Source: Roseibium sp. HPY-6 (lineage in GTDB: Bacteria; Pseudomonadota; Alphaproteobacteria; Rhizobiales; Stappiaceae). Taken from it: a stretch of 64,000 bases of DNA. Positions 1 through 64,000 of this stretch are shown piece by piece. Numbering within the stretch: position 1 is the stretch's first letter; the number at the start of each line of letters is the position of its first letter. Position numbers and translations under genes: made by a program. Location of the stretch: the NCBI RefSeq assembly GCF_040530035.1, contig NZ_JBEWCD010000003.1, forward strand, positions 717,501 to 781,500, in the 5' to 3' direction. A model generated the notes under the pieces. That model was not told where the DNA came from and did not search any database. It saw only the letters and a list, made by a program, of their open reading frames with translations.

Positions 1-1917
<1,917 letters not shown>

Positions 1918-1972
1918 TCATTAATCAATGCTTATCTGAAATAGACCAGTTCACGACAAAACTGCGCTTCGC

Positions 1973-2091
1973 CGGCCTGGTGGCCCCAGCGGGGAGCCCC
2001 CACCCGATCCCATCCCGAACTCGGCCGTGAAACTCCCCAGCGCCAATGGTACTGCATCTTAAGGTGTGGGAGAGTAGGTCGCCGCCAGGCC
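1973..2091 (+). rRNA. rrf: 5S ribosomal RNA
   Basis: About 119 bases lying about 55 bases after the 23S end. It carries the 5S core (cccgatcccatcccgaact followed by cggccgtgaaac) and a closing helix in which ggcctgg near 1974-1980 pairs with ccaggcc near 2086-2092. Position and order are those of an rRNA operon tail. The ends are estimated from the terminal helix, so a shift of one or two bases is possible. Confidence 0.95.
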
Positions 2092-2391
2092 TGCTAATCG
2101 CAGTGAAAATCTCTTCAACATAGCGCTCACGGCCGCATCGGGCTTCGCCCTGGCCTCCGCGAGGGCGGCCAAAAGTGGCCGGCGCGCACGTGCGCTTGCC
2201 TTCGCTGCGCTTCGGAACTCTTGTCCCTTAACAGCGCGGCATCCAAGGCAACAAAATTCCAGGGCATGCCCCAGATGGAGCAGCCCCCGCGACGCCCGCG
2301 GATCCGAAAGGATCGAGGACGCGCAAAACAAAAATGACCGGGCAAACAAAGCCCTCGCCGGAAACCTAGGTTCCCGAGCACACAAAAATAA
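2092..2391. other. 5S to tRNA spacer, no gene seen
   Basis: About 300 bases of GC-rich spacer between 5S and tRNA-fMet. It has several short self-complementary GC runs, for example around 2140-2170, but no convincing reading frame with a ribosome-binding site. It is presumably transcribed with the rRNA operon and removed during processing. Confidence 0.6.
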
Positions 2392-2468
<77 letters not shown>

Positions 2469-2476
2469 ACAAAAAC

Positions 2477-2503
2477 AGCCGCCCACACCGGGCGGCTTTT
2501 TTG
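2477..2503 (+). terminator. Rho-independent terminator of the rRNA operon
   Basis: A perfect 8-bp stem: agccgccc (2477-2484) pairs with gggcggct (2490-2497) across a 5-base loop, followed directly by a run of T. It sits nine bases after the tRNA CCA end, so it most likely ends the rRNA-tRNA transcript. Confidence 0.9.
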
Positions 2504-2611
2504 TTGGTAATGGAGACAGGACGCGGACCTTGCAAAGCGGGACCAAAAGGCCCGGTTTGCGGTTCACGACAAGGGCGAAGCCCGAAGGCGCAATGGAGCA
2601 ACGCGAACATA

Positions 2612-2631
2612 AAATCCTGCTCCCGCAACCA
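2612..2631 (+). repeat. tRNA-fMet 3'-end copy 2 (20/20 identical)
   Basis: Identical over 20 bases to 2449-2468 of the intact tRNA-fMet gene, including the encoded CCA. No tRNA body precedes it, so it is a fragment and not a second tRNA. Such copies are typically left where an element integrated into the 3' end of a tRNA gene. It is followed by a long perfect hairpin at 2636-2675. Confidence 0.9.
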
Positions 2632-2635
2632 AATT

Positions 2636-2675
2636 CGACAACAGCCTCATCCCGTAAGGGGTGAGGCTGTTGTCG
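2636..2675 (+). terminator. Long perfect stem-loop, possible terminator
   Basis: Left arm 2636-2649 pairs perfectly with 2662-2675. The pairing continues inward through ccc/ggg to a gtaa tetraloop, giving about 18 bp in all. The following bases (tattc) are only weakly T-rich, so intrinsic termination is plausible but not certain. It lies four bases after the second tRNA-end copy, where the normal rrn terminator sits relative to the real tRNA. Confidence 0.55.
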
Positions 2676-2760
2676 TATTCGGGTGGGGGATACAGGCGAA
2701 AACCTCCCCGGGCCCCATCATGGAGGACACAAGCCCGACGAAGAAGGGCAGAAAACCCCA

Positions 2761-2780
2761 AAATCCTGCTCCCGAAACCA
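2761..2780 (+). repeat. tRNA-fMet 3'-end copy 3 (19/20)
   Basis: Matches 2449-2468 at 19 of 20 positions; the difference is cccgaaacca where the tRNA has cccgcaacca. No tRNA body precedes it. It is again followed within a few bases by its own terminator-like hairpin, repeating the pattern tRNA end then terminator. Confidence 0.85.
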
Positions 2781-2785
2781 AAATC

Positions 2786-2818
2786 AGCCCGAATGGCAAA
2801 AAGCCAGCGGGCTTTTTC
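2786..2818 (+). terminator. Terminator after the third tRNA-end copy
   Basis: Stem agcccg (2786-2791) with cgggct (2808-2813), plus an inner stem tggc/gcca (2794-2797 with 2803-2806) and an aaaaa loop, then a T run. This is a good intrinsic terminator shape on the + strand. Confidence 0.75.
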
Positions 2819-2967
2819 TATGCAAGCCCTCAACGAACTCCACAATCACACGACGGGCAGCCCGTTCGCCCGGCACAAGGTCCACCGGACCTGGTGCTCA
2901 ATCGGCCTCACCTCGTCGTCCTGCGGACCATAACCTGAAGGGGGAGGGTGGAGAAGAAAGAGTTGGA

Positions 2968-3915
2968 TCATGATTTCCGGTCAATTCCCAGTTCGCTCAG
3001 AATGGGCAATTTCAGACTTGGTTTGCCGTCCATTGTCATAATCACTCCGTCTTTGACGATCATAAAAGGTTCATATCCCAACCAGCCGATGTCCCTCCCA
3101 TTGAGTATGATACGGACCTGGTCGCCCAGACCGAAGGGAACTGGATCGGGATGTTGCATCGCCTGAGGATGAAGTATTTGAACCACCTCTTCGTCGCGGT
3201 TGATATGAATTTCTGCCCGCTGACCCCTAATCAACCGGATACCTTGAGACGCGGTTATCCAGTGTTCGGCGGCTGGAGGGCGCAACATTTCCTCAAGAAC
3301 GATGTCGTTGATCATGTCGGCCAGAACCCGAATTGGATGGATGGCGTTATGGATTGTGGCGACAGACACCGGAGGGCTCTGCAGGGTGCGGCTCGAGCAC
3401 CCATGATCCCGTCGCAGAAGAACTGCAGGCATGTTGCCCGCAGCGATGGTGCCATCAATCGAGAGTGCGACAAATCCTGCATCATGATCCGGAAACCGAT
3501 CAACGACCGCATCTATGGCCATTTGGGGTGACTGACCACGTTCCATCGCAGCCAGAACATGAGCGTTCAGTGGTATGCCATCATCGGCAGGGATTTGAGG
3601 AAAGCGATGACCGGTGACAAGCCCGACACCCGGCTTCGCCGCAACGAACTGGGCCAGAGGTACGGGCCGGTTCGGACCGCTGGAAATAAGAGCAGCGAAC
3701 GGTGCTCCAAGCATGTTCTCGGGAAGTTCTTTTTGTAAAAGTCCACTTGCGCCATCTGTCTGTGTTTCTGAACGAAACAGTTGCTGATCCTTGGTCAGAA
3801 CCGCAAGACTGACAAAGCCGCCAATGGCACCTTGGCCGATCGCCTCGGTCGCACGAAGGCCTGCGAGGACGCCTGCACCTGCGTTTGGACCGGTTGCCGC
3901 TATGCCGACGGTCAT
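2968..3915 (-). CDS. Uncharacterised protein in the peptide-importer operon, possibly Ntn-hydrolase-like
   Basis: 315 residues, no signal peptide and no membrane segment. I do not recognise it with certainty; its N-terminus (TVGIAATGPNAGAGVLAGL) and the later GFVALSIDGTIAAGN stretch resemble the strands of Ntn-hydrolase-type proteins and of DUF6963-like proteins, but this is a guess. Its start overlaps the stop of the upstream fused ATPase by 4 bases (3912-3915), so it is the last gene of the importer operon. A role in processing the imported peptide or amide is inference from context. Confidence 0.7.
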   Translation of the reverse strand: MTVGIAATGPNAGAGVLAGLRATEAIGQGAIGGFVSLAVLTKDQQLFRSETQTDGASGLLQKELPENMLGAPFAALISSGPNRPVPLAQFVAAKPGVGLVTGHRFPQIPADDGIPLNAHVLAAMERGQSPQMAIDAVVDRFPDHDAGFVALSIDGTIAAGNMPAVLLRRDHGCSSRTLQSPPVSVATIHNAIHPIRVLADMINDIVLEEMLRPPAAEHWITASQGIRLIRGQRAEIHINRDEEVVQILHPQAMQHPDPVPFGLGDQVRIILNGRDIGWLGYEPFMIVKDGVIMTMDGKPSLKLPILSELGIDRKS

Positions 3916-5579
3916 GACGCCACCCAGTGACCGGGGGAAGATTCAACAAGAGGACCGGCAGGATAGCTTCCCTTCAAAGCCGGGCGCACACCTCGTTTTC
4001 GTGCAGGATCCGGGACCGGCACCACATCGATCAATGCGCGCGTATAAGGGTGGCGGGGTGCGGCAAATATCTGTGTTGTGGGTCCCAGCTCGAGAATTTT
4101 GCCGTGACGCATCACGGCGACCCTGTCGGCAATCTGGCGAACCACTGCAAGGTCATGCGAAATGAACAGCATTGTCAGTTCCTCGCCACGCTTCAGTTCC
4201 TCAAGAAGGTCAAGGATACGAGCCTGAACCGAAACATCGAGCGCGGACGTCGGTTCATCCGCGATGATCAGTGAAGGACGGGCCGCGATTGCGCGGGCAA
4301 TGGCAATGCGCTGGCGTTGGCCACCGGAAAACTCGTGCGGATAACGCCGGGCCATGTCAGCTTCGAGACCGACTTTCTCGATGAGCTGCCTGACGCGTTC
4401 GTTTCGCTCGGAACGCCGCAGCTTTTCGTGGATAATCAAAGGTTCCGCGATTGTGTGACCGACCGTCTGGCGCGGGTCGAGAGACGCATACGGATCCTGA
4501 AAGATCATCTGCACCTGCCGCCGGGCTGCGCGCAGTTCGCGGCCCTTGCAGGCCCTGAGATCCAGGCTGTTCAGCTGGATTTTGCCCTCATCTGCTTCTG
4601 TCAAACGGGCGATGACCCGGCCAAGGGTTGTTTTGCCCGATCCGCTCTCTCCAACCAGCGCCAGTGTTTCCCCCGTTCGAACGGTGAGCGAAACATGGTC
4701 GAGTGCCCGGGTCCCGTGGCTGCGAAACAGATGAGGTCCCCGGCCGTTGAAGGTCTTGTTAATGTCGCTTACCGAAAGAAGAACGTCTTGCCTGGTTTTG
4801 GTTCGCTCCCTGGCGCTGTCAATGCGGGGGACCGCTTTGAGCAAAGTACGCGTGTAATCTGCTCTGGGGGTTTTGAAGATCCGGGTCACCGGACCATGCT
4901 CGACGGCTTGTCCCGATTTCATCACCAGGACCGTGTCGGACATTTCGGCAACCACCCCCATGTCGTGGGTGATCAGTATGAGACCGATGCCTGTCTCGGC
5001 AACGATTTCGCGCAAGAGGTCCAGGATCTGAGCCTGAACCGTAACATCCAGAGCTGTTGTGGGCTCGTCTGCAATCAGAACGCGGGGCCCGAGCAGCATC
5101 ATCATTGCAATGACGACCCGCTGACGCATTCCACCGGACAGTTCGTGCGGAAACTGCCGCATCCGCATCTCAGGCTGAGGGATGCCGACCCGGTCAAGCA
5201 TCGTGACAGCTCTGCGCCGTGCTTCCTTTGGATCACAGATTTCGTGGCTCAGGAGTGCTTCTGTTAACTGAAGCCCGATGTTCAACACCGGGGTCAGCGC
5301 GGTCATCGGTTCCTGGAAGATCAGTCCGATCCCTGTGCCCCGCGGTGGTACAACACCGGGACCTAGCAGATCAGCTCCGTCGAACTCCGCGCGGCCGGTT
5401 GCTGTGGCCGCTGGTGGCAACAATCCCATGAGTGCTTTTGCAGTCATGCTCTTGCCAGAACCGCTTTCTCCAACAACAGACAGAACTTCTTCGACCTTCA
5501 GGTCGAAACTGATGCCTTCGACCAGGGCACGCGTTCCTATGTGAACCGCTAGATCGCGAACGGAGAGGAGCGCATTCAT
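3912..5579 (-). CDS. Peptide-type ABC importer, fused double ATPase (DppD-DppF type)
   Basis: 555 residues with two complete ABC ATPase domains that energise import through the two permeases encoded upstream. Domain 1 has Walker A GESGSGKS at 37-44, signature LSGGMRQR at 147-154 and Walker B around 167-175. Domain 2 has Walker A GESGSGKT at 309-316, signature FSGGQRQR at 416-423 and Walker B around 437-444. Each domain ends in the oligopeptide-transporter-type tail (YTRTLLKAVP and YTRALIDVVP). Fusion of the D and F subunits is known in the YejF/GsiA group. It overlaps its neighbours by 4 bases on both sides. The substrate cannot be read from the ATPase. Confidence 0.94.
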   Translation of the reverse strand: MNALLSVRDLAVHIGTRALVEGISFDLKVEEVLSVVGESGSGKSMTAKALMGLLPPAATATGRAEFDGADLLGPGVVPPRGTGIGLIFQEPMTALTPVLNIGLQLTEALLSHEICDPKEARRRAVTMLDRVGIPQPEMRMRQFPHELSGGMRQRVVIAMMMLLGPRVLIADEPTTALDVTVQAQILDLLREIVAETGIGLILITHDMGVVAEMSDTVLVMKSGQAVEHGPVTRIFKTPRADYTRTLLKAVPRIDSARERTKTRQDVLLSVSDINKTFNGRGPHLFRSHGTRALDHVSLTVRTGETLALVGESGSGKTTLGRVIARLTEADEGKIQLNSLDLRACKGRELRAARRQVQMIFQDPYASLDPRQTVGHTIAEPLIIHEKLRRSERNERVRQLIEKVGLEADMARRYPHEFSGGQRQRIAIARAIAARPSLIIADEPTSALDVSVQARILDLLEELKRGEELTMLFISHDLAVVRQIADRVAVMRHGKILELGPTTQIFAAPRHPYTRALIDVVPVPDPARKRGVRPALKGSYPAGPLVESSPGHWVAS

Positions 5580-6442
5580 TTCCGTTCCACCGGGTCAAGG
5601 CTCGTCCGCAATCCGTCGCCGAGAAGATTGAAGCCGAGGACTGTAACGGCAATCGCCAATCCGGGGATTGTCATCAACCATGGTGCGCGGTTGATGTAGT
5701 CGCGCGATCCGGCGAGCATGTATCCCCATTCCGAAGTTGGTGGCTGCGCACCGAGGCCGAGGAAACTGAGGCCTGCCGCAGCCAGGATGGCAGTCGAAAC
5801 GCCCAGGGTCGCAACAACAATCATCGTTGGCAGAACATTTGGCAGGAGATGCGTGAGAACCAGACGGGCAGGGCCGGCGCCTGCGGCAATGCTTGCCTCA
5901 AAATAAGGTTTCGACGTTTCGACAAGCGCTGCCGAGTAACAGGTTCGCGCATAGAAGGGTACGCCGGCAACCCCGACTGCAATAACGGCGTTCTGCAGGC
6001 TGGGGCCCAGAACGGCAACGAAACTGAGCGCGATCAGCGTTTCCGTGAAGGAAAAGAGCACATCAGTACCACGCATGAGGATCGCCTCGATCCACCCACG
6101 GCGGAATGCGGCGATCATTCCGACCAGCATGCCGACTGTAAGCGATATGCCGACGGCAACTGCACCGATCAGAAGCGTGATGCGGCTGCCGTAGAGAATT
6201 CTGGAAAACATGTCCCGGCCAAATTCATCCGTTCCCAGAAGATACTTTCCACCTGGTGGCAGAAAGCGGCCACCGGCCCCCATCTTTGTCGGGCTGTAAG
6301 GCGCAAGCACGTCTGCAAAGCCAGCACAGAAAACAAGGGCAAGAACGATCGCTAGCCCGATCAATCCACTCGGGGAGCGCACCAACCGGCGCCAAAAGCC
6401 GGGAGGCGCGCGTTGTGTTTGAGGGTCGCTCGCCGTCTGCAT
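5576..6442 (-). CDS. Peptide-type ABC importer, permease (DppC type)
   Basis: 288 residues from the chosen ATG at 6442; an in-frame upstream extension exists but lacks a good context and overlaps the previous gene. It has an N-terminal membrane anchor after a short cytoplasmic part (LVRSPSGLIGLAIVL), the periplasmic segment with LLGTDEFGRDMFSRILYGSR that is diagnostic of the OppC/DppC family, and five further hydrophobic segments. The EAA-type loop for ATPase docking is at EASIAAGAGPARLVLTHLLP. It lies one base after the DppB stop and overlaps the ATPase gene by 4 bases. Confidence 0.94.
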   Translation of the reverse strand: MQTASDPQTQRAPPGFWRRLVRSPSGLIGLAIVLALVFCAGFADVLAPYSPTKMGAGGRFLPPGGKYLLGTDEFGRDMFSRILYGSRITLLIGAVAVGISLTVGMLVGMIAAFRRGWIEAILMRGTDVLFSFTETLIALSFVAVLGPSLQNAVIAVGVAGVPFYARTCYSAALVETSKPYFEASIAAGAGPARLVLTHLLPNVLPTMIVVATLGVSTAILAAAGLSFLGLGAQPPTSEWGYMLAGSRDYINRAPWLMTIPGLAIAVTVLGFNLLGDGLRTSLDPVERK

Positions 6443-6443
6443 G

Positions 6444-7367
6444 TCAGGCCCGCCGGATTCGCGGGTCGAGCACGGCGTAGAGCGCATCGATAGCGATCGC
6501 CACCGTGACGACGACAACGGAAAATGTCAGGATGAAACCCTGAATGATCGGATAGTCACGCTGGAAGATTGCCTCGACAGCCATGCGGCCGACACCGTTC
6601 CAGGAAAAGATGTTCTCAACGACAATTGCGCCGCCCATCATGAAGGCAAATTGCAGACCCATCATTGTTACGACCGGCAAGAGGCCGGCGCGAAGCACGT
6701 GGCGGCGCAGAACCAGGGCCTTGGGCAGCCCCTTGGCAAAAGCCGTCTGAACGTAATCCTGGCTCATCACGTCAATCATGGAAGAGCGTGTGAGCCGGGC
6801 GAAAATAGCGGCGTTTGAAAGTCCAAGTGTGAGCGCGGGCAAAATAAGGTTCAGCGGTCCGCTGCCGCTGACCGGGAGCCAACCAAGTTCAAGCGCGAAG
6901 AAGAACAAAAGCATGAGGCCCAGCCAGAAATGCGGCATGGAAATCCCCGCAATGGCCAGAACCATGAGCGAAATGTCGACAACGCTTCCCTCCCGGTAGG
7001 CCGCCAGGAAACCAATCGGGACGCCGATCAAAACGGCGATGAACATTGCGGCACATGCCAGTATCAGCGTGTTCGGCAGACGCTGCATGATCACATCGAG
7101 CACAGGTTGGCCGCCGCGAATGGTATTGCCCAGATCACCATGAAGAAGGCGCTCGATAAACATTGCGTACTGAACGGGTATGGGCCTGTCCAGGCCGAGA
7201 GATCGACGTACCTCTTCAATCTGTTCCGGGGTCGTGCCCTGGCTTTGGGCATACATTATCTGGACCGGATCCCCGGGCACTGCGTGGATCAGAAGTGTCA
7301 CGAGAATGGTCGTGATCCAGATTGTAAGCGCACCCATCGCGATCCGGGTGCCGAGAAAGCGCCACAT
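6444..7367 (-). CDS. Peptide-type ABC importer, permease (DppB type)
   Basis: 307 residues starting at MWRFLGTRIAMG (7367). It carries the OppB/DppB hallmarks: one N-terminal transmembrane helix, the periplasmic segment with GLDRPIPVQYAMFIERLLHGDLG, the EAA loop YVQTAFAKGLPKALVLRRHVL, and a C-terminus ending in YAVLDPRIRRA. It pairs with the DppC-type permease to form the translocation pore in the inner membrane. A 157-base gap with two hairpins separates it from the binding protein gene upstream in the operon. Confidence 0.94.
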   Translation of the reverse strand: MWRFLGTRIAMGALTIWITTILVTLLIHAVPGDPVQIMYAQSQGTTPEQIEEVRRSLGLDRPIPVQYAMFIERLLHGDLGNTIRGGQPVLDVIMQRLPNTLILACAAMFIAVLIGVPIGFLAAYREGSVVDISLMVLAIAGISMPHFWLGLMLLFFFALELGWLPVSGSGPLNLILPALTLGLSNAAIFARLTRSSMIDVMSQDYVQTAFAKGLPKALVLRRHVLRAGLLPVVTMMGLQFAFMMGGAIVVENIFSWNGVGRMAVEAIFQRDYPIIQGFILTFSVVVVTVAIAIDALYAVLDPRIRRA

Positions 7368-7447
7368 CTTGTCGACCCTGGAGCATCGTGCGTTCGATTG
7401 AACGCACAAAGACGCTCTACCACTTCGAATGCGACCAACTTTTGGTT

Positions 7448-7516
7448 GTTCAATCGTCCCCGATTGAACAGGTGTTGATCTGGAGGAACGCCGCCCGGAT
7501 CAGGTATCCGGGCGGC
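7448..7516 (-). promoter_or_regulatory. Two stem-loops between the binding-protein and permease genes
   Basis: Two perfect inverted repeats lie in the gap: 7490-7500 with 7506-7516 (11 bp, GC-rich, 5-base loop) and 7448-7456 with 7461-7469 (9 bp, 4-base loop). Neither is followed by a T run on the minus strand. Hairpins here commonly protect the binding-protein part of the mRNA or cause partial termination, giving excess binding protein over permease. That role is inference. Confidence 0.65.
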
Positions 7517-7524
7517 AGGCCGGC

Positions 7525-9078
7525 TCAACCGCCGAGTTTTACGTCGCTGAAATTCGGATAGACAAATGGCGCCACGAAGAAACCATCGACTTCAGGCCGG
7601 ACGGCAAAGACCCATTCCCAGCCAGGTGTGTAGAGCGGCACGTGGATCGCGTTTTCAAGGAGATACTTGAATACTTCCTGGACCTTGGCCTTGCGGGCGT
7701 CCGGATCCGTCAGCACGCGCGTTTCGTCCAGCATTGCGTCGAGCTCGGGCGAGGTGTAGCCGCGGTAAGCGCCGGGCGTGTGCCAGAGCGCGTAAAGAAT
7801 GTCAGGGTCATACCAGGACCATGTCATCATATCCATCGATCCGGTTGTGCCGGTCGTCGTTTCGTTTTCCTGACGGACCCGGGCATTGAGCGATCCGATA
7901 TCCATGATTTCGATGGATGCCTTGATGCCGACTTCTGCCAGCTGTGCCTGGAAAACTTCCCCAAGCTTCTGGCGGTTTCCGCCTGTCCAAACGAGCAAAG
8001 CGGTTTCAAGCGGCTTGTCCATGCTGTAGCCAAGCTCTGCGAGCAGCGCCTTTGATTTTTCTGGGTCATATCCCGGGCGGTACTGGGCGCAGAAGTCCTG
8101 ATCGTTGCCGAAAACACCGCGAGACACCGGGCAGTTTTCCTGAACCGACAGGTCACCATAGATCAGGCTGATCGCGGCCGCCGCATCGGTCGCATGGGCA
8201 ACCGCAAGGCGCGCGCGCTTGTCGTTGAACGGTGGCCGGTGGACGGCAAACTCCCAAAAAACGTTTTGTCCCGTGTTCTCGGCAACGATGATGTCCAGCT
8301 CACCGCTGTCCTTGATCGATGGCACATCATCAAACGGGGGTTCGGCGATATGGACTTCGCCGGTTTTCAGGGCCGCCAGCCGCGCCTGAGGTTCCGGAAC
8401 AACCGTGATGATCAGACCATCCTCATGTGGCGCCCCTGGGTTTTCAGCCAGCTTGCCGAAATTCTTGTAGTCAGGGTTCTTTTCCAGAACGATCTTGTCG
8501 CCTTTGGTCCAGGACACCAGTTTCCAGGGGCCGGAGCCAATGGCCGTGGTGGTTCCGAAGCCGTCACCGTTGCTGTCGCAAATGATCGACGAGAAGCTGT
8601 CCGCGAGGAACGGGATCATCGCCACGAAGGGTTTCTCGAGCGTGAGCTTGATGGTCAGCGGATCAATGACCTCTGCGCTTGTAATCGGACCCCAGCTGCC
8701 CTTTGTGACGCTTGGTGTTTCCTCGCTGAAGGCGGCATCTATCGTGTATTTGACATCATTCGCATCGAGCGGTGTACCGTCGTGGCACATGACGCCGTCC
8801 TGCAGGCTGAACGTATATTCCGTCCCCTCTTCGTTCGATGTCCAGGACTTCGCAAAGTGAGGTACCGGCAGGCCGTCAGCGTCCGTCGCCAGCAATGTGT
8901 CGTATAGCAGGCTCCAGACCTGGAGGGACAAGGTACTGGTGGCGCGATGCGGATCAAGGGAATCGATATCTCCGTACCGGGCCCAGACTATGTCACCGGC
9001 CGCCGCGGAGCTTGTCAAACCTGCGACAATGCCTGCCGCGCCTGCCAATCGGCGCAGGGAATTTCTTCTAAGTTTCAT
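7525..9078 (-). CDS. Peptide-type ABC importer, periplasmic binding protein (SBP_bac_5 family)
   Basis: 517 residues from ATG 9078, chosen because an AGGAG ribosome-binding site lies just upstream and a signal peptide follows immediately (basic MKLRRNSLRR, hydrophobic core, cleavage after AAAG or ASAAA). The mature part has the family landmarks YGDIDSLDPH, LLYDTLLATDADG, HFAKSWTSNEEGTEYTFSL and GSGPWKLVSWTKGD. It would capture a peptide or peptide-like ligand in the periplasm for the permeases encoded downstream. It is the first gene of the importer operon. Confidence 0.94.
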   Translation of the reverse strand: MKLRRNSLRRLAGAAGIVAGLTSSAAAGDIVWARYGDIDSLDPHRATSTLSLQVWSLLYDTLLATDADGLPVPHFAKSWTSNEEGTEYTFSLQDGVMCHDGTPLDANDVKYTIDAAFSEETPSVTKGSWGPITSAEVIDPLTIKLTLEKPFVAMIPFLADSFSSIICDSNGDGFGTTTAIGSGPWKLVSWTKGDKIVLEKNPDYKNFGKLAENPGAPHEDGLIITVVPEPQARLAALKTGEVHIAEPPFDDVPSIKDSGELDIIVAENTGQNVFWEFAVHRPPFNDKRARLAVAHATDAAAAISLIYGDLSVQENCPVSRGVFGNDQDFCAQYRPGYDPEKSKALLAELGYSMDKPLETALLVWTGGNRQKLGEVFQAQLAEVGIKASIEIMDIGSLNARVRQENETTTGTTGSMDMMTWSWYDPDILYALWHTPGAYRGYTSPELDAMLDETRVLTDPDARKAKVQEVFKYLLENAIHVPLYTPGWEWVFAVRPEVDGFFVAPFVYPNFSDVKLGG

Positions 9079-9334
9079 GTCAACATCCTCTCCTTGGAGC
9101 TGCGATGTGCTTGCCCGTGTGCGCGCCGTCCGTCGCGCGAGGCAAAGCCGCCCGTGACGCCGGAGAGCAGTCCGGCGTGCTGACATCCGTCTATTGATTT
9201 CTGGGCAGGCCCTCGAAAACGGTACGAGGCCGGGCATACTGCGTCAAAAAGAAAGCAGTTTTGACAAGATTAATTTCATTTTTGAATCGTTTGACGGTGT
9301 CTGCAGCCCACGAAACGACGCGTTTGAGTCACTT

Positions 9335-10201
9335 TCAGCCCAGGTCGCCCCACTCTGAGTGGATACCGTCGATGTATTTCAACCGGTCGACAGCATTCTG
9401 ACCGAGGCGATCCGCAACGGCCATGCACAGATAGGTCATGACCGAAACCGGAGAGGCAAGGGAGTCGAAGTAAGACAAGCCGCTGGTGCGGCATCGCAGC
9501 GTGACTTCCGCCAGTTCCGAGTTGCCGGAGCTTGTCAGGTCTGTCACGGATATCGTCCTGGCCCCGGAGAGGCGCGCGGATTGCAGGATCGAACGCAGCG
9601 TCGCCGTCCGCCGGCCGATGGCCAGTGCAAGGACGGCATCGGATGGACGGATTGAGGCAAACTCTTCCGGCACGGGAAAGCCGCCAAGCGGGATCATGCG
9701 GATGTCCGGTTTCACCTTGATGAGTTGGGCGCGTGCAAAATGTGCCAGCGGGTAGTTGTCACCAAAGCCGACGACCCAGACTTTTTCTGCCCTGGCCAGG
9801 TAGGTGACGGCATCTTTCAGTTCGTCGCCGCGAATGGCTTCGATCGTGCGGATTAGGTTCTGGACATCGGATGCAAGGTGATCGGCCAGATCACCGCGCC
9901 CACTGCGTTGTTGTATGGGTTCGGAAAAAACACGCTTGTTGTGCTGGCTGTCATTACGGCGGACGCGCGCCATACGCTGCGCGGTTTTAAAGCTTGGGAA
10001 GCCTAGACGCTTGAAAAAACGGGCCGTTGTTGCCTTGGACACGTTGGCTAGTGAAGATATCTCTTCAGCTGTGTGGAGCGCAAGACTGTCGGGGTTTTCG
10101 AGGAAATGTTCCGCCAGCAGGCGCTCGGATTTGGTGAGGTCGTCAAAGCTCTCAAGAATGCGCTCAGAGAGCCGCGCTGTCTGTACCATGGCAATCTTCA
10201 C
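9335..10201 (-). CDS. MurR/RpiR-family transcriptional regulator
   Basis: 288 residues. N-terminal HTH_6 domain (residues about 10-85, with SSLANVSKATTARFFKRLGF as the recognition region) and a C-terminal SIS sugar-phosphate-type domain (about 125-260, starting KVWVVGFGDNYPLAHF). It lies between the importer operon, 256 bases away on the same strand, and a divergent DUF1028 gene, so it probably controls both. RpiR proteins beside DUF1028 and peptide importers suggest a ligand from amino-sugar or peptide turnover, but this is inference. Confidence 0.92.
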   Translation of the reverse strand: MKIAMVQTARLSERILESFDDLTKSERLLAEHFLENPDSLALHTAEEISSLANVSKATTARFFKRLGFPSFKTAQRMARVRRNDSQHNKRVFSEPIQQRSGRGDLADHLASDVQNLIRTIEAIRGDELKDAVTYLARAEKVWVVGFGDNYPLAHFARAQLIKVKPDIRMIPLGGFPVPEEFASIRPSDAVLALAIGRRTATLRSILQSARLSGARTISVTDLTSSGNSELAEVTLRCRTSGLSYFDSLASPVSVMTYLCMAVADRLGQNAVDRLKYIDGIHSEWGDLG

Positions 10202-10272
10202 GTTTGACAGTTTCTGAAACTCTGTGAAACAAACTACTCAATAAGCAGTCAAACGCAAAGGTTCAACATGAG

Positions 10273-10929
10273 ATGACTTTCTCGATCCTGGCGCGGGACC
10301 CTGATACCGGTGCATTGGGAGGTGCCGCCGCCACAGGAAATCTGTGCGTGGGCGGCTGGGTTCTTCGGGGAAAGCCTGGCATAGGGGTCTCTGCATCCCA
10401 GGGATACTATCCAAGCACGCTTTGGGGAGAAGACGTGCTCGATGCGCTGGCAAGCGGCCTTGATCCCGACCGCGCGATCGAGCTTACCGTGAACCCGGAT
10501 GCCGGCAGAGATTCCAGACAGTTGCTCGCCCTCGATCGATTGGGCAATAGCGGCGTTTTTTCAGGGGCAGAGAACACACCGGAAGTAGCCCATTACGTAA
10601 ATCCCGACATTTGCGCAGGCGGCAACATGCTTGCCCGGAAGGAAGTGGTTAAAGCTGCCGCTGAAGCGGTGCTGGCGGGTTCAGACAGTTTTCTCTGGCG
10701 GTTGCTGTCAGGTTTGAGAGCTGGTTCCGAAGCCGGAGGTGACGCGCGCGGACTGATGTCCGCTGCAATTCTCATTTTCGTCGAAGATTTCCCGCCCATC
10801 GATCTGCGTGTTGACTACGATCCGGATCCGCTGAACGTACTGGAGCGATTGATAAGCCGCACCGAAGATCCGGACTACGTTTCTTGGATTAGGAAGCTTC
10901 CGACGCAGCGCAAACCTTTCGCACATTAG
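10273..10929 (+). CDS. DUF1028 family protein
   Basis: 218 residues. The start TFSILARDPDTGALGGAAAT and the segment GISASQGYYPSTLWGEDVLDAL-like (GVSASQGYYPSTLWGEDVLD) match the DUF1028 family, whose fold belongs to the Ntn-hydrolase superfamily. No signal peptide, so cytoplasmic. It is divergent from the RpiR regulator with a 71-base shared promoter gap. A hydrolytic role on the imported ligand is inference; the true reaction of the family is unknown to me. Confidence 0.88.
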   Translation: MTFSILARDPDTGALGGAAATGNLCVGGWVLRGKPGIGVSASQGYYPSTLWGEDVLDALASGLDPDRAIELTVNPDAGRDSRQLLALDRLGNSGVFSGAENTPEVAHYVNPDICAGGNMLARKEVVKAAAEAVLAGSDSFLWRLLSGLRAGSEAGGDARGLMSAAILIFVEDFPPIDLRVDYDPDPLNVLERLISRTEDPDYVSWIRKLPTQRKPFAH

Positions 10930-11075
10930 CTGCGGGGCAGCGATGCTTGTATCTTGGTCACGTTGCATGCGTTGTCTGCGTTGTTCGCAGTTCAGTCACG
11001 GCTGCTGATCATTTGATGACAATTGCCACCTAGAGATTCTGGACGCACCAAACGTTAGAGTCTCGCTGTGATCAG

Positions 11076-11095
11076 GCTCCCGCAACCAACAAAAA
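11076..11095 (+). repeat. tRNA-fMet 3'-end copy 4 with downstream bases (20/20)
   Basis: Identical over 20 bases to 2456-2475, that is, the last 13 bases of tRNA-fMet plus seven bases downstream of it. No tRNA body is present. It is followed by a weak hairpin with a T run (11091-11122). Together with copies near 2.45-2.78 kb it brackets the peptide-importer block and looks like the distal boundary of an element integrated at the tRNA. Confidence 0.85.
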
Positions 11096-11169
11096 GCGGT
11101 CCTCTTTAGGGCGGGTTTTTGTTTTTGAGACAAGCCTCTGCGCAAAGCCGGAGCAACTAACGCAATCTT

Positions 11170-11814
11170 CTATTGAGCGCGTACGCTTTTGAGAATGTCC
11201 TCGAGCTTGGTCTCGATTGACTGGAGGGTTTCGGGGCTCAAAGTGTCCTGATCGGCGGTTGAGGCTTCCAGATCGGCTGACAATTTACGGATCCGCTTGT
11301 GCAGCTGCGTGACCGCGGATTCAAGGTTTTTGACTTGTAGGGAAATGCGTTCGACTGCGGCGCTGTTGCCGCTTACGGGCATAACTTGCTGTTCCAGGGA
11401 TTTGATACGGCTTGTCTGTTTCAGGAAAGCAGTGTTGATGAGCTTGATCTGCTGCTCTATCCGCTCCGGTACGGGCGGAGTGTCTCCCCAGGCCAGCAAC
11501 GGGGCAACATCCTTTTTCAGTCTTGAGACGCGGCCTGTTTGATTGACCAGACCCTTTACGATCTGGTTGATCTCAGCGCGCAGCGCAGGATCGATTTCTT
11601 CCTTGGTAGCCGGATCCACAGGTTCGGATGTGCTCTCAAGTTGCGCGATCTTCTCTTCGAGTTGTGCAACACGCCGCTCGAGGGCGGCTTCAGCGTTCAA
11701 GGTTGCGTCATCCGGAGACCGCAAAACCGGGACAAGACCGATTGCCGTGGCCATCACCAATGCTGAGGCGGAAATGGCAACGGGAATCCAGTTGTCCTTT
11801 AGAAACGCTTTCAT
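11170..11814 (-). CDS. Membrane-anchored coiled-coil protein, function unknown
   Basis: 214 residues from ATG 11814, preceded by a GGAGGAAGGG ribosome-binding site. One N-terminal transmembrane helix (about residues 8-28, WIPVAISASALVMATAIGLV), then a long charged region with coiled-coil segments (ALERRVAQLEEKIAQLES and later SLQVKNLESAVTQLHKRIRK). It most likely sits in the inner membrane with the coiled coil in the periplasm. No family recognised. It is divergent from the branched-chain-type importer. Confidence 0.75.
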   Translation of the reverse strand: MKAFLKDNWIPVAISASALVMATAIGLVPVLRSPDDATLNAEAALERRVAQLEEKIAQLESTSEPVDPATKEEIDPALRAEINQIVKGLVNQTGRVSRLKKDVAPLLAWGDTPPVPERIEQQIKLINTAFLKQTSRIKSLEQQVMPVSGNSAAVERISLQVKNLESAVTQLHKRIRKLSADLEASTADQDTLSPETLQSIETKLEDILKSVRAQ

Positions 11815-12042
11815 GATGGCCCTTCCTCCCGACAGCCGCGGCCGGTACAAGTCAAAGCTATCGGGCAGGAGCAAGCGCTCGAATTCAAGTTCAAGCGTTT
11901 CAATCGTGACAAATAAAAGACTGAGCGCAACGTAGCAATATTGCTCGTTATTATCGTTTACGTGATTTGCGGGAACCCTTTTGGAGAAGCAAGAGGCTGG
12001 GTACGGCGTAGCCTCAACAAGCAACAATTGGGAGGCCCGCGC

Positions 12043-12897
12043 GTGTCTTTCGCAGTCGACTCCTTGTTTATAGGAATACTGCAGGCATCGCCGCTTATAC
12101 TGGCCGCGATTGGCTTCACGCTTATCTATTACCTGAACGGCTTCATCAATTTTGCCTACGGTGAAGGCATCACCTTTGGCGCCTATTTCGCCTCTCTGTT
12201 CAACGTGGCTTTTGGACTTAGCTTTTACATCTCCATTGTTCCTGCAGCCATTTTGAGCGGGCTTTTAAGCGTCGCGACCTATCTGTTCGTTTTTCGTCCG
12301 GCCATGCAGCGCGGGATCAAACCGTCGGAGCTGATCATTCTGTCGGTCGGTCTTTCCTTCGTTCTTCGATATGGTCTGATCCTTTTTGTCGGCGCGGAAA
12401 ACGTCTATCTGGACGAGCCGCCGATCGAGTTTTTCAATCTGATCGGCGTCGGCGCGACCAGTTTGCAGCTTATCGCTCTTATTCTTGTCGCAGCATTCGC
12501 GTTCAATCTTTACTGGATCATCTATCACACCGGTTTCGGCGAAAAGGTTCGGGGGCTTGCCGACAATCCGGAACTGGCCCGTGTCTGTGGCATCAATCCG
12601 CATGAAATCTCCGTCAAGGTGTGGTTCGTTGCCGGTGCCGCTGCAGGGCTCGCGGGAATTTTTCAGGGCGTTTTCGCGCTTGTAAATCCCCTTATGGGTT
12701 GGAACCTGATCCTCATTACGGTGATGGTTTCCATCATCGGCGGCGTCGGCAGTGTTCGAGGGGCGCTGGTTGCCGCTGTTGTCGCAGGCATTCTGACGGC
12801 CGCAATCACGCTTCTCACCAAGCCGCTTTATGCGGAAGTTGCCCTGCTTATGGCCTTCATTCTGATTCTTTGGCGCCGTGGCGCACGGGTTGTCTGA
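12043..12897 (+). CDS. livH: Branched-chain-amino-acid-type ABC importer, permease (LivH type)
   Basis: 284 residues from GTG 12043, chosen because GGGAGG lies eight bases upstream; the longer frame starts with no site. It has about eight hydrophobic segments and the LivH landmarks IGFTLIYYLNGFINFAYGE and KVRGLADNPELARVCGIN. It forms half of the membrane channel with the LivM-type protein encoded one base downstream. LivH-type permeases import amino acids, amides and small organic acids, so the symbol indicates type, not substrate. Confidence 0.93.
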   Translation: MSFAVDSLFIGILQASPLILAAIGFTLIYYLNGFINFAYGEGITFGAYFASLFNVAFGLSFYISIVPAAILSGLLSVATYLFVFRPAMQRGIKPSELIILSVGLSFVLRYGLILFVGAENVYLDEPPIEFFNLIGVGATSLQLIALILVAAFAFNLYWIIYHTGFGEKVRGLADNPELARVCGINPHEISVKVWFVAGAAAGLAGIFQGVFALVNPLMGWNLILITVMVSIIGGVGSVRGALVAAVVAGILTAAITLLTKPLYAEVALLMAFILILWRRGARVV

Positions 12898-12898
12898 C

Positions 12899-14017
12899 AT
12901 GGCCTATCTGATCTTCTCACTTTCGCTACTGCTCATCTATGTCGGTCTGGCGCTCGCACTGCATATTCAGTTCGGGCTCCTGGGCATTCCGAACTTCGGC
13001 GTTGTCGGATTTTGGGGGCTCGGCATGTATGCAATGGGCGTCTTTCAGGTCCAGCTCGACCTTTCCTTCGTCGATGCCATTGTGCTGTCTGTTGCTTGCG
13101 TTGCTGCGGCCTCCTGGGTGATCGGACGGCTGGTGCTCAGGCTGGATGCGCAAGGGATCCTGTGCGCCACGATCGCCTTCAGCGCGATCGTCGCGCTGCT
13201 CATTGTCACCGAGAAATGGATGACGATGGGCGTTGTCGGACTAGGGACGATCAAGTATCCGGTGCGGATCGGTGGTGCGACGGAGTACCTTTATTTCCTC
13301 TTCCTTGTCGCAGTGGTCGCCGCCTTGCAGCTGTTCACGCTGCGGCTGCACAAATCGACCACCGGCCGGTTGTTGCTGGCAATAAGAGACAATGAAGAAG
13401 TCGCCGCGTCGCTTGGCAAGGACACATACGCGGTCAAGACATTCTGGTTCGTGGGCACGTGCACTGCCATGGGACTTCTGGGCGCCCTGTCAGCGCCACT
13501 GAACCAATTCCTGACACCGAACATGATCGTCCCAAGTGTCACTTTCGCCGTCTGGATCGCGTTGGTACTGGGCGGCAAGGAGCATTCCCTGGGCGCGGTC
13601 GTCGGTGTTTTCATCACGTTCGGGATATTCGACATTCTGATTGAGACATATGCGCCAGTCACGCCGGAGCTTGCGGTCTATGTCCCGAATTTCAAACTGT
13701 TTGTTTATGGCCTGTTGCTTGTCGGCGTGCTCATGTTCAAGCCCGTTGGCCTTCTCGATCCGGGCCTGCCGCCCGAAGCAGTGATCAGCAGGGCGACTGA
13801 TGGCGTGCAAACCGGTGTTGCACTTGGCCGTCGTTTCCTGGGTCAAACGGCGGCAGCGTCAAGAGCATTGTGGGGAAAGGGTGGCACGGACGGAGGCGGC
13901 CGCCGCGCGCCCGAAGCGGGTACTGCCGTCGCTTCGACAGCCGAAACCGGAGCTCGCGTCCCGCAAGCGGATAGTACAACCCCAACCACGGATCCAACAC
14001 CGGAGAAGTCGTCATGA
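12899..14017 (+). CDS. livM: Branched-chain-amino-acid-type ABC importer, permease (LivM type) with a long tail
   Basis: 372 residues. The membrane part (to about residue 290) has the LivM landmark FGLLGIPNFGVVGFWGLGMYAMG and the docking loop RLLLAIRDNEEVAASLGKDT. After the last helix (VYGLLLVGVLMFKPVGLL) comes a tail of about 80 residues rich in Ala, Gly, Thr and Arg, with no visible fold. Such tails are unusual for LivM. The ATG at 12899 follows the livH stop by one base; the stop overlaps livG by 4 bases. Confidence 0.93.
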   Translation: MAYLIFSLSLLLIYVGLALALHIQFGLLGIPNFGVVGFWGLGMYAMGVFQVQLDLSFVDAIVLSVACVAAASWVIGRLVLRLDAQGILCATIAFSAIVALLIVTEKWMTMGVVGLGTIKYPVRIGGATEYLYFLFLVAVVAALQLFTLRLHKSTTGRLLLAIRDNEEVAASLGKDTYAVKTFWFVGTCTAMGLLGALSAPLNQFLTPNMIVPSVTFAVWIALVLGGKEHSLGAVVGVFITFGIFDILIETYAPVTPELAVYVPNFKLFVYGLLLVGVLMFKPVGLLDPGLPPEAVISRATDGVQTGVALGRRFLGQTAAASRALWGKGGTDGGGRRAPEAGTAVASTAETGARVPQADSTTPTTDPTPEKSS

Positions 14018-14760
14018 AGCTGACCGCCTCCGGCCTGTCCAAGTCCTATACCGCCCACCCGGTCCTCAACATTCAGGAGGTCATGTTTGGCGGTCATGGC
14101 ATTGAGGGGCTGATCGGGCCGAATGGTGCGGGGAAGTCGACATTGCTTGGATGCCTGACCCGGCGCATCCCGCCAACGACAGGTTCGGTCACCTTTGAAA
14201 AAGACGGCCGGGACCATGATTTGATCTCGCTGTCATCCCACCAGGTCGCTCAGCTTGGCCTGGTCAAGACCAATCAACGCATCCAGGGGTTCGAAAGCCT
14301 GACCATTCGCGACCAGCTGCGCATGGCGGCGACCCCACCCGAGCGCGAGGGCTGGCGGTTCTCCTGGAAACCCGATCCGGGAGATCCCGAGCTTGAAGCG
14401 ACGATCGATGCGCTTTTGAACCGGTTTCCTTTTTCCAACCCCGATGGGTTTGCCAAATCCGGTGGCGAAAAGAAGCTCGTTGATATCCTGCGATGCCTGA
14501 TCGTCCGGCCCAAAATGCTGCTGATGGATGAACCGACGGCAGGGTTGCCGGACGAAATCACCCAGGAAGTCATGGCACTTGTGCGTTCGCGCGTTGAGGA
14601 AGGTGAGCTTGTCGTCCTGATCATCGAACATGATCTGGAGCTCATCTGGAACAACTGCGACTACGTTCATTTTCTGTCCGAAGGCGAACTCCTGTTTCAG
14701 GGCGATCCGGACGAAGTGAAGAACAACCGTGTCGTTGCCGAAAAGTACATGGGGATTTGA
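14014..14760 (+). CDS. livG: Branched-chain-amino-acid-type ABC importer, ATPase (LivG type)
   Basis: 248 residues with Walker A GPNGAGKS at 35-42, Walker B LLMDEPTAG and H-loop IIEHDLELI. The signature region reads FAKSGGEKKLVDILRCL in place of the usual LSGGQ form, with SGGE kept but K for L/S before it. The C-terminal LivG-type extension follows. It couples ATP hydrolysis to the LivH/LivM pair and overlaps livM by 4 bases. Confidence 0.92.
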   Translation: MKLTASGLSKSYTAHPVLNIQEVMFGGHGIEGLIGPNGAGKSTLLGCLTRRIPPTTGSVTFEKDGRDHDLISLSSHQVAQLGLVKTNQRIQGFESLTIRDQLRMAATPPEREGWRFSWKPDPGDPELEATIDALLNRFPFSNPDGFAKSGGEKKLVDILRCLIVRPKMLLMDEPTAGLPDEITQEVMALVRSRVEEGELVVLIIEHDLELIWNNCDYVHFLSEGELLFQGDPDEVKNNRVVAEKYMGI

Positions 14761-14762
14761 GC

Positions 14763-15455
14763 ATGCTCGAAGTGTCGAATCTCTGCAGTGGCTACGGTGA
14801 GGTTCAGGTCTTGCACGATCTGAATTTCGACATCGGCAATGAAGTCTTCGCTGTGCTGGGTGCGAACGGGGCAGGAAAGACGACGCTGCTGAAGACGCTG
14901 GCGAAACTGCTCCCGGTCCGGACCGGCCGGATGAGCTGGCACGGGGACGACGTGACCGCCGCACCGCCTTATGAGCTGACCGGGATGGGTGTCGCCTATG
15001 TCCCACAGGAAGGCAATGTCTTTCCGCGGCTGTCGGTGGCGGAAAACCTGTCACTCGGCGCGCTTGTAGGCAATCGTCCGAAGGAACAGCGGCTGGAAGA
15101 AATATACGCACTGTTCCCCCGTCTTGCGGAGCGCAAGGATCAATCCGCAGGGAGCTTGAGCGGTGGGGAAGGACAGATGCTTGCCGTCGGCAGGGCACTG
15201 ATGCAGGAGCCCGAAATCATCCTGCTTGATGAGCCATCCGCCGGTCTTGCGCCGCTTTATGTCGACGTCTTGTTTGAAACCATCGCCGAGGCACGGCGTG
15301 CCAAGGGCGTCATCATCGTTCTTGCCGAACAAAACGCGGTCAAAACCCTGGAAATTGCCGACCGCGTGCTCGTGTTGAGCCTCGGCAGAATGCTCATGCT
15401 CAAGGACGCAAAGCACCTGAGCATGAAGGAGCTGATGCAGGCCTATCACATCTGA
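14763..15455 (+). CDS. livF: Branched-chain-amino-acid-type ABC importer, ATPase (LivF type)
   Basis: 230 residues from ATG 14763 (an in-frame TTG six bases earlier overlaps the livG stop). Walker A GANGAGKT, signature LSGGEGQMLAVGRALM and Walker B IILLDEPSAGLAP are all intact, and the LivF-type segment GVAYVPQEGNVFPRLSVAENL is present. It forms the second ATPase half with the LivG-type protein and is two bases behind it. Confidence 0.93.
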   Translation: MLEVSNLCSGYGEVQVLHDLNFDIGNEVFAVLGANGAGKTTLLKTLAKLLPVRTGRMSWHGDDVTAAPPYELTGMGVAYVPQEGNVFPRLSVAENLSLGALVGNRPKEQRLEEIYALFPRLAERKDQSAGSLSGGEGQMLAVGRALMQEPEIILLDEPSAGLAPLYVDVLFETIAEARRAKGVIIVLAEQNAVKTLEIADRVLVLSLGRMLMLKDAKHLSMKELMQAYHI

Positions 15456-15499
15456 CATCAGTCATTGAACGGGCCGAAACCCGAAGGGAGGAGGATGAC

Positions 15500-16744
15500 A
15501 TGAAACTGAACAGGTTCTTTGTATCGACAGCACTGGCCCTGGCGTTCAGCGCGGGCAGTGTGTCCGCGCAGGACATAAAGGTAGGTCACCTGACGTATCA
15601 CACAGGTGAATACGGCGGATTTGGCGAGTTCTTCGACGCCGTGACCGATTTTGCGCTTGAGGTTATCAACCAGGATCCGCCGCTCGGGCGCAAGCTCGTG
15701 CCGATCCATCAGGATATCGGCACCATTGGAGAAGCGCGCGCCGCACGCAAGCTGGTCGATAGCGAAAACATCGACATCCTTTTGAATGCCGCGCACAACT
15801 ACATGTCCTACAGGGACTACATTCTGGACAAGGTCAAAGCGGACAAAGGGCCTCTATTACCATCAGTTCATGGCGGAGCCATCGAGGCTGAATTTGGTGG
15901 AAACGCCGACGAGCCGCTGTTCCGCGGCTCGCCCATGGATTCCGCGCAAGGGTCTGCCGCACTGTTGCACGCCAAGAATGCCGGAAAGAACTCTGTTGTC
16001 TTTGTCGCAACGGAGGCAGCCGGTTCACAGCTTCAGAAAAACGCAGCGATCAAGGCCGCCGACAAACTCGGGATCGAAGTACTGGACAGGATCGATATCC
16101 AGCCCAACCAGTCGAATTACCGGAGCGTGGTCAGCAAGATCGCCAACCAGAACCCGGATGCCGTGATCGTGTTTTCCGCCCCCGCTGATGGCGGTGCGTT
16201 CGTGAAAAACGCGGCCGAATCCGGCAATTCCTGGTTCATCATCGGCACGTCCGAGTGGCAGGAGCCTGGATTCATTCAAACCGCAACGCAGGCAGCTGTC
16301 GGCAAGCATGAGGCGGTCGTTCTGGCGGCTTTTTCAAATGCCGGCGGGCCGGCCTGGGCCTTCTATGAGCCGACGGCAAAGGACTCCAAATACATCGACA
16401 AGATCGGCGATGCGGGTAATTCCTACGCGATCCAGTACTATGACCTGCTTGTGGCGTCGGCTCTCGCGATCGAAAAGGCTGGCAGTCTGGAGGCCGATGC
16501 GTGGGTTGCGGCGATGTATGATGTCACCGGTGGAGACGGAAAGGTGGTGCACACATACGCCGACGGACTTGCCGCAATCCGGGCCGGTGAAGAAATCAAC
16601 TACGACGGTGTGACGGGCACGATGGATTACACCGACACCGGTGTGCCCGCCGGTATTTACGGCATCTTCCAGTGGACCGGCGAGGATACCTTGGAGCAGG
16701 TCGCGGAAGCGGACGGCAAGGCTGTGTTGGAACTCGACCAGTAA
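15500..16744 (+). CDS. Branched-chain-amino-acid-type ABC importer, periplasmic binding protein
   Basis: 414 residues with a strong GGGAGGAGG ribosome-binding site and a clear signal peptide (MKLNRFFVSTALALAFSAG, cleavage after VSA). The mature part is a type 1 periplasmic binding protein (Peripla_BP_6): GHLTYHTGEYGGFGEFF at the start and VVSKIANQNPDAVIVF in the second lobe. It is the last gene of the five-gene importer, and a good terminator follows. Its ligand is not deducible; amides, urea-like compounds and small acids are as possible as branched-chain amino acids. Confidence 0.92.
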   Translation: MKLNRFFVSTALALAFSAGSVSAQDIKVGHLTYHTGEYGGFGEFFDAVTDFALEVINQDPPLGRKLVPIHQDIGTIGEARAARKLVDSENIDILLNAAHNYMSYRDYILDKVKADKGPLLPSVHGGAIEAEFGGNADEPLFRGSPMDSAQGSAALLHAKNAGKNSVVFVATEAAGSQLQKNAAIKAADKLGIEVLDRIDIQPNQSNYRSVVSKIANQNPDAVIVFSAPADGGAFVKNAAESGNSWFIIGTSEWQEPGFIQTATQAAVGKHEAVVLAAFSNAGGPAWAFYEPTAKDSKYIDKIGDAGNSYAIQYYDLLVASALAIEKAGSLEADAWVAAMYDVTGGDGKVVHTYADGLAAIRAGEEINYDGVTGTMDYTDTGVPAGIYGIFQWTGEDTLEQVAEADGKAVLELDQ

Positions 16745-16753
16745 CATAGCAAG

Positions 16754-16792
16754 ACGGGCTCGCGACGGTCGTCCGCGAGCCCGTTTATTTTT
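16754..16792 (+). terminator. Terminator after the branched-chain-type importer operon
   Basis: Perfect 11-bp stem acgggctcgcg (16754-16764) with cgcgagcccgt (16774-16784), 9-base loop, then ttatttttt. It lies ten bases after the stop of the binding protein. Confidence 0.92.
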
Positions 16793-17290
16793 TGAAGCGC
16801 AATGCCTAAGAAAGTAAAGTCAAGTTGTTTGAATAGAATTTTATTATAAAAAAGTTCTAAAAAAATTTTCTGCCAAAATAAAGAAATGTATTTCTCTAAA
16901 AAACTTACCCCAGGAACCGTTTCCCGGGCGGTTCCTTGGGGCTGGTAAATTTCTTCTTCGCAACAATACTCAAAAACGATATTTCGAGATTTAAGTAAAC
17001 TGTTTCTTAAATTTAACCTTAAGATTGAATCCCCGCCTCTGAACCGTTCATTTGTCCGTGAACGAACAGCCACTTTTAGCACCAACAAGAGCAACAGCTG
17101 CTGAAAGGACTTTTCACGCGAGCGGCACCCCCGCGCGACTTCCCCGACCAGCTGTCATGACGCTGCATGCGCTTGCAGCGACAAATACCGCTTATGTCGG
17201 CCCCCTGGGCTTTTGTTGGACACATGGCAGCCAAATTGCGAGGTTCTGCGCCGGGACTGTCCGCCAAAATACGCCAGGAGGCTCCGCAAT
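16793..17290. other. AT-rich gap with a hairpin, no gene seen
   Basis: About 500 bases. The part from 16800 to 17040 is visibly AT-rich compared with everything around it. It holds an imperfect inverted repeat, 16908-16919 with 16929-16941 (12 bp with one bulged base). On the minus strand this hairpin is followed by taagttttttag, so it could end a small minus-strand transcript. The open frame on the minus strand here runs back into the binding protein gene and is not credible. Confidence 0.55.
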
Positions 17291-17671
17291 ATGCCCAAAG
17301 CCATGCCGACGCTGATCAAGCGCTACATCGATGCTTACAACGCAGGCGATGTGGACGGGATGCTGGCGTGCCTGTCGCAGGATATCCGCTTCACCAACAT
17401 TACCGGCGGCAAGGTGACTGCAGAGGCGTCAGGGTCCGCCGATTTCCGCACCATGGCGGAAACGGCGTTGCGTTCGTTTTCCAGGCGTCATCAGGAAATT
17501 ACAAACGTGATTACCGTCGACGCGGTGACGCTCGCCGAGATTTCCTACTCGGCGACGCCGGCACAGGACCTTCCGAACGGCTGGAAAGCCGGTACGGGTG
17601 TCTCGCTCAGCGGAGCGTCGCTGTTCGAAGTCAAAAACGGGCTCATCGCGAGGCTGACGGATCAGAGCTGA
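17291..17671 (+). CDS. NTF2-like (SnoaL-type) small protein
   Basis: 126 residues from ATG 17291, with AGGAGG upstream. The start MPTLIKRYIDAYNAGDVDGMLACLSQDIRFTNI-like pattern (helix, then D-x-x-x-x-x-L-S-x-D) and the end SGASLFEVKNGLIARLTDQS are characteristic of the nuclear transport factor 2 / SnoaL fold, which hosts many isomerases and binding proteins. No signal peptide. It is followed 25 bases later by a LysR gene on the same strand. Function unknown. Confidence 0.8.
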   Translation: MPKAMPTLIKRYIDAYNAGDVDGMLACLSQDIRFTNITGGKVTAEASGSADFRTMAETALRSFSRRHQEITNVITVDAVTLAEISYSATPAQDLPNGWKAGTGVSLSGASLFEVKNGLIARLTDQS

Positions 17672-17696
17672 GGACGACGGGAAAGGAACAACCGAC

Positions 17697-18608
17697 TTGA
17701 ACTGGGATGATCTTCGGATATTGCTCGCCCTGATAAGGTCCGGCTCACTGACGCGGGCATCGATCATGCTGGGCATTGATCAGTCCACTGTTGGCCGCCG
17801 CCTCTCCGCATTGGAGGCAGCTCTCGGAGCAACGCTGTTCTTGCGCTCGAAGTCGGGGCTGATCCCGACGGAAGTAGGCGAGAAACTGATTGCGGATGCG
17901 ATGGAGATCGAACGGCGCGCGGAACGTATTTTTCAAACGGCGGTATCGCCGGTCCGCGAACCGGCGGGTGAATTGCGCATTCTGGGTGATCACTGGGTTC
18001 TGGAGCACCTTGCCGAGCACTTCCTCCCGCGTCTTGCGCAGATGTATCCCAAACTGACGGTTTTCCTGTTGTCGGGATGTCCGACGGCGGCATCATGGTC
18101 GGCGGCAACGATCTCGCTGTGGTTTGAAGACCCACCGCAAATGGGCGAATTCTCAATCAAAATTGCCGACGTGCCCTTTGCGCTTTATGTGCCTGCGGAG
18201 CGCGATCCCGCAGCACTGGGATGGGTTTCCATGCGTGACACCAGCGGCGCGCGGCGCGCACCTGCCAGATATCTTGAAAAAATCAAACAGCGTGACGAAC
18301 CGGTCAGCTTTGTCGGCAACGATCCGCGTCTTCTGCTGGCGGCAATTCGGCAAGGTCTTGGCAAAGGCCTGTTGCCTGTCGCGCTCGCGGATGCGGAGCA
18401 CGCGCTTCAACGTCTGAAGGGTGGCAGTGTGGAGATCGAGCGCGCTCTGCACCTCCATGTTCACCCTGATACCGTGCAGTTTCCGAGGGTTCAGACGGTA
18501 ATCCGTGAATTGCGCGAAAGTGCAGAAGATCTGTTCGGGCGTGGTTCCAAAGCACAAGATCGGCTGGAAACACTGCGGCGGCGGCGGCGAAACGAATGTG
18601 CGGCGTAA
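17697..18608 (+). CDS. LysR-family transcriptional regulator
   Basis: 303 residues starting at TTG 17697; the next ATG would remove part of the HTH. HTH at about 2-60 (DDLRILLALIRSGSLTRAS, then DQSTVGRRLSALE), followed by the substrate-binding effector domain. The C-terminus is Arg-rich. It is co-directional with the NTF2-like gene 25 bases upstream, which may be in the same transcript. Effector unknown. Confidence 0.88.
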   Translation: MNWDDLRILLALIRSGSLTRASIMLGIDQSTVGRRLSALEAALGATLFLRSKSGLIPTEVGEKLIADAMEIERRAERIFQTAVSPVREPAGELRILGDHWVLEHLAEHFLPRLAQMYPKLTVFLLSGCPTAASWSAATISLWFEDPPQMGEFSIKIADVPFALYVPAERDPAALGWVSMRDTSGARRAPARYLEKIKQRDEPVSFVGNDPRLLLAAIRQGLGKGLLPVALADAEHALQRLKGGSVEIERALHLHVHPDTVQFPRVQTVIRELRESAEDLFGRGSKAQDRLETLRRRRRNECAA

Positions 18609-18817
18609 TGGATAAGCACGCCCGCGGCACCGCGCAACAGGTCTATCTGATGTTGGCGCCCCTTTGCCTGCGCGCAATCATCGGGCGTTTGTGCAAGACC
18701 CGCGTGCAGTCATGTGTATTGTCGTGCAGCTTGTACATCCATAGAATTTAGATCGAACTTACGCAGCAAATGCGCGAAGAATTGGCCTTTTTGGAACTGT
18801 ACGCCGGGAGTGGAAAG

Positions 18818-19255
18818 ATGACTTTGAGCCAAGAGGATATTGACCTCATCCGAACGTCCTTCATTTCCCTTTCGGCCAACCTGCAACACGCAGGAGACGT
18901 GTTCTACGAAACCCTTTTCGAAATCGCGCCCCATACCCGAGATCTGTTCCTGCAGGATATGGCGTCGCAATCCGTAAAGCTCATGAGCACATTGGGCCTG
19001 GTCGTCTCCCAGCTTCAAAACGCCGGTGAACTTGAGCCGATCGTCAAGGATCTTGCCTTGCGGCATTTGGCCTATGGCGTTGAAAAGGAACATTATTTTA
19101 TTGTCAGAGAAGCCTTGATCACAATGCTGAGGACCGTGCTGGATGCGCAGCATCCCGAAGCGGTGTTCGCGGCCTGGACGCGCGCCTATGATGGCCTTGC
19201 AAATGTTATGATCGAGGCTGCTTACCCGGAGCGGTCGCTTCAGATGCATGCCTGA
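18818..19255 (+). CDS. Single-domain globin (flavohaemoglobin-type globin domain, no reductase)
   Basis: 145 residues from ATG 18818, preceded by GGGAGTGG. The globin fold is seen from LSQEDIDLIRTSFISLS to the C-terminus. The proximal haem ligand is His83 in RHLAYGV, and the following KEHYFIVREAL matches the VHb/Hmp F-G region. No flavin reductase domain follows: the gene stops at the usual globin end. Oxygen or nitric-oxide binding in the cytoplasm is inferred from the family. Confidence 0.85.
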   Translation: MTLSQEDIDLIRTSFISLSANLQHAGDVFYETLFEIAPHTRDLFLQDMASQSVKLMSTLGLVVSQLQNAGELEPIVKDLALRHLAYGVEKEHYFIVREALITMLRTVLDAQHPEAVFAAWTRAYDGLANVMIEAAYPERSLQMHA

Positions 19256-19292
19256 TGGCATCAGTACGCCAATTGATTTGGGCCAGGGTTAA

Positions 19293-19691
19293 CTAGTTTC
19301 CGGCAAGCACCTCAATCTCGATCAGCCAGTTGGGATCCACGAGACCTGCGATGATCAGCGTCGTCACCGCAGGCGGATTGGAAGAGTGCCAGCGCGTTTG
19401 ACGGATCTCGGTCAGCTCCGCAAGATCTTCTCCCCTTGTCACATAATAGGTGACCCTCATCATGTCATCGAGCCCTAGTCTGTGAGCATCCAGCAGGGCC
19501 TCGACATGGTCCATGGCCTGGTGGCACTGCCCGGCAAAATCGGATGCAACGGCGCCGTTATTTGCGACGCCGACCTGACCGGAAAAAGCAACCAGTTTCT
19601 TGGGATGATCCAGCCGGGTCGAATGGGTGTAAATCCCGGCATATTGATCGGGCACGGCGCGCAATGTCGTGGGGTTCAGACGTTCAATCAT
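19293..19691 (-). CDS. RidA (YjgF/YER057c/UK114) family protein, non-canonical
   Basis: 132 residues with the RidA core (KLVAFSGQVGVANNGAVASDF and QAMDHVEALLDAHRLGLDDMMRVTYYV). The family's deaminase arginine, normally in a PAR[ST] motif, is replaced: the sequence here is NPPAVTTLIIAG. True RidA hydrolyses reactive enamine/imine intermediates and needs that Arg, so this is probably one of the related Rid subgroups with another role. It converges with the globin gene. Confidence 0.85.
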   Translation of the reverse strand: MIERLNPTTLRAVPDQYAGIYTHSTRLDHPKKLVAFSGQVGVANNGAVASDFAGQCHQAMDHVEALLDAHRLGLDDMMRVTYYVTRGEDLAELTEIRQTRWHSSNPPAVTTLIIAGLVDPNWLIEIEVLAGN

Positions 19692-19785
19692 GTTTCATAA
19701 TCCAGCTTGTCACTCTTTGGCGAACGTTAGCCGGGCCTGTTTGGGCAGGACCAACAAAATCCAAAGGCGCCGTGACAAGCTGAGT

Positions 19786-20691
19786 TTATTCCACAGCGTC
19801 CAGAAACGTGCTGATTTCATGTGCGAGCCATGTTCGGAATGCCTTGATCTTTGGCGTGTTTCTGAATGCGTGGGAATATGTGAGCCAGTAAGCCCTTCCG
19901 TCGCTGCAGGTTATGTCGAACGGACGGATCAACTGACCGTTCTTCTCCGCATCCCGAAAAAACGCGGGTGTGACCATGGCAACACCGTGTCCGGCGATCG
20001 CGGCTGTCGCTTCCAGAACCTGCGGGCCGAAGGTCTGGCCCGGGAGATCACCAATGTCGGTCGCGTCGACCCCGGCCGAACCAAACCAACGGATCCACCA
20101 GGGGTCGAGGCCGCCAAGTATGGGCAGTTTGAGAAGGTCTTCCGGACGCGTGATCCCTCCGATGCTCTCGGCAAGAGCCGGGCTCAACATCGGCGTGAAT
20201 TCAACGTCTATCAGCTTGTGACACTCAAGATCGGGCCAATCCCCACGGCCGCTCCTGATCGCGACGTCGATAATACCGGAATGGAAGTCAACCAGGGTTT
20301 CACTCACTTCCAGCCTCACGGCGATTCCCGGGTGCGCGATCTGAAACTGCCCCAGTCTTTCTGCAAGAAAATTCGTTGCAAAGGTCGGGATGACGCTCAT
20401 GGTAAGCGTTCCCTGTGCATTGCCTTGAGCCTCCGCAAAAGCGTCGGCGATCAAATTCAGCGCATCGCCCGTCTTCTTGGCCAACGCCGTGCCGACCTGT
20501 GTCAGCTCAACGCCTCTCGGTTTGCGGTGAAACAGGGGTTGTCCGACACGTTCCTCCAGCACCTTGATCTGATAGCTGACGGCGGCCTGGGTGAGGCCCA
20601 ACTCGTTGCCGGCACGTGTAAAGCTGCCATGGCGGGCAGCGGACTCGAACGCCCTGACGGAGGCAAGCGGGGGAAGCTGCGAACGGGCCAT
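19786..20691 (-). CDS. LysR-family regulator (GcvA-like group)
   Basis: 301 residues. HTH at about 5-65 (PPLASVRAFESAARHGSF, TQAAVSYQIKVLEE), then the effector domain with GVAMVTPAFFRDAEKNGQLI. The Pro-Pro-Leu start and DPWWIRWF segment resemble the GcvA group. It is divergent from the small DUF1127 gene with a 100-base shared gap. Confidence 0.9.
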   Translation of the reverse strand: MARSQLPPLASVRAFESAARHGSFTRAGNELGLTQAAVSYQIKVLEERVGQPLFHRKPRGVELTQVGTALAKKTGDALNLIADAFAEAQGNAQGTLTMSVIPTFATNFLAERLGQFQIAHPGIAVRLEVSETLVDFHSGIIDVAIRSGRGDWPDLECHKLIDVEFTPMLSPALAESIGGITRPEDLLKLPILGGLDPWWIRWFGSAGVDATDIGDLPGQTFGPQVLEATAAIAGHGVAMVTPAFFRDAEKNGQLIRPFDITCSDGRAYWLTYSHAFRNTPKIKAFRTWLAHEISTFLDAVE

Positions 20692-20791
20692 TCATAAATC
20701 TCACTAATGGGTGTCTGTGCCGGATTTGTTTGATAATTCGAATTTTATCCCGAGAATCTGGGGAAGTAATAGAAAAATATGGATCTCGAAC

Positions 20792-20992
20792 ATGCCCATC
20801 AAGATCACGAAAGCTATTAATGGCCTTAGGCCATGTGCATGGCGTCAGTTTTTCAGTTTCACAAAACGCAAAAAACCGCGCGTGCATATTCGAAGTCTGT
20901 CAAATCACCTGAGGACAGACATTGGCCTGTGCCGCGAAGACGTCTCAAGCGCCAGGGATAGAGCGTATGTACGCTTCGATCACTGGCACTAG
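20792..20992 (+). CDS. DUF1127-family small protein
   Basis: 66 residues from the ATG at 20792; a longer in-frame start exists at 20711. The C-terminal part (residues about 36-58, LSNHLRTDIGLCREDV) matches the DUF1127 pattern LSDxxLxDIGLxRxDI, common in alphaproteobacteria. The N-terminal half is basic (KRKKPRVHIR). Known DUF1127 proteins take part in RNA turnover, phosphate and stress adaptation. It ends about 85 bases before the end of the clpP-like gene, which is on the other strand. Confidence 0.7.
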   Translation: MPIKITKAINGLRPCAWRQFFSFTKRKKPRVHIRSLSNHLRTDIGLCREDVSSARDRAYVRFDHWH

Positions 20993-21075
20993 GAAATCGG
21001 GTTTTTTCAACCGGGTGACAAACCGCAAGTAAGAACAGGCAGGCAAAACGTGACGGACCCCGACGACCGAAAAGG

Positions 21076-21696
21076 TCAGCCGACGTCCCGTTCTGAAATG
21101 ATCCGGTCGATCAGACCCCAATCGAGCGCTTCTTCAGGTGTCATGAACCTGTCGCGCTCAAGAGCACTTGCGAACGCGTCGAAATCGCGATGGCAATGCG
21201 TCGCATAAAGATTTGTCATCTTTGCCTTGGTACGCTGGATCTCTTCGGAATGAATTAGCATATCCGTTGCCTGCCCCTGAAAGCCGCCCGAGGGTTGATG
21301 GATCAGGATGTTGGCGTTCGGCAGCGCGGACCGTTCGCCAGGTTCTCCCGCCATCAATAGAAACGAGCCCATCGATCGGGCCGTTCCCATGCAAAGCGTG
21401 TGTACCGGCGCCTTGATGAATTGCATCGTGTCATACATCGCAAATCCGCTGGTCACGACGCCGCCCGGTGAATTGATATAAAACTGTATCGGTTTCTTCG
21501 AACTCTCAGCTTCCAGAAAGAGCAACTGAGCGCAGATGAGAGCTGAGACCGTGTCGTTGACTTCCCCATTCAGGAAGATGATCCGGTCCCGCAACAACCT
21601 TGAAAAGATATCGAATGACCTTTCGCCGCGGTTTGACTGTTCAACCACCATAGGGACGAGTTGCATCGTTTCGCGCATCGGCGAATTCCTTTCCAT
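21076..21696 (-). CDS. clpP: ClpP-family protease subunit, divergent paralogue
   Basis: 206 residues with the complete catalytic set: Ser108 in TARSMGSF, His133 in [15 protein letters not shown] and an Asp at 182 ([17 protein letters not shown]). The oxyanion-hole [11 protein letters not shown] is intact. The core nevertheless differs from the usual ClpP, for example [11 protein letters not shown] in place of GQAASMGSLLL. No clpX, clpA or tig lies nearby. It is therefore likely an accessory paralogue that may mix with the main ClpP. Confidence 0.88.
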
Positions 21697-21722
21697 CTCG
21701 GATTCAGGTGTCGGCTTGGCCG

Positions 21723-22082
21723 TCAGGCAGCCTGCATCAGCGCCAGGCCGTTTTCGTTTGCGGCATCTGAGGTCTGCAGGCTCTTCGGCATTTCGATCAG
21801 CTTATGAGTGATCCTGAAAAGTGTGTTGCCGCCGTCGTCCGGCTCGATCTGAAACGTAACCGTGCTCTCAAGAAAGGGCGGCTGGCGTTCCCGCATGGTG
21901 AAGCTGATTTCGCGGCCTGGGACAATTGAACTCGGTCGAGGGTCCTTCAGGTCGGAACCGGGCAGCCATCGTTCCCGCAGCTCGGATTGACTGATCGCAC
22001 GCCAGACTTTCTCCGGCGGGGCGTCGAGTATGCACTCAAAGGCCAATTCGGGTTCGGGAGTTTCCAGATCCGTCTCGCTCAC
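21723..22082 (-). CDS. SRPBCC/AHSA1-family ligand-binding-type protein
   Basis: 119 residues. The START/SRPBCC beginning [28 protein letters not shown] and the end [12 protein letters not shown] are typical of short AHSA1-like proteins. It overlaps the upstream ArsR gene by 4 bases, so they form a two-gene operon; ArsR plus SRPBCC pairs are common. Function unknown. Confidence 0.82.
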
Positions 22083-22393
22083 TGGTCCATTTCCTTCAGC
22101 AGGTTGTTCAGATCGTCAATTCTTGCGGGCCAGTAGGCGCGGTACTTCATCATCCATTTTGCAATGAGCTGCAGACCCTCGGGATTGACCTCGTAATTCG
22201 TGAAGCGCCCGTGACGTTGCGCGAGAACAAGGCCGGCGTCCCGCAGGACAGCAAGGTGCTGCGACATGGCCGGTTGGCTGATCATCATGCCCTCGCGCAA
22301 GGCGCTCGCATTCAATCCGCCATGGGCAAGCTTTTCGAAAATCGCGCGCCGCGTCGGGTCTGCCAGGGCCCGGAAGATATCGTTTTCAGTCAT
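22079..22393 (-). CDS. ArsR-family repressor
   Basis: 104 residues from ATG 22393 (MTENDIFRALADPTRRAIFEKL). The winged HTH is complete: ASALREGMMISQPAMSQHLAVLRDAGLV. No obvious metal-binding CXC motif is seen, so it is more like the non-metal ArsR regulators found next to SRPBCC proteins. A palindrome just upstream of the start (22400-22419) is a likely autoregulatory site. Confidence 0.9.
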   Translation of the reverse strand: MTENDIFRALADPTRRAIFEKLAHGGLNASALREGMMISQPAMSQHLAVLRDAGLVLAQRHGRFTNYEVNPEGLQLIAKWMMKYRAYWPARIDDLNNLLKEMDQ

Positions 22394-22399
22394 GCTAAT

Positions 22400-22419
22400 A
22401 CATAAGCAGATACTTATGT
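22400..22419. promoter_or_regulatory. Palindrome upstream of the ArsR gene, candidate operator
   Basis: acataag and cttatgt, 7-bp arms separated by six bases (cagata), lying seven bases before the start codon. Its size and position fit an ArsR-dimer operator. No experimental support is available here. Confidence 0.55.
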
Positions 22420-22717
22420 GATTCGCAATTGAATTTCGAAAACCAGCCTGAAATTGCGTAGCTCCGGCCACCCGCGAATTAAGAGGGGCGAAAAAAACTC
22501 CATATTTTTCAATGCCTTAAGAGAAAGGACTTTGTGATGTGCGTTGACGCACGACCGTCCTGCACAGGCTCGGCTTCTTGCGCGTTGGATGCGTCTCTAT
22601 CTCCTGTCCGAACTGAAACAGGCGCCGGTCGATTGCGGCTGACCAGGCGCGCTGAGGTGACATCAACTGGCTTCATCTGAGTGGTGCCGGAAACCCGATT
22701 CGCAAACGGAGTATCGG
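22420..22717. other. Divergent intergenic region, no gene seen
   Basis: About 300 bases between the ArsR operon and the secreted helical-repeat protein. It presumably holds both promoters; a T-rich stretch near 22495-22512 is visible. No open frame has a credible start. Confidence 0.5.
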
Positions 22718-24556
22718 ATGAGTTTTTTCAATTTCCATTTGCGAAACCTCGGTTTTGCCTTTGCGCTCGCCGCAACACCTGTCACGGCGCAGGACCTGTC
22801 GATTGAGGCATGTCTTGCGGACCCGAAAGCTCCTTGTGTCGACGTCTTCATCGAGTCCTTGATGAATGAGCTTGAACAAACACCGGAGCGTGCGCTGGAC
22901 GGCGAACATGTTTCTCGTATCGCCAACATGCTGGCGTTCTCACCTCGCCTCGATCAGGCTGCGCAGTTCGCTCAATATCTGAATGATTTTGATCGGAACA
23001 GCACGCTCGCAAGGATCGCCTCACGCCATGCGAAATTGGGTGAGATAGATGAAGCGCGGCGGGTCATGCAGCAAGTCACGACAACGCATGACCTGGACAA
23101 TATTCGCATGGAGCTTTCATTTGCAGAGACAAAACAGGGTGACTTGGCAGCCGCTCGAAAGGTCATCAGCGAGATCGAAGCCCAGCCGATCCGCGATGGC
23201 GCGTTAAGTGCGCTGGCAGACCGTCTGATCGATACAGAAGACTTTGGAGCTGCGATTGGAACGAGCAGGCAATCGAGCGATCCAATGCTGCGGTCCTTTA
23301 TCCTGGTGCGCGTGGTGACCCATACCGCCGAGCCAAAATGGATGGATCAGGCGATCGAGGTAACCAGGCAGATAGAAGATCCGGCCAGCCGCGTTCGAGG
23401 CGTTGCACGACTGGCCGAAGTTCTGATTTCTGTAGATGAGAAGGCCCGCGCCATTGCGTTGTTCGACGAAGCCGAGGCGGAGGTTCAAAACCTTAAGGAC
23501 GATGATCCGCAAAAGCAGACTCTGCGGGCCACGGTCTATGCGCACATGGTTGCGGCAGGGTTGTTCGACCGGGTCTTGCCGTCCGTTGAGATGCTCGTGG
23601 ATGTCAGGGAGAAAACCAACCTGCTCACCTATATTGCCCTGGAGCACGAAAAGCGCGGTGACGCTGTTTTGGCGGAACGACTGTTCGAACAAAGTATTGC
23701 AGCAGCGCTTGACGTCGGTGATGCAGAATCGCGCGATAAAGAGCTTGCCTTCGTTCTCTCCCGCCTGTCGCGTCTGAATATTCCCTTGCGCGAGTCGGGA
23801 CCAATGCTTGCCGGGAAGATCAAGGATCCCAAGAAAAGGGGTGAAACAATCCTCCTCCTTGCAATGAGGTTCGCGCAACTCGACCGTTTCGGATTTGCAG
23901 AAAGGCTGATGCGTCCGATTGAGCATCAGACGGTTCGTGTGAATGGCCTGATGAACCTCGCATGGCTGCTCGCGCAAAAGGAAAGGGAGGCTCAGGCAAA
24001 AGCCGTTTACAACGACGTGATCGCGGAAATCGAAACATCAGGCGGCTTGGGCGCTTTGCAGACGGCTACCAGAGACCAGGTGCTCGCCACCGGGGCAAAA
24101 CTTGGCGACTTTGAACGGATACACCACATGGCGCTCCAGATTTCAGACCGCCAGGACCGGATAATGACGCTGTCGGACATTGCGCTCGCGGCGCTTGATG
24201 CTGGCCTTGAAACGCAGGGGCGCGGCTGGTTGCATGAGGCTGCTCGCCAGGCAAACGGCGCGGCAAAAGAAATGAGCCGCACCGACCTACTCTATCGGCT
24301 CAGCTTTCAAGCCAACAGAATTGGCGGACTTGAGGAGATGCTCGAGCTGGTTGCACTCATTGAAGAAGGTGAAATGCGCCAGTTGTTCATCTATGAAGTC
24401 GCGCGAAACTGGCTTGGCATCTATGAGAAAGCTCCGGACGCACGTGCACTGATCAATCGATACGGGTCCGCCGAGACGATCAACGCTTTTCGTGAACGTG
24501 ACATCGAGGTGACCCTGGCTCGGGCACTCATGGACGAGGGTGAGAACACCGAATGA
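22718..24556 (+). CDS. Secreted helical-repeat (TPR-like) protein, function unknown
   Basis: 612 residues. The N-terminus is a signal peptide (FNFHLRNLGFAFALAATPVTAQ, cleavage after TAQ or ATPVTA), then only alpha-helical sequence with TPR-like repeat units (for example GEIDEARRVMQQVTTTHD and GDLAAARKVISEIEAQP). Likely periplasmic. The repeats are poorly conserved, which fits a scaffolding role. No neighbours point to a function. The start at ATG 22718 has GGAGTATCGG upstream. Confidence 0.78.
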   Translation: MSFFNFHLRNLGFAFALAATPVTAQDLSIEACLADPKAPCVDVFIESLMNELEQTPERALDGEHVSRIANMLAFSPRLDQAAQFAQYLNDFDRNSTLARIASRHAKLGEIDEARRVMQQVTTTHDLDNIRMELSFAETKQGDLAAARKVISEIEAQPIRDGALSALADRLIDTEDFGAAIGTSRQSSDPMLRSFILVRVVTHTAEPKWMDQAIEVTRQIEDPASRVRGVARLAEVLISVDEKARAIALFDEAEAEVQNLKDDDPQKQTLRATVYAHMVAAGLFDRVLPSVEMLVDVREKTNLLTYIALEHEKRGDAVLAERLFEQSIAAALDVGDAESRDKELAFVLSRLSRLNIPLRESGPMLAGKIKDPKKRGETILLLAMRFAQLDRFGFAERLMRPIEHQTVRVNGLMNLAWLLAQKEREAQAKAVYNDVIAEIETSGGLGALQTATRDQVLATGAKLGDFERIHHMALQISDRQDRIMTLSDIALAALDAGLETQGRGWLHEAARQANGAAKEMSRTDLLYRLSFQANRIGGLEEMLELVALIEEGEMRQLFIYEVARNWLGIYEKAPDARALINRYGSAETINAFRERDIEVTLARALMDEGENTE

Positions 24557-24566
24557 GTGGGCGGAG

Positions 24567-24621
24567 GTGCCCGCAGCCAACCCGTGACGCCATTGAATGG
24601 GGCGCGGACGGCTGCGGGCAC
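24567..24621 (+). terminator. Inverted repeat downstream of the helical-repeat gene
   Basis: gtgcccgcagcc (24567-24578) and ggctgcgggcac (24610-24621) are perfect 12-bp complements with a 31-base loop. The sequence after it (ttctcggt) is not a strong T run, so it may be a terminator or a structural element at the end of the transcript. Confidence 0.55.
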
Positions 24622-24816
24622 TTCTCGGTGACAGGGTTCCGGTCAGGATAGGCAAAATTCACTACAAAGTGCGCCTGAACGTGACGGTCTGCCGGAGACA
24701 TGTGCTACTGTTTTGGGGAATTTTTACAAAGTGCCACTACTACTCCGTGTGATCGACACATTCGGTCGGCCCACAGTCTCGTTTCCCGGTCGGCTCAATC
24801 CATCACGTTGCAGACG

Positions 24817-26091
24817 ATGCCAATTCCACCCAAGACACTCCATTTTTTGCGAAAACTGAAAGCTGCTGCTGATCCAAGAGAAATCGCCGCGCGCCTGTCG
24901 CCTCGCCCGGATGCGCCAGCACCATTAATGACCTTGCCCAGACCCTCCGGATCCGCAATCGCCCGGATCTGGTCGCGGCTGACGCAAGCCGGTGTTCCGG
25001 AGACTGCAAGAGCAATCCTTGCTGACGACAGTACACTTGCCGAAGTCGACCACTATGCCGGCAATATCGAGAATATGGTTGGAACGGTGAAAGTACCGGT
25101 CGGGGTGATTGGGCCGCTGCGGGTCAACGGTGTTTTCGCTCAAGATGACTATTTCGTCCCGCTGGCAACAACCGAGGCGGCCCTTGTTGCGTCCTATGCC
25201 CGCGGCGCCAAGGCGGTTGGCAAATCCGGTGGCATCAGCGTTGCGACCCTCGGAGAAGGCATCCTCCGTTCGCCAGCCTTCCGCTTCGATTCGATTGCGA
25301 ATGCCGGCCTGTTTGTCAATTGGGCAATAACATCTGCCAATGATCTGGTTGCTGCAGCAGAAGCAACGACGCGTTTCGGCAAGTTGCTTTCGATCGATCC
25401 GGTCATTGACGGTGAAATCGTCTTTTTGATGTGCCGTTACGAAACCGGAGACGCGGCCGGGCAAAACATGGTGACGTTCGCGACCGAAGCGCTTTGCAGG
25501 CACGCACTTCAGTCATCACCGGTTCAGCCGAAATCCTGGTTTCTGGAGGCCAATTTCTCGGGCGACAAAAAGGCCAGCTTTCTGGGAACGATGCTGGGCA
25601 GGGGACGCCGCGTAACGGCTCAGGTGGATGTTCCGGAAGATGTAGTTGAAACAACGCTTGGGTCTCCGATCGATCAGATACTCGAATATGGCCGCATTGC
25701 CAATCTGGGCGCGTTGATGACGGGCCAGGTCGGCGCACAGGCGCATTTCGCCAATGGCCTTGCAGCGCTTTACCTGGCGACCGGACAGGATGTTGCCTGT
25801 GTTGCGGAATCGGCGGTCGGTTTTACACGCATGGAACGGAGTGAGACCGGGTTACTCGTAACCGTGACCTTGCCGAACCTGATACTCGGCACGGTGGGCG
25901 GCGGAACGCAGCTGCCCTCGCAAGCTGCGGGTCTCGACATTCTGGGACTGCGAGGCACGGGGAAGGCACCGGCACTGGCCGAAGTTGCAGCAGCGCTTTG
26001 TTTGTGCGGCGAACTCTCCTTGACGGCCGCGGTTGCCGGGGGGCAGTTCGGCAGCGCTCACAAGCGGCTCGCCCGGGGCAAGAACGCATGA
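24817..26091 (+). CDS. Class I 3-hydroxy-3-methylglutaryl-CoA reductase
   Basis: 424 residues from ATG 24817 (ribosome-binding site weak; upstream in-frame starts have none). It reduces HMG-CoA to mevalonate with NAD(P)H. All four catalytic residues of the family are visible: Glu120 (ATTEA), Lys251/252 (SGDKK), Asp325 (TGQD) and His415 (GSAHK). The substrate and cofactor motifs ENMVGTVKVPVG, GDAAGQNMV and GTVGGGTQLPSQ are intact. The sequence and length fit class I (archaeal/eukaryotic type), not the degradative class II. First gene of a seven-gene operon that begins with a 4-base overlap to the next gene. Unusual, since alphaproteobacteria normally make isoprenoids by the MEP pathway. Confidence 0.93.
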   Translation: MPIPPKTLHFLRKLKAAADPREIAARLSPRPDAPAPLMTLPRPSGSAIARIWSRLTQAGVPETARAILADDSTLAEVDHYAGNIENMVGTVKVPVGVIGPLRVNGVFAQDDYFVPLATTEAALVASYARGAKAVGKSGGISVATLGEGILRSPAFRFDSIANAGLFVNWAITSANDLVAAAEATTRFGKLLSIDPVIDGEIVFLMCRYETGDAAGQNMVTFATEALCRHALQSSPVQPKSWFLEANFSGDKKASFLGTMLGRGRRVTAQVDVPEDVVETTLGSPIDQILEYGRIANLGALMTGQVGAQAHFANGLAALYLATGQDVACVAESAVGFTRMERSETGLLVTVTLPNLILGTVGGGTQLPSQAAGLDILGLRGTGKAPALAEVAAALCLCGELSLTAAVAGGQFGSAHKRLARGKNA

Positions 26092-27020
26092 CCGGTCACG
26101 CCGAAAATGAAGCGTCTGTTCTCGCCCGGCTTTGGATCTATCAATCCGAACGGTTTCCGCTGATCCAGACCGTTCCGTTACTGGGCGCGTTTTCGGCAGC
26201 ATCGGTGACGGCCTCCGCCCGGCTTGCCGAGCGGCCGCTGCCGGGCGTCGATGCGTATCTCGTGGCGTTTTTGATCGTTATGGTGTTCTTCTGGCAAATG
26301 CGGGCGCTCGATGAGATCAAGGACGCAGATATCGACCAGCGCTATCGTCCGGAACGGCCTATTCCGCGCGGCTTGGTTTCGCTCAAGCTGATCCTCTGGC
26401 TTGCGGGCGCCGCCGTTGTTCCCGCTGCCTTTTCCGCCTATGCCCTTTCGCCGGGTGTGCTTTACCTGGTTCTGCTGGTCTGGGCGTGGCTTGGGTTGAT
26501 GGCGTTTGAATTTTTCGCGCCTGATTTTCTACGCAAATCGCCAGGGCTCTACCTCGTGTCGCACATGGCGATCATGCCGCTGATCGATCTTGTTCTGACC
26601 GGGTGTGAGTGGGTCCCCGCTGGCTCGGTCCCGGAGGGTATCTGGACCTTTCTGCTGATGAGCTTCTGCAATGGATGCGTCATCGAATTCGGCCGCAAGA
26701 TCTGGGCACCGGAACAGGAGCGCGAAGGTGTTGAGACCTACAGTTCTTCCTGGGGAATCGCCCGCTCGCTCAGTGCGCTTGCGGTTGCAACGGGCGTCGC
26801 GTTTCTCTCGCTGGTGATCTGCGGCATCTATTTGGATCGGCCCCTGGTCACCGCGATATGCGGACTTGTGTTTCTGTTGCCGTTTGCCTTCGTCCTGGTG
26901 GACTTTGCACGGACCCCAGACAGGAAACGTCAAAAGCGGTTGGAAACGCTCTCCGGCCTATGGGTGCTCGCCTGCTATCTGGCCGCAGCGTTCGCGCCCA
27001 GCCTTGGAGGTCAGACGTGA
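26088..27020 (+). CDS. UbiA-family prenyltransferase
   Basis: 310 residues with about eight hydrophobic segments. The Asp-rich prenyl-diphosphate site reads DEIKDADIDQRYRPERPIPRG (about residues 75-95 of the frame), matching the NDxxDxxxD type of the family with D for N. A second, weaker Asp-rich region is seen near GRKIWAPEQEREGVETYSSS. It transfers a prenyl group to an acceptor in the inner membrane. It overlaps HMG-CoA reductase and the following gene by 4 bases each, so the three are translated together. Acceptor unknown. Confidence 0.88.
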   Translation: MTGHAENEASVLARLWIYQSERFPLIQTVPLLGAFSAASVTASARLAERPLPGVDAYLVAFLIVMVFFWQMRALDEIKDADIDQRYRPERPIPRGLVSLKLILWLAGAAVVPAAFSAYALSPGVLYLVLLVWAWLGLMAFEFFAPDFLRKSPGLYLVSHMAIMPLIDLVLTGCEWVPAGSVPEGIWTFLLMSFCNGCVIEFGRKIWAPEQEREGVETYSSSWGIARSLSALAVATGVAFLSLVICGIYLDRPLVTAICGLVFLLPFAFVLVDFARTPDRKRQKRLETLSGLWVLACYLAAAFAPSLGGQT

Positions 27021-29485
27021 CGGCACTCTTTACCTCGCAAGATGCGCTGGAAAGCTCGGCACAGGTCATCGGCGGCAAGGCGCGCGTTTTGGCGGACCTT
27101 GCAAAGGAGGGCTATAAGGTTCCACCCTTCTTCGTGATCCCGTCTGCTTCGTTTGAAAACGGTCAGATTGCCGAGGCGCAAAAGTCGGCCATTCAAAAGG
27201 CCTGCGATACGCTCGGGGCGACACGATTGGCAGTGCGGTCTTCCGCAAGCTCCGAAGATGGGCACGCCGAGTCCCATGCCGGACAGTTTCTGACGTTTCT
27301 TGATGTTGCTGCCGCTGATGTGCCATCCAGGGCCGAAGCGGTCTTTGCGTCGGGATTGGGAGACAGCGTCGCGGCCTATCGCGCCGCTCAGGGGATTTCC
27401 GACGTAAACATGCCCTCTGTAATCGTGCAGGCGATGGTCGACGCGCGTGCAGCAGGCGTGGCATTTGCCGCAGATCCGGTCACAGGCAGGCGCGACCAGA
27501 TCGTCGTATCGGCGACGGAAGGTCTCGGCGACGCACTCGTCTCGGGTGAAGTCAGCGGCGAAACCTGGCGTTTTTCGCGCCCCCTGCTGGAAACGCTAGA
27601 GCGGCCCGGCGGCGACAGCGCATTGACGGAAGAAGATGCGCGTGCAATTGCCGATCTGTGCATTTCAGTGACCGAGACAAAGGGCCAGCCTCAAGACATC
27701 GAATGGGCTTTTTCAGCTGAAACGCCCGAGTCCTTCCTGTTGCAGGCACGCCCGATCACGACCCGGCTTTTGCCGGCCGGTGTCGCTGAAGACAGGTTGC
27801 TGGTGTTCGACAACTCCAACATCGTGGAAAGTTACCCGGGACTGGTGTCGCCGCTCACCTACAGCTTCGCGGTCGCCGCCTATGCGCGTGTCTACACATC
27901 TTTCCTCGCCCTGATCGGGACCGGGCCCGAAGTGATCAAGGCGCACGCTACCGATCTTGGAAACATGCTCGCCCGGATCGACGGACGTATGTACTACAAT
28001 CTTGGCAGCTGGTACCGCCTGCTCTCCCTGTTGCCGTTTTTTTCAAGCAACCGGCAGCACATGGAAACCATGATGGGGGTTGCCGAACCGCTCCCGGATG
28101 AAGTCATGGCCGGGATCGCACCCTCGAAGAGCCGGATCGCGGCCGCAAAAATGGTTGCCCGGCTTGCATTTGCGGCGTTTCGCCTGAATGCGATCAAGAA
28201 AGGCTTCATGAAGCGGGTTGTCGAGACTGTGCCGCCGCGCGAGACTTGGCACGAGCTCGAAGACCGGCCGCTGTCAGAGCTGGCGGGTGAATACAGACGG
28301 GTCGAGCATGCACTTCTGGATGACTGGGATGCGCCGATCGTCAACGACTTCCTGTGCATGATGGCTTTCGGAGGGTCCCGCTCGCTCCTGCAGCGCTGGG
28401 CCGGAGAGCCGGGCCTCGCGCTCCACAACGACGTCATGATCGGTCAGGGCGATATCGTTTCGGCCGAACCGGCACGCCTGATCCGGCAAATCGGAGAACG
28501 TGTCAGGGAAACGCCGGGAGCTGCGGACGTGCTGGCCTCCGGCGACGCGCAAGCCGTTTTTGCGCTTCCAGGCATCGGCAATCTCCTAAAGGACTATCTC
28601 AATCGTTTCGGTGATCGGCGCATCGGAGAACTCAAGTTGGAAGAACCGACGCTCGACGAAGCGCCGATGCCGCTCTTTCGGGCAGTTTCCGCCTCCGCAT
28701 CGCGTCCCGGGGCGGATCCGGAACGGATTGAGCCGGACGCAGTTCTCAAAGACCTGTTTCGCGGGCAGACACTGCGCCGCGTTCTGGCGCGGCTGATATT
28801 GTCCTACGCCAAGGCGCGGGTACGCGACCGTGAGAACCTGAGGTTCGAAAGAACCCGCATTTTCGGCTATGCACGCCGTGTCTTTTGTGCGATCGGCAAG
28901 TCTTTGACGGCAACTGGTCACCTGAATGAGCCGGACGATGTGTTCTTCCTGACCCTCGAAGAGGTCCTGGCAACGGTCGAAGGATCAGCTTTGAACGCTG
29001 GCCTGAAAGGTCTCGTCGCTTTGAGGCGTACAGAGCAGGAAGAGGCTGCCGATTTGCCGGAGCCTGCGGAAAGGATCCTGGTTCGTGGCAGCGCTTTTGA
29101 CCGGGCAAAAAGAATGGCGACGGCATCTGGGCCGGGTAAAGGCCACGCCACCCTCGATCCAAATGACATCCAGAGGCGCGGAACGGCCTGTGGCGGCGGC
29201 CGCGTTAAGGGCATCGCGCGTGTTATCCGTGACCCTGCCGAAGAACAGGTGCAGCCCGGCGAAATTCTTGTCGCGCGGCATACAGATCCGGGCTGGATAT
29301 CCCACTTTGCAAACGCCGCGGCTGTAATCGGGGAACGCGGCAGCGTCTTGTCGCATTCGGCCATTGTCTCCCGGGAACTTGGAATTCCCTGCGTGGTCGC
29401 GGTTCCGGAGGCCTGCGGCTGGATCGCAACCGGAGACCGGCTCGAAGTCGACGGCTCCGCCGGATGGGTAAAAAAGCTGTCATGA
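27017..29485 (+). CDS. PEP synthase/rifampicin-phosphotransferase-like phosphotransferase
   Basis: 822 residues from GTG 27017 with GGAGG just upstream. An N-terminal PPDK/ATP-grasp domain occupies about 10-280 (VIGGKARVLADLAKEG, TRLAVRSSASSEDG, GVAFAADPVTGRRDQIV). A C-terminal PEP-utiliser swivelling domain follows, with the phosphocarrier His780 in SVLSHSAIVSRELGIPC. Between them is a helical region of about 400 residues, and no PEP/pyruvate TIM barrel is recognisable. That layout is the rifampicin-phosphotransferase type: ATP is split to AMP while a small alcohol acceptor is phosphorylated. The acceptor here is inferred to be a lipid-pathway intermediate. 4-base overlaps on both sides. Confidence 0.85.
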   Translation: MTALFTSQDALESSAQVIGGKARVLADLAKEGYKVPPFFVIPSASFENGQIAEAQKSAIQKACDTLGATRLAVRSSASSEDGHAESHAGQFLTFLDVAAADVPSRAEAVFASGLGDSVAAYRAAQGISDVNMPSVIVQAMVDARAAGVAFAADPVTGRRDQIVVSATEGLGDALVSGEVSGETWRFSRPLLETLERPGGDSALTEEDARAIADLCISVTETKGQPQDIEWAFSAETPESFLLQARPITTRLLPAGVAEDRLLVFDNSNIVESYPGLVSPLTYSFAVAAYARVYTSFLALIGTGPEVIKAHATDLGNMLARIDGRMYYNLGSWYRLLSLLPFFSSNRQHMETMMGVAEPLPDEVMAGIAPSKSRIAAAKMVARLAFAAFRLNAIKKGFMKRVVETVPPRETWHELEDRPLSELAGEYRRVEHALLDDWDAPIVNDFLCMMAFGGSRSLLQRWAGEPGLALHNDVMIGQGDIVSAEPARLIRQIGERVRETPGAADVLASGDAQAVFALPGIGNLLKDYLNRFGDRRIGELKLEEPTLDEAPMPLFRAVSASASRPGADPERIEPDAVLKDLFRGQTLRRVLARLILSYAKARVRDRENLRFERTRIFGYARRVFCAIGKSLTATGHLNEPDDVFFLTLEEVLATVEGSALNAGLKGLVALRRTEQEEAADLPEPAERILVRGSAFDRAKRMATASGPGKGHATLDPNDIQRRGTACGGGRVKGIARVIRDPAEEQVQPGEILVARHTDPGWISHFANAAAVIGERGSVLSHSAIVSRELGIPCVVAVPEACGWIATGDRLEVDGSAGWVKKLS

Positions 29486-30573
29486 GTGTCTCCATCGACC
29501 AGCGGGCCAGCTTCGAGGCCATTCGTTACGCCAGGGCGTGGGAAGATGCGGACGTGCTGTTGTCCGGATTTCACGCCCGTCCGGGGCAGCGATTTTTGTC
29601 TATATGCGCCGCCGGTGACAACGTGCTGGCGCTTCTTCTGCTCGATCCGCAGGAAATTGTCGCCGCGGACCTGTCTGCAGCGCAGATTGCTTGTTTGCAG
29701 CTTCGCATGGCGGCGTTTCGGACCCTGTCGCACAACGAATTTCTGGAACTCTTCGGTGCACGCGCATCCTCACGCCGGGATTTGCTTTTGGCACGGGCTC
29801 TGCAGGACTGCGACCCGGAGACCCGTTCGCTTTGGCAGTCTCTGGCGCCGGAGGTTGAAAAATACGGTGCAGGCAATGTCGGCAAGTTCGAAGCTTATTT
29901 TCGGCACTTCCGACGCTTCATACTGCCGCTTATCCATTCAGGATCGACGGTTGAAAGCGTCTTTGCCGAACGAGACCGCCCGGCGCGCGAACGGTTTTTC
30001 GAAGACCGATGGAACAACCGCCGCTGGAACCTCTGCACGAGCCTGTTTTTTTCCAAAACAGTGATGGGCTGGCTCGGGCGCGATCCGGCTTTCTTCGACC
30101 ACGTCGACGGCAGCGCTGGAGCGCATGTCCGGCGCAAGGTGCGGTTCGCGGCGGTTGACCAGGATCCCAGCCAGAATCCTTACATGCTCGAAATTCTCAC
30201 TGGCCGCGGTGGCGACGTTCTGCCAACAGCCTGGCGCGCTGAAAACTACGCAACGATCGCGGCAAGGCTTGACCGCATATCGCTGGTCAAGGGTCCGATA
30301 GATCAGGCCGGAGAAGGCGTTTTCGACGGGTTCAATCTCTCGGACATCTTTGAATACATGTCCCTTGAGGAAACGGCGGAAATCTATGGAAAATTGCTCG
30401 AGCGGGCGGCTCCGGGAGCGAGGTTCATCTACTGGAACATGATGGCGCCGCGCTCTGCGCCGCAAGATCTCCAGCACCGCGTTAAGCGTCTCCCCGATGT
30501 TGAAGCCGGGCTGAAACAATTGGACAAGGCGTTCTTCTATTCGGACCTTGTCCTTGAGGAGGTCGCGGATTGA
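29482..30573 (+). CDS. DUF3419 (BtaA-like) protein, probable SAM-dependent aminocarboxypropyl transferase
   Basis: 363 residues. BtaA transfers the 3-amino-3-carboxypropyl group of S-adenosylmethionine to diacylglycerol in betaine-lipid synthesis. The family pattern is visible: RYARAWEDADVLLSGF, a SAM-binding-like LSICAAGDNVLALL, AADLSAAQIACLQLR, and the C-terminal GVFDGFNLSDIFEYMS with FIYWNMMAPRS. It is somewhat shorter than described BtaA proteins, and no BtaB-like N-methyltransferase is in the window. Within this operon its acceptor may be a prenyl-derived alcohol or lipid and not diacylglycerol; that is inference. 4-base overlap with each neighbour. Confidence 0.82.
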   Translation: MSVSIDQRASFEAIRYARAWEDADVLLSGFHARPGQRFLSICAAGDNVLALLLLDPQEIVAADLSAAQIACLQLRMAAFRTLSHNEFLELFGARASSRRDLLLARALQDCDPETRSLWQSLAPEVEKYGAGNVGKFEAYFRHFRRFILPLIHSGSTVESVFAERDRPARERFFEDRWNNRRWNLCTSLFFSKTVMGWLGRDPAFFDHVDGSAGAHVRRKVRFAAVDQDPSQNPYMLEILTGRGGDVLPTAWRAENYATIAARLDRISLVKGPIDQAGEGVFDGFNLSDIFEYMSLEETAEIYGKLLERAAPGARFIYWNMMAPRSAPQDLQHRVKRLPDVEAGLKQLDKAFFYSDLVLEEVAD

Positions 30574-31871
30574 CGGTCCAGGTCCTCATTGCGATCGGAT
30601 CGGTCATCGCGCTCTTTATTCTAGCCGCAGGAATTCGAAGGGTGGCAAGGCGCTTCGTTATCGGAGCAGAGAGCCAGCGAAAGGCCGTTCACGTCGGCGT
30701 CGGTATTCATGCCATGCTTTTGCCTCTGGTGCTAACACGCGACGGTTTCCTGGTCTTTGCCGCGCTGGCGGCAATTGCCCTTCTGGTGCTGCGGCTCCCG
30801 GGAATCGCAACCGATGGCGTCGGTGCGTCCTTGCATTCGGTTCAGCGCCGGTCTTGGGGCGACTTTCTCTTTCTTTTTGCGATTTCGCTTCTGTTTGTGC
30901 TCTCGGCCGGGCATCCCGCGCTCTACACTTTGCCGATTGCCGTGCTGACGCTTTCGGACGCAGCTGCGGCACTGGTCGGCACGCGATACGGCCGGCTCCG
31001 GTTCGGCGGCAACGACAGAACCAAAAGCGTCGAAGGCAGCGTCACCTTTTTGGTCGTGACGTGGATAACAGCCGTGATTGTCCTGCAATTGGGAACCGAA
31101 ATACCGCGGCCGAACGTGATCTGGCTCGCAACACTCGTTGCGGCATTTGCAACCTTTGTCGAAGCTGACAGCTGGCGAGGCCTCGACAATCTCTTCGTGC
31201 CGGTCGGCGTCTACGTGCTGCTGAGCACCTGGTCTAACTCGGAACCAGCTGTTCTTGCTCTGATAACAATTGTCTGGCTGCTGGTCCTTGTGATTGCCCA
31301 AATATTCGCGCCGCGCATTGGCATGACACCGCATGCGGCGCGCACGGCACTTGTCGCCCTGTTCCTGTCGACGATCGTGGCATCACCGATCAATTCGGTC
31401 CTGCCTGTCTTGGCGTTCTTTGCCGCGCTTGCAGCAAGAACGGAAGATGAGGACATCGAACCCATCCTGGATTTCGTGGCCGCGCTGGTGCTTACCGGCG
31501 TTGTCTGGCTGATGATCGGCAACATTTTCGGGACCAATGCCGTCGCATTTTATTCCGCGACATTTGCTGCAATCGGGGCCGGGTACGCCGGATTTGCGTT
31601 TCGAAACGGGCGTTACCGGTTTCTGGCAGGTCTTGCTGGAACCGGTATCGCGATCCTGGCCAGCTGGTTGCTTCTTCCCGCTATTATCGAGTTCATGGGT
31701 TGGACGCCTGCATTGCCGCTGATTGTGGTTATCTCGATCGTGACATTGGCAACGGCGCTGACGGAGGTTTTGCGGCCCCGAAGCTGGGGCAACCGAAATC
31801 CCGGGGTGCGCCTGGCCCTCACTGCTCTGGCAATGCTCTTGCCGATCTATTTGTATGAGGCGACGTTATGA
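30570..31871 (+). CDS. Phytol/dolichol-kinase-like polytopic membrane protein, long form
   Basis: 433 residues from TTG 30570 (GAGGAGG upstream; overlaps the previous stop by 4 bases), mostly hydrophobic with about 12 segments. The first half has the CTP-dependent polyprenol-kinase signature: ESQRKAVHVGVGIHAM, LTLSDAAAALVGTRYG and KSVEGSVTFLV. The second half is a further set of about six helices not seen in ordinary phytol kinases. Substrate would be a prenol or diacylglycerol-like alcohol. It fits salvage or activation of an isoprenoid alcohol for the UbiA step. Confidence 0.75.
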   Translation: MTVQVLIAIGSVIALFILAAGIRRVARRFVIGAESQRKAVHVGVGIHAMLLPLVLTRDGFLVFAALAAIALLVLRLPGIATDGVGASLHSVQRRSWGDFLFLFAISLLFVLSAGHPALYTLPIAVLTLSDAAAALVGTRYGRLRFGGNDRTKSVEGSVTFLVVTWITAVIVLQLGTEIPRPNVIWLATLVAAFATFVEADSWRGLDNLFVPVGVYVLLSTWSNSEPAVLALITIVWLLVLVIAQIFAPRIGMTPHAARTALVALFLSTIVASPINSVLPVLAFFAALAARTEDEDIEPILDFVAALVLTGVVWLMIGNIFGTNAVAFYSATFAAIGAGYAGFAFRNGRYRFLAGLAGTGIAILASWLLLPAIIEFMGWTPALPLIVVISIVTLATALTEVLRPRSWGNRNPGVRLALTALAMLLPIYLYEATL

Positions 31872-32668
31872 CGAAAATGCCGAAGATCTACCGCGACGTA
31901 CCTTCATGGGATGGCATGAGGACGGCGGCGATCGGGACGGGTTCATTTGCGGACGCACAAAGCGGTGCCCTGTTCCTCGCCGAGGCGTGTGACGAATTGC
32001 GGGAGGAGGGGTTCGAAGCTTTGGTCGGACCGATGGACGGCTCGACCTGGGGCACATACCGCCTGCAGGTCTGGTCGGATGGCAGCCCGGGCTTTTTCAT
32101 GGAGCCGGCCGGTGCAGCCCATGATCTTGCCACCTACGAAAGCGCCGGTTTTGAAGTGGCGGAACTGCATGTGTCTGCCAGTGCGCAACCCGGATCGCGC
32201 GGTTATGAAGATGCCGTTCCGGGCGTGTCGGTGAAAAGCTGGGACGGAAAAGACCCGCAGGCGCTGCTTTCCAACGCATATGCACTCGTTATGGACGGCT
32301 TCCGCACGACACCGTTTTTCACTCCGGTTCCCGAGCCTCTCTTTCTGGAAAAGTATTCTCCGCTTCTCGCTCAGGCCGACCCGCGTTTCATTCTGAAGGC
32401 GACCGACGATAACGGGGCAACGATAGGACTGACCCTGGCTTTCCCGGACCCGATGCGTATCGGAGCCATTGTTCTGAAAACTTATGTCGGCTCACTGCCC
32501 GGTGCCGGCCGCGCCATGGCCGACCGGGTTCATACGCTTGCCGGGGAGCATGGCTTTAAGGAAGTCGTTCACGCCCTGATGCGTTCCGGGATCGCCTCCG
32601 AAGCCCAAAGCCGGAAATTCAGCGGCACTGTTTTCCGGCGCTATGCGCTGATGGGTCGTCGCTTGTGA
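31868..32668 (+). CDS. GNAT-like acyltransferase family protein
   Basis: 266 residues. The pattern GPMDGSTWGTYRLQ and PGFFMEPAG (about residues 53-83), followed by YESAGFEVAELHVSAS, resembles a group of two-domain GNAT-like proteins; the second half has VLKTYVGSLPGAG and ALMRSGIASEAQS, matching the acceptor/cofactor-binding core. An acyl or aminoacyl transfer is inferred from the family. It overlaps both neighbours by 4 bases (31868-31871 and 32665-32668). No signal peptide. Confidence 0.58.
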   Translation: MTKMPKIYRDVPSWDGMRTAAIGTGSFADAQSGALFLAEACDELREEGFEALVGPMDGSTWGTYRLQVWSDGSPGFFMEPAGAAHDLATYESAGFEVAELHVSASAQPGSRGYEDAVPGVSVKSWDGKDPQALLSNAYALVMDGFRTTPFFTPVPEPLFLEKYSPLLAQADPRFILKATDDNGATIGLTLAFPDPMRIGAIVLKTYVGSLPGAGRAMADRVHTLAGEHGFKEVVHALMRSGIASEAQSRKFSGTVFRRYALMGRRL

Positions 32669-34095
32669 ACCTCATTCAGGACTTCCTGCTTGCTGCGCAA
32701 GATCATCCGGACCGGCGCGCGATCATCGACAGATCCGGCGTGGTGATCAGCTATGGTGATCTGGATAAGCGATCGGCACGCCTGGCCGCCGCTTTCGCAT
32801 CCAAAGGGATCGGTCGCGGCGACCGGGTCCTCGTCGGAGCGTTTCCGGGCCTCGGGCTCTATGCGGGTCTCGCTGCGCTCTGGCGGCTGGGTGCGGTCGC
32901 GGTTTTTCCCGAGCCTGCGATGGGCCTCGCCGGGTTTCGCCATGCTGCTGCGGTGACTGAGCCCGTCGCCCTCCTGGCGTCCTGGAAAATAGGCTTGCTG
33001 GCGCGGCTGCTTCCCGAAACACGGCGTATTCCGATCCGGTTGTCGCCTGATGCCGATGGGTCTTCCTCAGGCGACGGGTGTGAACCACGCGACCCTTCCG
33101 AACCGGCGCTGATATCCTTCACCAGCGGCAGCACCGGTGCGCCAAAAGCGATTGTGCGCACCCACGGCCTCATGCGGGCACAGCATTCAGCTCTTGCGCC
33201 TTTGATTGCATCGGATCGTGGCGAAGAAACCGACATCGTCGCATTCCCTGCGTTTGTTCTCACCTGCATCGGTCACGGCAGCACGGCGGTGATGCCGACC
33301 TGGAACCTGAAACGTCATGACAAAATGCCTGCGGCCGAGGTCGTGCGCCTTGCCGAAGAGACCGTTGCGACCCGTTTGCTTGTTCCGCCGGTTTCAGTTG
33401 ATCGGCTCATCGGAGCTCCGCTGCCCGGGTCAGTGCACCGGGTCATGACTGGCGGTGGACCGCTCTATCCTGATGTGGCTCGTCGTTTCTTGTCCGGCCA
33501 ACCGGGTAAAGGCCTGACCGTCGTTTACGGTTCGACGGAAGCCGAGCCTGTTTCCTATTCGCGTCTTGAAGACCTGTCGGAGCGGGACTGGGAGGCCTCC
33601 GCGAGTGGTAAGGGCCTGCCGGTTGGTAAACCGGTGAAGGAGGCGGCGCTGAAATTCATCGACGACGAAATCCTGGTTTCAGGGCCCCACGTCAATCGCG
33701 GCTATCTCGATCCGAGCCGGGACAAGGAGACCAAACTGGTCGACGGCGCAACGGTCTGGCACCGAACCGGAGATGCGGGATACCTCGATGACGATGGACG
33801 CCTCTGGTTGCTCGGGCGCAAAGAGGCGGCCTCAAATGGCCTTTTCGCGTTTTCGCTCGAGACCGCTGCGCGCCTGTGGCCGGGCGTGACCGGTGCGGCA
33901 TTTGCCGTAGACCGATCAGGAGAGCCTGTCCTGTTTCTGTCCGGCGACGTGCAGAAACAAAGCCTCTGGCACGAACGTGCAAAGGATCTCGGATCGTTCG
34001 ATATTCAAGTGCTCACCCAAATCCCGATGGACCGCAGGCATCGGTCCAAGCCGGATACAAAACAACTGCTGTCACGATATCGACGTGTCAGCTGA
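32665..34095 (+). CDS. Acyl-adenylating ligase (AMP-binding family)
   Basis: 476 residues from GTG 32665. The AMP-binding P-loop reads ISFTSGSTGAPKAIVRTHG, followed by VVYGSTEAEPVSY and HRTGDAGYLDDDGRLWLLGR, and the C-terminal catalytic Lys is likely in RRHRSKPD. Such enzymes activate an acid as acyl-AMP, then pass it to CoA or an acceptor. The protein is shorter than typical acyl-CoA synthetases, mainly in the C-terminal part. Last gene of the seven-gene operon. Confidence 0.9.
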   Translation: MNLIQDFLLAAQDHPDRRAIIDRSGVVISYGDLDKRSARLAAAFASKGIGRGDRVLVGAFPGLGLYAGLAALWRLGAVAVFPEPAMGLAGFRHAAAVTEPVALLASWKIGLLARLLPETRRIPIRLSPDADGSSSGDGCEPRDPSEPALISFTSGSTGAPKAIVRTHGLMRAQHSALAPLIASDRGEETDIVAFPAFVLTCIGHGSTAVMPTWNLKRHDKMPAAEVVRLAEETVATRLLVPPVSVDRLIGAPLPGSVHRVMTGGGPLYPDVARRFLSGQPGKGLTVVYGSTEAEPVSYSRLEDLSERDWEASASGKGLPVGKPVKEAALKFIDDEILVSGPHVNRGYLDPSRDKETKLVDGATVWHRTGDAGYLDDDGRLWLLGRKEAASNGLFAFSLETAARLWPGVTGAAFAVDRSGEPVLFLSGDVQKQSLWHERAKDLGSFDIQVLTQIPMDRRHRSKPDTKQLLSRYRRVS

Positions 34096-34101
34096 ACGGC
34101 A

Positions 34102-34794
34102 TCACGCGCCGCGCGGAAGGTGATCCGTAAATCCGGCATCGACGAGCGTTTCGAATGCCCGCGCAACGCCATCCGGGATCAGGACCTCGGACTGGAACCC
34201 GAGCACAGGATAGGTTCTGATTCTCTCCAGATCACCGACCATTTCACAAATCAACGCGCGTTCGTCGTGAACCTGCGTCGGCTGGTCTTCGTAAGACGTC
34301 AGAGGTGCGGTGACCAAACCGTTTGCATCCGGCCATTGTTTGAGGACGGTCGCCTGGCAACGGAGCTGGGTTTGCGGCTTGGTGACGAAAATGACGCGCG
34401 ATGCTGACGGCGCAATCTGCGCGGCAAAGCGGATGTTCTCACCGATGTTTGTTACCGTTGTTTCCGTCACGATCGCTGCAAGCGGAACGCCAAGCACCTG
34501 CGCGCGCTCCGAAAACGCTTGCGCTTCGCTCGTGGAATAAAGGTCTTTCGTCCAGTTCCCAGTGGCACCCGTGAAAACGATGCGGTCGGCCAGGCCTTCA
34601 TGAAACAAATCCGCGCATCTGTCGGCAACGCGCAGGTCGTAGGATCCGAGCCCGACAATGAGGTCCGAGGACTTCAGCGGATCATAGATACAATGAAACT
34701 GCCAGAGAAGCCGGGCGGCCTCCCGGATGGTGTGTTCATTGCGGTTCGCCGATTTCGATGATGTGACCGTCCGGATCGAAAAGCCGGAAGACAC
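34102..34794 (-). CDS. YdcF/DUF218-like protein
   Basis: 230 residues from GTG 34794, the only start in frame that keeps the full fold; it overlaps the VOC gene by 59 bases. The core reads LIVGLGSYDLRVADRCADLFHEGLADRIVFTG and later ETTVTNIGENIRFAAQI, as in the DUF218/YdcF fold, whose function is poorly known (envelope-linked or SAM binding). No signal peptide in this form. It is convergent with the HMG-CoA reductase operon. Confidence 0.75.
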   Translation of the reverse strand: MSSGFSIRTVTSSKSANRNEHTIREAARLLWQFHCIYDPLKSSDLIVGLGSYDLRVADRCADLFHEGLADRIVFTGATGNWTKDLYSTSEAQAFSERAQVLGVPLAAIVTETTVTNIGENIRFAAQIAPSASRVIFVTKPQTQLRCQATVLKQWPDANGLVTAPLTSYEDQPTQVHDERALICEMVGDLERIRTYPVLGFQSEVLIPDGVARAFETLVDAGFTDHLPRGA

Positions 34795-35104
34795 GCTGTC
34801 CCCAGGGCTCCTTTCGGATCTCGTGAATCAGATCGGTCATGGGTGCAACACGCTGGTAGGTGGCCGTCAGATCCTCGACTTCAAAATAAAGGACCAGGTT
34901 CTTGCGCCCGTAAGGTGCGTCGCTGGTGTCTTCAATGCCGAAAACGGTCTCATGAAGCGATTGGCCGTCATGCAGGGCAAAGCCGTTTTCGAACGAAACG
35001 AAATCGCCGTGGTCTTCCAGGATCCGGAGTGAAAGGATCTCGGTGTAAAAACGTTTGGATCGGTCAATATCCGAAACAAAAGGCAGCGGGTTCACGAATT
35101 TCAT
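34736..35104 (-). CDS. VOC/glyoxalase-like protein
   Basis: 122 residues with the vicinal-oxygen-chelate fold: FVNPLPFVSDIDRSKRFYTEIL at the start, then FVSFENGFALHDG, and FRLFDPDGHIIEIGEP at the end, where the last Glu is the usual metal ligand. Family members are dioxygenases, lyases or resistance proteins; which one cannot be said. It lies 113 bases after the caspase-like gene, which is upstream on the minus strand. Confidence 0.87.
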   Translation of the reverse strand: MKFVNPLPFVSDIDRSKRFYTEILSLRILEDHGDFVSFENGFALHDGQSLHETVFGIEDTSDAPYGRKNLVLYFEVEDLTATYQRVAPMTDLIHEIRKEPWGQRVFRLFDPDGHIIEIGEPQ

Positions 35105-35217
35105 CGTGTGTCTCCGATGGTCAGGAGCGTTTTGGTACCTTCAAACGCCTGGCGGACAAAGGGAAAACAAGTTTTGGCGCCGCTTGCAAGGACTTGCAAC
35201 GTCATAAATCAGGTTGG

Positions 35218-36579
35218 CTATGCCTTCTGAAACTGACGCTCAACCGTTGCGGCGTTGTCCGTGTCCAGGATCAGCAACCGCGTCGATGAACGGGACTGGT
35301 CGAATGCCGACTTGATCGTGGAAACGGGTATGAAGCCTTCACGTGTATCGGGTTTCCAGTCATGGGTCACAAGCCCCAATTCACCCTCGAAGGACAGGAA
35401 GGAGTGCCCGGCAAAATAGACGATGAACAAGCCCCCTTCTTTTCCGGAATGCGCGAGCTTCGAAAGATGACTGCTTAAAGTCCGCGCGGTGGCTTCTTCG
35501 TCGTAAACGGACTGAATGTTCTTGTCGGGAACAGTCAGGCTCTCAAGTGTTTTGGTCACTTTTTCAGCGTCGGACCTGCAGTAGGAAAGGTTCTCGAGCG
35601 GGTAACTCGCATATTTGTCAATCCCGATGACAAGGGCTTCCAGGCCAGTGTAGTGGGCTTCGTCACCGGCGATGGGTATCTTGCTGTTACCCTCGACAAA
35701 GAGCGTGGGGCGGCTGTCCGCCCTGTAGATTTTCATTTGCCGCTCAAGGGACCTGAACAGGTCTTTTAGATAGAGAGTGCCTTTTTCCTTGCTCCGCCAT
35801 TCGTTGAAACTCTTCAGCAGGAAATAGGTGAAGACGCCGCCATCCAGTTCAGCGACTTCATAGGCATGTTCGCCCCAGGACGTCGCCGTAATGATCGCCG
35901 TATTTGTCGGCACGTCGGAGGACAGCGACACCGCGGAAGCCGACGACATTGCCAGCCTGCGTTCCGACTCTGATCGTGTCTCATCGCGGCCGATCGCATT
36001 CAACTGACGCGCAATCGCCTGGTTTTGCGATGTTCCCAGCTCCCGGATGGCAGCAGCGCGAACATTGCCGTCCCGGTCCGATTTCGCGAGTATCGAGACG
36101 ATGGGCTCGTAAATCTCTGGCGAGACAGACTCCCTGAGAGCAACCACCGCAAGCTCCCGTGTTGTCCGGTCGGAGCTCGTGAGGTGCTCCATCAGTTTTC
36201 CGGTCAGTTCGCCCCTTTGCAGCTGAACCTGATTTTCAGCCCGGATATTCGCGGCTTCAATCTGTGCCTCGGCAGTCGCTTTGGAGGCTTGTTGCTGTGA
36301 CTTGTTGATTGATTGGGAAATCCAATAGCCGACAAGTGCAATCGCTATGCTTGATAACAACTCAGGTGTGATATCGATCAGCTCGTCCAAATAGGCGTCT
36401 TCTTCCTTGTCGCCATCGGTTTTGGATACCAGGGACAATTCACCGGAAACCTCGACTTTTTGCCCGCCATTCGTCGTCAGTGAATTCTGAGCGGACTCTT
36501 GCGACACCGACGGGATTGCCGACAACAAGACGGCTGCGGCCATCGCAAGAGCGGTCAAAAGTGATTTCAGTCCAATCAT
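35218..36579 (-). CDS. Membrane-anchored caspase-like protein with permuted half-domains and no catalytic Cys
   Basis: 453 residues. Signal-like start (1-27), a transmembrane segment (about 73-90), then a charged region and HEAT-like repeats (about 124-205). The rest is caspase-like but in unusual order. Residues 226-298 look like the C-terminal half of a caspase fold (ITATSWGEHAYEVAELDGGVF, then the QTPVLF-like RPTLFV). Residues 313-445 look like the N-terminal half (LEALVIGIDKYASYPLENL, IVYFAGHS with His392, and LLILDTDNA). Where a caspase has its catalytic Cys, Asp441 stands. So it is either circularly permuted or two broken domains, and probably not proteolytic. Confidence 0.75.
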   Translation of the reverse strand: MIGLKSLLTALAMAAAVLLSAIPSVSQESAQNSLTTNGGQKVEVSGELSLVSKTDGDKEEDAYLDELIDITPELLSSIAIALVGYWISQSINKSQQQASKATAEAQIEAANIRAENQVQLQRGELTGKLMEHLTSSDRTTRELAVVALRESVSPEIYEPIVSILAKSDRDGNVRAAAIRELGTSQNQAIARQLNAIGRDETRSESERRLAMSSASAVSLSSDVPTNTAIITATSWGEHAYEVAELDGGVFTYFLLKSFNEWRSKEKGTLYLKDLFRSLERQMKIYRADSRPTLFVEGNSKIPIAGDEAHYTGLEALVIGIDKYASYPLENLSYCRSDAEKVTKTLESLTVPDKNIQSVYDEEATARTLSSHLSKLAHSGKEGGLFIVYFAGHSFLSFEGELGLVTHDWKPDTREGFIPVSTIKSAFDQSRSSTRLLILDTDNAATVERQFQKA

Positions 36580-36791
36580 CTCAAAATCGGCCTCGTGGAC
36601 AGGCTTTCAATCGAAATCATCACGCCCTGGCGGGTAAGAGGGGTTTCGCCCGGGCGATCCGTGTCAAAGCTTTATGGTGAAATCCGGAAGCCTCGTTCCA
36701 TGCCCCCGGTTTCTCACTAACCAGGGAAGTCTGCCATGGATGTCGCCGAGTTTCCACTGAGCCGGTGCCGCTGCTCCTTGAACCAGAGGAC
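36580..36791. other. Gap between two minus-strand genes, no gene seen
   Basis: About 210 bases separating the caspase-like gene from the EamA gene. No supported gene or strong terminator. It probably holds the promoter of the caspase-like gene. Confidence 0.5.
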
Positions 36792-37787
36792 TTAGGCCTT
36801 TTCCAGATTGCGGCGTTGGACATCAGGCGTGCGTGTTGCGCCAACAACGGCAAGCATTGCACCAACCATGTAAATGGCAAGGCCGGCAAGGGTAGCGGGT
36901 GAATAGTCGACCCGGCCTTCCAGCAGCTGCATCACAAAGACGATCGCCGGCCCGAGCGCGGTGATCGCGGCAATAACCGATGAATGAACCAGTGGAATTG
37001 CCTTTTGGACCAGATAAAGCGGAAACGCGATCACCAATAGGCCAACCAACGTTATCCAGAAATAGTCTTCGATTGTCACGGTGGTGTTCTTGGCGTCAAT
37101 GCCAATAAGGAAAGCGGCAAAAGCAAGGAGCGTATAGAGCATGAAACGGAGCCCGAACTGACAAAGCGGGCCAACGCCGCGCTGATTGAGCCTTACTGAA
37201 AACAGGATCACCATTGCGGTAAAGCTTCCGGACATCGCAGACAGCAGAACGCCCGACAGTCCGGCGATCCAGCTGCCGCGTACAAAGCCCGAGTGCCCGA
37301 GCACTGTGATGACCGCAAGAACAGCGATTGCAAGCAGGATCAACAGGTTGCCGAAGCTTACGAGCGTCTGTTTCGGTGCCACAGCTTCGGGCAGGCCAAA
37401 CCTGCCAGCGACGAGTGTCGCAAGCGGGACCATGCCGGAAAACACTGTAAAGACCACGGCGGGCTCGATCAGTTGGATTGCGGTGAAATAGGTGATCCAG
37501 GTAAGCGCAGCCAAAAGGTTGAGGACCGCAACGATTTTCCAGGAGCGGACGGACGCCGCAAGTTCCGCAGGCCGAAACACTGCCGTTGCCGCGGTACAGC
37601 CGAGAACGGAGATACCGAACACGGCGGTACCGACTGCAAATGAATCTGCGTTCTGGAAAACCGATCCGAGGTAGACAGCCTGAAACGCCTCAAGCGTGAC
37701 GAAGGACAGGCAGCAGATCAGCCCGAGATGCGTGCGTGACAAAGTGGGATTCTCCGTAATCAAAGGGAACGGGCGGGACACGGACAA
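36792..37787 (-). CDS. EamA/DMT-family transporter
   Basis: 331 residues with about ten hydrophobic segments in two EamA repeats (about 20-150 and 165-315). The landmarks LIEPAVVFTVFSGMVPLATLVAG and VHSSVIAAITALGPAIVFVMQLLEG occupy the expected ends of the repeats. These export or exchange amino acids, metabolites or drugs in the inner membrane. It is divergent from a LysR gene, which is the usual control arrangement for this family. Confidence 0.88.
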   Translation of the reverse strand: MSVSRPFPLITENPTLSRTHLGLICCLSFVTLEAFQAVYLGSVFQNADSFAVGTAVFGISVLGCTAATAVFRPAELAASVRSWKIVAVLNLLAALTWITYFTAIQLIEPAVVFTVFSGMVPLATLVAGRFGLPEAVAPKQTLVSFGNLLILLAIAVLAVITVLGHSGFVRGSWIAGLSGVLLSAMSGSFTAMVILFSVRLNQRGVGPLCQFGLRFMLYTLLAFAAFLIGIDAKNTTVTIEDYFWITLVGLLVIAFPLYLVQKAIPLVHSSVIAAITALGPAIVFVMQLLEGRVDYSPATLAGLAIYMVGAMLAVVGATRTPDVQRRNLEKA

Positions 37788-37893
37788 ACCTGGCTGCAGG
37801 TCTAGACTTCACCCGTGCGGCTGCTCTTTAGTGATCTAAAAATCATGGAAAAAGGCTGTGAAAAAGCGACTTTTTGGCTTATTTACATGAGCT

Positions 37894-38808
37894 ATGGTTA
37901 TACAAAACAAGCCTCGAGCCCTGCCACCTTTGTCTCGTTTGAGACCGTTCGAGGCTGCAGCACGGCTGGAGAGCTTTTCGCGCGCGGCCGAAGAACTCGG
38001 TATGACTCAAACCGCCGTCAGCAAGCAGATTTCGCAACTGGAAAACGATCTTGGAACACGCCTCTTTGATCGTCGGAACCGGGCCGTCTTCCTTACGGAC
38101 GCGGGGCGCAGGTTCGGACAGGTCGTCGGGACAGCCCTCTCCGATATCGCTGATGAGGTTGCCGTCCTGCGCGGAGACAGACGTGCCAACGAGCTGGTGC
38201 TTCATTGCCAGCTATGCGAGGCGTTTTACTGGCTCATGCCCAGGCTGGTCCGGTTTCACCAGCGCTGTCCGGGTGTCGAGTTGCGTGTCTTAAGTTCGCT
38301 GAAGCCGATCACGGAAGCAGGCGAACATTTCGATGTCGCCATACAGACCTCGGGCCGTGCATCCGGCACGGCACGGCTGGCATTTTCCGCAGATGACGAT
38401 ATCTTCCCGGTCTGCTCTCCGGATCTTCTCAACGCAGCAGACGGTTCCCTCGGCTCGGCGGATCTGCTGAACTATCCATTGCTGTCCCACCGGGTTGTGC
38501 CGCAGGACTGGATGGACTGGCCGGCCTGGTTTGAAGCAACGGGTATTACCTCGTCCGTCAAGGCCCGTCGGATCTATTTCGACAGCTATCCCGTGACACT
38601 TCAGGCGGCTGTTGCCGGTCAGGGAATTGCCCTTGGATGGCGCCGAACCACCGAAGGCATGATCGCGGAAGGAAAGCTCGTCAGGCCTTGCATCGAATCT
38701 ATTGCGCAACCGGCGGGCATCTCGGTCTATCTCGGTAACGCACGGACCACGCACGCGGACACCGGAAAACTGATCAGCTGGTTGTCGGACGAGTTTTCCG
38801 ACAGCTAA
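37894..38808 (+). CDS. LysR-family regulator
   Basis: 304 residues. HTH at about 8-68 (PPLSRLRPFEAAARLESFS, TQTAVSKQISQLENDLG), then the effector domain with LHCQLCEAFYWLMPRLVRFHQRCPG. The start resembles GcvA-like regulators. It is divergent from the EamA transporter with a 106-base gap, so that transporter is the likely target. Confidence 0.9.
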   Translation: MVIQNKPRALPPLSRLRPFEAAARLESFSRAAEELGMTQTAVSKQISQLENDLGTRLFDRRNRAVFLTDAGRRFGQVVGTALSDIADEVAVLRGDRRANELVLHCQLCEAFYWLMPRLVRFHQRCPGVELRVLSSLKPITEAGEHFDVAIQTSGRASGTARLAFSADDDIFPVCSPDLLNAADGSLGSADLLNYPLLSHRVVPQDWMDWPAWFEATGITSSVKARRIYFDSYPVTLQAAVAGQGIALGWRRTTEGMIAEGKLVRPCIESIAQPAGISVYLGNARTTHADTGKLISWLSDEFSDS

Positions 38809-38856
38809 GGAATCGATGCCCCGGGCTTCAGCTCAGATTGCCGCCGGAGATCGCCC

Positions 38857-41292
38857 TCAGCTCCGCATCCGTTCGTGCTCCGGGTCGTAGGGACTGGCAG
38901 GAATGACGGTAACGTTGATTTTCTCCCCGCACAGGTCGAGCTGCATTTTCGTCCCAATGGCTGAATGGCGTGGTTCTACAAAGGCATAAGCCAAATTCAT
39001 GTTGACACGATGGCCCCAGTCTCCGGAGGTCACCGTCCCGACGACCCGGTCTCCATCCATGAGCGATGCTCCTCCCGGCGCTGGTGCGTGCGCAGCATCC
39101 AGGCTAAGCGTCACCATCTTTCGAACCGGTCCTCTGGCAACGAGCTGCTCCAGCGCCGCCTTGCCAACAAAGTCTTCCTTGTTCAGCTTCACGAACCTGT
39201 CCAGGCCGGTCTCGAAAGGATCGAATTCCGTCAAAAGGTCCGCCTTCCAATGGAGAAAGCCCTTTTCCATGCGCATGGATTCCACCGCGCGGGCCCCGAA
39301 GAGGGACAGGTTGAACGGCTCGCCAGCTTTTCGAAGAGCCAGATAGACCGCATAGAGCGATGCATTGGGCACGTGGATTTCATAGGCCAATTCGCCGGAA
39401 AAACTCACGGCCATGACCGTTGCAGGCGAAAATCCGACGAAACACTCGCGAACGCTCAACCAGGAAAAGGCTTCTTTCGACCAGTCACCGCGAGCGCAGG
39501 CAGACAGAACCTTGCGGGCATTTGGGCCGGCGATAACAAGGATCGTCTGGTCGTTTGTCAGGCTCCGGATCTGCACATCCTCATCCTTCCGGACAAGGTG
39601 CTCCAGCCAGTCCATGTCATGAAATTCGCTCGCCGCCGCGGACCCGTACCAGACACGCGCCGGTCCCCGGTCACTCTGTGGCAGATTGGCGAATGTCGCC
39701 TCGCATTTGATGCGGCCCTGCCGGTTGAGCAGATAGCCAAGACCGACGCGGCCATCGCGTTTCGGAACAGCGCCGCAGACCACCCTGTCGAGAAAGCTGT
39801 GCCGGTCGGCGCCGGTGATTTCAAACCTGTTGAACCCGTTGACCTCGCACAGGCCGACATTGTCCCGGACGTTTTGGACTTCCTGTTTCACAAGTGAAAA
39901 TGCCTCATCGAACTGAAAGCTCAACGAGGGATGAAAATCGGCCTTTGGCTTGATGTACTCGACGCGTTCCCAGCCGTTGACCACCGTGAACTCAGCACCT
40001 TCGGCTGCCATCACAGGGGTAAGTGGCGTCGTTTTGGCCGGCCGGCCTGCAGGACGGTGCTCATGGGGGAAGTGAAAGCGGAACTCGTTCTGGTAGTCTT
40101 CAATCGCCTTGAGAGATGTCAGCTCCACATTGGCGTGCCCGGTGAACCGGCGCGGGTCCAGGCACCAGGTGTCGTAACAGGCTTCGCCGTGAACGATCTG
40201 CTGCGCCAACAGCCAGCCATGACCACCGCCTTCACCGAGTCCTGCGCGCAGTCCGATGATACAGAAGGCGTTTCGCTTGCCGGGAATGGGCCCGACCAGC
40301 GGCGCGCCGTCTATCGTATAGGTGATCGGACCGTTGATCACCGACCGGATCCCGGCTTCCATCAGCGCCGGCATGCGTGCAAAGGCACCTTCCAGGACAT
40401 CCGTAATGCGATCGAGGTCATCCGGGCAAAGGGCATTGACGAAATTCGGGTCGATACCGTCCATGCCCCAGGTCTTGCAGCCTTGTTCGTAAAAACCGAT
40501 GAGCAATCCGTTCTTTTCCTGGCGGCAGTAATAGTCGCTGATCGGACACCTGATCAAAGGCATGCGGTGGCCCGCCTGCACGATCTCGGGAATGTCCTCG
40601 GTCAGAAAATACTGGTGCTCCATCGAGGCAACCGGGTGGTGGACACCCATCATGGCCCCGACTTCGTTGACCCTGTACCCGCAGGCATTGACGACGATAT
40701 CGCAGTCAATGTCGCCCTGTTCGGTGTGCACGGTCCAGGTGTCGTCGCGGTGCTGGGTCAGTGCTGTGACCGGTGTATTCCGATAGATTTCCGCGCCGGC
40801 CTTACGGGCGTGAAAGGCAAGCGCCTGGCAAAGCTGCGCCGGATCGATATCGCCGTCCAGCGGATCCCACAAACCGCCCAGCAGATTGTCGGTCGACACA
40901 AGCGGATGGCGGCGTGCGCATTCAGCGGCGTCGATCACCTCGAAATGCACATCCATGCCGCGTGCCATCGACGCAAAGTGTCGGTAGCCCTGCATCTGCG
41001 CTTCGGTGTTGGCCATCCGGATGCCGCCGTCGCCATGATGGTAGTTGATGGGATATTCGGGATTGTCCGCGAGGTTCTTGTAAAGCCGGATGGAATGGGA
41101 TTTCAGTCCGACCATGGTCTGGTTCATGCCAAAATTGGTGACCTGAGCCGCTGAATGCCATGTGGTTCCGCTGGTCAGCTCGTTGCGCTCGACCAGGACA
41201 ACATCGCTCCAGCCTTCCTGCGTCAGATGATAAAGCGTCGAGCAGCCGGCGATGCCGCCGCCGATGACAACGGCCTTTGTGCGCGATTTCAT
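38857..41292 (-). CDS. Dimethylglycine/sarcosine-dehydrogenase-like FAD enzyme fused to GcvT
   Basis: 811 residues. N-terminal FAD oxidoreductase (about 1-400) with dinucleotide motif GGGIAG at 11-16 and His46 in SGTTWHSAA, the position of covalent flavin attachment in dimethylglycine dehydrogenase. C-terminal GcvT aminomethyltransferase domains (about 450-800), with VGLCEVNGFNRFEITGADRH and KGFLHWKADLLTEFDPFE, would catch formaldehyde on tetrahydrofolate. Cytoplasmic. Divergent from an MttB-family methyltransferase gene, which fits stepwise demethylation of a quaternary or tertiary amine. Confidence 0.92.
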   Translation of the reverse strand: MKSRTKAVVIGGGIAGCSTLYHLTQEGWSDVVLVERNELTSGTTWHSAAQVTNFGMNQTMVGLKSHSIRLYKNLADNPEYPINYHHGDGGIRMANTEAQMQGYRHFASMARGMDVHFEVIDAAECARRHPLVSTDNLLGGLWDPLDGDIDPAQLCQALAFHARKAGAEIYRNTPVTALTQHRDDTWTVHTEQGDIDCDIVVNACGYRVNEVGAMMGVHHPVASMEHQYFLTEDIPEIVQAGHRMPLIRCPISDYYCRQEKNGLLIGFYEQGCKTWGMDGIDPNFVNALCPDDLDRITDVLEGAFARMPALMEAGIRSVINGPITYTIDGAPLVGPIPGKRNAFCIIGLRAGLGEGGGHGWLLAQQIVHGEACYDTWCLDPRRFTGHANVELTSLKAIEDYQNEFRFHFPHEHRPAGRPAKTTPLTPVMAAEGAEFTVVNGWERVEYIKPKADFHPSLSFQFDEAFSLVKQEVQNVRDNVGLCEVNGFNRFEITGADRHSFLDRVVCGAVPKRDGRVGLGYLLNRQGRIKCEATFANLPQSDRGPARVWYGSAAASEFHDMDWLEHLVRKDEDVQIRSLTNDQTILVIAGPNARKVLSACARGDWSKEAFSWLSVRECFVGFSPATVMAVSFSGELAYEIHVPNASLYAVYLALRKAGEPFNLSLFGARAVESMRMEKGFLHWKADLLTEFDPFETGLDRFVKLNKEDFVGKAALEQLVARGPVRKMVTLSLDAAHAPAPGGASLMDGDRVVGTVTSGDWGHRVNMNLAYAFVEPRHSAIGTKMQLDLCGEKINVTVIPASPYDPEHERMRS

Positions 41293-41481
41293 GAAGTCAG
41301 GCTCCAGGTTCCAAAAGATCAGCGCATAGAGCCTGTCGTCGCGGTGGACGGCAACAACGCTTTCGGTGTTTTCGATGTATTCGAATTTTAGCGCTGATGA
41401 AATCGAATAACCTTCAATTCACTTGCGCCGGATTCACGCTTCTCTTTGATAGTCGCATCAACGCGCGCTGGAGGAACGGAA

Positions 41482-42999
41482 ATGGGTGGTGTCCGGACGA
41501 AACGGGGAGGCCGAAAGGAACGGTTGGCATTGAGGGCAGCCAAACCTCTGGTCGACCCTTGCCCGCCAGGACAGGCGGGCGGCCGCTACAGGCCTCTGGA
41601 CGAGACAGAGCTTCACCGGATCTACCAGACCGCACTCGACTTGCTCGCGAAATTGGGTATGGGCGAGGTTCCGGAACGATTGAAAAATGACCTGCTCGCC
41701 GCCGGCGCGCAGCCGGCCGATGGCGATCGTGTGGTGTTCCCGGAGGAACTGGTTAAGAGCGCAATCGATCAGGCGGCCAAGACATTCACCTTCCACGGCC
41801 GGGAAGACAAAAGGTCGATCGTTGTCGGCGGCGACCGGGTCTATTTCGGCACTGGCGGCGCTGCGGTCCAGACACTTGATCTGGAAAGTGGGCTGTACCG
41901 GCCCTCAACGCTTGAGGATCTGCACAACTTCACGCGTATGCAGGATGTTCTTCAAAATGTCAGCTGGTTCACACGTTGTTGTGTGGCTACGGATGTACCG
42001 GAAACGTTCGATCTGGACGTCAACACCGTCTACGCGCTTTTGAAAAACACGACCAAACCGGTCGCAACGTCCTTCACGCTGCCCGAACACGTCAACCCGA
42101 TCGTCGGCATGCTGGATATAGCGGCTGGTGGACCGGGCGAATTTGCCAAACGGCCTTTCCTGAAGGCGCACATCAGTCCGGTCATTTCACCGCTCAGATA
42201 CGGGGAAGATGCCGTTGGCGTGGTTTACGAATGCATCCGGCACAATATCCCGATGTCCTGTATTACAGCGGCGCAGGCCGGCGCTACGGCGCCTGCGACG
42301 CTGGCGGGTTTTCTGGTGCAGTCGCTGGCCGAAACCCTGGCAAGCCTGGTCATGGTTCATGCGATCAGCCCCGGCTTCCCGATGATTTTCTCCAACTGGC
42401 CGCTGGTAATCGATCTCAGAACCGGCGCGTTCTCCGGCGGCGGCGGAGAAACGGCCGTTCTCAACGCGGCTTCTGCCCAACTGACCAACTGGCTGGGTCT
42501 GCCGTCAGGCGTCGCGTCTTCCATGACCGACGCCAAGGCGATCGATGCGCAGGCAGGGGTTGAGAAGGGTATTACGTCGCTCGCGGCGGCCCTTGCGGGC
42601 GGTAATCTCATTTATGAAAGCTCCGGAATGACTGCTTCCCTTCTGGGCGCCAGTTTCGAAGCCTTCGTTCTGGATGACGAGATGCATTCTCTGACATATC
42701 GGGCCTTGCGCGGCATTGAAGTCACGCCCGACACGCTTGCCTTTGACGCAATCTGCGAAGCCGTTCTCGGGGAAGGTCATTTTCTGGGGGGTCAGAACAC
42801 TTACCAGGCCATGGAACGGGACTATTTCTACCCGTCTCTTGCGGATCGGGACGAGCCAAGGACCTGGGCTCAAAATGGCGCACGACATGCCTGGGACCGG
42901 GCGCGGGAACGCGCCTCCGAGATCCTTGAGAGCCATCATCCGGCCTACCTGTCCGAAACCCAGGACAAGGCCATCCGCGATCAATTCAACATTCTCTGA
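41482..42999 (+). CDS. MttB-family (trimethylamine/glycine-betaine) corrinoid methyltransferase
   Basis: 505 residues from ATG 41482 with GGAGGAA upstream. The fold is that of MttB: LHRIYQTALDLLAKLGMGEVPE, FKAHISPVISPL-like (FLKAHISPVISPLRYGE) and SLLGASFEAFVLDDEM. There is no in-frame amber codon, so it belongs to the large non-pyrrolysine group, whose members include glycine-betaine methyltransferases. They transfer a methyl group to a corrinoid protein. No corrinoid protein, activase or second methyltransferase is in this window. It is divergent from the DMGDH-like gene. Confidence 0.88.
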   Translation: MGGVRTKRGGRKERLALRAAKPLVDPCPPGQAGGRYRPLDETELHRIYQTALDLLAKLGMGEVPERLKNDLLAAGAQPADGDRVVFPEELVKSAIDQAAKTFTFHGREDKRSIVVGGDRVYFGTGGAAVQTLDLESGLYRPSTLEDLHNFTRMQDVLQNVSWFTRCCVATDVPETFDLDVNTVYALLKNTTKPVATSFTLPEHVNPIVGMLDIAAGGPGEFAKRPFLKAHISPVISPLRYGEDAVGVVYECIRHNIPMSCITAAQAGATAPATLAGFLVQSLAETLASLVMVHAISPGFPMIFSNWPLVIDLRTGAFSGGGGETAVLNAASAQLTNWLGLPSGVASSMTDAKAIDAQAGVEKGITSLAAALAGGNLIYESSGMTASLLGASFEAFVLDDEMHSLTYRALRGIEVTPDTLAFDAICEAVLGEGHFLGGQNTYQAMERDYFYPSLADRDEPRTWAQNGARHAWDRARERASEILESHHPAYLSETQDKAIRDQFNIL

Positions 43000-43022
43000 A
43001 ATGGTCACCGGCGCAGCGTTCA

Positions 43023-43997
43023 CTACTCGACCAGTTCAAAGCTCTCTTTCAGCCAAGGTGCTTTTTGGTGGAAGGGTTTGACAACGGTCTCCGAGATCAG
43101 GGACCGGAGCGTTGAATCCACGAGATCCAGCACCGACCTGGAGCAGTCGGCATTTGCCAGCACCGCCAGGGTCCGCGCAAATCCCTTGCCGGGGAACCGA
43201 TGCATCTCGACGTGCTCGTGAAACCGCCTTGCCCTTGAAAAGAGCAAAGGCGTCGTAATCGTCCACCCGGTTCCTGCAGCCACCATGGCCATGAGCGTCT
43301 GATTGTTGCCGCACTCGAACCTGTGTGGAGGTGAGATTTCCATGCGCCGCAGCTGGGCTTCGATTTGCCTTGCGATGATGAGATTGCTCGAAAACCTGAG
43401 AAACGGCAGCTCCGCGCTGTCATGGATGATATCGCGCGGCAGAAGCTCTACGGTTTTCGGGACGACCATGACAAACGGATCCCGCAACAGTGGCCGATCA
43501 ATCAGGTCGCCGAGCCGTTCGGTAGGTGTCGCGGCAATACCGATATCCAGTTGGCGGTTGCGGAGCATTTGCACAATGGTGAGGCTGGAGTCCGTGTGAT
43601 AGACGAAGTCGCAATTCGGCATTGATTCAAAAAGGGAAACGGCAAGGGCCGGAATGATGTCGCTGTCAAAATCTTCAATGGTTCCGAGCCGCAGATAACT
43701 GGCCTCCGACATATTCCCGGCAGCAGCTTCCGCCTTTGCCCGCCGAAGAGTGTGGAGCGCGTCTTCGATATCGCGCAGAAAGATCTTTCCCTTCTGTGTC
43801 AGGATAAGCGGCCTGCGGGAATGATCGAAAAGATCGACGCGCAATGTCTCCTCAAGACTTCTCAAGTGGTGCGAAACCGTGCTCGCCGAAAGGCCTGTTT
43901 CGGCCGCGACCGCCTGAAGTGACCCTCGGCGGGCGCATAATTGGAACAACTCCAGTCCTTTCAGGCTCAGGTCTTTGATGTCGGCGTGCTGAGACAT
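43023..43997 (-). CDS. LysR-family regulator
   Basis: 324 residues. HTH at about 8-65 (KGLELFQLCARRGSLQAVA, LSASTVSHHLRSLEETL), then the effector domain with SYLRLGTIEDFDSDIIPALAVSLFES. It is convergent with the MttB-family gene and divergent from the orphan binding protein gene, so it may control the latter or the methylamine genes. Confidence 0.88.
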   Translation of the reverse strand: MSQHADIKDLSLKGLELFQLCARRGSLQAVAAETGLSASTVSHHLRSLEETLRVDLFDHSRRPLILTQKGKIFLRDIEDALHTLRRAKAEAAAGNMSEASYLRLGTIEDFDSDIIPALAVSLFESMPNCDFVYHTDSSLTIVQMLRNRQLDIGIAATPTERLGDLIDRPLLRDPFVMVVPKTVELLPRDIIHDSAELPFLRFSSNLIIARQIEAQLRRMEISPPHRFECGNNQTLMAMVAAGTGWTITTPLLFSRARRFHEHVEMHRFPGKGFARTLAVLANADCSRSVLDLVDSTLRSLISETVVKPFHQKAPWLKESFELVE

Positions 43998-44301
43998 TTT
44001 CGTCCTTAAATCGGTCCATTACAAAAATTTATGCTGATTTTTTCAAAATAATACTGCAGTCTTTTCGAAAATCCGAGGACCCTGTTTGCTTGGTCGAATG
44101 CGTGGAGGTGTTGAAATCATTTGCTTTGTCGACTCGCGGCACGTTGGCCCAAAAGGGCAGCGGCTTAACAAAAATTCGGCGAAGGCGTAAAATAGGTCAT
44201 CAAAAGGTTTGTTCTCCGGTCAATCCGACTATTATCGTTTTTTGGAACCCTGGGGCTCAAAACCGTCACAAGAAATCAAATTCCGATAGGGGAGTATATA
44301 G
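43998..44301. other. Divergent promoter region, no gene seen
   Basis: About 304 bases, AT-rich near 44010-44060, between a LysR gene and the binding protein gene. It should hold both promoters and LysR sites. Only the GGGGAG ribosome-binding site at about 44289-44294 is clear. No credible open frame. Confidence 0.5.
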
Positions 44302-45864
44302 ATGAGTGAAGGACAATTTTCAGTAGGGGCAATGAACCGTCGCAGGTTTTTGCAGACGACCGGTGCGGCAACAGTTTTGGCAAGCGGTGTGCTTTCCGGG
44401 ACCGCGCAGGCCGCTCCGAAGCGCGGCGGCGTGCTTCGCGTGGCCAAAGGACACGGCCAGACCACGGACACGCTTGATCCGGGCACATGGGAACATGGCT
44501 TCGTGATTGCACTTGGCTACGGCTATTGTGGTTACCTGACCGGTGTTGCGCCTGACGGTTCGGTTGAGCCGCAGCTTGCCGAGAGCTGGGAAGCCGATTC
44601 CGAAGCCAAGGTCTGGCGCTTCAACCTGCGTCCGGGCATCACGTTCCATTCCGGCAAGGACGTCACACCGGAAGACGTGATTGCATCAATCAACTTCCAC
44701 CGCGGCGACGACTCGACATCTGCTGCAAAGCCACTGCTGGCTGCCATCGATGATATTACCAGCGAAGGCAACACGGTCGTGTTCTCGCTTTCGTCTGGAA
44801 GCGCCGACTTCCCGTTCACCTTCACGGACTACCACTTGCCGATTCTTCCGGCGAAGGACGGTTCCATCGACTGGCGCTCCGGCGACGGTGCCGGCCCGTA
44901 CAAGCTGACGGACTTCACACCGGGCGTGTCCGCGACACTCGCCCGCTTCGAGAACGACTGGAACAGCGAGCGCGGATATTTCGACGGCATCGAGCTTCTT
45001 GCGATTGTCGATCTGAACGCGCGGACCACGGCTCTGATTTCCGGCGATGTTCACGTGATTGACAAACTGGACCTCAAGACAATCGGTCTTATGGGCCGCC
45101 GTCCTGGTCTGACGATCCATGAGGTCGCCGGTAACCAGCACTACACGTTCGCAATGTCGACCAACAAGGATCCGTATACCGACAAGAACATCCGTCTTGC
45201 GCTGAAGCATGCGGTCAATCGTCAGGAAATGGTTGACAAGATCCTGTTCGGCTATGGTGCTGTCGGTAACGACCATCCGATCGGCCGGGGACAGCAGTTC
45301 TTCAACAGTGAACTCGAGCAGAGAACCTACGATCCGGACAAGGCGAAGTTCTACCTGAAGGAAGCAGGCCTCGACAGCCTGTCCGTCACGCTCTCCGCCG
45401 CCGATGCGGCGTTCCCGGGCGCGGTCGACGCTGCGGTTCTGTTCCAGCAGTCTGCCAAGGACGCGGGCATCAACCTGGAAATCAACCGGGTGCCGAATGA
45501 CGGCTACTGGTCGGATGTTTGGATGAAAGATCCGTTCACCGCCGTTTATTGGGGTGGCCGTCCTGTCGAAGACGCAATGTTCTCCACCGCGTACGCCAAG
45601 GGCGTCGCCTGGAACGACAGCTTCTGGGACAATGACCGCTTCAATGAGCTTCTGGTCACGGCCCGCGCCGAGCTCGACCCGGACAAGCGTCGCACGATGT
45701 ATTTCGAAATGCAGTCCATCGTGAACGAAGACGGCGGCGTGATCATCCCGATGTTCGCGAACTATGTGTTTGCAACGTCGAACGATATCGCTGTCAGCGA
45801 AAGCATGGCGTCCAACTGGGACATGGACGGCGAGCGCTGGATGGAGCGCTGGTCCTTCGCATAA
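44302..45864 (+). CDS. Tat-exported peptide-type periplasmic binding protein (SBP_bac_5), no transporter nearby
   Basis: 520 residues from ATG 44302, preceded by GGGGAG. The N-terminus carries a twin-arginine signal (NRRRFLQTTGAATVLASG, cleavage near AQAA). The mature part has family landmarks (TDTLDPGTWEHGF, QLAESWEADSEAKVWRFNL, GDGAGPYKLTDFTPG). Tat export of this family is known and suggests folding before export. No permease or ATPase lies next to it, and a terminator follows, so it is an orphan binding protein. Confidence 0.9.
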   Translation: MSEGQFSVGAMNRRRFLQTTGAATVLASGVLSGTAQAAPKRGGVLRVAKGHGQTTDTLDPGTWEHGFVIALGYGYCGYLTGVAPDGSVEPQLAESWEADSEAKVWRFNLRPGITFHSGKDVTPEDVIASINFHRGDDSTSAAKPLLAAIDDITSEGNTVVFSLSSGSADFPFTFTDYHLPILPAKDGSIDWRSGDGAGPYKLTDFTPGVSATLARFENDWNSERGYFDGIELLAIVDLNARTTALISGDVHVIDKLDLKTIGLMGRRPGLTIHEVAGNQHYTFAMSTNKDPYTDKNIRLALKHAVNRQEMVDKILFGYGAVGNDHPIGRGQQFFNSELEQRTYDPDKAKFYLKEAGLDSLSVTLSAADAAFPGAVDAAVLFQQSAKDAGINLEINRVPNDGYWSDVWMKDPFTAVYWGGRPVEDAMFSTAYAKGVAWNDSFWDNDRFNELLVTARAELDPDKRRTMYFEMQSIVNEDGGVIIPMFANYVFATSNDIAVSESMASNWDMDGERWMERWSFA

Positions 45865-45922
45865 ATGAAATGCTCCGGACGAGGCGGGCTTGCCTGCTTC
45901 GTCTGAAGACTTCTCGAGCGAC

Positions 45923-45950
45923 AAAAGGCCCGCCTTGCAGCGGGCCTTTT
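45923..45950. terminator. Bidirectional terminator between convergent genes
   Basis: aaaaggcccgc (45923-45933) pairs with gcgggcctttt (45940-45950) across a 6-base loop, with T runs in both directions. It lies between the binding protein gene (+) and the TRAP permease gene (-) and can serve both. Confidence 0.88.
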
Positions 45951-45958
45951 TTGTGGGT

Positions 45959-47266
45959 CTATAGGCCGGGAAGCCAGAGGGCGATCTGCGGAAACAGGAC
46001 CAACAGTGCGACCAGCAGGAGCGAGCATCCGATAAACGGAAAGGCGGACGTATAGATCGTACGCATGGTCGTTCCGGGCGGCGCGACACCCTTCATGACG
46101 AATAGCAGAAGCCCGAATGGCGGGGTCGTGAAACTGATTTCCAGCGCAAGAAGCATGATCAGTCCGAACCAGACCGGGTCATAACCGAGGTTCATCGCCA
46201 GCGGAAAGAAGATCGGCACGGTCAGCAGCATCATGGAGATCTGTTCCATGAACATGCCGAGCAGAAGCAAAACCGCGAACATCACCATCAGCATGTAAAG
46301 AGGCGCCAGCTCAAACGAGATCGCCCAGTTGACGAGCCCTCGCGAGGCACCTGAAAAGGCAAGAAGCTGACTGAACGTCGCCGAGCCGAACACAATCAGG
46401 TAGGCCATCAACGTCACTTTCAGCGCACCGGTAACGGATTTGCGCATCGCCTCCCAGGTCAGGCAGCGGAAAACTGCCGCAAGGATCAGAACGCCCAAAG
46501 CTCCGAACGCAGCCGCCTCGGAGGGCGTCACGAAACCGTTGATCATCAAGATGATGATCACGACCATGACCCCGACCATCGGAACCACTTCCCGCAGAAG
46601 CAGGGATATCTTGTTCACGAAGGACAGGGGTTCAACGTCATAGGCAGGCGCGGCGGTGGGGTCCAGTCTGGTCTGAAGCCAGATGGTGCCGATATAGAAT
46701 GCCGCCAGAATGAGCCCCGGAATGACCCCTGCGATCAGCAGCGCACCGACATCGATCTGGGCCAGCGTCGCCAGCAGAACCGCAAGCGCAGACGGAGGGA
46801 TGATGATCGCGAGGCCGCCGGTTCCGAGAATGGGACCAATGCTCATGTGGGACTTGTAACCGCGCTGGCTCATCTCCGGGACCATCAGCGATCCGAGCAA
46901 CGCGGTTGAGCCCATGGAGGATCCGGAAAGCGTCGAAAATGCCGTGCCGCCGAGAACGGTGACGTAGCTCAGCCGGCCCGACAGCCTGCCGAGCAGCTTG
47001 TCGATCGCGTTGAACATGCGCCCGCCGAGACCTGTATGAAAAAAGATCTCGCCCATCAGCAGAAACAACGGGATCGGCACGAGCGCGAATTTGGTAAGGG
47101 ACCCGAGGCCGTTGTTGAGCAATTGGCCGATGCCGCGTTCGCCGCCCATAAATACCCAGGCACCAATGATATTGGCGGCCAGGAACGCCAGGGCGACAGG
47201 CATGCCCATCGCCATCAGAAACACAATGACGCCGAGAAGCAGAGCGAGCGCTTCGTACCACTCCAT
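45959..47266 (-). CDS. dctM: TRAP transporter large permease (DctM type)
   Basis: 435 residues, almost all hydrophobic, about 12 to 13 segments. The DctM patterns NGLGSLTKFALVPIPLFLLMGE, SGSSMGSTALLGSLMVPEM and GYKSHMSIGPILGTGGLAIIIPPS are present. TRAP systems import organic acids using ion gradients. It overlaps the small permease gene by one base. Substrate is inferred from the hydratase and lyase genes in the region. Confidence 0.94.
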   Translation of the reverse strand: MEWYEALALLLGVIVFLMAMGMPVALAFLAANIIGAWVFMGGERGIGQLLNNGLGSLTKFALVPIPLFLLMGEIFFHTGLGGRMFNAIDKLLGRLSGRLSYVTVLGGTAFSTLSGSSMGSTALLGSLMVPEMSQRGYKSHMSIGPILGTGGLAIIIPPSALAVLLATLAQIDVGALLIAGVIPGLILAAFYIGTIWLQTRLDPTAAPAYDVEPLSFVNKISLLLREVVPMVGVMVVIIILMINGFVTPSEAAAFGALGVLILAAVFRCLTWEAMRKSVTGALKVTLMAYLIVFGSATFSQLLAFSGASRGLVNWAISFELAPLYMLMVMFAVLLLLGMFMEQISMMLLTVPIFFPLAMNLGYDPVWFGLIMLLALEISFTTPPFGLLLFVMKGVAPPGTTMRTIYTSAFPFIGCSLLLVALLVLFPQIALWLPGL

Positions 47267-47772
47267 TATTCGTGTATCCCCGCTTCACCGGTGTGCATCA
47301 GCTCGGAACCGGCGACAAATCTCATGAACTCAGCCGCCATGAGACCGAAACTCAGTGGAAAGGTGATCGTCAGAAGCCAGCGGGGGTAGTAGTAGGCCCG
47401 GGTGTCATAGTCACCGCGCTCGATGTTTTTAAGAAAGAGTTCCAGCCCCTTCCACGCAAGGATCACGCAGACGACAACACAGGCAAAGGCAACCAGACGG
47501 CTGACAATGCGCCGGGGACCTTCCGGCAAGGCGGAGGTGACCAGTTCGATGTGGACGTGTCCCTTTTCCCGGACGAGCCATGGCGCGCCGAGCATGGTCA
47601 TGTAGAGAAGCCCGTATTCGGAAGACGTGAACAGCCACGCAAAGGGCTGCAGACCCAGATTGCGCATCAGGACCGACACCACAACGGACACCATCAGCCA
47701 GACAAGCGTGGCACCGGCGATGAAGGCCATCGCATCAATCAGAAAATTGTAAATCCTGGTGACGGCGGTCAT
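47266..47772 (-). CDS. dctQ: TRAP transporter small permease (DctQ type)
   Basis: 168 residues with four transmembrane segments and the DctQ-type pattern LMRNLGLQPFAWLFTSSEYGLLYMTMLGAPWLVREKGH. It partners DctM in the membrane. The gap to the binding protein gene upstream is 56 bases and contains a hairpin. Confidence 0.92.
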   Translation of the reverse strand: MTAVTRIYNFLIDAMAFIAGATLVWLMVSVVVSVLMRNLGLQPFAWLFTSSEYGLLYMTMLGAPWLVREKGHVHIELVTSALPEGPRRIVSRLVAFACVVVCVILAWKGLELFLKNIERGDYDTRAYYYPRWLLTITFPLSFGLMAAEFMRFVAGSELMHTGEAGIHE

Positions 47773-47795
47773 GCATCAGCCCCGGGTCGTAAGGA

Positions 47796-47821
47796 ACAGG
47801 CCCGCCGGGTGGCGGGCCTGT
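47796..47821 (-). promoter_or_regulatory. Stem-loop between TRAP binding protein and permease genes
   Basis: acaggcccgcc (47796-47806) and ggcgggcctgt (47811-47821), a perfect 11-bp stem with a gggt loop. There is no T run on the minus strand, so it probably stabilises the upstream mRNA and keeps the binding protein in excess, not full termination. Confidence 0.65.
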
Positions 47822-47828
47822 CACGCAT

Positions 47829-48842
47829 TCATTTTGCTGCGTTCAGATCGTAGAAAAGTTCGATCAGCTTGTCATAGTTGTCGGTGCCGCCAGGCTGCTC
47901 CGCCATCAGGCCTTTCATCCGCTCCCAGGTCTTTTCGCGTGCGGCGGCAAGGTAATTTGCCTTGGCATCGCCCTCCAGAGAGACCACCGTCATGCCGGCT
48001 GCATCGAGCGCGGCAAAGTCTTCGTCCCGCTTCGCGCGCAGTGCTTCGACGCTGTCCTTTTCATGCTGGATCGCAACGTCCTGAAGGATCTTCTTGGATT
48101 CATCCGACAGTGAATTCCACTTCTCAAGGTTGACGATCACGCCGAGGTCCGTCGAGAAGAAGCAGGGTTCGATGCGGTAGTTGAGGAACTCGTTCCACTT
48201 CAGATCGATGAGGCCGATCTGCGTCCAACCTGTTGCATCCACGACGCCGCGCTGGAGGGCGGAGTAGACCTCACCGGTCGGCAGGTCGATGACCTGTGCT
48301 CCGAGATAGTTGGTGAAGAAGGCGTTGTAGACGTTGTTTCCGCGCAGCTTCAGCCCCTCGACTTCGAGATTGCCGGCTGTGTCGAACGTCGGTTCATTGC
48401 GGGTCCACAGATTGTAGCAGACGCCGCTGTCGAACCAGCCAAGATACTTCAGGCCCATCTTTTCCTGGTGGATCTGGTCAATGAGTTCCGTGCCGCCATT
48501 TTGGCGTGTCTCGACTGCCGTCAGGTTCGACGCTACCATGGCGTCTTTTTCCGGCAAAGCGCCGCCGTAAAAAGAGCCTGGGGTGTAGACCATGTCGACG
48601 ATACCGTCGCGCACCGCATCGGGCTGCTGGAACATGCCGATCGCCTCAGGCCCACCGCGTACTTCGATCTGCACAACGCCTTTGCCGGCTTCATTCACCT
48701 TGTCGACAAAGGAGAGAAAGCTCTTGGTGTAAATGAGGGTTTCAGGGAATGCATGAACTGCGGTAATCGTATCTTCCGACTGTGCCGAGGTGGCGAACAG
48801 CGTGGAACCGGCAACGAGGCCGGCCATTAGTATCCTCTTCAT
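47829..48842 (-). CDS. dctP: TRAP transporter periplasmic binding protein (DctP type)
   Basis: 337 residues with a signal peptide (MKRILMAGLVAGSTLFATSAQS). The mature part begins ITAVHAFPETLIYTKSFLSFVDKVN, and the conserved binding-site segment reads GLKYLGWFDSGVCYNLWTRN with LPTGEVYSALQRGVVDATGWTQ. It binds the imported acid in the periplasm for DctQM. It lies 85 bases after the leuD-like gene, which fits one operon. Confidence 0.93.
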   Translation of the reverse strand: MKRILMAGLVAGSTLFATSAQSEDTITAVHAFPETLIYTKSFLSFVDKVNEAGKGVVQIEVRGGPEAIGMFQQPDAVRDGIVDMVYTPGSFYGGALPEKDAMVASNLTAVETRQNGGTELIDQIHQEKMGLKYLGWFDSGVCYNLWTRNEPTFDTAGNLEVEGLKLRGNNVYNAFFTNYLGAQVIDLPTGEVYSALQRGVVDATGWTQIGLIDLKWNEFLNYRIEPCFFSTDLGVIVNLEKWNSLSDESKKILQDVAIQHEKDSVEALRAKRDEDFAALDAAGMTVVSLEGDAKANYLAAAREKTWERMKGLMAEQPGGTDNYDKLIELFYDLNAAK

Positions 48843-48927
48843 AGTCTCACTCCACTTTATAGGGTGGCTTTTTGCCTTATCCCTCTGGTTCTCAGGCTAT
48901 GCCCTGATGCTGCCTGCTCTCGAGATT

Positions 48928-49548
48928 TCAAGAGCGTTGTGCTTCCGCCGCAGGCCGGGCCCATGGCGCATTCTGGTTCCACGACGTCTTGTGACGTTCA
49001 ATCTCCGCCACATGCTGCAAAGTCTGATCGATATCGTCCCAGCCGTTGATGAGCTTGGTGCGCCAACTCGGATCGAGCGAAAAAGAAACCTCGGTCTCTC
49101 CGAGGCTGAGCATTCCGTTCTCAAGGGAGACGGCTGCCTGTTCCGCACCTTCTCCCAGTATCCGGATCAGAAGACCGTAATTTTCTTCGGATATGCGCGC
49201 GGGGAGCAGTCCGTTATTGACGGCATTGCCCGCGAATATGTCTCCGAAGCTCGGGGCGAATATCGCCCGAATACCGGCATCAACCAGTGCGTAGACTGCT
49301 GCTTCCCGCGACGAACCGCTTCCAAAGTTGCGGCCGGCGACAACAACGCTGGCATGCCCGTGGCGGTTCAGGGGAAAGTGCGGATGATCTTCGCCAGCGG
49401 CATCTTTGCGCAGATCATGCAGAAGAAACCGGCCATACCCCGCACTGCGCGGCGTCGACATGAAGCGGGACGGAATAAGCTGATCCGTATCGATATTATG
49501 GATCGGCAACGCCACCGCATGTCCGCTATGATTGTTCCAGCCCGGCAT
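48928..49548 (-). CDS. leuD: LeuD-type hydratase small subunit
   Basis: 206 residues of the aconitase swivel domain: IDTDQLIPSRFMSTP near the start and GRNFGSGSSREAAVYALVDAG at its centre, the substrate-binding SSRE motif. It forms the small subunit with the LeuC-type protein, whose gene shares a base with it. LeuCD isomerises isopropylmalate, but paralogues act on citraconate, methylmalate or dimethylmaleate. Being in an operon with a GntR regulator and a TRAP importer argues for catabolism. Confidence 0.9.
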   Translation of the reverse strand: MPGWNNHSGHAVALPIHNIDTDQLIPSRFMSTPRSAGYGRFLLHDLRKDAAGEDHPHFPLNRHGHASVVVAGRNFGSGSSREAAVYALVDAGIRAIFAPSFGDIFAGNAVNNGLLPARISEENYGLLIRILGEGAEQAAVSLENGMLSLGETEVSFSLDPSWRTKLINGWDDIDQTLQHVAEIERHKTSWNQNAPWARPAAEAQRS

Positions 49549-50954
49549 TACCCAATCCGCCCCTTGAGAAGAGGCCGAACGTCGGTGATCGTGCCGGTAA
49601 CAGCCGCGGCGGCAACCATTGCCGGTGACATCAGATGAGTGCGGGCTCCAGGGCCCTGACGACCGCGGAAGTTCCGGTTGGTTGAAGACGCGCAGCGTTT
49701 TCCGGGCGCTACCAGGTCACCGTTCATGCCAACACACATGGAACATCCGGAGCCGGCCCATTCCAGTCCCGCCTCCACAAAGATGCGGTCAAGGCCTTCC
49801 TGCTCGGCCTGTGCCTTCACCAAGGCCGATCCCGGCGACACCAGGCCGGGAACCTTGGCCTTTCGGCCACTGAGAACTGCCGCCGCGGTGCGAAGGTCTT
49901 CAATCCGCCCATTCGTGCAGGACCCGACGAACACCTGATCGACAGGTGTTCCTTCGATAGGGCGGCCCGCGTCGAGGCTCATGTAGTCGAGCGCGTCCCG
50001 CACGGCTTCCGCCCTGCCGTTCGCGAGCAATGTCGGGTCGGGTATCGTGGATGTAACCGGGATCGCCTGCTCGGGGCTGGTGCCCCAGGTGACGATCGGG
50101 GCGATGTCGTCCGCGTCGAGCCGGATTCCCCTGTCGAAATGTGCCGCGTCATCGGAGCGCAACATGGACCAGTCTTCCAGCGCGGCGTTCCATGAAGGGC
50201 CGTGGGGAGCATGGGCCCGGCCTTCCAGATAGGAAAAGGTGGTCTCGTCGGGTGCAATCAATCCGAAGCGCGCACCGCCTTCGATCGACAGATTGCAAAG
50301 GGTCATGCGGCCTTCCATGGAAAGCGCACGTACGGCACTGCCGGTATATTCAATGGCATGTCCTTGCGCCCCGTCGGCACCAAGTGTCGCGATCCAGTTG
50401 AGCGCGATGTCCTTTGCGCTAACGCCTGGCCCGAGATTGCCATCTATCTGCAGGCGCATGGCCGCCGGCTTCTTCTGCCAGATCGTTTGTGTGGTAAGGA
50501 TGTGGGCGACTTCCGTCGCGCCAATGCCGAAGGCGAGTGCACCAAACGCACCGTGCGTAGAGGTATGACTGTCGCCGCAATTGATCAAAAGGCCGGGAAG
50601 CGTCAGGCCTTGTTCGGGCCCGACCACGTGAACGATCCCCTGCCCCGGATCATCCAGATCGAACAACCGAATCCGGTGTTTGCGCGCATTCTTGCGCAGC
50701 GTGTCGACCATGTACTTTATTTTCGGATTCGAAATCAGCTCACGGCCGCGGGTCGGCGCATAGTGATCGACCACCGCAAATGTCTGATCGGGCTCGGCAA
50801 CGGCGAGGCCCCGCGCCTCAATCTTGGCGAACGCGTGATGCGAGCCCTCATGGACCAGATGACGGTCGACCCACAAGAGGGACGAGCCGTCGTCGCGCCT
50901 GACAATTTCATGCGCGGACCAAAGCCTGTCCAGAAGTGTTCTTGGCGCGGTCAT
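49548..50954 (-). CDS. leuC: LeuC-type hydratase large subunit
   Basis: 468 residues with the iron-sulfur-cluster cysteines in VGSCTNGRIEDLR and GCSMCVGMNGD, and the start TLLDRLWSAHEIVRRDDGSS. It pairs with the LeuD-type protein to hydrate or isomerise a 2-hydroxy diacid through an unsaturated diacid. It overlaps the GntR gene by 4 bases (50951-50954). True isopropylmalate isomerase for leucine synthesis is an alternative, but the operon of regulator and organic-acid importer favours a degradative hydratase such as the dimethylmaleate type. Confidence 0.9.
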   Translation of the reverse strand: MTAPRTLLDRLWSAHEIVRRDDGSSLLWVDRHLVHEGSHHAFAKIEARGLAVAEPDQTFAVVDHYAPTRGRELISNPKIKYMVDTLRKNARKHRIRLFDLDDPGQGIVHVVGPEQGLTLPGLLINCGDSHTSTHGAFGALAFGIGATEVAHILTTQTIWQKKPAAMRLQIDGNLGPGVSAKDIALNWIATLGADGAQGHAIEYTGSAVRALSMEGRMTLCNLSIEGGARFGLIAPDETTFSYLEGRAHAPHGPSWNAALEDWSMLRSDDAAHFDRGIRLDADDIAPIVTWGTSPEQAIPVTSTIPDPTLLANGRAEAVRDALDYMSLDAGRPIEGTPVDQVFVGSCTNGRIEDLRTAAAVLSGRKAKVPGLVSPGSALVKAQAEQEGLDRIFVEAGLEWAGSGCSMCVGMNGDLVAPGKRCASSTNRNFRGRQGPGARTHLMSPAMVAAAAVTGTITDVRPLLKGRIG

Positions 50955-51763
50955 GCAGGCTCACCGGGCGGTTTGCCGATGGCTGGTTCCCAATGACGTG
51001 TACTGCCGTCACCGACCCGGGTCAGCGGCATCTCGAGCCGGAACATGTCCGGACGGTAGAGGCCTGAAAGATATTCAACGCCATTGTCATTGACGTCGCG
51101 CACGACCCGCCGCAGCGAAAGCAGCGCCGACCCGACGGCGATACCAAGCGCTTCAGCAACCTCCGGCCCGGCGAGAGTTGCCGAGACCGACTGGTGCGCA
51201 TCCTTGATTTGCACGCCACTGAGTTCCAGAAGCTTGAAGAGAGGCGTCGTGGCCAGATCGTTTTCCGAATAATTCGCTGCAATTTCGGCGGGAACGTAGG
51301 TCGTCAAATGCGAGAAGGGTGTGCCGTCTGCGCTGCGAACACGTGTCGCGATCTGCACCTGATCTTTAGGCTGAAGCTTGAGTGCGCTTGTGACGAATTC
51401 AGGGGCCGTTCCATAGGAGAACGACAGGAGCCGCGCCGTCGTGTTCTGCCCCATCTCAACGAGTTGGGGCATCAGCGTTGCCAGGTTCATGGCCATCGGT
51501 TTGGACGGTCGCCCGGCGGAGCGCACCGTTGTCCCGCTGCCGGCGCGGCGCGCAACGAGGCCCGCTGCGGCGAGTGCATCCAGCGCCCTTCGGATCGTGA
51601 CCCTGGAGACCCCGAACAGTTCGGCGAGCTTTTGTTCCGGAGGCAGGTTTTCACCGTCGTCCAGCCGGCCGTCTGCAATCTGGTCGCGCAGGGAAAGATA
51701 GACCTGGCGCGCTTTCGCCCCTTCCGGAAGCAGCGATTTTGCAGGCTTGTTCACGCCGGACAT
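50951..51763 (-). CDS. GntR-family regulator (HutC/UTRA type)
   Basis: 270 residues. Winged HTH at about 15-85 (LRDQIADGRLDDGENLPPE, ELFGVSRVTIRRALDALAAAGLV), then a UTRA ligand domain from about 95 onward (LLSFSYGTAPEFVTSALKL, PLFKLLELSGVQI). First gene of the minus-strand operon with leuCD and the TRAP system, and divergent from the tautomerase-NTF2 gene, so it probably controls both units. Ligand is likely a pathway acid. Confidence 0.92.
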   Translation of the reverse strand: MSGVNKPAKSLLPEGAKARQVYLSLRDQIADGRLDDGENLPPEQKLAELFGVSRVTIRRALDALAAAGLVARRAGSGTTVRSAGRPSKPMAMNLATLMPQLVEMGQNTTARLLSFSYGTAPEFVTSALKLQPKDQVQIATRVRSADGTPFSHLTTYVPAEIAANYSENDLATTPLFKLLELSGVQIKDAHQSVSATLAGPEVAEALGIAVGSALLSLRRVVRDVNDNGVEYLSGLYRPDMFRLEMPLTRVGDGSTRHWEPAIGKPPGEPA

Positions 51764-51853
51764 TCCTCCCTGTTAGGCCACTAATGTTATCGCCGGTTTT
51801 AAAAAGTTCAAGCTTCTGTACGTTGCAATTGTCTTTTTTAGTATTAGAAACAC

Positions 51854-51867
51854 ATACAAATCTGTAT
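51854..51867. promoter_or_regulatory. Palindrome in the GntR divergent region, candidate operator
   Basis: ATACA and TGTAT with a four-base spacer (AATC), within an AT-rich stretch about 30 to 50 bases before the tautomerase-NTF2 start. The size and symmetry fit a GntR/HutC-dimer site. A further atacaaat half site follows at about 51877-51884. Confidence 0.5.
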
Positions 51868-51900
51868 TATAAAAAATACAAATTTTGGGAGGAAGGCAAA

Positions 51901-52467
51901 ATGCCTATCGTCGAACTGCATCTCCTGCAGGGCTACGGACAAGAGGCAAAGCGGCGTCTGCATGAGGCGTTGACAGACGCTGTCCGGCTTGTCGTGCCCG
52001 CTCCACCTGAAGCCATAACCGTGATGATCCACGAAATGGAACCAGCCAATTACTCCCGTGGCCGTGTTCAAAGATCCGGCGCGCCTGCGCTGGAGGATCA
52101 GGGCGATTTGGTAAGACGGTTTCTGAGCGCCATGGAGGCGCGTGACCTGGAAACCGCGCAGGAGATGCTGTCAGCGGACTTCTCCATGCAGTTTCCGGGC
52201 GCACATCCGATGCACCGTCTGGAGGAGCTGATCGAGTGGGCCAGGGAGCGATATCGGTCCGTGAAAAAAACCTACACAGGGTTTGACGTCATGCAGGGCG
52301 CCGGGCCAGCCGCGCTGGTTTACTGCAGGGGAACGCTTTCGGGTGAATGGCCCGATGGAACCCCGTTTGAGGGCATCCGCTTCATCGACCGGTTTGAACT
52401 CGAAAACGGCAGGATTACCCGACAGGACGTCTGGAACGACATTGCGGAAGTAAAGGCGCAAGCATGA
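51901..52467 (+). CDS. Tautomerase-NTF2 (SnoaL) fusion protein
   Basis: 188 residues from ATG 51901, with GGGAGGAAGG upstream. The start MPIVELHLLQGYG has Pro right after Met, as in 4-oxalocrotonate tautomerases, where Pro1 is the catalytic base; the helix RRLHEALTDAVRLVV follows. The tautomerase part ends near residue 60. Residues about 65-185 form an NTF2/SnoaL-like domain (FLSAMEARDLETAQEMLSADFSMQF). It is the first gene of the operon with hydantoinase B and A and would act on an enol or dienol acid intermediate. The fusion itself is uncommon. Confidence 0.87.
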   Translation: MPIVELHLLQGYGQEAKRRLHEALTDAVRLVVPAPPEAITVMIHEMEPANYSRGRVQRSGAPALEDQGDLVRRFLSAMEARDLETAQEMLSADFSMQFPGAHPMHRLEELIEWARERYRSVKKTYTGFDVMQGAGPAALVYCRGTLSGEWPDGTPFEGIRFIDRFELENGRITRQDVWNDIAEVKAQA

Positions 52468-54158
52468 GCGAGATTGATGCCATCACCCTGTCCGTTCTGT
52501 CCGGCCGCATGGAGCAGATTGCGGACGAAATGGATGCAACGCTGTTTCGCGCGGCATTCAACCCGATCATTGCCGAAGCGCACGATGCCAGTCACGGTCT
52601 CTACCACGCCCAAAGCGGCGACACGCTGGTGCAGGGCAAATCGGGCCTGCCGATTTTTGTCGGTGTCATGTCCTTTGCCGTGAAGGCCGTCATTGAGAAA
52701 GCGGCTGCGGAAGGGGATCTCCAGGACGGCGACATATTCATCTTCAACGATGCCCATATCGGCGGGACGCATCTTTCGGACATGCGTCTTGTCCGGCCTT
52801 ATTTTCGCGATGGTGAACTCTTCTGTTATCTCGCCTCCGTCGGGCACTGGCACGATGTGGGCGGGGCGGTGCCGGGCAACTACAATCCGGCCGCCACCGA
52901 AGTCTTTCAGGAGGCTTTTGTGTTGCCGCCGGTACGTCTGGCGCGCGGCGGCGAAATAAACCAGGACATCATCGACATCCTGTTGCGCAACACGCGCCTG
53001 CCGCAATCTGCAATGGGAGACCTGAACGGCCAGCTGGGTGCGCTTGATCTCGGAATCAGGCGGATGGACGAACTGCTCGACGAATATGGGGCTTTAACGG
53101 TCAGTTCCGCGCTTGATGCCCTGGGTCACAGGGCCGAAGCCCTGATGCGATCGGAGCTTGAAGCTCTGCCGGACGGCCGTTGGGAAGCGGTGGATTATCT
53201 CGACAATGACGGCATCACGGATGAACCGCTGGCGATCCGGGTCGCGTTAGAGATCAGGGGCGATAGCATGACCCTCGACTTTACAGGCTCTGCACCGCAA
53301 TGCGCCGGCCCGGTCAACATTGCGCTGCCGACAACGGTTGCCACCGCTTATGTCGCGATTAAGCATATCTTCCCGGCCCTGCCTGCGAACGCGGGCGTCA
53401 TGCGGCCGATCCATGTCGAGGTTCCGCAAGGATCGCTGCTGTCCGCCGAATTTCCGAGCCCGACAGGCGGTTATACGGAGACGATCCTCCGCATGATTGA
53501 CGTGGTTTTTTCCGCCTTTGCAAAGGCGGCGCCTGAGCGCGTTGTTGCAAACGCCTATGGAACGATCAACGCCTTGTCGATCGCCGGCAAGCGCAGCAAC
53601 GGGCAGCGCTGGGTGATGTTCAGTTTTTACGGGGGCGGGCATGGCGGCTCGCATGAAAGCGATGGCCTCAATCACGGCAACGCACCGATATCGACCGCGA
53701 CCATCCCGCCGATGGAAATCCTCGAGGCTGCCTATCCGGTGATGTTCCGTACGTGGGCCTTGCGGCCCGACAGTGCCGGTGCGGGACAGCATCGCGGCGG
53801 CATGGGTGCGGTTTACGAGATCGAGGTTCTTGAAGAAAACGGCGCCGAAGCGTTTTTGTTTGGCGAACGCGGCCGCTTTGCCCCCAAGGGTATTGCCGAC
53901 GGACAGGATGGGGCCCTGAATAGGTTTTCCTTTGAGCAGGACGAGGGTTGGGGCGTGCCACCCCTTGCCTCAAAAATGCGTGGCATCAAGTTGCGGCAGG
54001 GCCAGGCAGTCAGACTGGAAACGCCAGGTGGCGGTGGCTACGGCAAGGCCGAGGAACGCGCCGCGTCGGATGTCGCACGTGACGTCGTCCGCGGTCTGGT
54101 CGACCCTGAGAAAGCCGATCAACTTTACGGAACCGCTTGGCGGGAGATGTCTTCATGA
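52464..54158 (+). CDS. hyuB: Hydantoinase B/oxoprolinase-type subunit
   Basis: 564 residues. The family start ITLSVLSGRMEQIADEMDATLFR and middle DIFIFNDAHIGGTHLSDMRLVRPYF, with HIGGTH as metal- or substrate-binding segment, are clear, as is LETPGGGGYG near the end. HyuB partners HyuA in ATP-dependent opening of cyclic amides (oxoproline, methylhydantoin, caprolactam). 4-base overlaps with the tautomerase-NTF2 gene and with hyuA. Confidence 0.93.
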   Translation: MSEIDAITLSVLSGRMEQIADEMDATLFRAAFNPIIAEAHDASHGLYHAQSGDTLVQGKSGLPIFVGVMSFAVKAVIEKAAAEGDLQDGDIFIFNDAHIGGTHLSDMRLVRPYFRDGELFCYLASVGHWHDVGGAVPGNYNPAATEVFQEAFVLPPVRLARGGEINQDIIDILLRNTRLPQSAMGDLNGQLGALDLGIRRMDELLDEYGALTVSSALDALGHRAEALMRSELEALPDGRWEAVDYLDNDGITDEPLAIRVALEIRGDSMTLDFTGSAPQCAGPVNIALPTTVATAYVAIKHIFPALPANAGVMRPIHVEVPQGSLLSAEFPSPTGGYTETILRMIDVVFSAFAKAAPERVVANAYGTINALSIAGKRSNGQRWVMFSFYGGGHGGSHESDGLNHGNAPISTATIPPMEILEAAYPVMFRTWALRPDSAGAGQHRGGMGAVYEIEVLEENGAEAFLFGERGRFAPKGIADGQDGALNRFSFEQDEGWGVPPLASKMRGIKLRQGQAVRLETPGGGGYGKAEERAASDVARDVVRGLVDPEKADQLYGTAWREMSS

Positions 54159-56218
54159 AAGGACGCATGATCGGCGTCGATGTCGGCGGCACATTCACCG
54201 ATGTCTTTGTGCTCAACGAGGCCGACGGATCCGCCTCCGTTGCCAAGGTTCCGACGACGCGGCCGGATCAGTCCGGCGGGTTTCTGGAAGGGATCTCCCG
54301 GCAGGTGACCGATATGTCGGAGGTATCGGTCGTCGTCCACGGAACGACGGCCGGCACCAATGCGCTGCTGGAACGAAAGGGCGCAACAACGGGGGTTATC
54401 TGCACGCAGGGCCTGCGTGATGTCCTGGAAATGCGCCGCCGCGACCGACCGAGAACCTGGGGTCTGCGCGGCGATTTCGAACCGGTCGTCGACCGTCGTA
54501 ATCGCCTTGAAGTGCCGGAGCGAACACTGGCGGATGGGTCGATCAGAACGCCGGTTGACCTGGATGCGGTTCGCGCAGCGGCGCGCCAGCTTCAGGATCA
54601 GGGCTGTGAAGCCGTGGCAATCCTCTTTGCCAATGCCTATGCCAATTCGGCAAACGAAGCGGCGGCGGTGGCTGCGGTGCGCGAGATCTGGCAGAACCAG
54701 CATGTCTCGGCCTCTTCTGAGATCCTGCCCGAGATCCGCGAGTTTGAGCGCTTCTCGACAACGGCGCTCAATGCCTACCTCCAGCCGGAAGTATCGGGTT
54801 ATCTGCACCGCCTCGAACAGGCACTCGCCTCGGGCGGGTTCGACGGCGAATTCATGATCGTGCAATCCAACGGCGGCGTGATGGCCGTGGAAACGGCTTG
54901 CCGCCTGCCGGTTCGAACGGCGTTGTCTGGACCGGCCGCGGGGGTGATCGCCGCCGGCTACATCGCGTCTTCGGCGGGTTTCGACAATGTGATCACCGGC
55001 GACATGGGCGGCACCAGCTTCGATGTCTCCCTGATCTCGAAGGGACAGTCCATGCTGTCCCCGCAGACCTCCATTGACTTCGGCATGGTGGTGCGGACAC
55101 CGATGATCGAGATCACCACGATCGGTGCCGGTGGCGGGTCGATTGCCTGGGTCGACAAGGGTGGTCTGCTGAACATTGGGCCGGAAAGTGCGGGCTCTGA
55201 TCCCGGACCTGTTGCCTATGGCCTTGGCAACACGCGCCCGACTGTTACGGATGCCAATGTCGTTCTCGGCCGGATCGACCCGGACAATCCGATCGGCGGA
55301 AAACTCGAACGGCTTGACGTGGAGGCCGCTCGCGAGGCCATCGACCGGCATGTCGGACAGCCGCTTGCCCTGGACACCCTCGCAGCGGCTGAAGCAATTC
55401 TGCGGGTTGCAAACTCACGCATGGCTGGCGCGATCCGGCTCGTCAGCATCGAGCGTGGCTTTGATCCCAAGAACTTCGCCTTCATGCCATTTGGCGGTGG
55501 GGGCGCATTGCATGCGGGTGCGATGCTGAAGGATGTCGGCATCGCACGCGCGATCGTGCCGCGCTATCCGGGCGTCACCTCCGCGATGGGATGCGTGATC
55601 GCGGATATGCGCCAGGACTTTGTGCAAACGATCAACGCACTGGTTGCGGTAATGGATGAAACCGCGCTTGCGGCGTTCATGCAGGATCACACGGATCATG
55701 GCATGGCCCTTCTCGATGCTGCCAGGACAACCTTCGAAGCACGCGAGCTGAGTTTTGAACTGGACATGGCTTACATCGGCCAGACGCATACCGTGGCTGT
55801 GCCGCTCGGTGTCCGGACCGAAAACGGCCGGATCGTGCCGCCAACGCGCGCCGAAATCGAAAAGGCGTTTGACGCCACCTACGAGGCGACGTTCGGGAGG
55901 CTTCTGAAAGATGGCGTACGCCGGATCTTGAACCTGCGCAGCTCGGTCACCGGAAAGCGCCCGAAATTCGACCTGAAAACCCTCGCCCCCGAAACGGCCG
56001 GTCGATCTGAACCGAAGACCTCGCGCAAAGTGCATTTTGGCGGTGCGTGGCATGAAACAAAGATATTCGACCGGCTCGAGCTGCCGGTCGGAACGGTAAT
56101 CGAAGGTCCGGCTATCCTCGAACAGCCGGATACGACTGTGCTTGTCGACCCTGACTTGCAGGCCCGTGTCGATCTCTTCGGCAATACCATAATCGAACCC
56201 CTTGGAGGTCAGTCATGA
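54155..56218 (+). CDS. hyuA: Hydantoinase A/oxoprolinase-type subunit
   Basis: 687 residues from ATG 54155. The ATPase parts are visible: IGVDVGGTFTDVFVL near the start, VVVHGTTAGTNALLER, and GDMGGTSFDVSLI in the middle, with FMPFGGGGALHAGAML later. It activates the cyclic amide carbonyl with ATP so the ring can be opened together with HyuB. It overlaps hyuB by 4 bases and the isochorismatase-fold gene by 4 bases. Substrate unknown. Confidence 0.93.
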   Translation: MKGRMIGVDVGGTFTDVFVLNEADGSASVAKVPTTRPDQSGGFLEGISRQVTDMSEVSVVVHGTTAGTNALLERKGATTGVICTQGLRDVLEMRRRDRPRTWGLRGDFEPVVDRRNRLEVPERTLADGSIRTPVDLDAVRAAARQLQDQGCEAVAILFANAYANSANEAAAVAAVREIWQNQHVSASSEILPEIREFERFSTTALNAYLQPEVSGYLHRLEQALASGGFDGEFMIVQSNGGVMAVETACRLPVRTALSGPAAGVIAAGYIASSAGFDNVITGDMGGTSFDVSLISKGQSMLSPQTSIDFGMVVRTPMIEITTIGAGGGSIAWVDKGGLLNIGPESAGSDPGPVAYGLGNTRPTVTDANVVLGRIDPDNPIGGKLERLDVEAAREAIDRHVGQPLALDTLAAAEAILRVANSRMAGAIRLVSIERGFDPKNFAFMPFGGGGALHAGAMLKDVGIARAIVPRYPGVTSAMGCVIADMRQDFVQTINALVAVMDETALAAFMQDHTDHGMALLDAARTTFEARELSFELDMAYIGQTHTVAVPLGVRTENGRIVPPTRAEIEKAFDATYEATFGRLLKDGVRRILNLRSSVTGKRPKFDLKTLAPETAGRSEPKTSRKVHFGGAWHETKIFDRLELPVGTVIEGPAILEQPDTTVLVDPDLQARVDLFGNTIIEPLGGQS

Positions 56219-56835
56219 ACGAGCCGCAGACGTGGAATCTTGCCAGAACGGCACTGCTGACGATTGATCTCCAAAACGATTTTCTCCACCCCGACGGCGC
56301 CTATGGCCGTGCCGGTCAACGGGCGGACAGCATCGCCGCATTGCCGGCGCGCATCGCACCGCTGGTGAAGGCCCTTCGCAAGCATGGCGGGCACTATATT
56401 TCCGCCCAGTTCACTCTGGTGCCGGACGCCAGCGGCGAGCCTCTGATCGCGCCGCACCTCAAGAAACTCCGGCCTTTTCTGACAAAAGGGGATTTCGCTC
56501 CGGGCAGTTTCGGCAACACGCTGGTCGATGAGCTTTATCCGGCCGACTTCGTGATCGAAAAGGTAGCCTATTCCGCATTTTATCAGACACGGCTGGAGTA
56601 CATCATGCGCGCCGTCGGCATTGATACCCTGATCGTCGGCGGCATTGTCACCAATGGCGGTGTCGCATCGACATTGCGCGATGCGCACTTGCGCAACATC
56701 GATACGGTTCTACTGACCGACGGCAGCGCAGCTTTCAACGAGGAGGTTCACCAGGCAACGCTCTTGTCGCTTGCAACCGTTACCGGCCGCATGCCGTGTG
56801 AGGACGTGCTGGCATGGCTGGAGAATGCGTCATGA
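56215..56835 (+). CDS. Isochorismatase-fold protein lacking the nucleophile cysteine
   Basis: 206 residues. Asp18 (LTIDLQNDF) and Lys116 (VIEKVAYSAF) of the family triad are present, but the third residue, the Cys in the usual TNVCVEST pattern, is Gly149: the sequence is IVTNGGVASTLRDA. Amidases of this fold (maleamate amidase, N-carbamoylsarcosine amidase) need that Cys; true isochorismatases that hydrolyse vinyl ethers, such as PhzD and EntB, do without it. So an amidase role, which the operon would suggest, is not supported by this residue. 4-base overlaps on both sides. Confidence 0.87.
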   Translation: MNEPQTWNLARTALLTIDLQNDFLHPDGAYGRAGQRADSIAALPARIAPLVKALRKHGGHYISAQFTLVPDASGEPLIAPHLKKLRPFLTKGDFAPGSFGNTLVDELYPADFVIEKVAYSAFYQTRLEYIMRAVGIDTLIVGGIVTNGGVASTLRDAHLRNIDTVLLTDGSAAFNEEVHQATLLSLATVTGRMPCEDVLAWLENAS

Positions 56836-57698
56836 GCCTGAAAAAGCGCCTGCAACAAGACAATATTCTGGTCGCACCGGGCGTCTATGACGGCCTGACT
56901 GCTTCCATTGCGACTGAGGCGGGCTTCGAAGCGCTGTACCTGAGCGGCGCTGCGGTCTCCTACACCCGCCTTGGACGTCCCGACATAGGGCTGACGGCCG
57001 TCACAGAGATGACTGACGCAATGGCACTGATTGCGGATCGCACTGAATTGCCGGTCATCATTGACGCCGACACGGGGTTCGGAAACGCCCTCAATGCGCA
57101 AAGAACCATGCGACTCTATGAGCGTGCAGGCGCATCGGCGCTTCAGGTCGAGGATCAGACCTACCCGAAAAGATGCGGTCATCTCGCGGACAAGTCCCTG
57201 ATTTCACCCGGTGAAATGGCAGGCAAGGTCAAGGCCATGTCCGATGCGCGAAACTCGGACGAAACCCTGATCATCGCCCGCACGGATGCCATTGCCGTCG
57301 AGGGTCTTTCGGCGGCGATCGACCGCGCTGAAATGTATCTGGAGGCTGGTGCCGATGTTCTTTTCATCGAAGCGCCCCGGTCACGCGAGCAACTCTCGGA
57401 AGTCGCGCGGCATTTCGAAAACCGCGTGCCATTGCTGGCCAACATGGTCGAGGGTGGCGCGACACCGATCACCGGAGCCGATGATCTGGAGGAACTGGGC
57501 TATTCGATCGTGATATTCCCGGGCGGCATTGTCCGTGCGATCGCGCGAACGGCTGGAGACTATTACGAGAGCCTTCGAAAAAACGGCAGCAATCGGCCAT
57601 TTGCTGACAGAATGTTCGACTTCGAGGGCCTCAACGGCGTGATCGGAACGGCCGAAATGCTGGCCAAGGGCGTGTCGTATGACCGAAACGAAAGCTGA
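56832..57698 (+). CDS. Isocitrate-lyase/PEP-mutase-family C-C lyase
   Basis: 288 residues. The metal site VIIDADTGFGNALN (Asp78, Asp80) and the lyase signature KRCGH (113-117, Cys115) are present; the CGH form marks true lyases (methylisocitrate, isocitrate or dimethylmalate lyase), not the mutase or phosphonate enzymes. It splits a 2-hydroxy- or 2-alkylmalate-like acid into a keto acid and a shorter acid. Being in one operon with cyclic-amide-opening genes and opposite a LeuCD-type hydratase suggests a dialkylmalate-like substrate. It overlaps its neighbours by 4 and 20 bases. Confidence 0.9.
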   Translation: MSLKKRLQQDNILVAPGVYDGLTASIATEAGFEALYLSGAAVSYTRLGRPDIGLTAVTEMTDAMALIADRTELPVIIDADTGFGNALNAQRTMRLYERAGASALQVEDQTYPKRCGHLADKSLISPGEMAGKVKAMSDARNSDETLIIARTDAIAVEGLSAAIDRAEMYLEAGADVLFIEAPRSREQLSEVARHFENRVPLLANMVEGGATPITGADDLEELGYSIVIFPGGIVRAIARTAGDYYESLRKNGSNRPFADRMFDFEGLNGVIGTAEMLAKGVSYDRNES

Positions 57699-59058
57699 CG
57701 TCGCACCGGCCCCCGACAGTTTTGACCTGACATGCGAAACCCTGATCATTGGCGCTGGCGCGGGCGGGCTGGTCGCAGCCCTTGCGGCTGACGAGGCGAG
57801 CCAGTCTGTGCTCGTTGTCGAAGCCGACCCGGTGCCGGCAGGATCGACGGCCCTCTCCGCCGGACTGATCCCTGCCGCTGGTACCAGTATTCAGGCCAGG
57901 GTCGGCATCGAAGATGACGCCGGGCGCTTTGCGGCAGACATTCAGAAAAAAGCAGGCGATCAGAACGAACAGTCGCTGGTAGATCGCCTGACCCGCCATT
58001 CGGCACCGGCAATCGACTGGTTGTCGGACACGTTCGGCTTGCCCTTTTCGGTGATTACGAATTTTGAGTATCCGGGCCACAGCCGGAAACGCATGCACGG
58101 TCTGCCGACGAGATCCGGTGCAGAGCTGATCGACACGCTCCGGGCCACGTGCGAAACGGTCGGGATCGATATCGTTTGCGAGCGGCGCGCCAATCGTCTG
58201 TTCTTTGAAGACGGGACTGTCAAAGGCATCGCGGTTTCGAGGCCCGACGGCGGGATTGAGACCATCGGCTGCGAAAAGCTCATCCTTGCCTGCAACGGCT
58301 TTGGCGGCAACCGGATGCTGGTGCATCAGCTTCTGCCGGACATCGAGAACGCACTGTGGTTCGGGCATGACGGCAATCGGGGCGAAGCGCTACTTTGGGG
58401 CCGGTCAATCGGTGCCGATCTTGCGCATCTCGGTTCCTATCAGGGGCATGGCAACGTCGCCCATCCCCACGGCATCCTCATAACCTGGGCCGTGATAACG
58501 GAGGGCGGTGTCCAGGTGAACAAGCACGGCAGGCGGTTCTGGAACGAGGCGCAAGGCTATTCCGAAGCAGCGCGAGCTGTTCTGGCGCAGCCGGACGGGG
58601 AAGCATTTGCGATCTTCGACGGCCGGATCGCATCCATTGCCCGTCAGTTCGAGGACTTCAAACAAGCAGAAGCGGTGGGGGCGATCAAGACGAGCGAAAC
58701 GCCGGAAAGGCTCGCCCGTGAGCTTGGTCTGCCGCCCGAGGCTTTCGCGGAAACGATGGCATCAATTCCCGTAGGTGGCGTCGATGAGTTCAACCGCGAA
58801 TTCGGGTCCGAAGCCTTGCAGGCGCCCTTTTGCGGTGTACGGGTGACCGGCGCACTTTTTCACACCCAGGGCGGTCTCAGAACGGGCGACAACGCGCGTG
58901 TCATTGGAGCGGACGGGTCGGGATTTGCCAATCTTTATGCTTGCGGCGGGGCGGCATGCGGTGTGTCGGGCAAAGCCGACAGCGGATATCTTTCCGGGAA
59001 CGGGCTCCTGAGCGCAATCGTGCTGGGAATGCTGGCCGGCCGGGCGCCGCTGTCGTAA
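57679..59058 (+). CDS. FAD-binding fumarate-reductase-type dehydrogenase
   Basis: 459 residues. FAD motif LIIGAGAGGLVAALAADEA near the N-terminus and the C-terminal FANLYACGGAACGVSG with GYLSGNGLLSAIVLGMLAG are typical of the FAD_binding_2 family (fumarate reductases, 3-ketosteroid dehydrogenases, tricarballylate dehydrogenase). It would oxidise or reduce the double bond of a diacid-like intermediate. Its start lies 20 bases inside the lyase gene, so it is in the same operon. No signal peptide. Confidence 0.86.
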   Translation: MTETKADVAPAPDSFDLTCETLIIGAGAGGLVAALAADEASQSVLVVEADPVPAGSTALSAGLIPAAGTSIQARVGIEDDAGRFAADIQKKAGDQNEQSLVDRLTRHSAPAIDWLSDTFGLPFSVITNFEYPGHSRKRMHGLPTRSGAELIDTLRATCETVGIDIVCERRANRLFFEDGTVKGIAVSRPDGGIETIGCEKLILACNGFGGNRMLVHQLLPDIENALWFGHDGNRGEALLWGRSIGADLAHLGSYQGHGNVAHPHGILITWAVITEGGVQVNKHGRRFWNEAQGYSEAARAVLAQPDGEAFAIFDGRIASIARQFEDFKQAEAVGAIKTSETPERLARELGLPPEAFAETMASIPVGGVDEFNREFGSEALQAPFCGVRVTGALFHTQGGLRTGDNARVIGADGSGFANLYACGGAACGVSGKADSGYLSGNGLLSAIVLGMLAGRAPLS

Positions 59059-59084
59059 ACCTTCCGGGTCGCGACCACGTTTCC

Positions 59085-60560
59085 TTAAGTCGGCGCCGCT
59101 TCAGGCAGAACGGCTTCCGCCTCGATTTCCACCTTGTGATCGCCAATCAGTCCGGCAACGACTACAAGTGTGTTGGCCGGTTTGATATCCGCAAAAACAC
59201 GTCCGTGCGCTTTTGATATGTCGAGCACATCGGCTTCGTCGACGATGTAAATCCGCGTCCGCACAACGTCCTTGGCGCTGGCGCCGAGCGCGGTGAGCGC
59301 AGCCAAGATCTTGTCGAGAATGTAGGTCGTCTGCGCGCCTGCATCTTCCGGCGCAACAGCACGGGCTGCACCGGCAACGGCCGTGGTGCCTGACACAAGG
59401 ATCCTGTTACCGATCTTCTGGGCCCGGCAGTATCCGGCGATCTCTTCCCAGTCGGATCCTGTGAGAACCTGCGCGGCGTCGGGCCGGTGTGGAGCATTTC
59501 TGGCGCTGTGGGCAAGCGGCATTTCGGCAAGGTGATGGCTGAGGTCCCCCGACGCAGTCAGGAATGGAGGGCGCCGGTATTCATCGCCGCAGTCCCCCGG
59601 CACGTCTTTTGTTGCGGCAAATGCCAGCGCGAGCCGATCGTGATCGTCCGGGTCCAGCGAGAATGAAAACAGCTTGGCATTGTCGGCAATGTGCTCGCTT
59701 TCGCCGATGCGGGCTCCGACGATCACACCGGCGACAGACGGTTGATCCAGAACCCAGCGTGTCGCAACATTGGCAATCGAAACGCCATGTTTTTTCGCAA
59801 CGTCGCGGGCCGCAAGGAGAATGCCCTGAAAAGCCGACCAACCGCCTGCGGCGTCGATGAAGCGTTTGTATTTCATCTTCGACCAGTCAGTGAGGTGCGA
59901 AGGTTCCTCTTTGCCCAGCCATCTCTCAGACAGGAAGCCACCGCAAAGCGTGCCATAGGCGAGCAGCTTCACGTCAGAGACGGCGCAGAGTTCGGCGAGC
60001 GGTCCCGCGGCGCGCCGGTCGATCATCGAGAACGACACCTGGTTGGTCACAAGCGGGATGCCGTCGGTGAGCGCCAGCCTAAGGTGCGCAGCGTCGAAAT
60101 TTGTCACGCCAAGAGCCCTGATCAGACCTTCTTCCTTCAGGCGTGCCAATTCATGTAGCGCATCGAGCCAGGCGGGGTGCTCAAAGCTCCACCAGTGGAA
60201 TTGCAGCAGATCGATCCGGTTGGTATTGAGCCGGTCAAGCCTGTCCTGAACGCCTGCTCGGACGACGTCTGCGCTCATTGGTCCGGGTTCCGGACACCAT
60301 TTGGTGCAGATCTGGGGCGGATTGTTCTCACGATGCCTGGACAGCAAGCGACCCGAGATGATCTCAGCGCTGCCGTAATGGTCGGCCATGTCGAACGTCG
60401 AAAACCCTGCTTCCAGGTACTTTTCGAGATCGTCGGCAGCCGCGTCCGGATCAAGAATGGTCCCGTCTTTTTCGATATCGGCGACCTGCCAGAGGCCTGT
60501 CAGGATGCGGCTGATCTCAAGTCCTTCGGCAAGCGGCTGGCGCGGCGGCATCAGTGTCAT
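59085..60560 (-). CDS. Aldo-keto reductase fused to a RidA-like domain
   Basis: 491 residues from ATG 60560. The first part (about 1-310) is an aldo-keto reductase with FSTFDMADHYGSAE (Asp, Tyr), CTKW (Lys) and LLQFHWWSF (His). The last part (about 355-490) is RidA-like: RILVSGTTAVAG and DILAALTALGASAKDVVRTRIYIV-like sequence. The deaminase Arg of RidA is replaced (KPANTLVVVAG). Fusion of these two is unusual; it might reduce a product formed by a neighbouring lyase while hydrolysing an enamine. It is ten bases after the GntR gene on the same strand. Confidence 0.88.
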   Translation of the reverse strand: MTLMPPRQPLAEGLEISRILTGLWQVADIEKDGTILDPDAAADDLEKYLEAGFSTFDMADHYGSAEIISGRLLSRHRENNPPQICTKWCPEPGPMSADVVRAGVQDRLDRLNTNRIDLLQFHWWSFEHPAWLDALHELARLKEEGLIRALGVTNFDAAHLRLALTDGIPLVTNQVSFSMIDRRAAGPLAELCAVSDVKLLAYGTLCGGFLSERWLGKEEPSHLTDWSKMKYKRFIDAAGGWSAFQGILLAARDVAKKHGVSIANVATRWVLDQPSVAGVIVGARIGESEHIADNAKLFSFSLDPDDHDRLALAFAATKDVPGDCGDEYRRPPFLTASGDLSHHLAEMPLAHSARNAPHRPDAAQVLTGSDWEEIAGYCRAQKIGNRILVSGTTAVAGAARAVAPEDAGAQTTYILDKILAALTALGASAKDVVRTRIYIVDEADVLDISKAHGRVFADIKPANTLVVVAGLIGDHKVEIEAEAVLPEAAPT

Positions 60561-60570
60561 GGAAGGTCCT

Positions 60571-61221
60571 TCAGGTTTCCGGCAACAGGAGTTTGAAGCT
60601 GCGTTCGATATCCATCGCCAAAGCGCGCTGTGCCGCGCCACGGTTCGCTTTCCTGAGCGCGGCAACGATCTCCTGGTGATGGATGTGTTCCGGGATCTCG
60701 TTTGCGGACCGCTCCCGGACAACGAGGTTCAAGAACGCGCCATATTGCAGCCAGAGCGCCTCCACCAGAGGCAGGATCACCCGCGACCCGGAGCGCCGGT
60801 AAAGGCTGAAATGAAAGTCGTAGTTCTGCTTGAGATCTGGCGTGCTGCTGTCGGATCGGGGGGCGGATATGATGTCCTCTAGCGCGTCGATGGCGGCTGT
60901 ATCCAGGTGGTCCATCGCCTCTTCCAGCAGCAAGGCTTCAAGAGCGAGGCGCGCTGATTTCAGTTCCCGCATTCTGTCCGCGTCAAACGGGGGAACTTCG
61001 AGCGTGCGGCTCGGCGTATCGACAAGAGCACCCTCAGCGACGAGGCGCCGGACCGCCTCGCGCACAGGTGTCAGAGAGATGCCGAGCTGATCCGCCAGTG
61101 TTCTCAGGCTAACCGTCTCGCCAGGTGCGAAGGCCCCGCGCGTAAAGGCCTCGCGCAAGGCGTCATAGGCACTCTCGCGCAGTTTGGACTGATCTATCCG
61201 GGCAATCTTCGGCTGGCTCAT
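60571..61221 (-). CDS. GntR-family regulator (FCD type)
   Basis: 216 residues from ATG 61221 (GGAAGGACAGGG upstream). Winged HTH at about 10-75 (LREAFTRGAFAPGETVSLRTLADQ, SLTPVREAVRRLVAEGALV), then the FCD metal/acid-binding domain (ARLALEALLLEEAMDHLD, YDFHFSLYRRSGS, HIHHQEIVAALRKAN). Co-transcribed with the aldo-keto reductase-RidA fusion and divergent from the next operon, so it probably controls both. Confidence 0.9.
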   Translation of the reverse strand: MSQPKIARIDQSKLRESAYDALREAFTRGAFAPGETVSLRTLADQLGISLTPVREAVRRLVAEGALVDTPSRTLEVPPFDADRMRELKSARLALEALLLEEAMDHLDTAAIDALEDIISAPRSDSSTPDLKQNYDFHFSLYRRSGSRVILPLVEALWLQYGAFLNLVVRERSANEIPEHIHHQEIVAALRKANRGAAQRALAMDIERSFKLLLPET

Positions 61222-61254
61222 CCCTGTCCTTCCGACCCTTGACGGGTTTCTTTC

Positions 61255-61285
61255 TTGACAACTCCATTTTGAGACATGGTATAAA
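61255..61285 (+). promoter_or_regulatory. Candidate sigma-70-type promoter for the TIGR04076/aldo-keto reductase/ABC operon
   Basis: TTGACA at 61255-61260 and TATAAA at 61280-61285 (spacer 19; GGTATA two bases earlier gives 17). The segment ATGGTATAAAATATC overlaps the -10 region and contains a TGGTAT half site of the kind bound by FCD-type GntR proteins. It is in the 111-base gap shared with the GntR gene. Confidence 0.55.
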
Positions 61286-61332
61286 ATATCACAGATCACA
61301 TGCAAGGCGCTGAGACAAAAAAGTGGGGAGCG

Positions 61333-61743
61333 GTGGCTGACGAAAACAAAGGTGACCTCGAAGAAACATCCTCTGAAAAAGAGGACGGGTTCTGGCTCTA
61401 TGACCTGAAAGTGGAGACAGTTCTCGACGGGCGAACACCTGTGTGCCGGCACATTGAAGGCGAAAGTTTCGCCGTGGAGGGCGAAGCACTTGTATTCGCC
61501 GAAGGGCAGCGTGTTTCCATGTATGCGCTCGCGGCGGTCCTGCCGCTTCTGCCGGCCAAACAACGGGACACGCACCCGAATGACTGGATGTCGACCGATG
61601 CGGAAGTTGCCTGTGCCGACCCGCATTGCGGCGGGCGATTCCGGATAACACGCACGCAAAAGCGCTGGTTCACCCATGCTGAAACGAGTGGCCTGCCCGA
61701 AGCGCGCGGCACGCCATACTGGCAAAAGGATGAGGCGGAATGA
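61333..61743 (+). CDS. TIGR04076-like small protein
   Basis: 136 residues from GTG 61333, chosen because GGGGAG lies just upstream; the ATG at 61300 has no such site. The pattern FWLYDLKVETVLDGRTPVCRH, then EGESFAVEGEALVFAEGQRVSMYALAAVLPLLPAKQ, resembles the TIGR04076 family, which has conserved Cys residues (here CRH and CADPHCGG). Function unknown. It overlaps the aldo-keto reductase gene by 4 bases. Confidence 0.65.
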   Translation: MADENKGDLEETSSEKEDGFWLYDLKVETVLDGRTPVCRHIEGESFAVEGEALVFAEGQRVSMYALAAVLPLLPAKQRDTHPNDWMSTDAEVACADPHCGGRFRITRTQKRWFTHAETSGLPEARGTPYWQKDEAE

Positions 61744-62822
61744 GTGTGGAAACAACACCGCTTCGTCCGGATTACCGGATCCCGCGCGTCATCAAGGGTG
61801 GTTGGCAGCTCGCAGGCGATCACGGACCGGTAGACCCCACAACAGCGATCGCGGATATGGAAGCCTTTCTCGACGCAGGTATCACCGCGTTCGATTGCGC
61901 TGACATCTATACCGGCGTTGAGGAAATGATCGGCGCCTTCATCGGCGATCTGAGGCGTCGCCGCGGGTGTGAAGCAGCGGACCGGGTACAGGTTCATACA
62001 AAACTGGTTCCCGACCTCGAACGTCTTGCAGACCTGCGTGCGGACGAAATTGAGGCGATCATCGACAGGTCTCTCAAAAGGCTTCGCATCGAACGCCTGC
62101 ATCTGGTCCAGTTTTACTGGTGGGACAGCACGATCGGTGCGCCCGTCCGCGCGATGGAGGTTCTAAAGAGCTGCCAGAAGAAAGGCAAGATCGCGCATCT
62201 GGGCGTCACCAACTGGGATATCCCGGAAACAAAACCGTTCCTTGATGCCGGCATCGATCTTGTTTCGACCCAGGTGCAATATTCCCTGCTTGACCGGCGA
62301 CCGGCAAAATCGCTGGTGCCCTGGTGCGGGGACCACGACATCAAACTGCTGTGCTACGGTACACTGGCCGGAGGGTTCCTGACAGAAAACTGGCTTGGCA
62401 AGTCGGATCCCGGCTTTGCCTTTGAGAACAGGTCATTGGTCAAGTACCGTTTGATCATCGATGAATTCGGTTCCTGGTCCGCGTTTCAGGGCCTTCTGAA
62501 CCTGTTGAAGGACATCGGCGACCGCTACGGAGTGACGTTGAGCTCGGTCGCGACGCGATGGGTGCTCCAGCAGCCGCAGGTGGCCGCGGCCATTGTCGGC
62601 GCCCGATACGCCAGACACTTGCCGAAGACGCTCGAGGTTTTCCGCTTTCAGTTGGACGAAACCGACCTAGCGCGTATTTCGAGGCTGCTGGACGCCGCGC
62701 CTGGTCCGCAAGGACCGGTCTTTGCTCTGGAGCGCGACCGGACCGGACGGCACGGCAGGATCATGAAGTACAATCTGAATGCCCGTCCGGACGATGCGGT
62801 TCTGGGTGCGTCCAATGGATGA
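61740..62822 (+). CDS. Aldo-keto reductase, His replaced by Tyr
   Basis: 360 residues. Asp and Tyr of the active site are in FDCADIYTGVEE and Lys in VHTKLVPDL, but the usual catalytic His segment reads HLVQFYWWDS, with Tyr in that place, whereas the fused paralogue on the other strand has QFHWWSF. The rest (GVTNWDIPETKPF, WLGKSDPGFAFENRS, ATRWVLQQPQVAAAIVGAR) is a regular family member. Its substrate may be an oxo-acid from the pathway. It overlaps the neighbours by 4 and 8 bases. Confidence 0.88.
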   Translation: MSVETTPLRPDYRIPRVIKGGWQLAGDHGPVDPTTAIADMEAFLDAGITAFDCADIYTGVEEMIGAFIGDLRRRRGCEAADRVQVHTKLVPDLERLADLRADEIEAIIDRSLKRLRIERLHLVQFYWWDSTIGAPVRAMEVLKSCQKKGKIAHLGVTNWDIPETKPFLDAGIDLVSTQVQYSLLDRRPAKSLVPWCGDHDIKLLCYGTLAGGFLTENWLGKSDPGFAFENRSLVKYRLIIDEFGSWSAFQGLLNLLKDIGDRYGVTLSSVATRWVLQQPQVAAAIVGARYARHLPKTLEVFRFQLDETDLARISRLLDAAPGPQGPVFALERDRTGRHGRIMKYNLNARPDDAVLGASNG

Positions 62823-63588
62823 CGCGATCCTCACCCTCAGCGGCGTGAGCCGGACGTTTGGCGATTTCACCGCCGTCGACAACGTCTCGGTGCAAATACG
62901 CGAAGGATCGATCACCGGCCTGATCGGCCCCAATGGTGCGGGCAAGTCGACGCTGTTCAATGTCGTTGCAGGCGAGTTGTCCCCGACGCGGGGGACGGTT
63001 TCTCTTTTCGGAACCGATATATCCAGACTGCCACCGGACCGTCGATTTGCCATCGGCCTCGGTCGCACCTTTCAGATCCCCCGGCCCTTTGCGCGCATGA
63101 GTGTTCTGGAAAATGTCATGCTGGCCCCTTTGGAGCAGACCGGCGAGACGCTGCTGGGTGCCGTATTCGGCAAGAAGACAATTCGCGAACAAGAGGAAAC
63201 AATTCGGAAACGGGCCCTGGAGGTTCTGGATTTTCTGACACTTCGCCCGGTTGCCGATCAGCCGGCAGGCAAAATCTCCGGCGGCCAGATGAAGCTTCTG
63301 GAACTTGCACGGGTCCTCATGGGCGATCCGAGACTGATCCTTCTGGACGAGCCGGCGGCAGGCGTGAACCCTGCGCTCACCGAAGTGCTTATCGAAAAGA
63401 TCGAAGAACTGAACCGGAGCGGCAAGACGTTTCTCATCATCGAACACGATATGGATTTCGTGATGCGCCATTGTGATCCGGTGATTGCGATGGCCGAGGG
63501 TAAGGTCGTGTTTCAGGGCACATCAGCCGAAGCACAGTCCAATCCGATCCTTCTGGATGCTTATCTGGGAGCGCCGATGGATGCCTGA
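62815..63588 (+). CDS. livG: Second branched-chain-type ABC importer, ATPase (LivG type)
   Basis: 257 residues from ATG 62815. Walker A GPNGAGKS, signature ISGGQMKLLELARVLM and Walker B LILLDEPAAGVNP are all present, as well as GRTFQIPRPFARMSVLENV, typical of LivG. It overlaps the aldo-keto reductase gene by 8 bases and the next ATPase gene by 8 bases. The permease and binding protein genes of this importer are presumably beyond the window end. Confidence 0.92.
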   Translation: MDDAILTLSGVSRTFGDFTAVDNVSVQIREGSITGLIGPNGAGKSTLFNVVAGELSPTRGTVSLFGTDISRLPPDRRFAIGLGRTFQIPRPFARMSVLENVMLAPLEQTGETLLGAVFGKKTIREQEETIRKRALEVLDFLTLRPVADQPAGKISGGQMKLLELARVLMGDPRLILLDEPAAGVNPALTEVLIEKIEELNRSGKTFLIIEHDMDFVMRHCDPVIAMAEGKVVFQGTSAEAQSNPILLDAYLGAPMDA

Positions 63589-64000
63589 GGCCGTGCTTGA
63601 GATAGACGCTCTGACCGCAGGCTATGTGCCGGATCTTCCGATCCTGCGAAAGGTGTCACTGTCTGCTGGAACCGGGCAACTGACGGCCATTATCGGTCCG
63701 AACGGTGCGGGGAAATCAACACTCATCAAGTCGGTTGCGGGTCTGTTATCCGTCTCGAAGGGGCATGTCAGGCTATCGGGGAAAGACATCACCGGCATGT
63801 CACCGGACCGGATGTCCGACAACGGCATGGCATATGTGCCTCAGACCGACAATGTCTTCCGAACATTGACGATACAGCAAAATCTGGATCTCGCGCTCAA
63901 GGCCCACGGCAAGCGCGAAAAACGCCTGGCGTCACTTTTCGAGAGGTTTCCCGTGCTTGCGGACAAGCGGCGCGACAAGGCCGGCGCGCTCTCAGGCGGT
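63581..64000 (+). CDS. livF: Second branched-chain-type ABC importer, ATPase (LivF type), cut by the window end
   Basis: First 140 residues only, from ATG 63581 (MPEAVLEIDALTAGYVPDLP). Walker A GPNGAGKS and the LivF-type NGMAYVPQTDNVFRTLT are present, and the window ends inside the signature (ALSGG). The 8-base overlap with livG shows the same operon. Confidence 0.92.
   Translation, partial: MPEAVLEIDALTAGYVPDLPILRKVSLSAGTGQLTAIIGPNGAGKSTLIKSVAGLLSVSKGHVRLSGKDITGMSPDRMSDNGMAYVPQTDNVFRTLTIQQNLDLALKAHGKREKRLASLFERFPVLADKRRDKAGALSGG

What the first reader, a model, noticed from the sequence alone, without database searches (positions are those of the whole stretch)
24817..34095. Seven-gene HMG-CoA-reductase operon for an unknown isoprenoid or polar lipid
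HMG-CoA reductase, UbiA prenyltransferase, a rifampicin-phosphotransferase-like enzyme, a BtaA-like SAM enzyme, a phytol/dolichol-kinase-like protein, a GNAT-like protein and an acyl-adenylating ligase run in one direction, and all six junctions are 4-base overlaps. That tight coupling implies one pathway. The parts suggest a prenyl or mevalonate unit, alcohol phosphorylation, an aminocarboxypropyl headgroup and an acyl or aminoacyl addition. I know of no described pathway with this set.
Basis: partly seen in the sequence, partly recalled or inferred. Interest (0 to 1): 0.82.

Follow-up and report, generated by a model that had tools for sequence, protein, structure and literature searches.

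The report
Conserved seven-gene unknown-lipid operon
A seven-gene assembly line for an unknown, probably lipid-like molecule is kept in the same order in many soil and marine bacteria, and its "cholesterol-pathway" enzyme looks re-tooled for a different substrate, so a whole bacterial pathway is waiting to be identified.

Summary
Seven genes (24817-34095, +) overlap by 4 bases at all six junctions. The order is far more than chance: of 79 loci fetched through gene 5, 68 carry all seven genes in the same order, 10 are cut by contig ends, and one (L074) lacks gene 7 beside gene 6.

Of 34 carrier genomes searched, 0 have HMG-CoA synthase, 0 have mevalonate kinase over cut-off, and 34 have IspG. 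All 74 operon reductases examined keep the four catalytic residues but have lost the lysine that salt-bridges HMG's carboxylate (human K735), and S684 is Glu. Five ordinary alphaproteobacterial reductases keep both. Against this, 24 of 34 carriers have HMG-CoA lyase.

One derived variant cluster (L126) lacks genes 1, 5 and 7 and has a phosphatidylserine-decarboxylase-like gene instead.

Best model (about 0.35): genes 3, 4, 2 and 6 build a lipid bearing an aminocarboxypropyl group from SAM; genes 7, 1 and 5 then activate, reduce and phosphorylate its carboxyl. No product is known, and I found no description in seven open-access paper searches on the question.

The parts
24817..26091 (+). gene 1: HMG-CoA-reductase-like CoA-thioester reductase with altered substrate anchor (S684 to E244, K735 to A295)
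   Evidence: PF00368 342 bits; catalytic residues kept and both anchors changed in 69 of 69 aligned rows, numbering through the 1dq8 alignment
26088..27020 (+). gene 2: UbiA-family intramembrane transferase
   Evidence: PF01040 54.1 bits, cut-off 34.2; first acidic motif D75 E76 K78 D79 D83 near-invariant
27017..29485 (+). gene 3: RPH-like dikinase: ATP-grasp domain first, phosphohistidine swivel domain last (H780)
   Evidence: PPDK_N and PEP-utilizers; H780 near-invariant and aligned with the swivel-domain histidine region of chain 5fbs; RPH mechanism in PMC4844700 (passages)
29482..30573 (+). gene 4: DUF3419, SAM-dependent 3-amino-3-carboxypropyl transferase-like (BtaA-like)
   Evidence: PF11899 164 bits; JGI names several relatives 'S-adenosylmethionine-diacylglycerol 3-amino-3-carboxypropyl transferase'
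30570..31871 (+). gene 5: membrane protein of the phytol/dolichol (polyprenol) kinase kind
   Evidence: source names; near-invariant R37 K38 H41, D130, K152 S153 E155 G156; no Pfam support and no fold match
31868..32668 (+). gene 6: tandem-GNAT-fold acyl- or aminoacyl-transferase-like protein
   Evidence: AF2 model pLDDT 92.7; best Foldseek hits are GNATs, and MshD and aminoacyl-PG synthase are among them
32665..34095 (+). gene 7: acyl-adenylating ligase (ANL superfamily), with conserved C-terminal lysine K462
   Evidence: PF00501 140.6 bits; best NCBIfam PRK09274 (227.7 bits, under its cut-off), OleC models below cut-off; K462 near-invariant

Best explanation
The operon makes a polar lipid (or lipid-anchored metabolite) whose headgroup or backbone comes from the 3-amino-3-carboxypropyl (ACP) group of SAM. 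Inferred steps: (i) gene 2 (UbiA-like) and gene 3 (RPH-like dikinase) prepare a hydrophobic, probably prenylated and phosphorylated, alcohol acceptor. (ii) Gene 4 puts the ACP group on it, leaving an amino-acid-headed lipid. (iii) Gene 6 (GNAT) acylates or aminoacylates the amine. (iv) Gene 7 activates the ACP carboxyl as an acyl-AMP and then a CoA thioester; gene 1, an HMG-CoA-reductase-fold enzyme that no longer has the usual anchor for HMG's carboxylate, reduces it by four electrons to a primary alcohol; gene 5 (CTP-kinase-like) phosphorylates that alcohol. In the L126 variant a phosphatidylserine-decarboxylase-like enzyme removes the carboxyl instead, so genes 7, 1 and 5 are not needed. 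Shown: the operon, its conservation, the loss of the HMG anchor residues, the absence of HMG-CoA synthase and of mevalonate kinase over cut-off in 34 carriers, and the different gene set in L126. Inferred: every substrate and the order of steps.
For: Order kept in 68 of 79 loci. In 34 carrier genomes (those of 29 of the 79 loci, plus the window's own and 4 of its genus) HMG-CoA synthase 0, mevalonate kinase over cut-off 0, IspG 34. K735 is Ala in 69 of 69 aligned rows and Ala (1) or Ser (4) in five further gamma operons. S684 is Glu in 74 of 74. E559, K691, D767 and H866 kept in 74 of 74; K692 in 73, the other cell being an ambiguous base. Five canonical reductases of alphaproteobacterial genomes keep S684 and K735. 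[quoted passage not shown] L126 has genes 3-4-2-6 followed by PF02666 (162 bits), 4-base overlaps at 3/4, 2/6 and 6/PSD, and no PF00368 match in its genome. In the gene-4 tree L126 is sister to the seven-gene locus L138 (100/98), so its gene set is probably derived. Precedent: MccD transfers an ACP group that MccE can then decarboxylate (PMC10491745, passage).
Against: No product, substrate or mutant is known. The carboxyl-swap argument rests on one locus (L126), whose contig ends about 1.2 kb after the decarboxylase; genes 5 and 7 were not sought in the rest of that genome. L143 has genes 3-4 only and no PF00368 match in its genome, and no decarboxylase relative was seen in that 17.9-kb stretch. 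L074 lacks gene 7 next to gene 6. HMG-CoA lyase is over cut-off in 24 of 34 carriers, so HMG-CoA from leucine may exist there, and R590 or another residue could hold its acid. Gene 5 has no Pfam or fold support. Gene 7's substrate is unknown and it could equally feed gene 6.
Confidence: 0.35

Rival explanations
1. One reading: gene 1 is a true HMG-CoA reductase fed by leucine-derived HMG-CoA; mevalonate becomes part of a prenylated, ACP-bearing polar lipid.
For: Four catalytic residues and R590 are kept in 74 of 74, D690 in the 69 rows where it was looked at. HMG-CoA lyase is over cut-off in 24 of 34 carriers, so HMG-CoA can occur there.
Against: The HMG-carboxylate lysine is lost in 74 of 74 and S684 is Glu in 74 of 74. 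No HMG-CoA synthase in 34 of 34. 10 of 34 carriers lack an HMG-CoA lyase over cut-off.
Confidence: 0.2
2. Genes 7 and 1 make the hydrophobic tail alcohol: a fatty or branched acid is activated to its CoA thioester and reduced to an alcohol, which genes 5 and 3 phosphorylate and gene 4 caps with ACP. The decarboxylase in L126 simply trims the ACP carboxyl.
For: Gene 7's best NCBIfam relative is a fatty-acid CoA ligase family. The loss of the HMG anchor fits any neutral acyl-CoA.
Against: The HMG-CoA reductase fold has no role on long acyl chains that I know of (recalled). L126's cluster would then lack a tail maker although it keeps genes 3, 4, 2 and 6.
Confidence: 0.25
3. Prenol salvage and prenyl transfer, tocopherol-like: genes 5 and 3 convert a prenol to its diphosphate, UbiA attaches it to an amino-acid-headed acceptor made by genes 1, 4, 6 and 7.
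For: VTE5/VTE6-type kinases strongly prefer CTP (PMC9782597, passages); gene 5 relatives carry phytol or dolichol kinase names.
Against: The clusters L126 and L143 keep gene 3 without gene 5. The second UbiA motif is unusual (recalled comparison). No fold or Pfam support for gene 5.
Confidence: 0.15

Closest known systems
BtaA-BtaB betaine lipid synthesis
   Same: A DUF3419 SAM-dependent ACP transferase acting, by homology, on a lipid alcohol
   Different: 29% identical to the DUF3419 protein of the methyltransferase-paired locus L099, which scores 363 bits for PF11899 against 164 for gene 4; no BtaB in the operon; six other genes that I know no part for in betaine lipid synthesis
Mevalonate pathway, class I HMG-CoA reductase
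   Same: Fold, catalytic Glu/Lys/Asp/His; best PDB sequence match 6hr7, an HMG-CoA reductase
   Different: No HMG-CoA synthase, and no mevalonate kinase over cut-off, in 34 carriers; HMG-carboxylate anchor lost in 74 of 74
Microcin C MccD-MccE (ACP transfer, then decarboxylation)
   Same: Chemical logic of an ACP group whose carboxyl is then processed, as proposed for variant L126
   Different: A different ACP transferase (the review says BtaA does not appear homologous to MccD) and a peptide-nucleotide substrate (recalled)
Rifampin phosphotransferase (RPH) and PigC/RedH ligases
   Same: RPH domain order: ATP-grasp, substrate domain, C-terminal phosphohistidine
   Different: Scores far under the rifamycin and prodigiosin equivalog cut-offs (200 of 999, 227 of 1300, 249 of 1350 bits); substrate unknown

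Membership tests
Mevalonate pathway | HMG-CoA synthase in the genome | tested here: not met
   0 of 34 carriers match PF01154 at E 0.001
Mevalonate pathway | mevalonate kinase in the genome | tested here: not met
   0 of 34 over the TIGR00549 cut-off; 4 weak matches
HMG-CoA reductase, class I | fold and catalytic residues | tested here: met
   PF00368 342 bits; E559, K691, D767, H866 equivalents in 69 of 69 plus 5 of 5
HMG-CoA reductase, class I | residues holding HMG's terminal carboxylate (K735, with S684 nearby) | tested here: not met
   Ala/Ser and Glu in 74 of 74; intact in 5 canonical alphaproteobacterial enzymes
HMG-CoA reductase | reduces HMG-CoA | not testable with these tools
   needs an enzyme assay
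BtaA-BtaB betaine lipid pathway | DUF3419 ACP transferase | tested here: met
   PF11899 163.9 bits, cut-off 28.2
BtaA-BtaB betaine lipid pathway | BtaB N-methyltransferase beside BtaA | tested here: not met
   no methyltransferase family among the seven genes; one sits beside the DUF3419 gene in L099. A BtaB elsewhere in the genome was not sought
RPH-type dikinase | ATP-grasp first and phosphohistidine domain last | tested here: met
   defining order from PMC4844700 (passages)
Rifamycin phosphotransferase | NCBIfam equivalog cut-off | tested here: not met
   200 bits, cut-off 999
UbiA prenyltransferase | Pfam model and two acidic motifs | tested here: inconclusive
   Pfam over cut-off; motif 1 kept; region of motif 2 has the consensus ExGRKxWAPExEREG, unusual against the recalled DxxxD
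Polyprenol (phytol/dolichol) kinase | CTP-kinase fold or a Pfam kinase model | tested here: inconclusive
   no such Pfam hit in 20 members, no PDB fold match at E 0.001; only source names
GNAT | fold | tested here: met
   Foldseek E 3e-10
OleC beta-lactone synthetase | NCBIfam equivalog cut-off | tested here: not met
   119.7 of 850 and 115.3 of 900 bits

The most novel reading that the evidence does not exclude
The operon makes a lipid class with a new backbone: 2-amino-1,4-butanediol ('homoserinol') built from SAM. It would be ether-linked to a prenyl-type chain at O4, N-acylated at C2 and phosphorylated at O1, a chemical look-alike of a ceramide phosphate made without glycerol or a sphingoid base. 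An HMG-CoA-reductase-fold enzyme would reduce the amino-acid carboxyl.
Probability: 0.15. Interest if true: 0.92.

Novelty: new variant of a known kind. Interest (0 to 1): 0.72.

Why it matters
A seven-gene pathway with a strictly kept order, present in many cultured species (members of Roseibium, Ruegeria, Paracoccus, Sphingomonas, Erythrobacter, Halomonas, Bartonella), has no product that I could find. Its reductase matches the family of the statin target but looks repurposed, so inferring mevalonate metabolism from it would mislead. Finding the product would probably add a lipid or natural-product class and a new substrate for a textbook enzyme fold. It is testable with one knockout and one labelled-methionine feeding.

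Tried and rejected
Rejected: mevalonate-derived isoprenoid supply. Betaine lipid synthesis by this operon (no BtaB in it). Rifamycin phosphotransferase. OleC-type beta-lactone or olefin synthesis, which I had considered because mevalonate is a beta-hydroxy acid. An apparent gene 3-4 fusion in L142 sits on an ambiguous base and was not counted. Led nowhere: fold search of gene 5; viral contigs with gene 4 (none); PDB sequence searches of genes 4 and 5 (none at E 0.1); order-level searches around G299 (2 genomes) and G500 (3 genomes); PDB search of gene 7 alone at E 1e-15 (none; its alignment does match PDB chains). The paper search for a homoserinol lipid was uninformative: none of the 8 listed papers holds that word. 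Flank families that were antisense shadows of operon genes were dropped by eye. One of the 69 loci with a gene 1 hit, L055, was left out of the residue count because the script found only a 206-residue open frame there. An earlier count said that all 11 partial loci are contig cuts; one search corrected that for L074.
Full report
What is there. Seven genes on the + strand, 24817-34095, are coupled by six 4-base overlaps. In order: an HMG-CoA-reductase-like enzyme, a UbiA-family protein, an RPH-type dikinase (ATP-grasp domain first, phosphohistidine domain last), a DUF3419 (BtaA-like) enzyme, a membrane protein whose relatives are called phytol or dolichol kinase, a tandem GNAT, and an acyl-adenylating ligase. 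Gene 5's kinase label rests on source names and conserved residues only, since neither Pfam nor a fold search supports it. Operon GC is 60.1%, against 56.0% and 57.2% for the 10 kb on either side.

Conservation. A scan of the genome collection (84,980 species) with an alignment of gene 5 found 162 stretches encoding relatives; the best 80 were kept as 79 loci. In 68 of 79 all seven genes follow in the same order and strand. Ten are cut by contig ends. L074 has genes 3-6 and then an unrelated convergent ORF where gene 7 should be. Outside Roseibium and its nearest kin, identities to the window fall to roughly 50-60% for gene 1, 46-57% for genes 2 and 4, and down to 28-47% for gene 6, so the order has outlived much sequence change. 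Named carriers include species of Roseibium, Bartonella (B. apihabitans), Bosea, Chelativorans, Rhizobium, Devosia, Ruegeria, Roseovarius, Paracoccus, Sphingomonas, Erythrobacter and Halomonas. In Roseinatronobacter sp. S2 genes 2-7 lie on a plasmid; the stretch is cut at the end of the circular record, so gene 1 was not seen.

Rarity. In the window's family 9 of 87 genomes carry an operon-type gene 4 (the window's own plus 8 of its genus); a tenth hit, in another genus, is a DUF3419 gene (363 bits) overlapping a methyltransferase gene, as in a BtaA-BtaB pair. In 385 genomes drawn evenly from the class, the window's gene 4 matched 5 at E 1e-20: the window's own, the variant G299, and three at 31-32% identity whose context I did not read. 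In 369 Gammaproteobacteria a gene-4 query (from L126) gave 9 matches at E 1e-28. Seven are core-like (46-57% identity to the query): five with all seven genes (L138, L140, L141, L142 and the Halomonas genome of L022), one read as genes 1-6 on an 8-kb contig cut at both ends (L139), and one with genes 3-4 only (L143). The other two (28% and 35%) showed no operon around them, beyond a weak 28% ligase match in L144. In L142 gene 5 is matched in three frames, in an assembly with ambiguous bases. In the gene 4 tree (36 rows, a chosen subset) the Halomonas and Granulosicoccaceae copies fall outside the group that holds L138-L143, L126 and L075 (100/100). That points to transfer between classes.

The reductase is not an ordinary HMG-CoA reductase. 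Residues were mapped through the alignment to human HMG-CoA reductase (1dq8; the numbering offset is recalled and was checked against the catalytic residues). In 69 of 69 aligned rows (window plus 68 loci; L055 was dropped) E559, S565, R590, D690, K691, K692, H752, N755, D767 and H866 are kept, while S684 is Glu and K735 is Ala. Five further gamma operons keep E559, R590, K691, D767 and H866; K692 is kept in four and is an ambiguous base in the fifth. Their S684 is Glu in 5, and K735 is Ala in 1 and Ser in 4. [quoted passage not shown] Five canonical enzymes from alphaproteobacterial genomes of 0.8-1.8 Mb keep S684 and K735. So the catalytic machine is intact while the usual anchor for HMG's free carboxylate is gone in every member examined.

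The genomes agree, with one reservation. In 34 carriers (those of 29 of the 79 loci, plus the window's own and 4 of its genus) there is no HMG-CoA synthase (0 of 34) and no mevalonate kinase over cut-off (0 of 34, four weak matches). IspG of the MEP route is in 34 of 34. HMG-CoA lyase is over cut-off in 24 of 34, so leucine-derived HMG-CoA is possible in most but not all carriers. That is the main evidence left for a mevalonate reading. A 2026 review notes a similar puzzle in several Streptomyces, where HmgR occurs beside a complete MEP pathway (PMC13001223, passages).

Variants hint at which genes go together. L126 (genome G299) has genes 3-4-2-6 in a row, with 4-base overlaps at 3/4, 2/6 and 6/next gene, followed by a phosphatidylserine-decarboxylase-like gene (PF02666, 162 bits). 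Genes 1, 5 and 7 were not found in the 14.9-kb contig, and the genome has no PF00368 match; genes 5 and 7 were not sought elsewhere in it. The gene 4 tree puts L126 beside the seven-gene locus L138 (100/98), so the loss of genes 1, 5 and 7 from the cluster and the gain of the decarboxylase are probably derived. My reading is that the decarboxylase and the 7-1-5 set are alternative ways to treat the same carboxyl, that of the aminocarboxypropyl group. There is precedent for an ACP group followed by decarboxylation in microcin C (PMC10491745, passage). Cautions: this is one locus; L143 has only genes 3-4, lies in a genome without a PF00368 match, and shows no decarboxylase relative in its 17.9-kb stretch; L074 lacks gene 7.

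Tailoring. In 11 of 79 loci a sulfotransferase-like gene and a cytochrome P450-like gene sit side by side next to the operon: L019, L021, L026, L034, L036, L040, L051, L054, L066, L067, L088. Pfam confirmed the sulfotransferase (PF13469) in the 6 of 11 tested and the P450 (PF00067) in the 3 of 11 tested; the others are relatives by BLAST clustering. The pair was not seen in the fetched flanks of the Roseibium loci. It suggests that the product can be hydroxylated and sulfated in some species.

Mechanism and rivals. The most likely route, with inferred steps marked, is in the best explanation; I give it about 0.35. Rivals are a mevalonate unit (0.2), tail-alcohol synthesis by genes 7 and 1 (0.25), and prenol salvage with prenyl transfer (0.15). 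That the seven genes serve one pathway I hold at about 0.95. That gene 1's natural substrate is not HMG-CoA I hold at about 0.75.

Known or not. Seven bore on this gene set, its DUF3419 family, orphan HMG-CoA reductases or the predicted product, and nothing in their listings shows such a pathway; the listings were capped (20 of 84, 12 of 30, 8 of 32,588). The other three were for reference facts. Only open-access papers are held, so a description elsewhere is possible. I rate it a new variant of a known kind (SAM-derived aminocarboxypropyl lipids) because gene 4 is of the BtaA family. The rest of the pathway has no counterpart I could find, and the boldest reading, a new lipid backbone, is given under the novel case.

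Noticed in passing
L112, L113 (also L124, L125): A third kind of HMG-CoA-reductase relative in two alphaproteobacterial genomes, with R590 to Ser, S684 to Pro and K735 to Asn; none of the other operon genes is beside it apart from a weak ligase match in L125.
   Followed up: partly
L114-L118: Five alphaproteobacterial genomes, four of them 0.8-1.0 Mb and one 1.8 Mb, encode a class I-like HMG-CoA reductase with the HMG anchors intact.
   Followed up: no
L019, L021, L026, L034, L036, L040, L051, L054, L066, L067, L088: A sulfotransferase-like and a cytochrome P450-like gene side by side next to the operon in 11 of 79 loci.
   Followed up: partly
L137 (NZ_CP121116.1): Genes 2-7 of the operon lie on a plasmid in Roseinatronobacter sp. 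S2.
   Followed up: no
window 35218-36579 (-): An ORF with a caspase-like domain (PF00656, 46 bits, cut-off 21.4) near its C-terminus.
   Followed up: partly
L142: Genes 3 and 4 appear as one frame, but the junction holds an ambiguous base, so a fusion is not established.
   Followed up: partly
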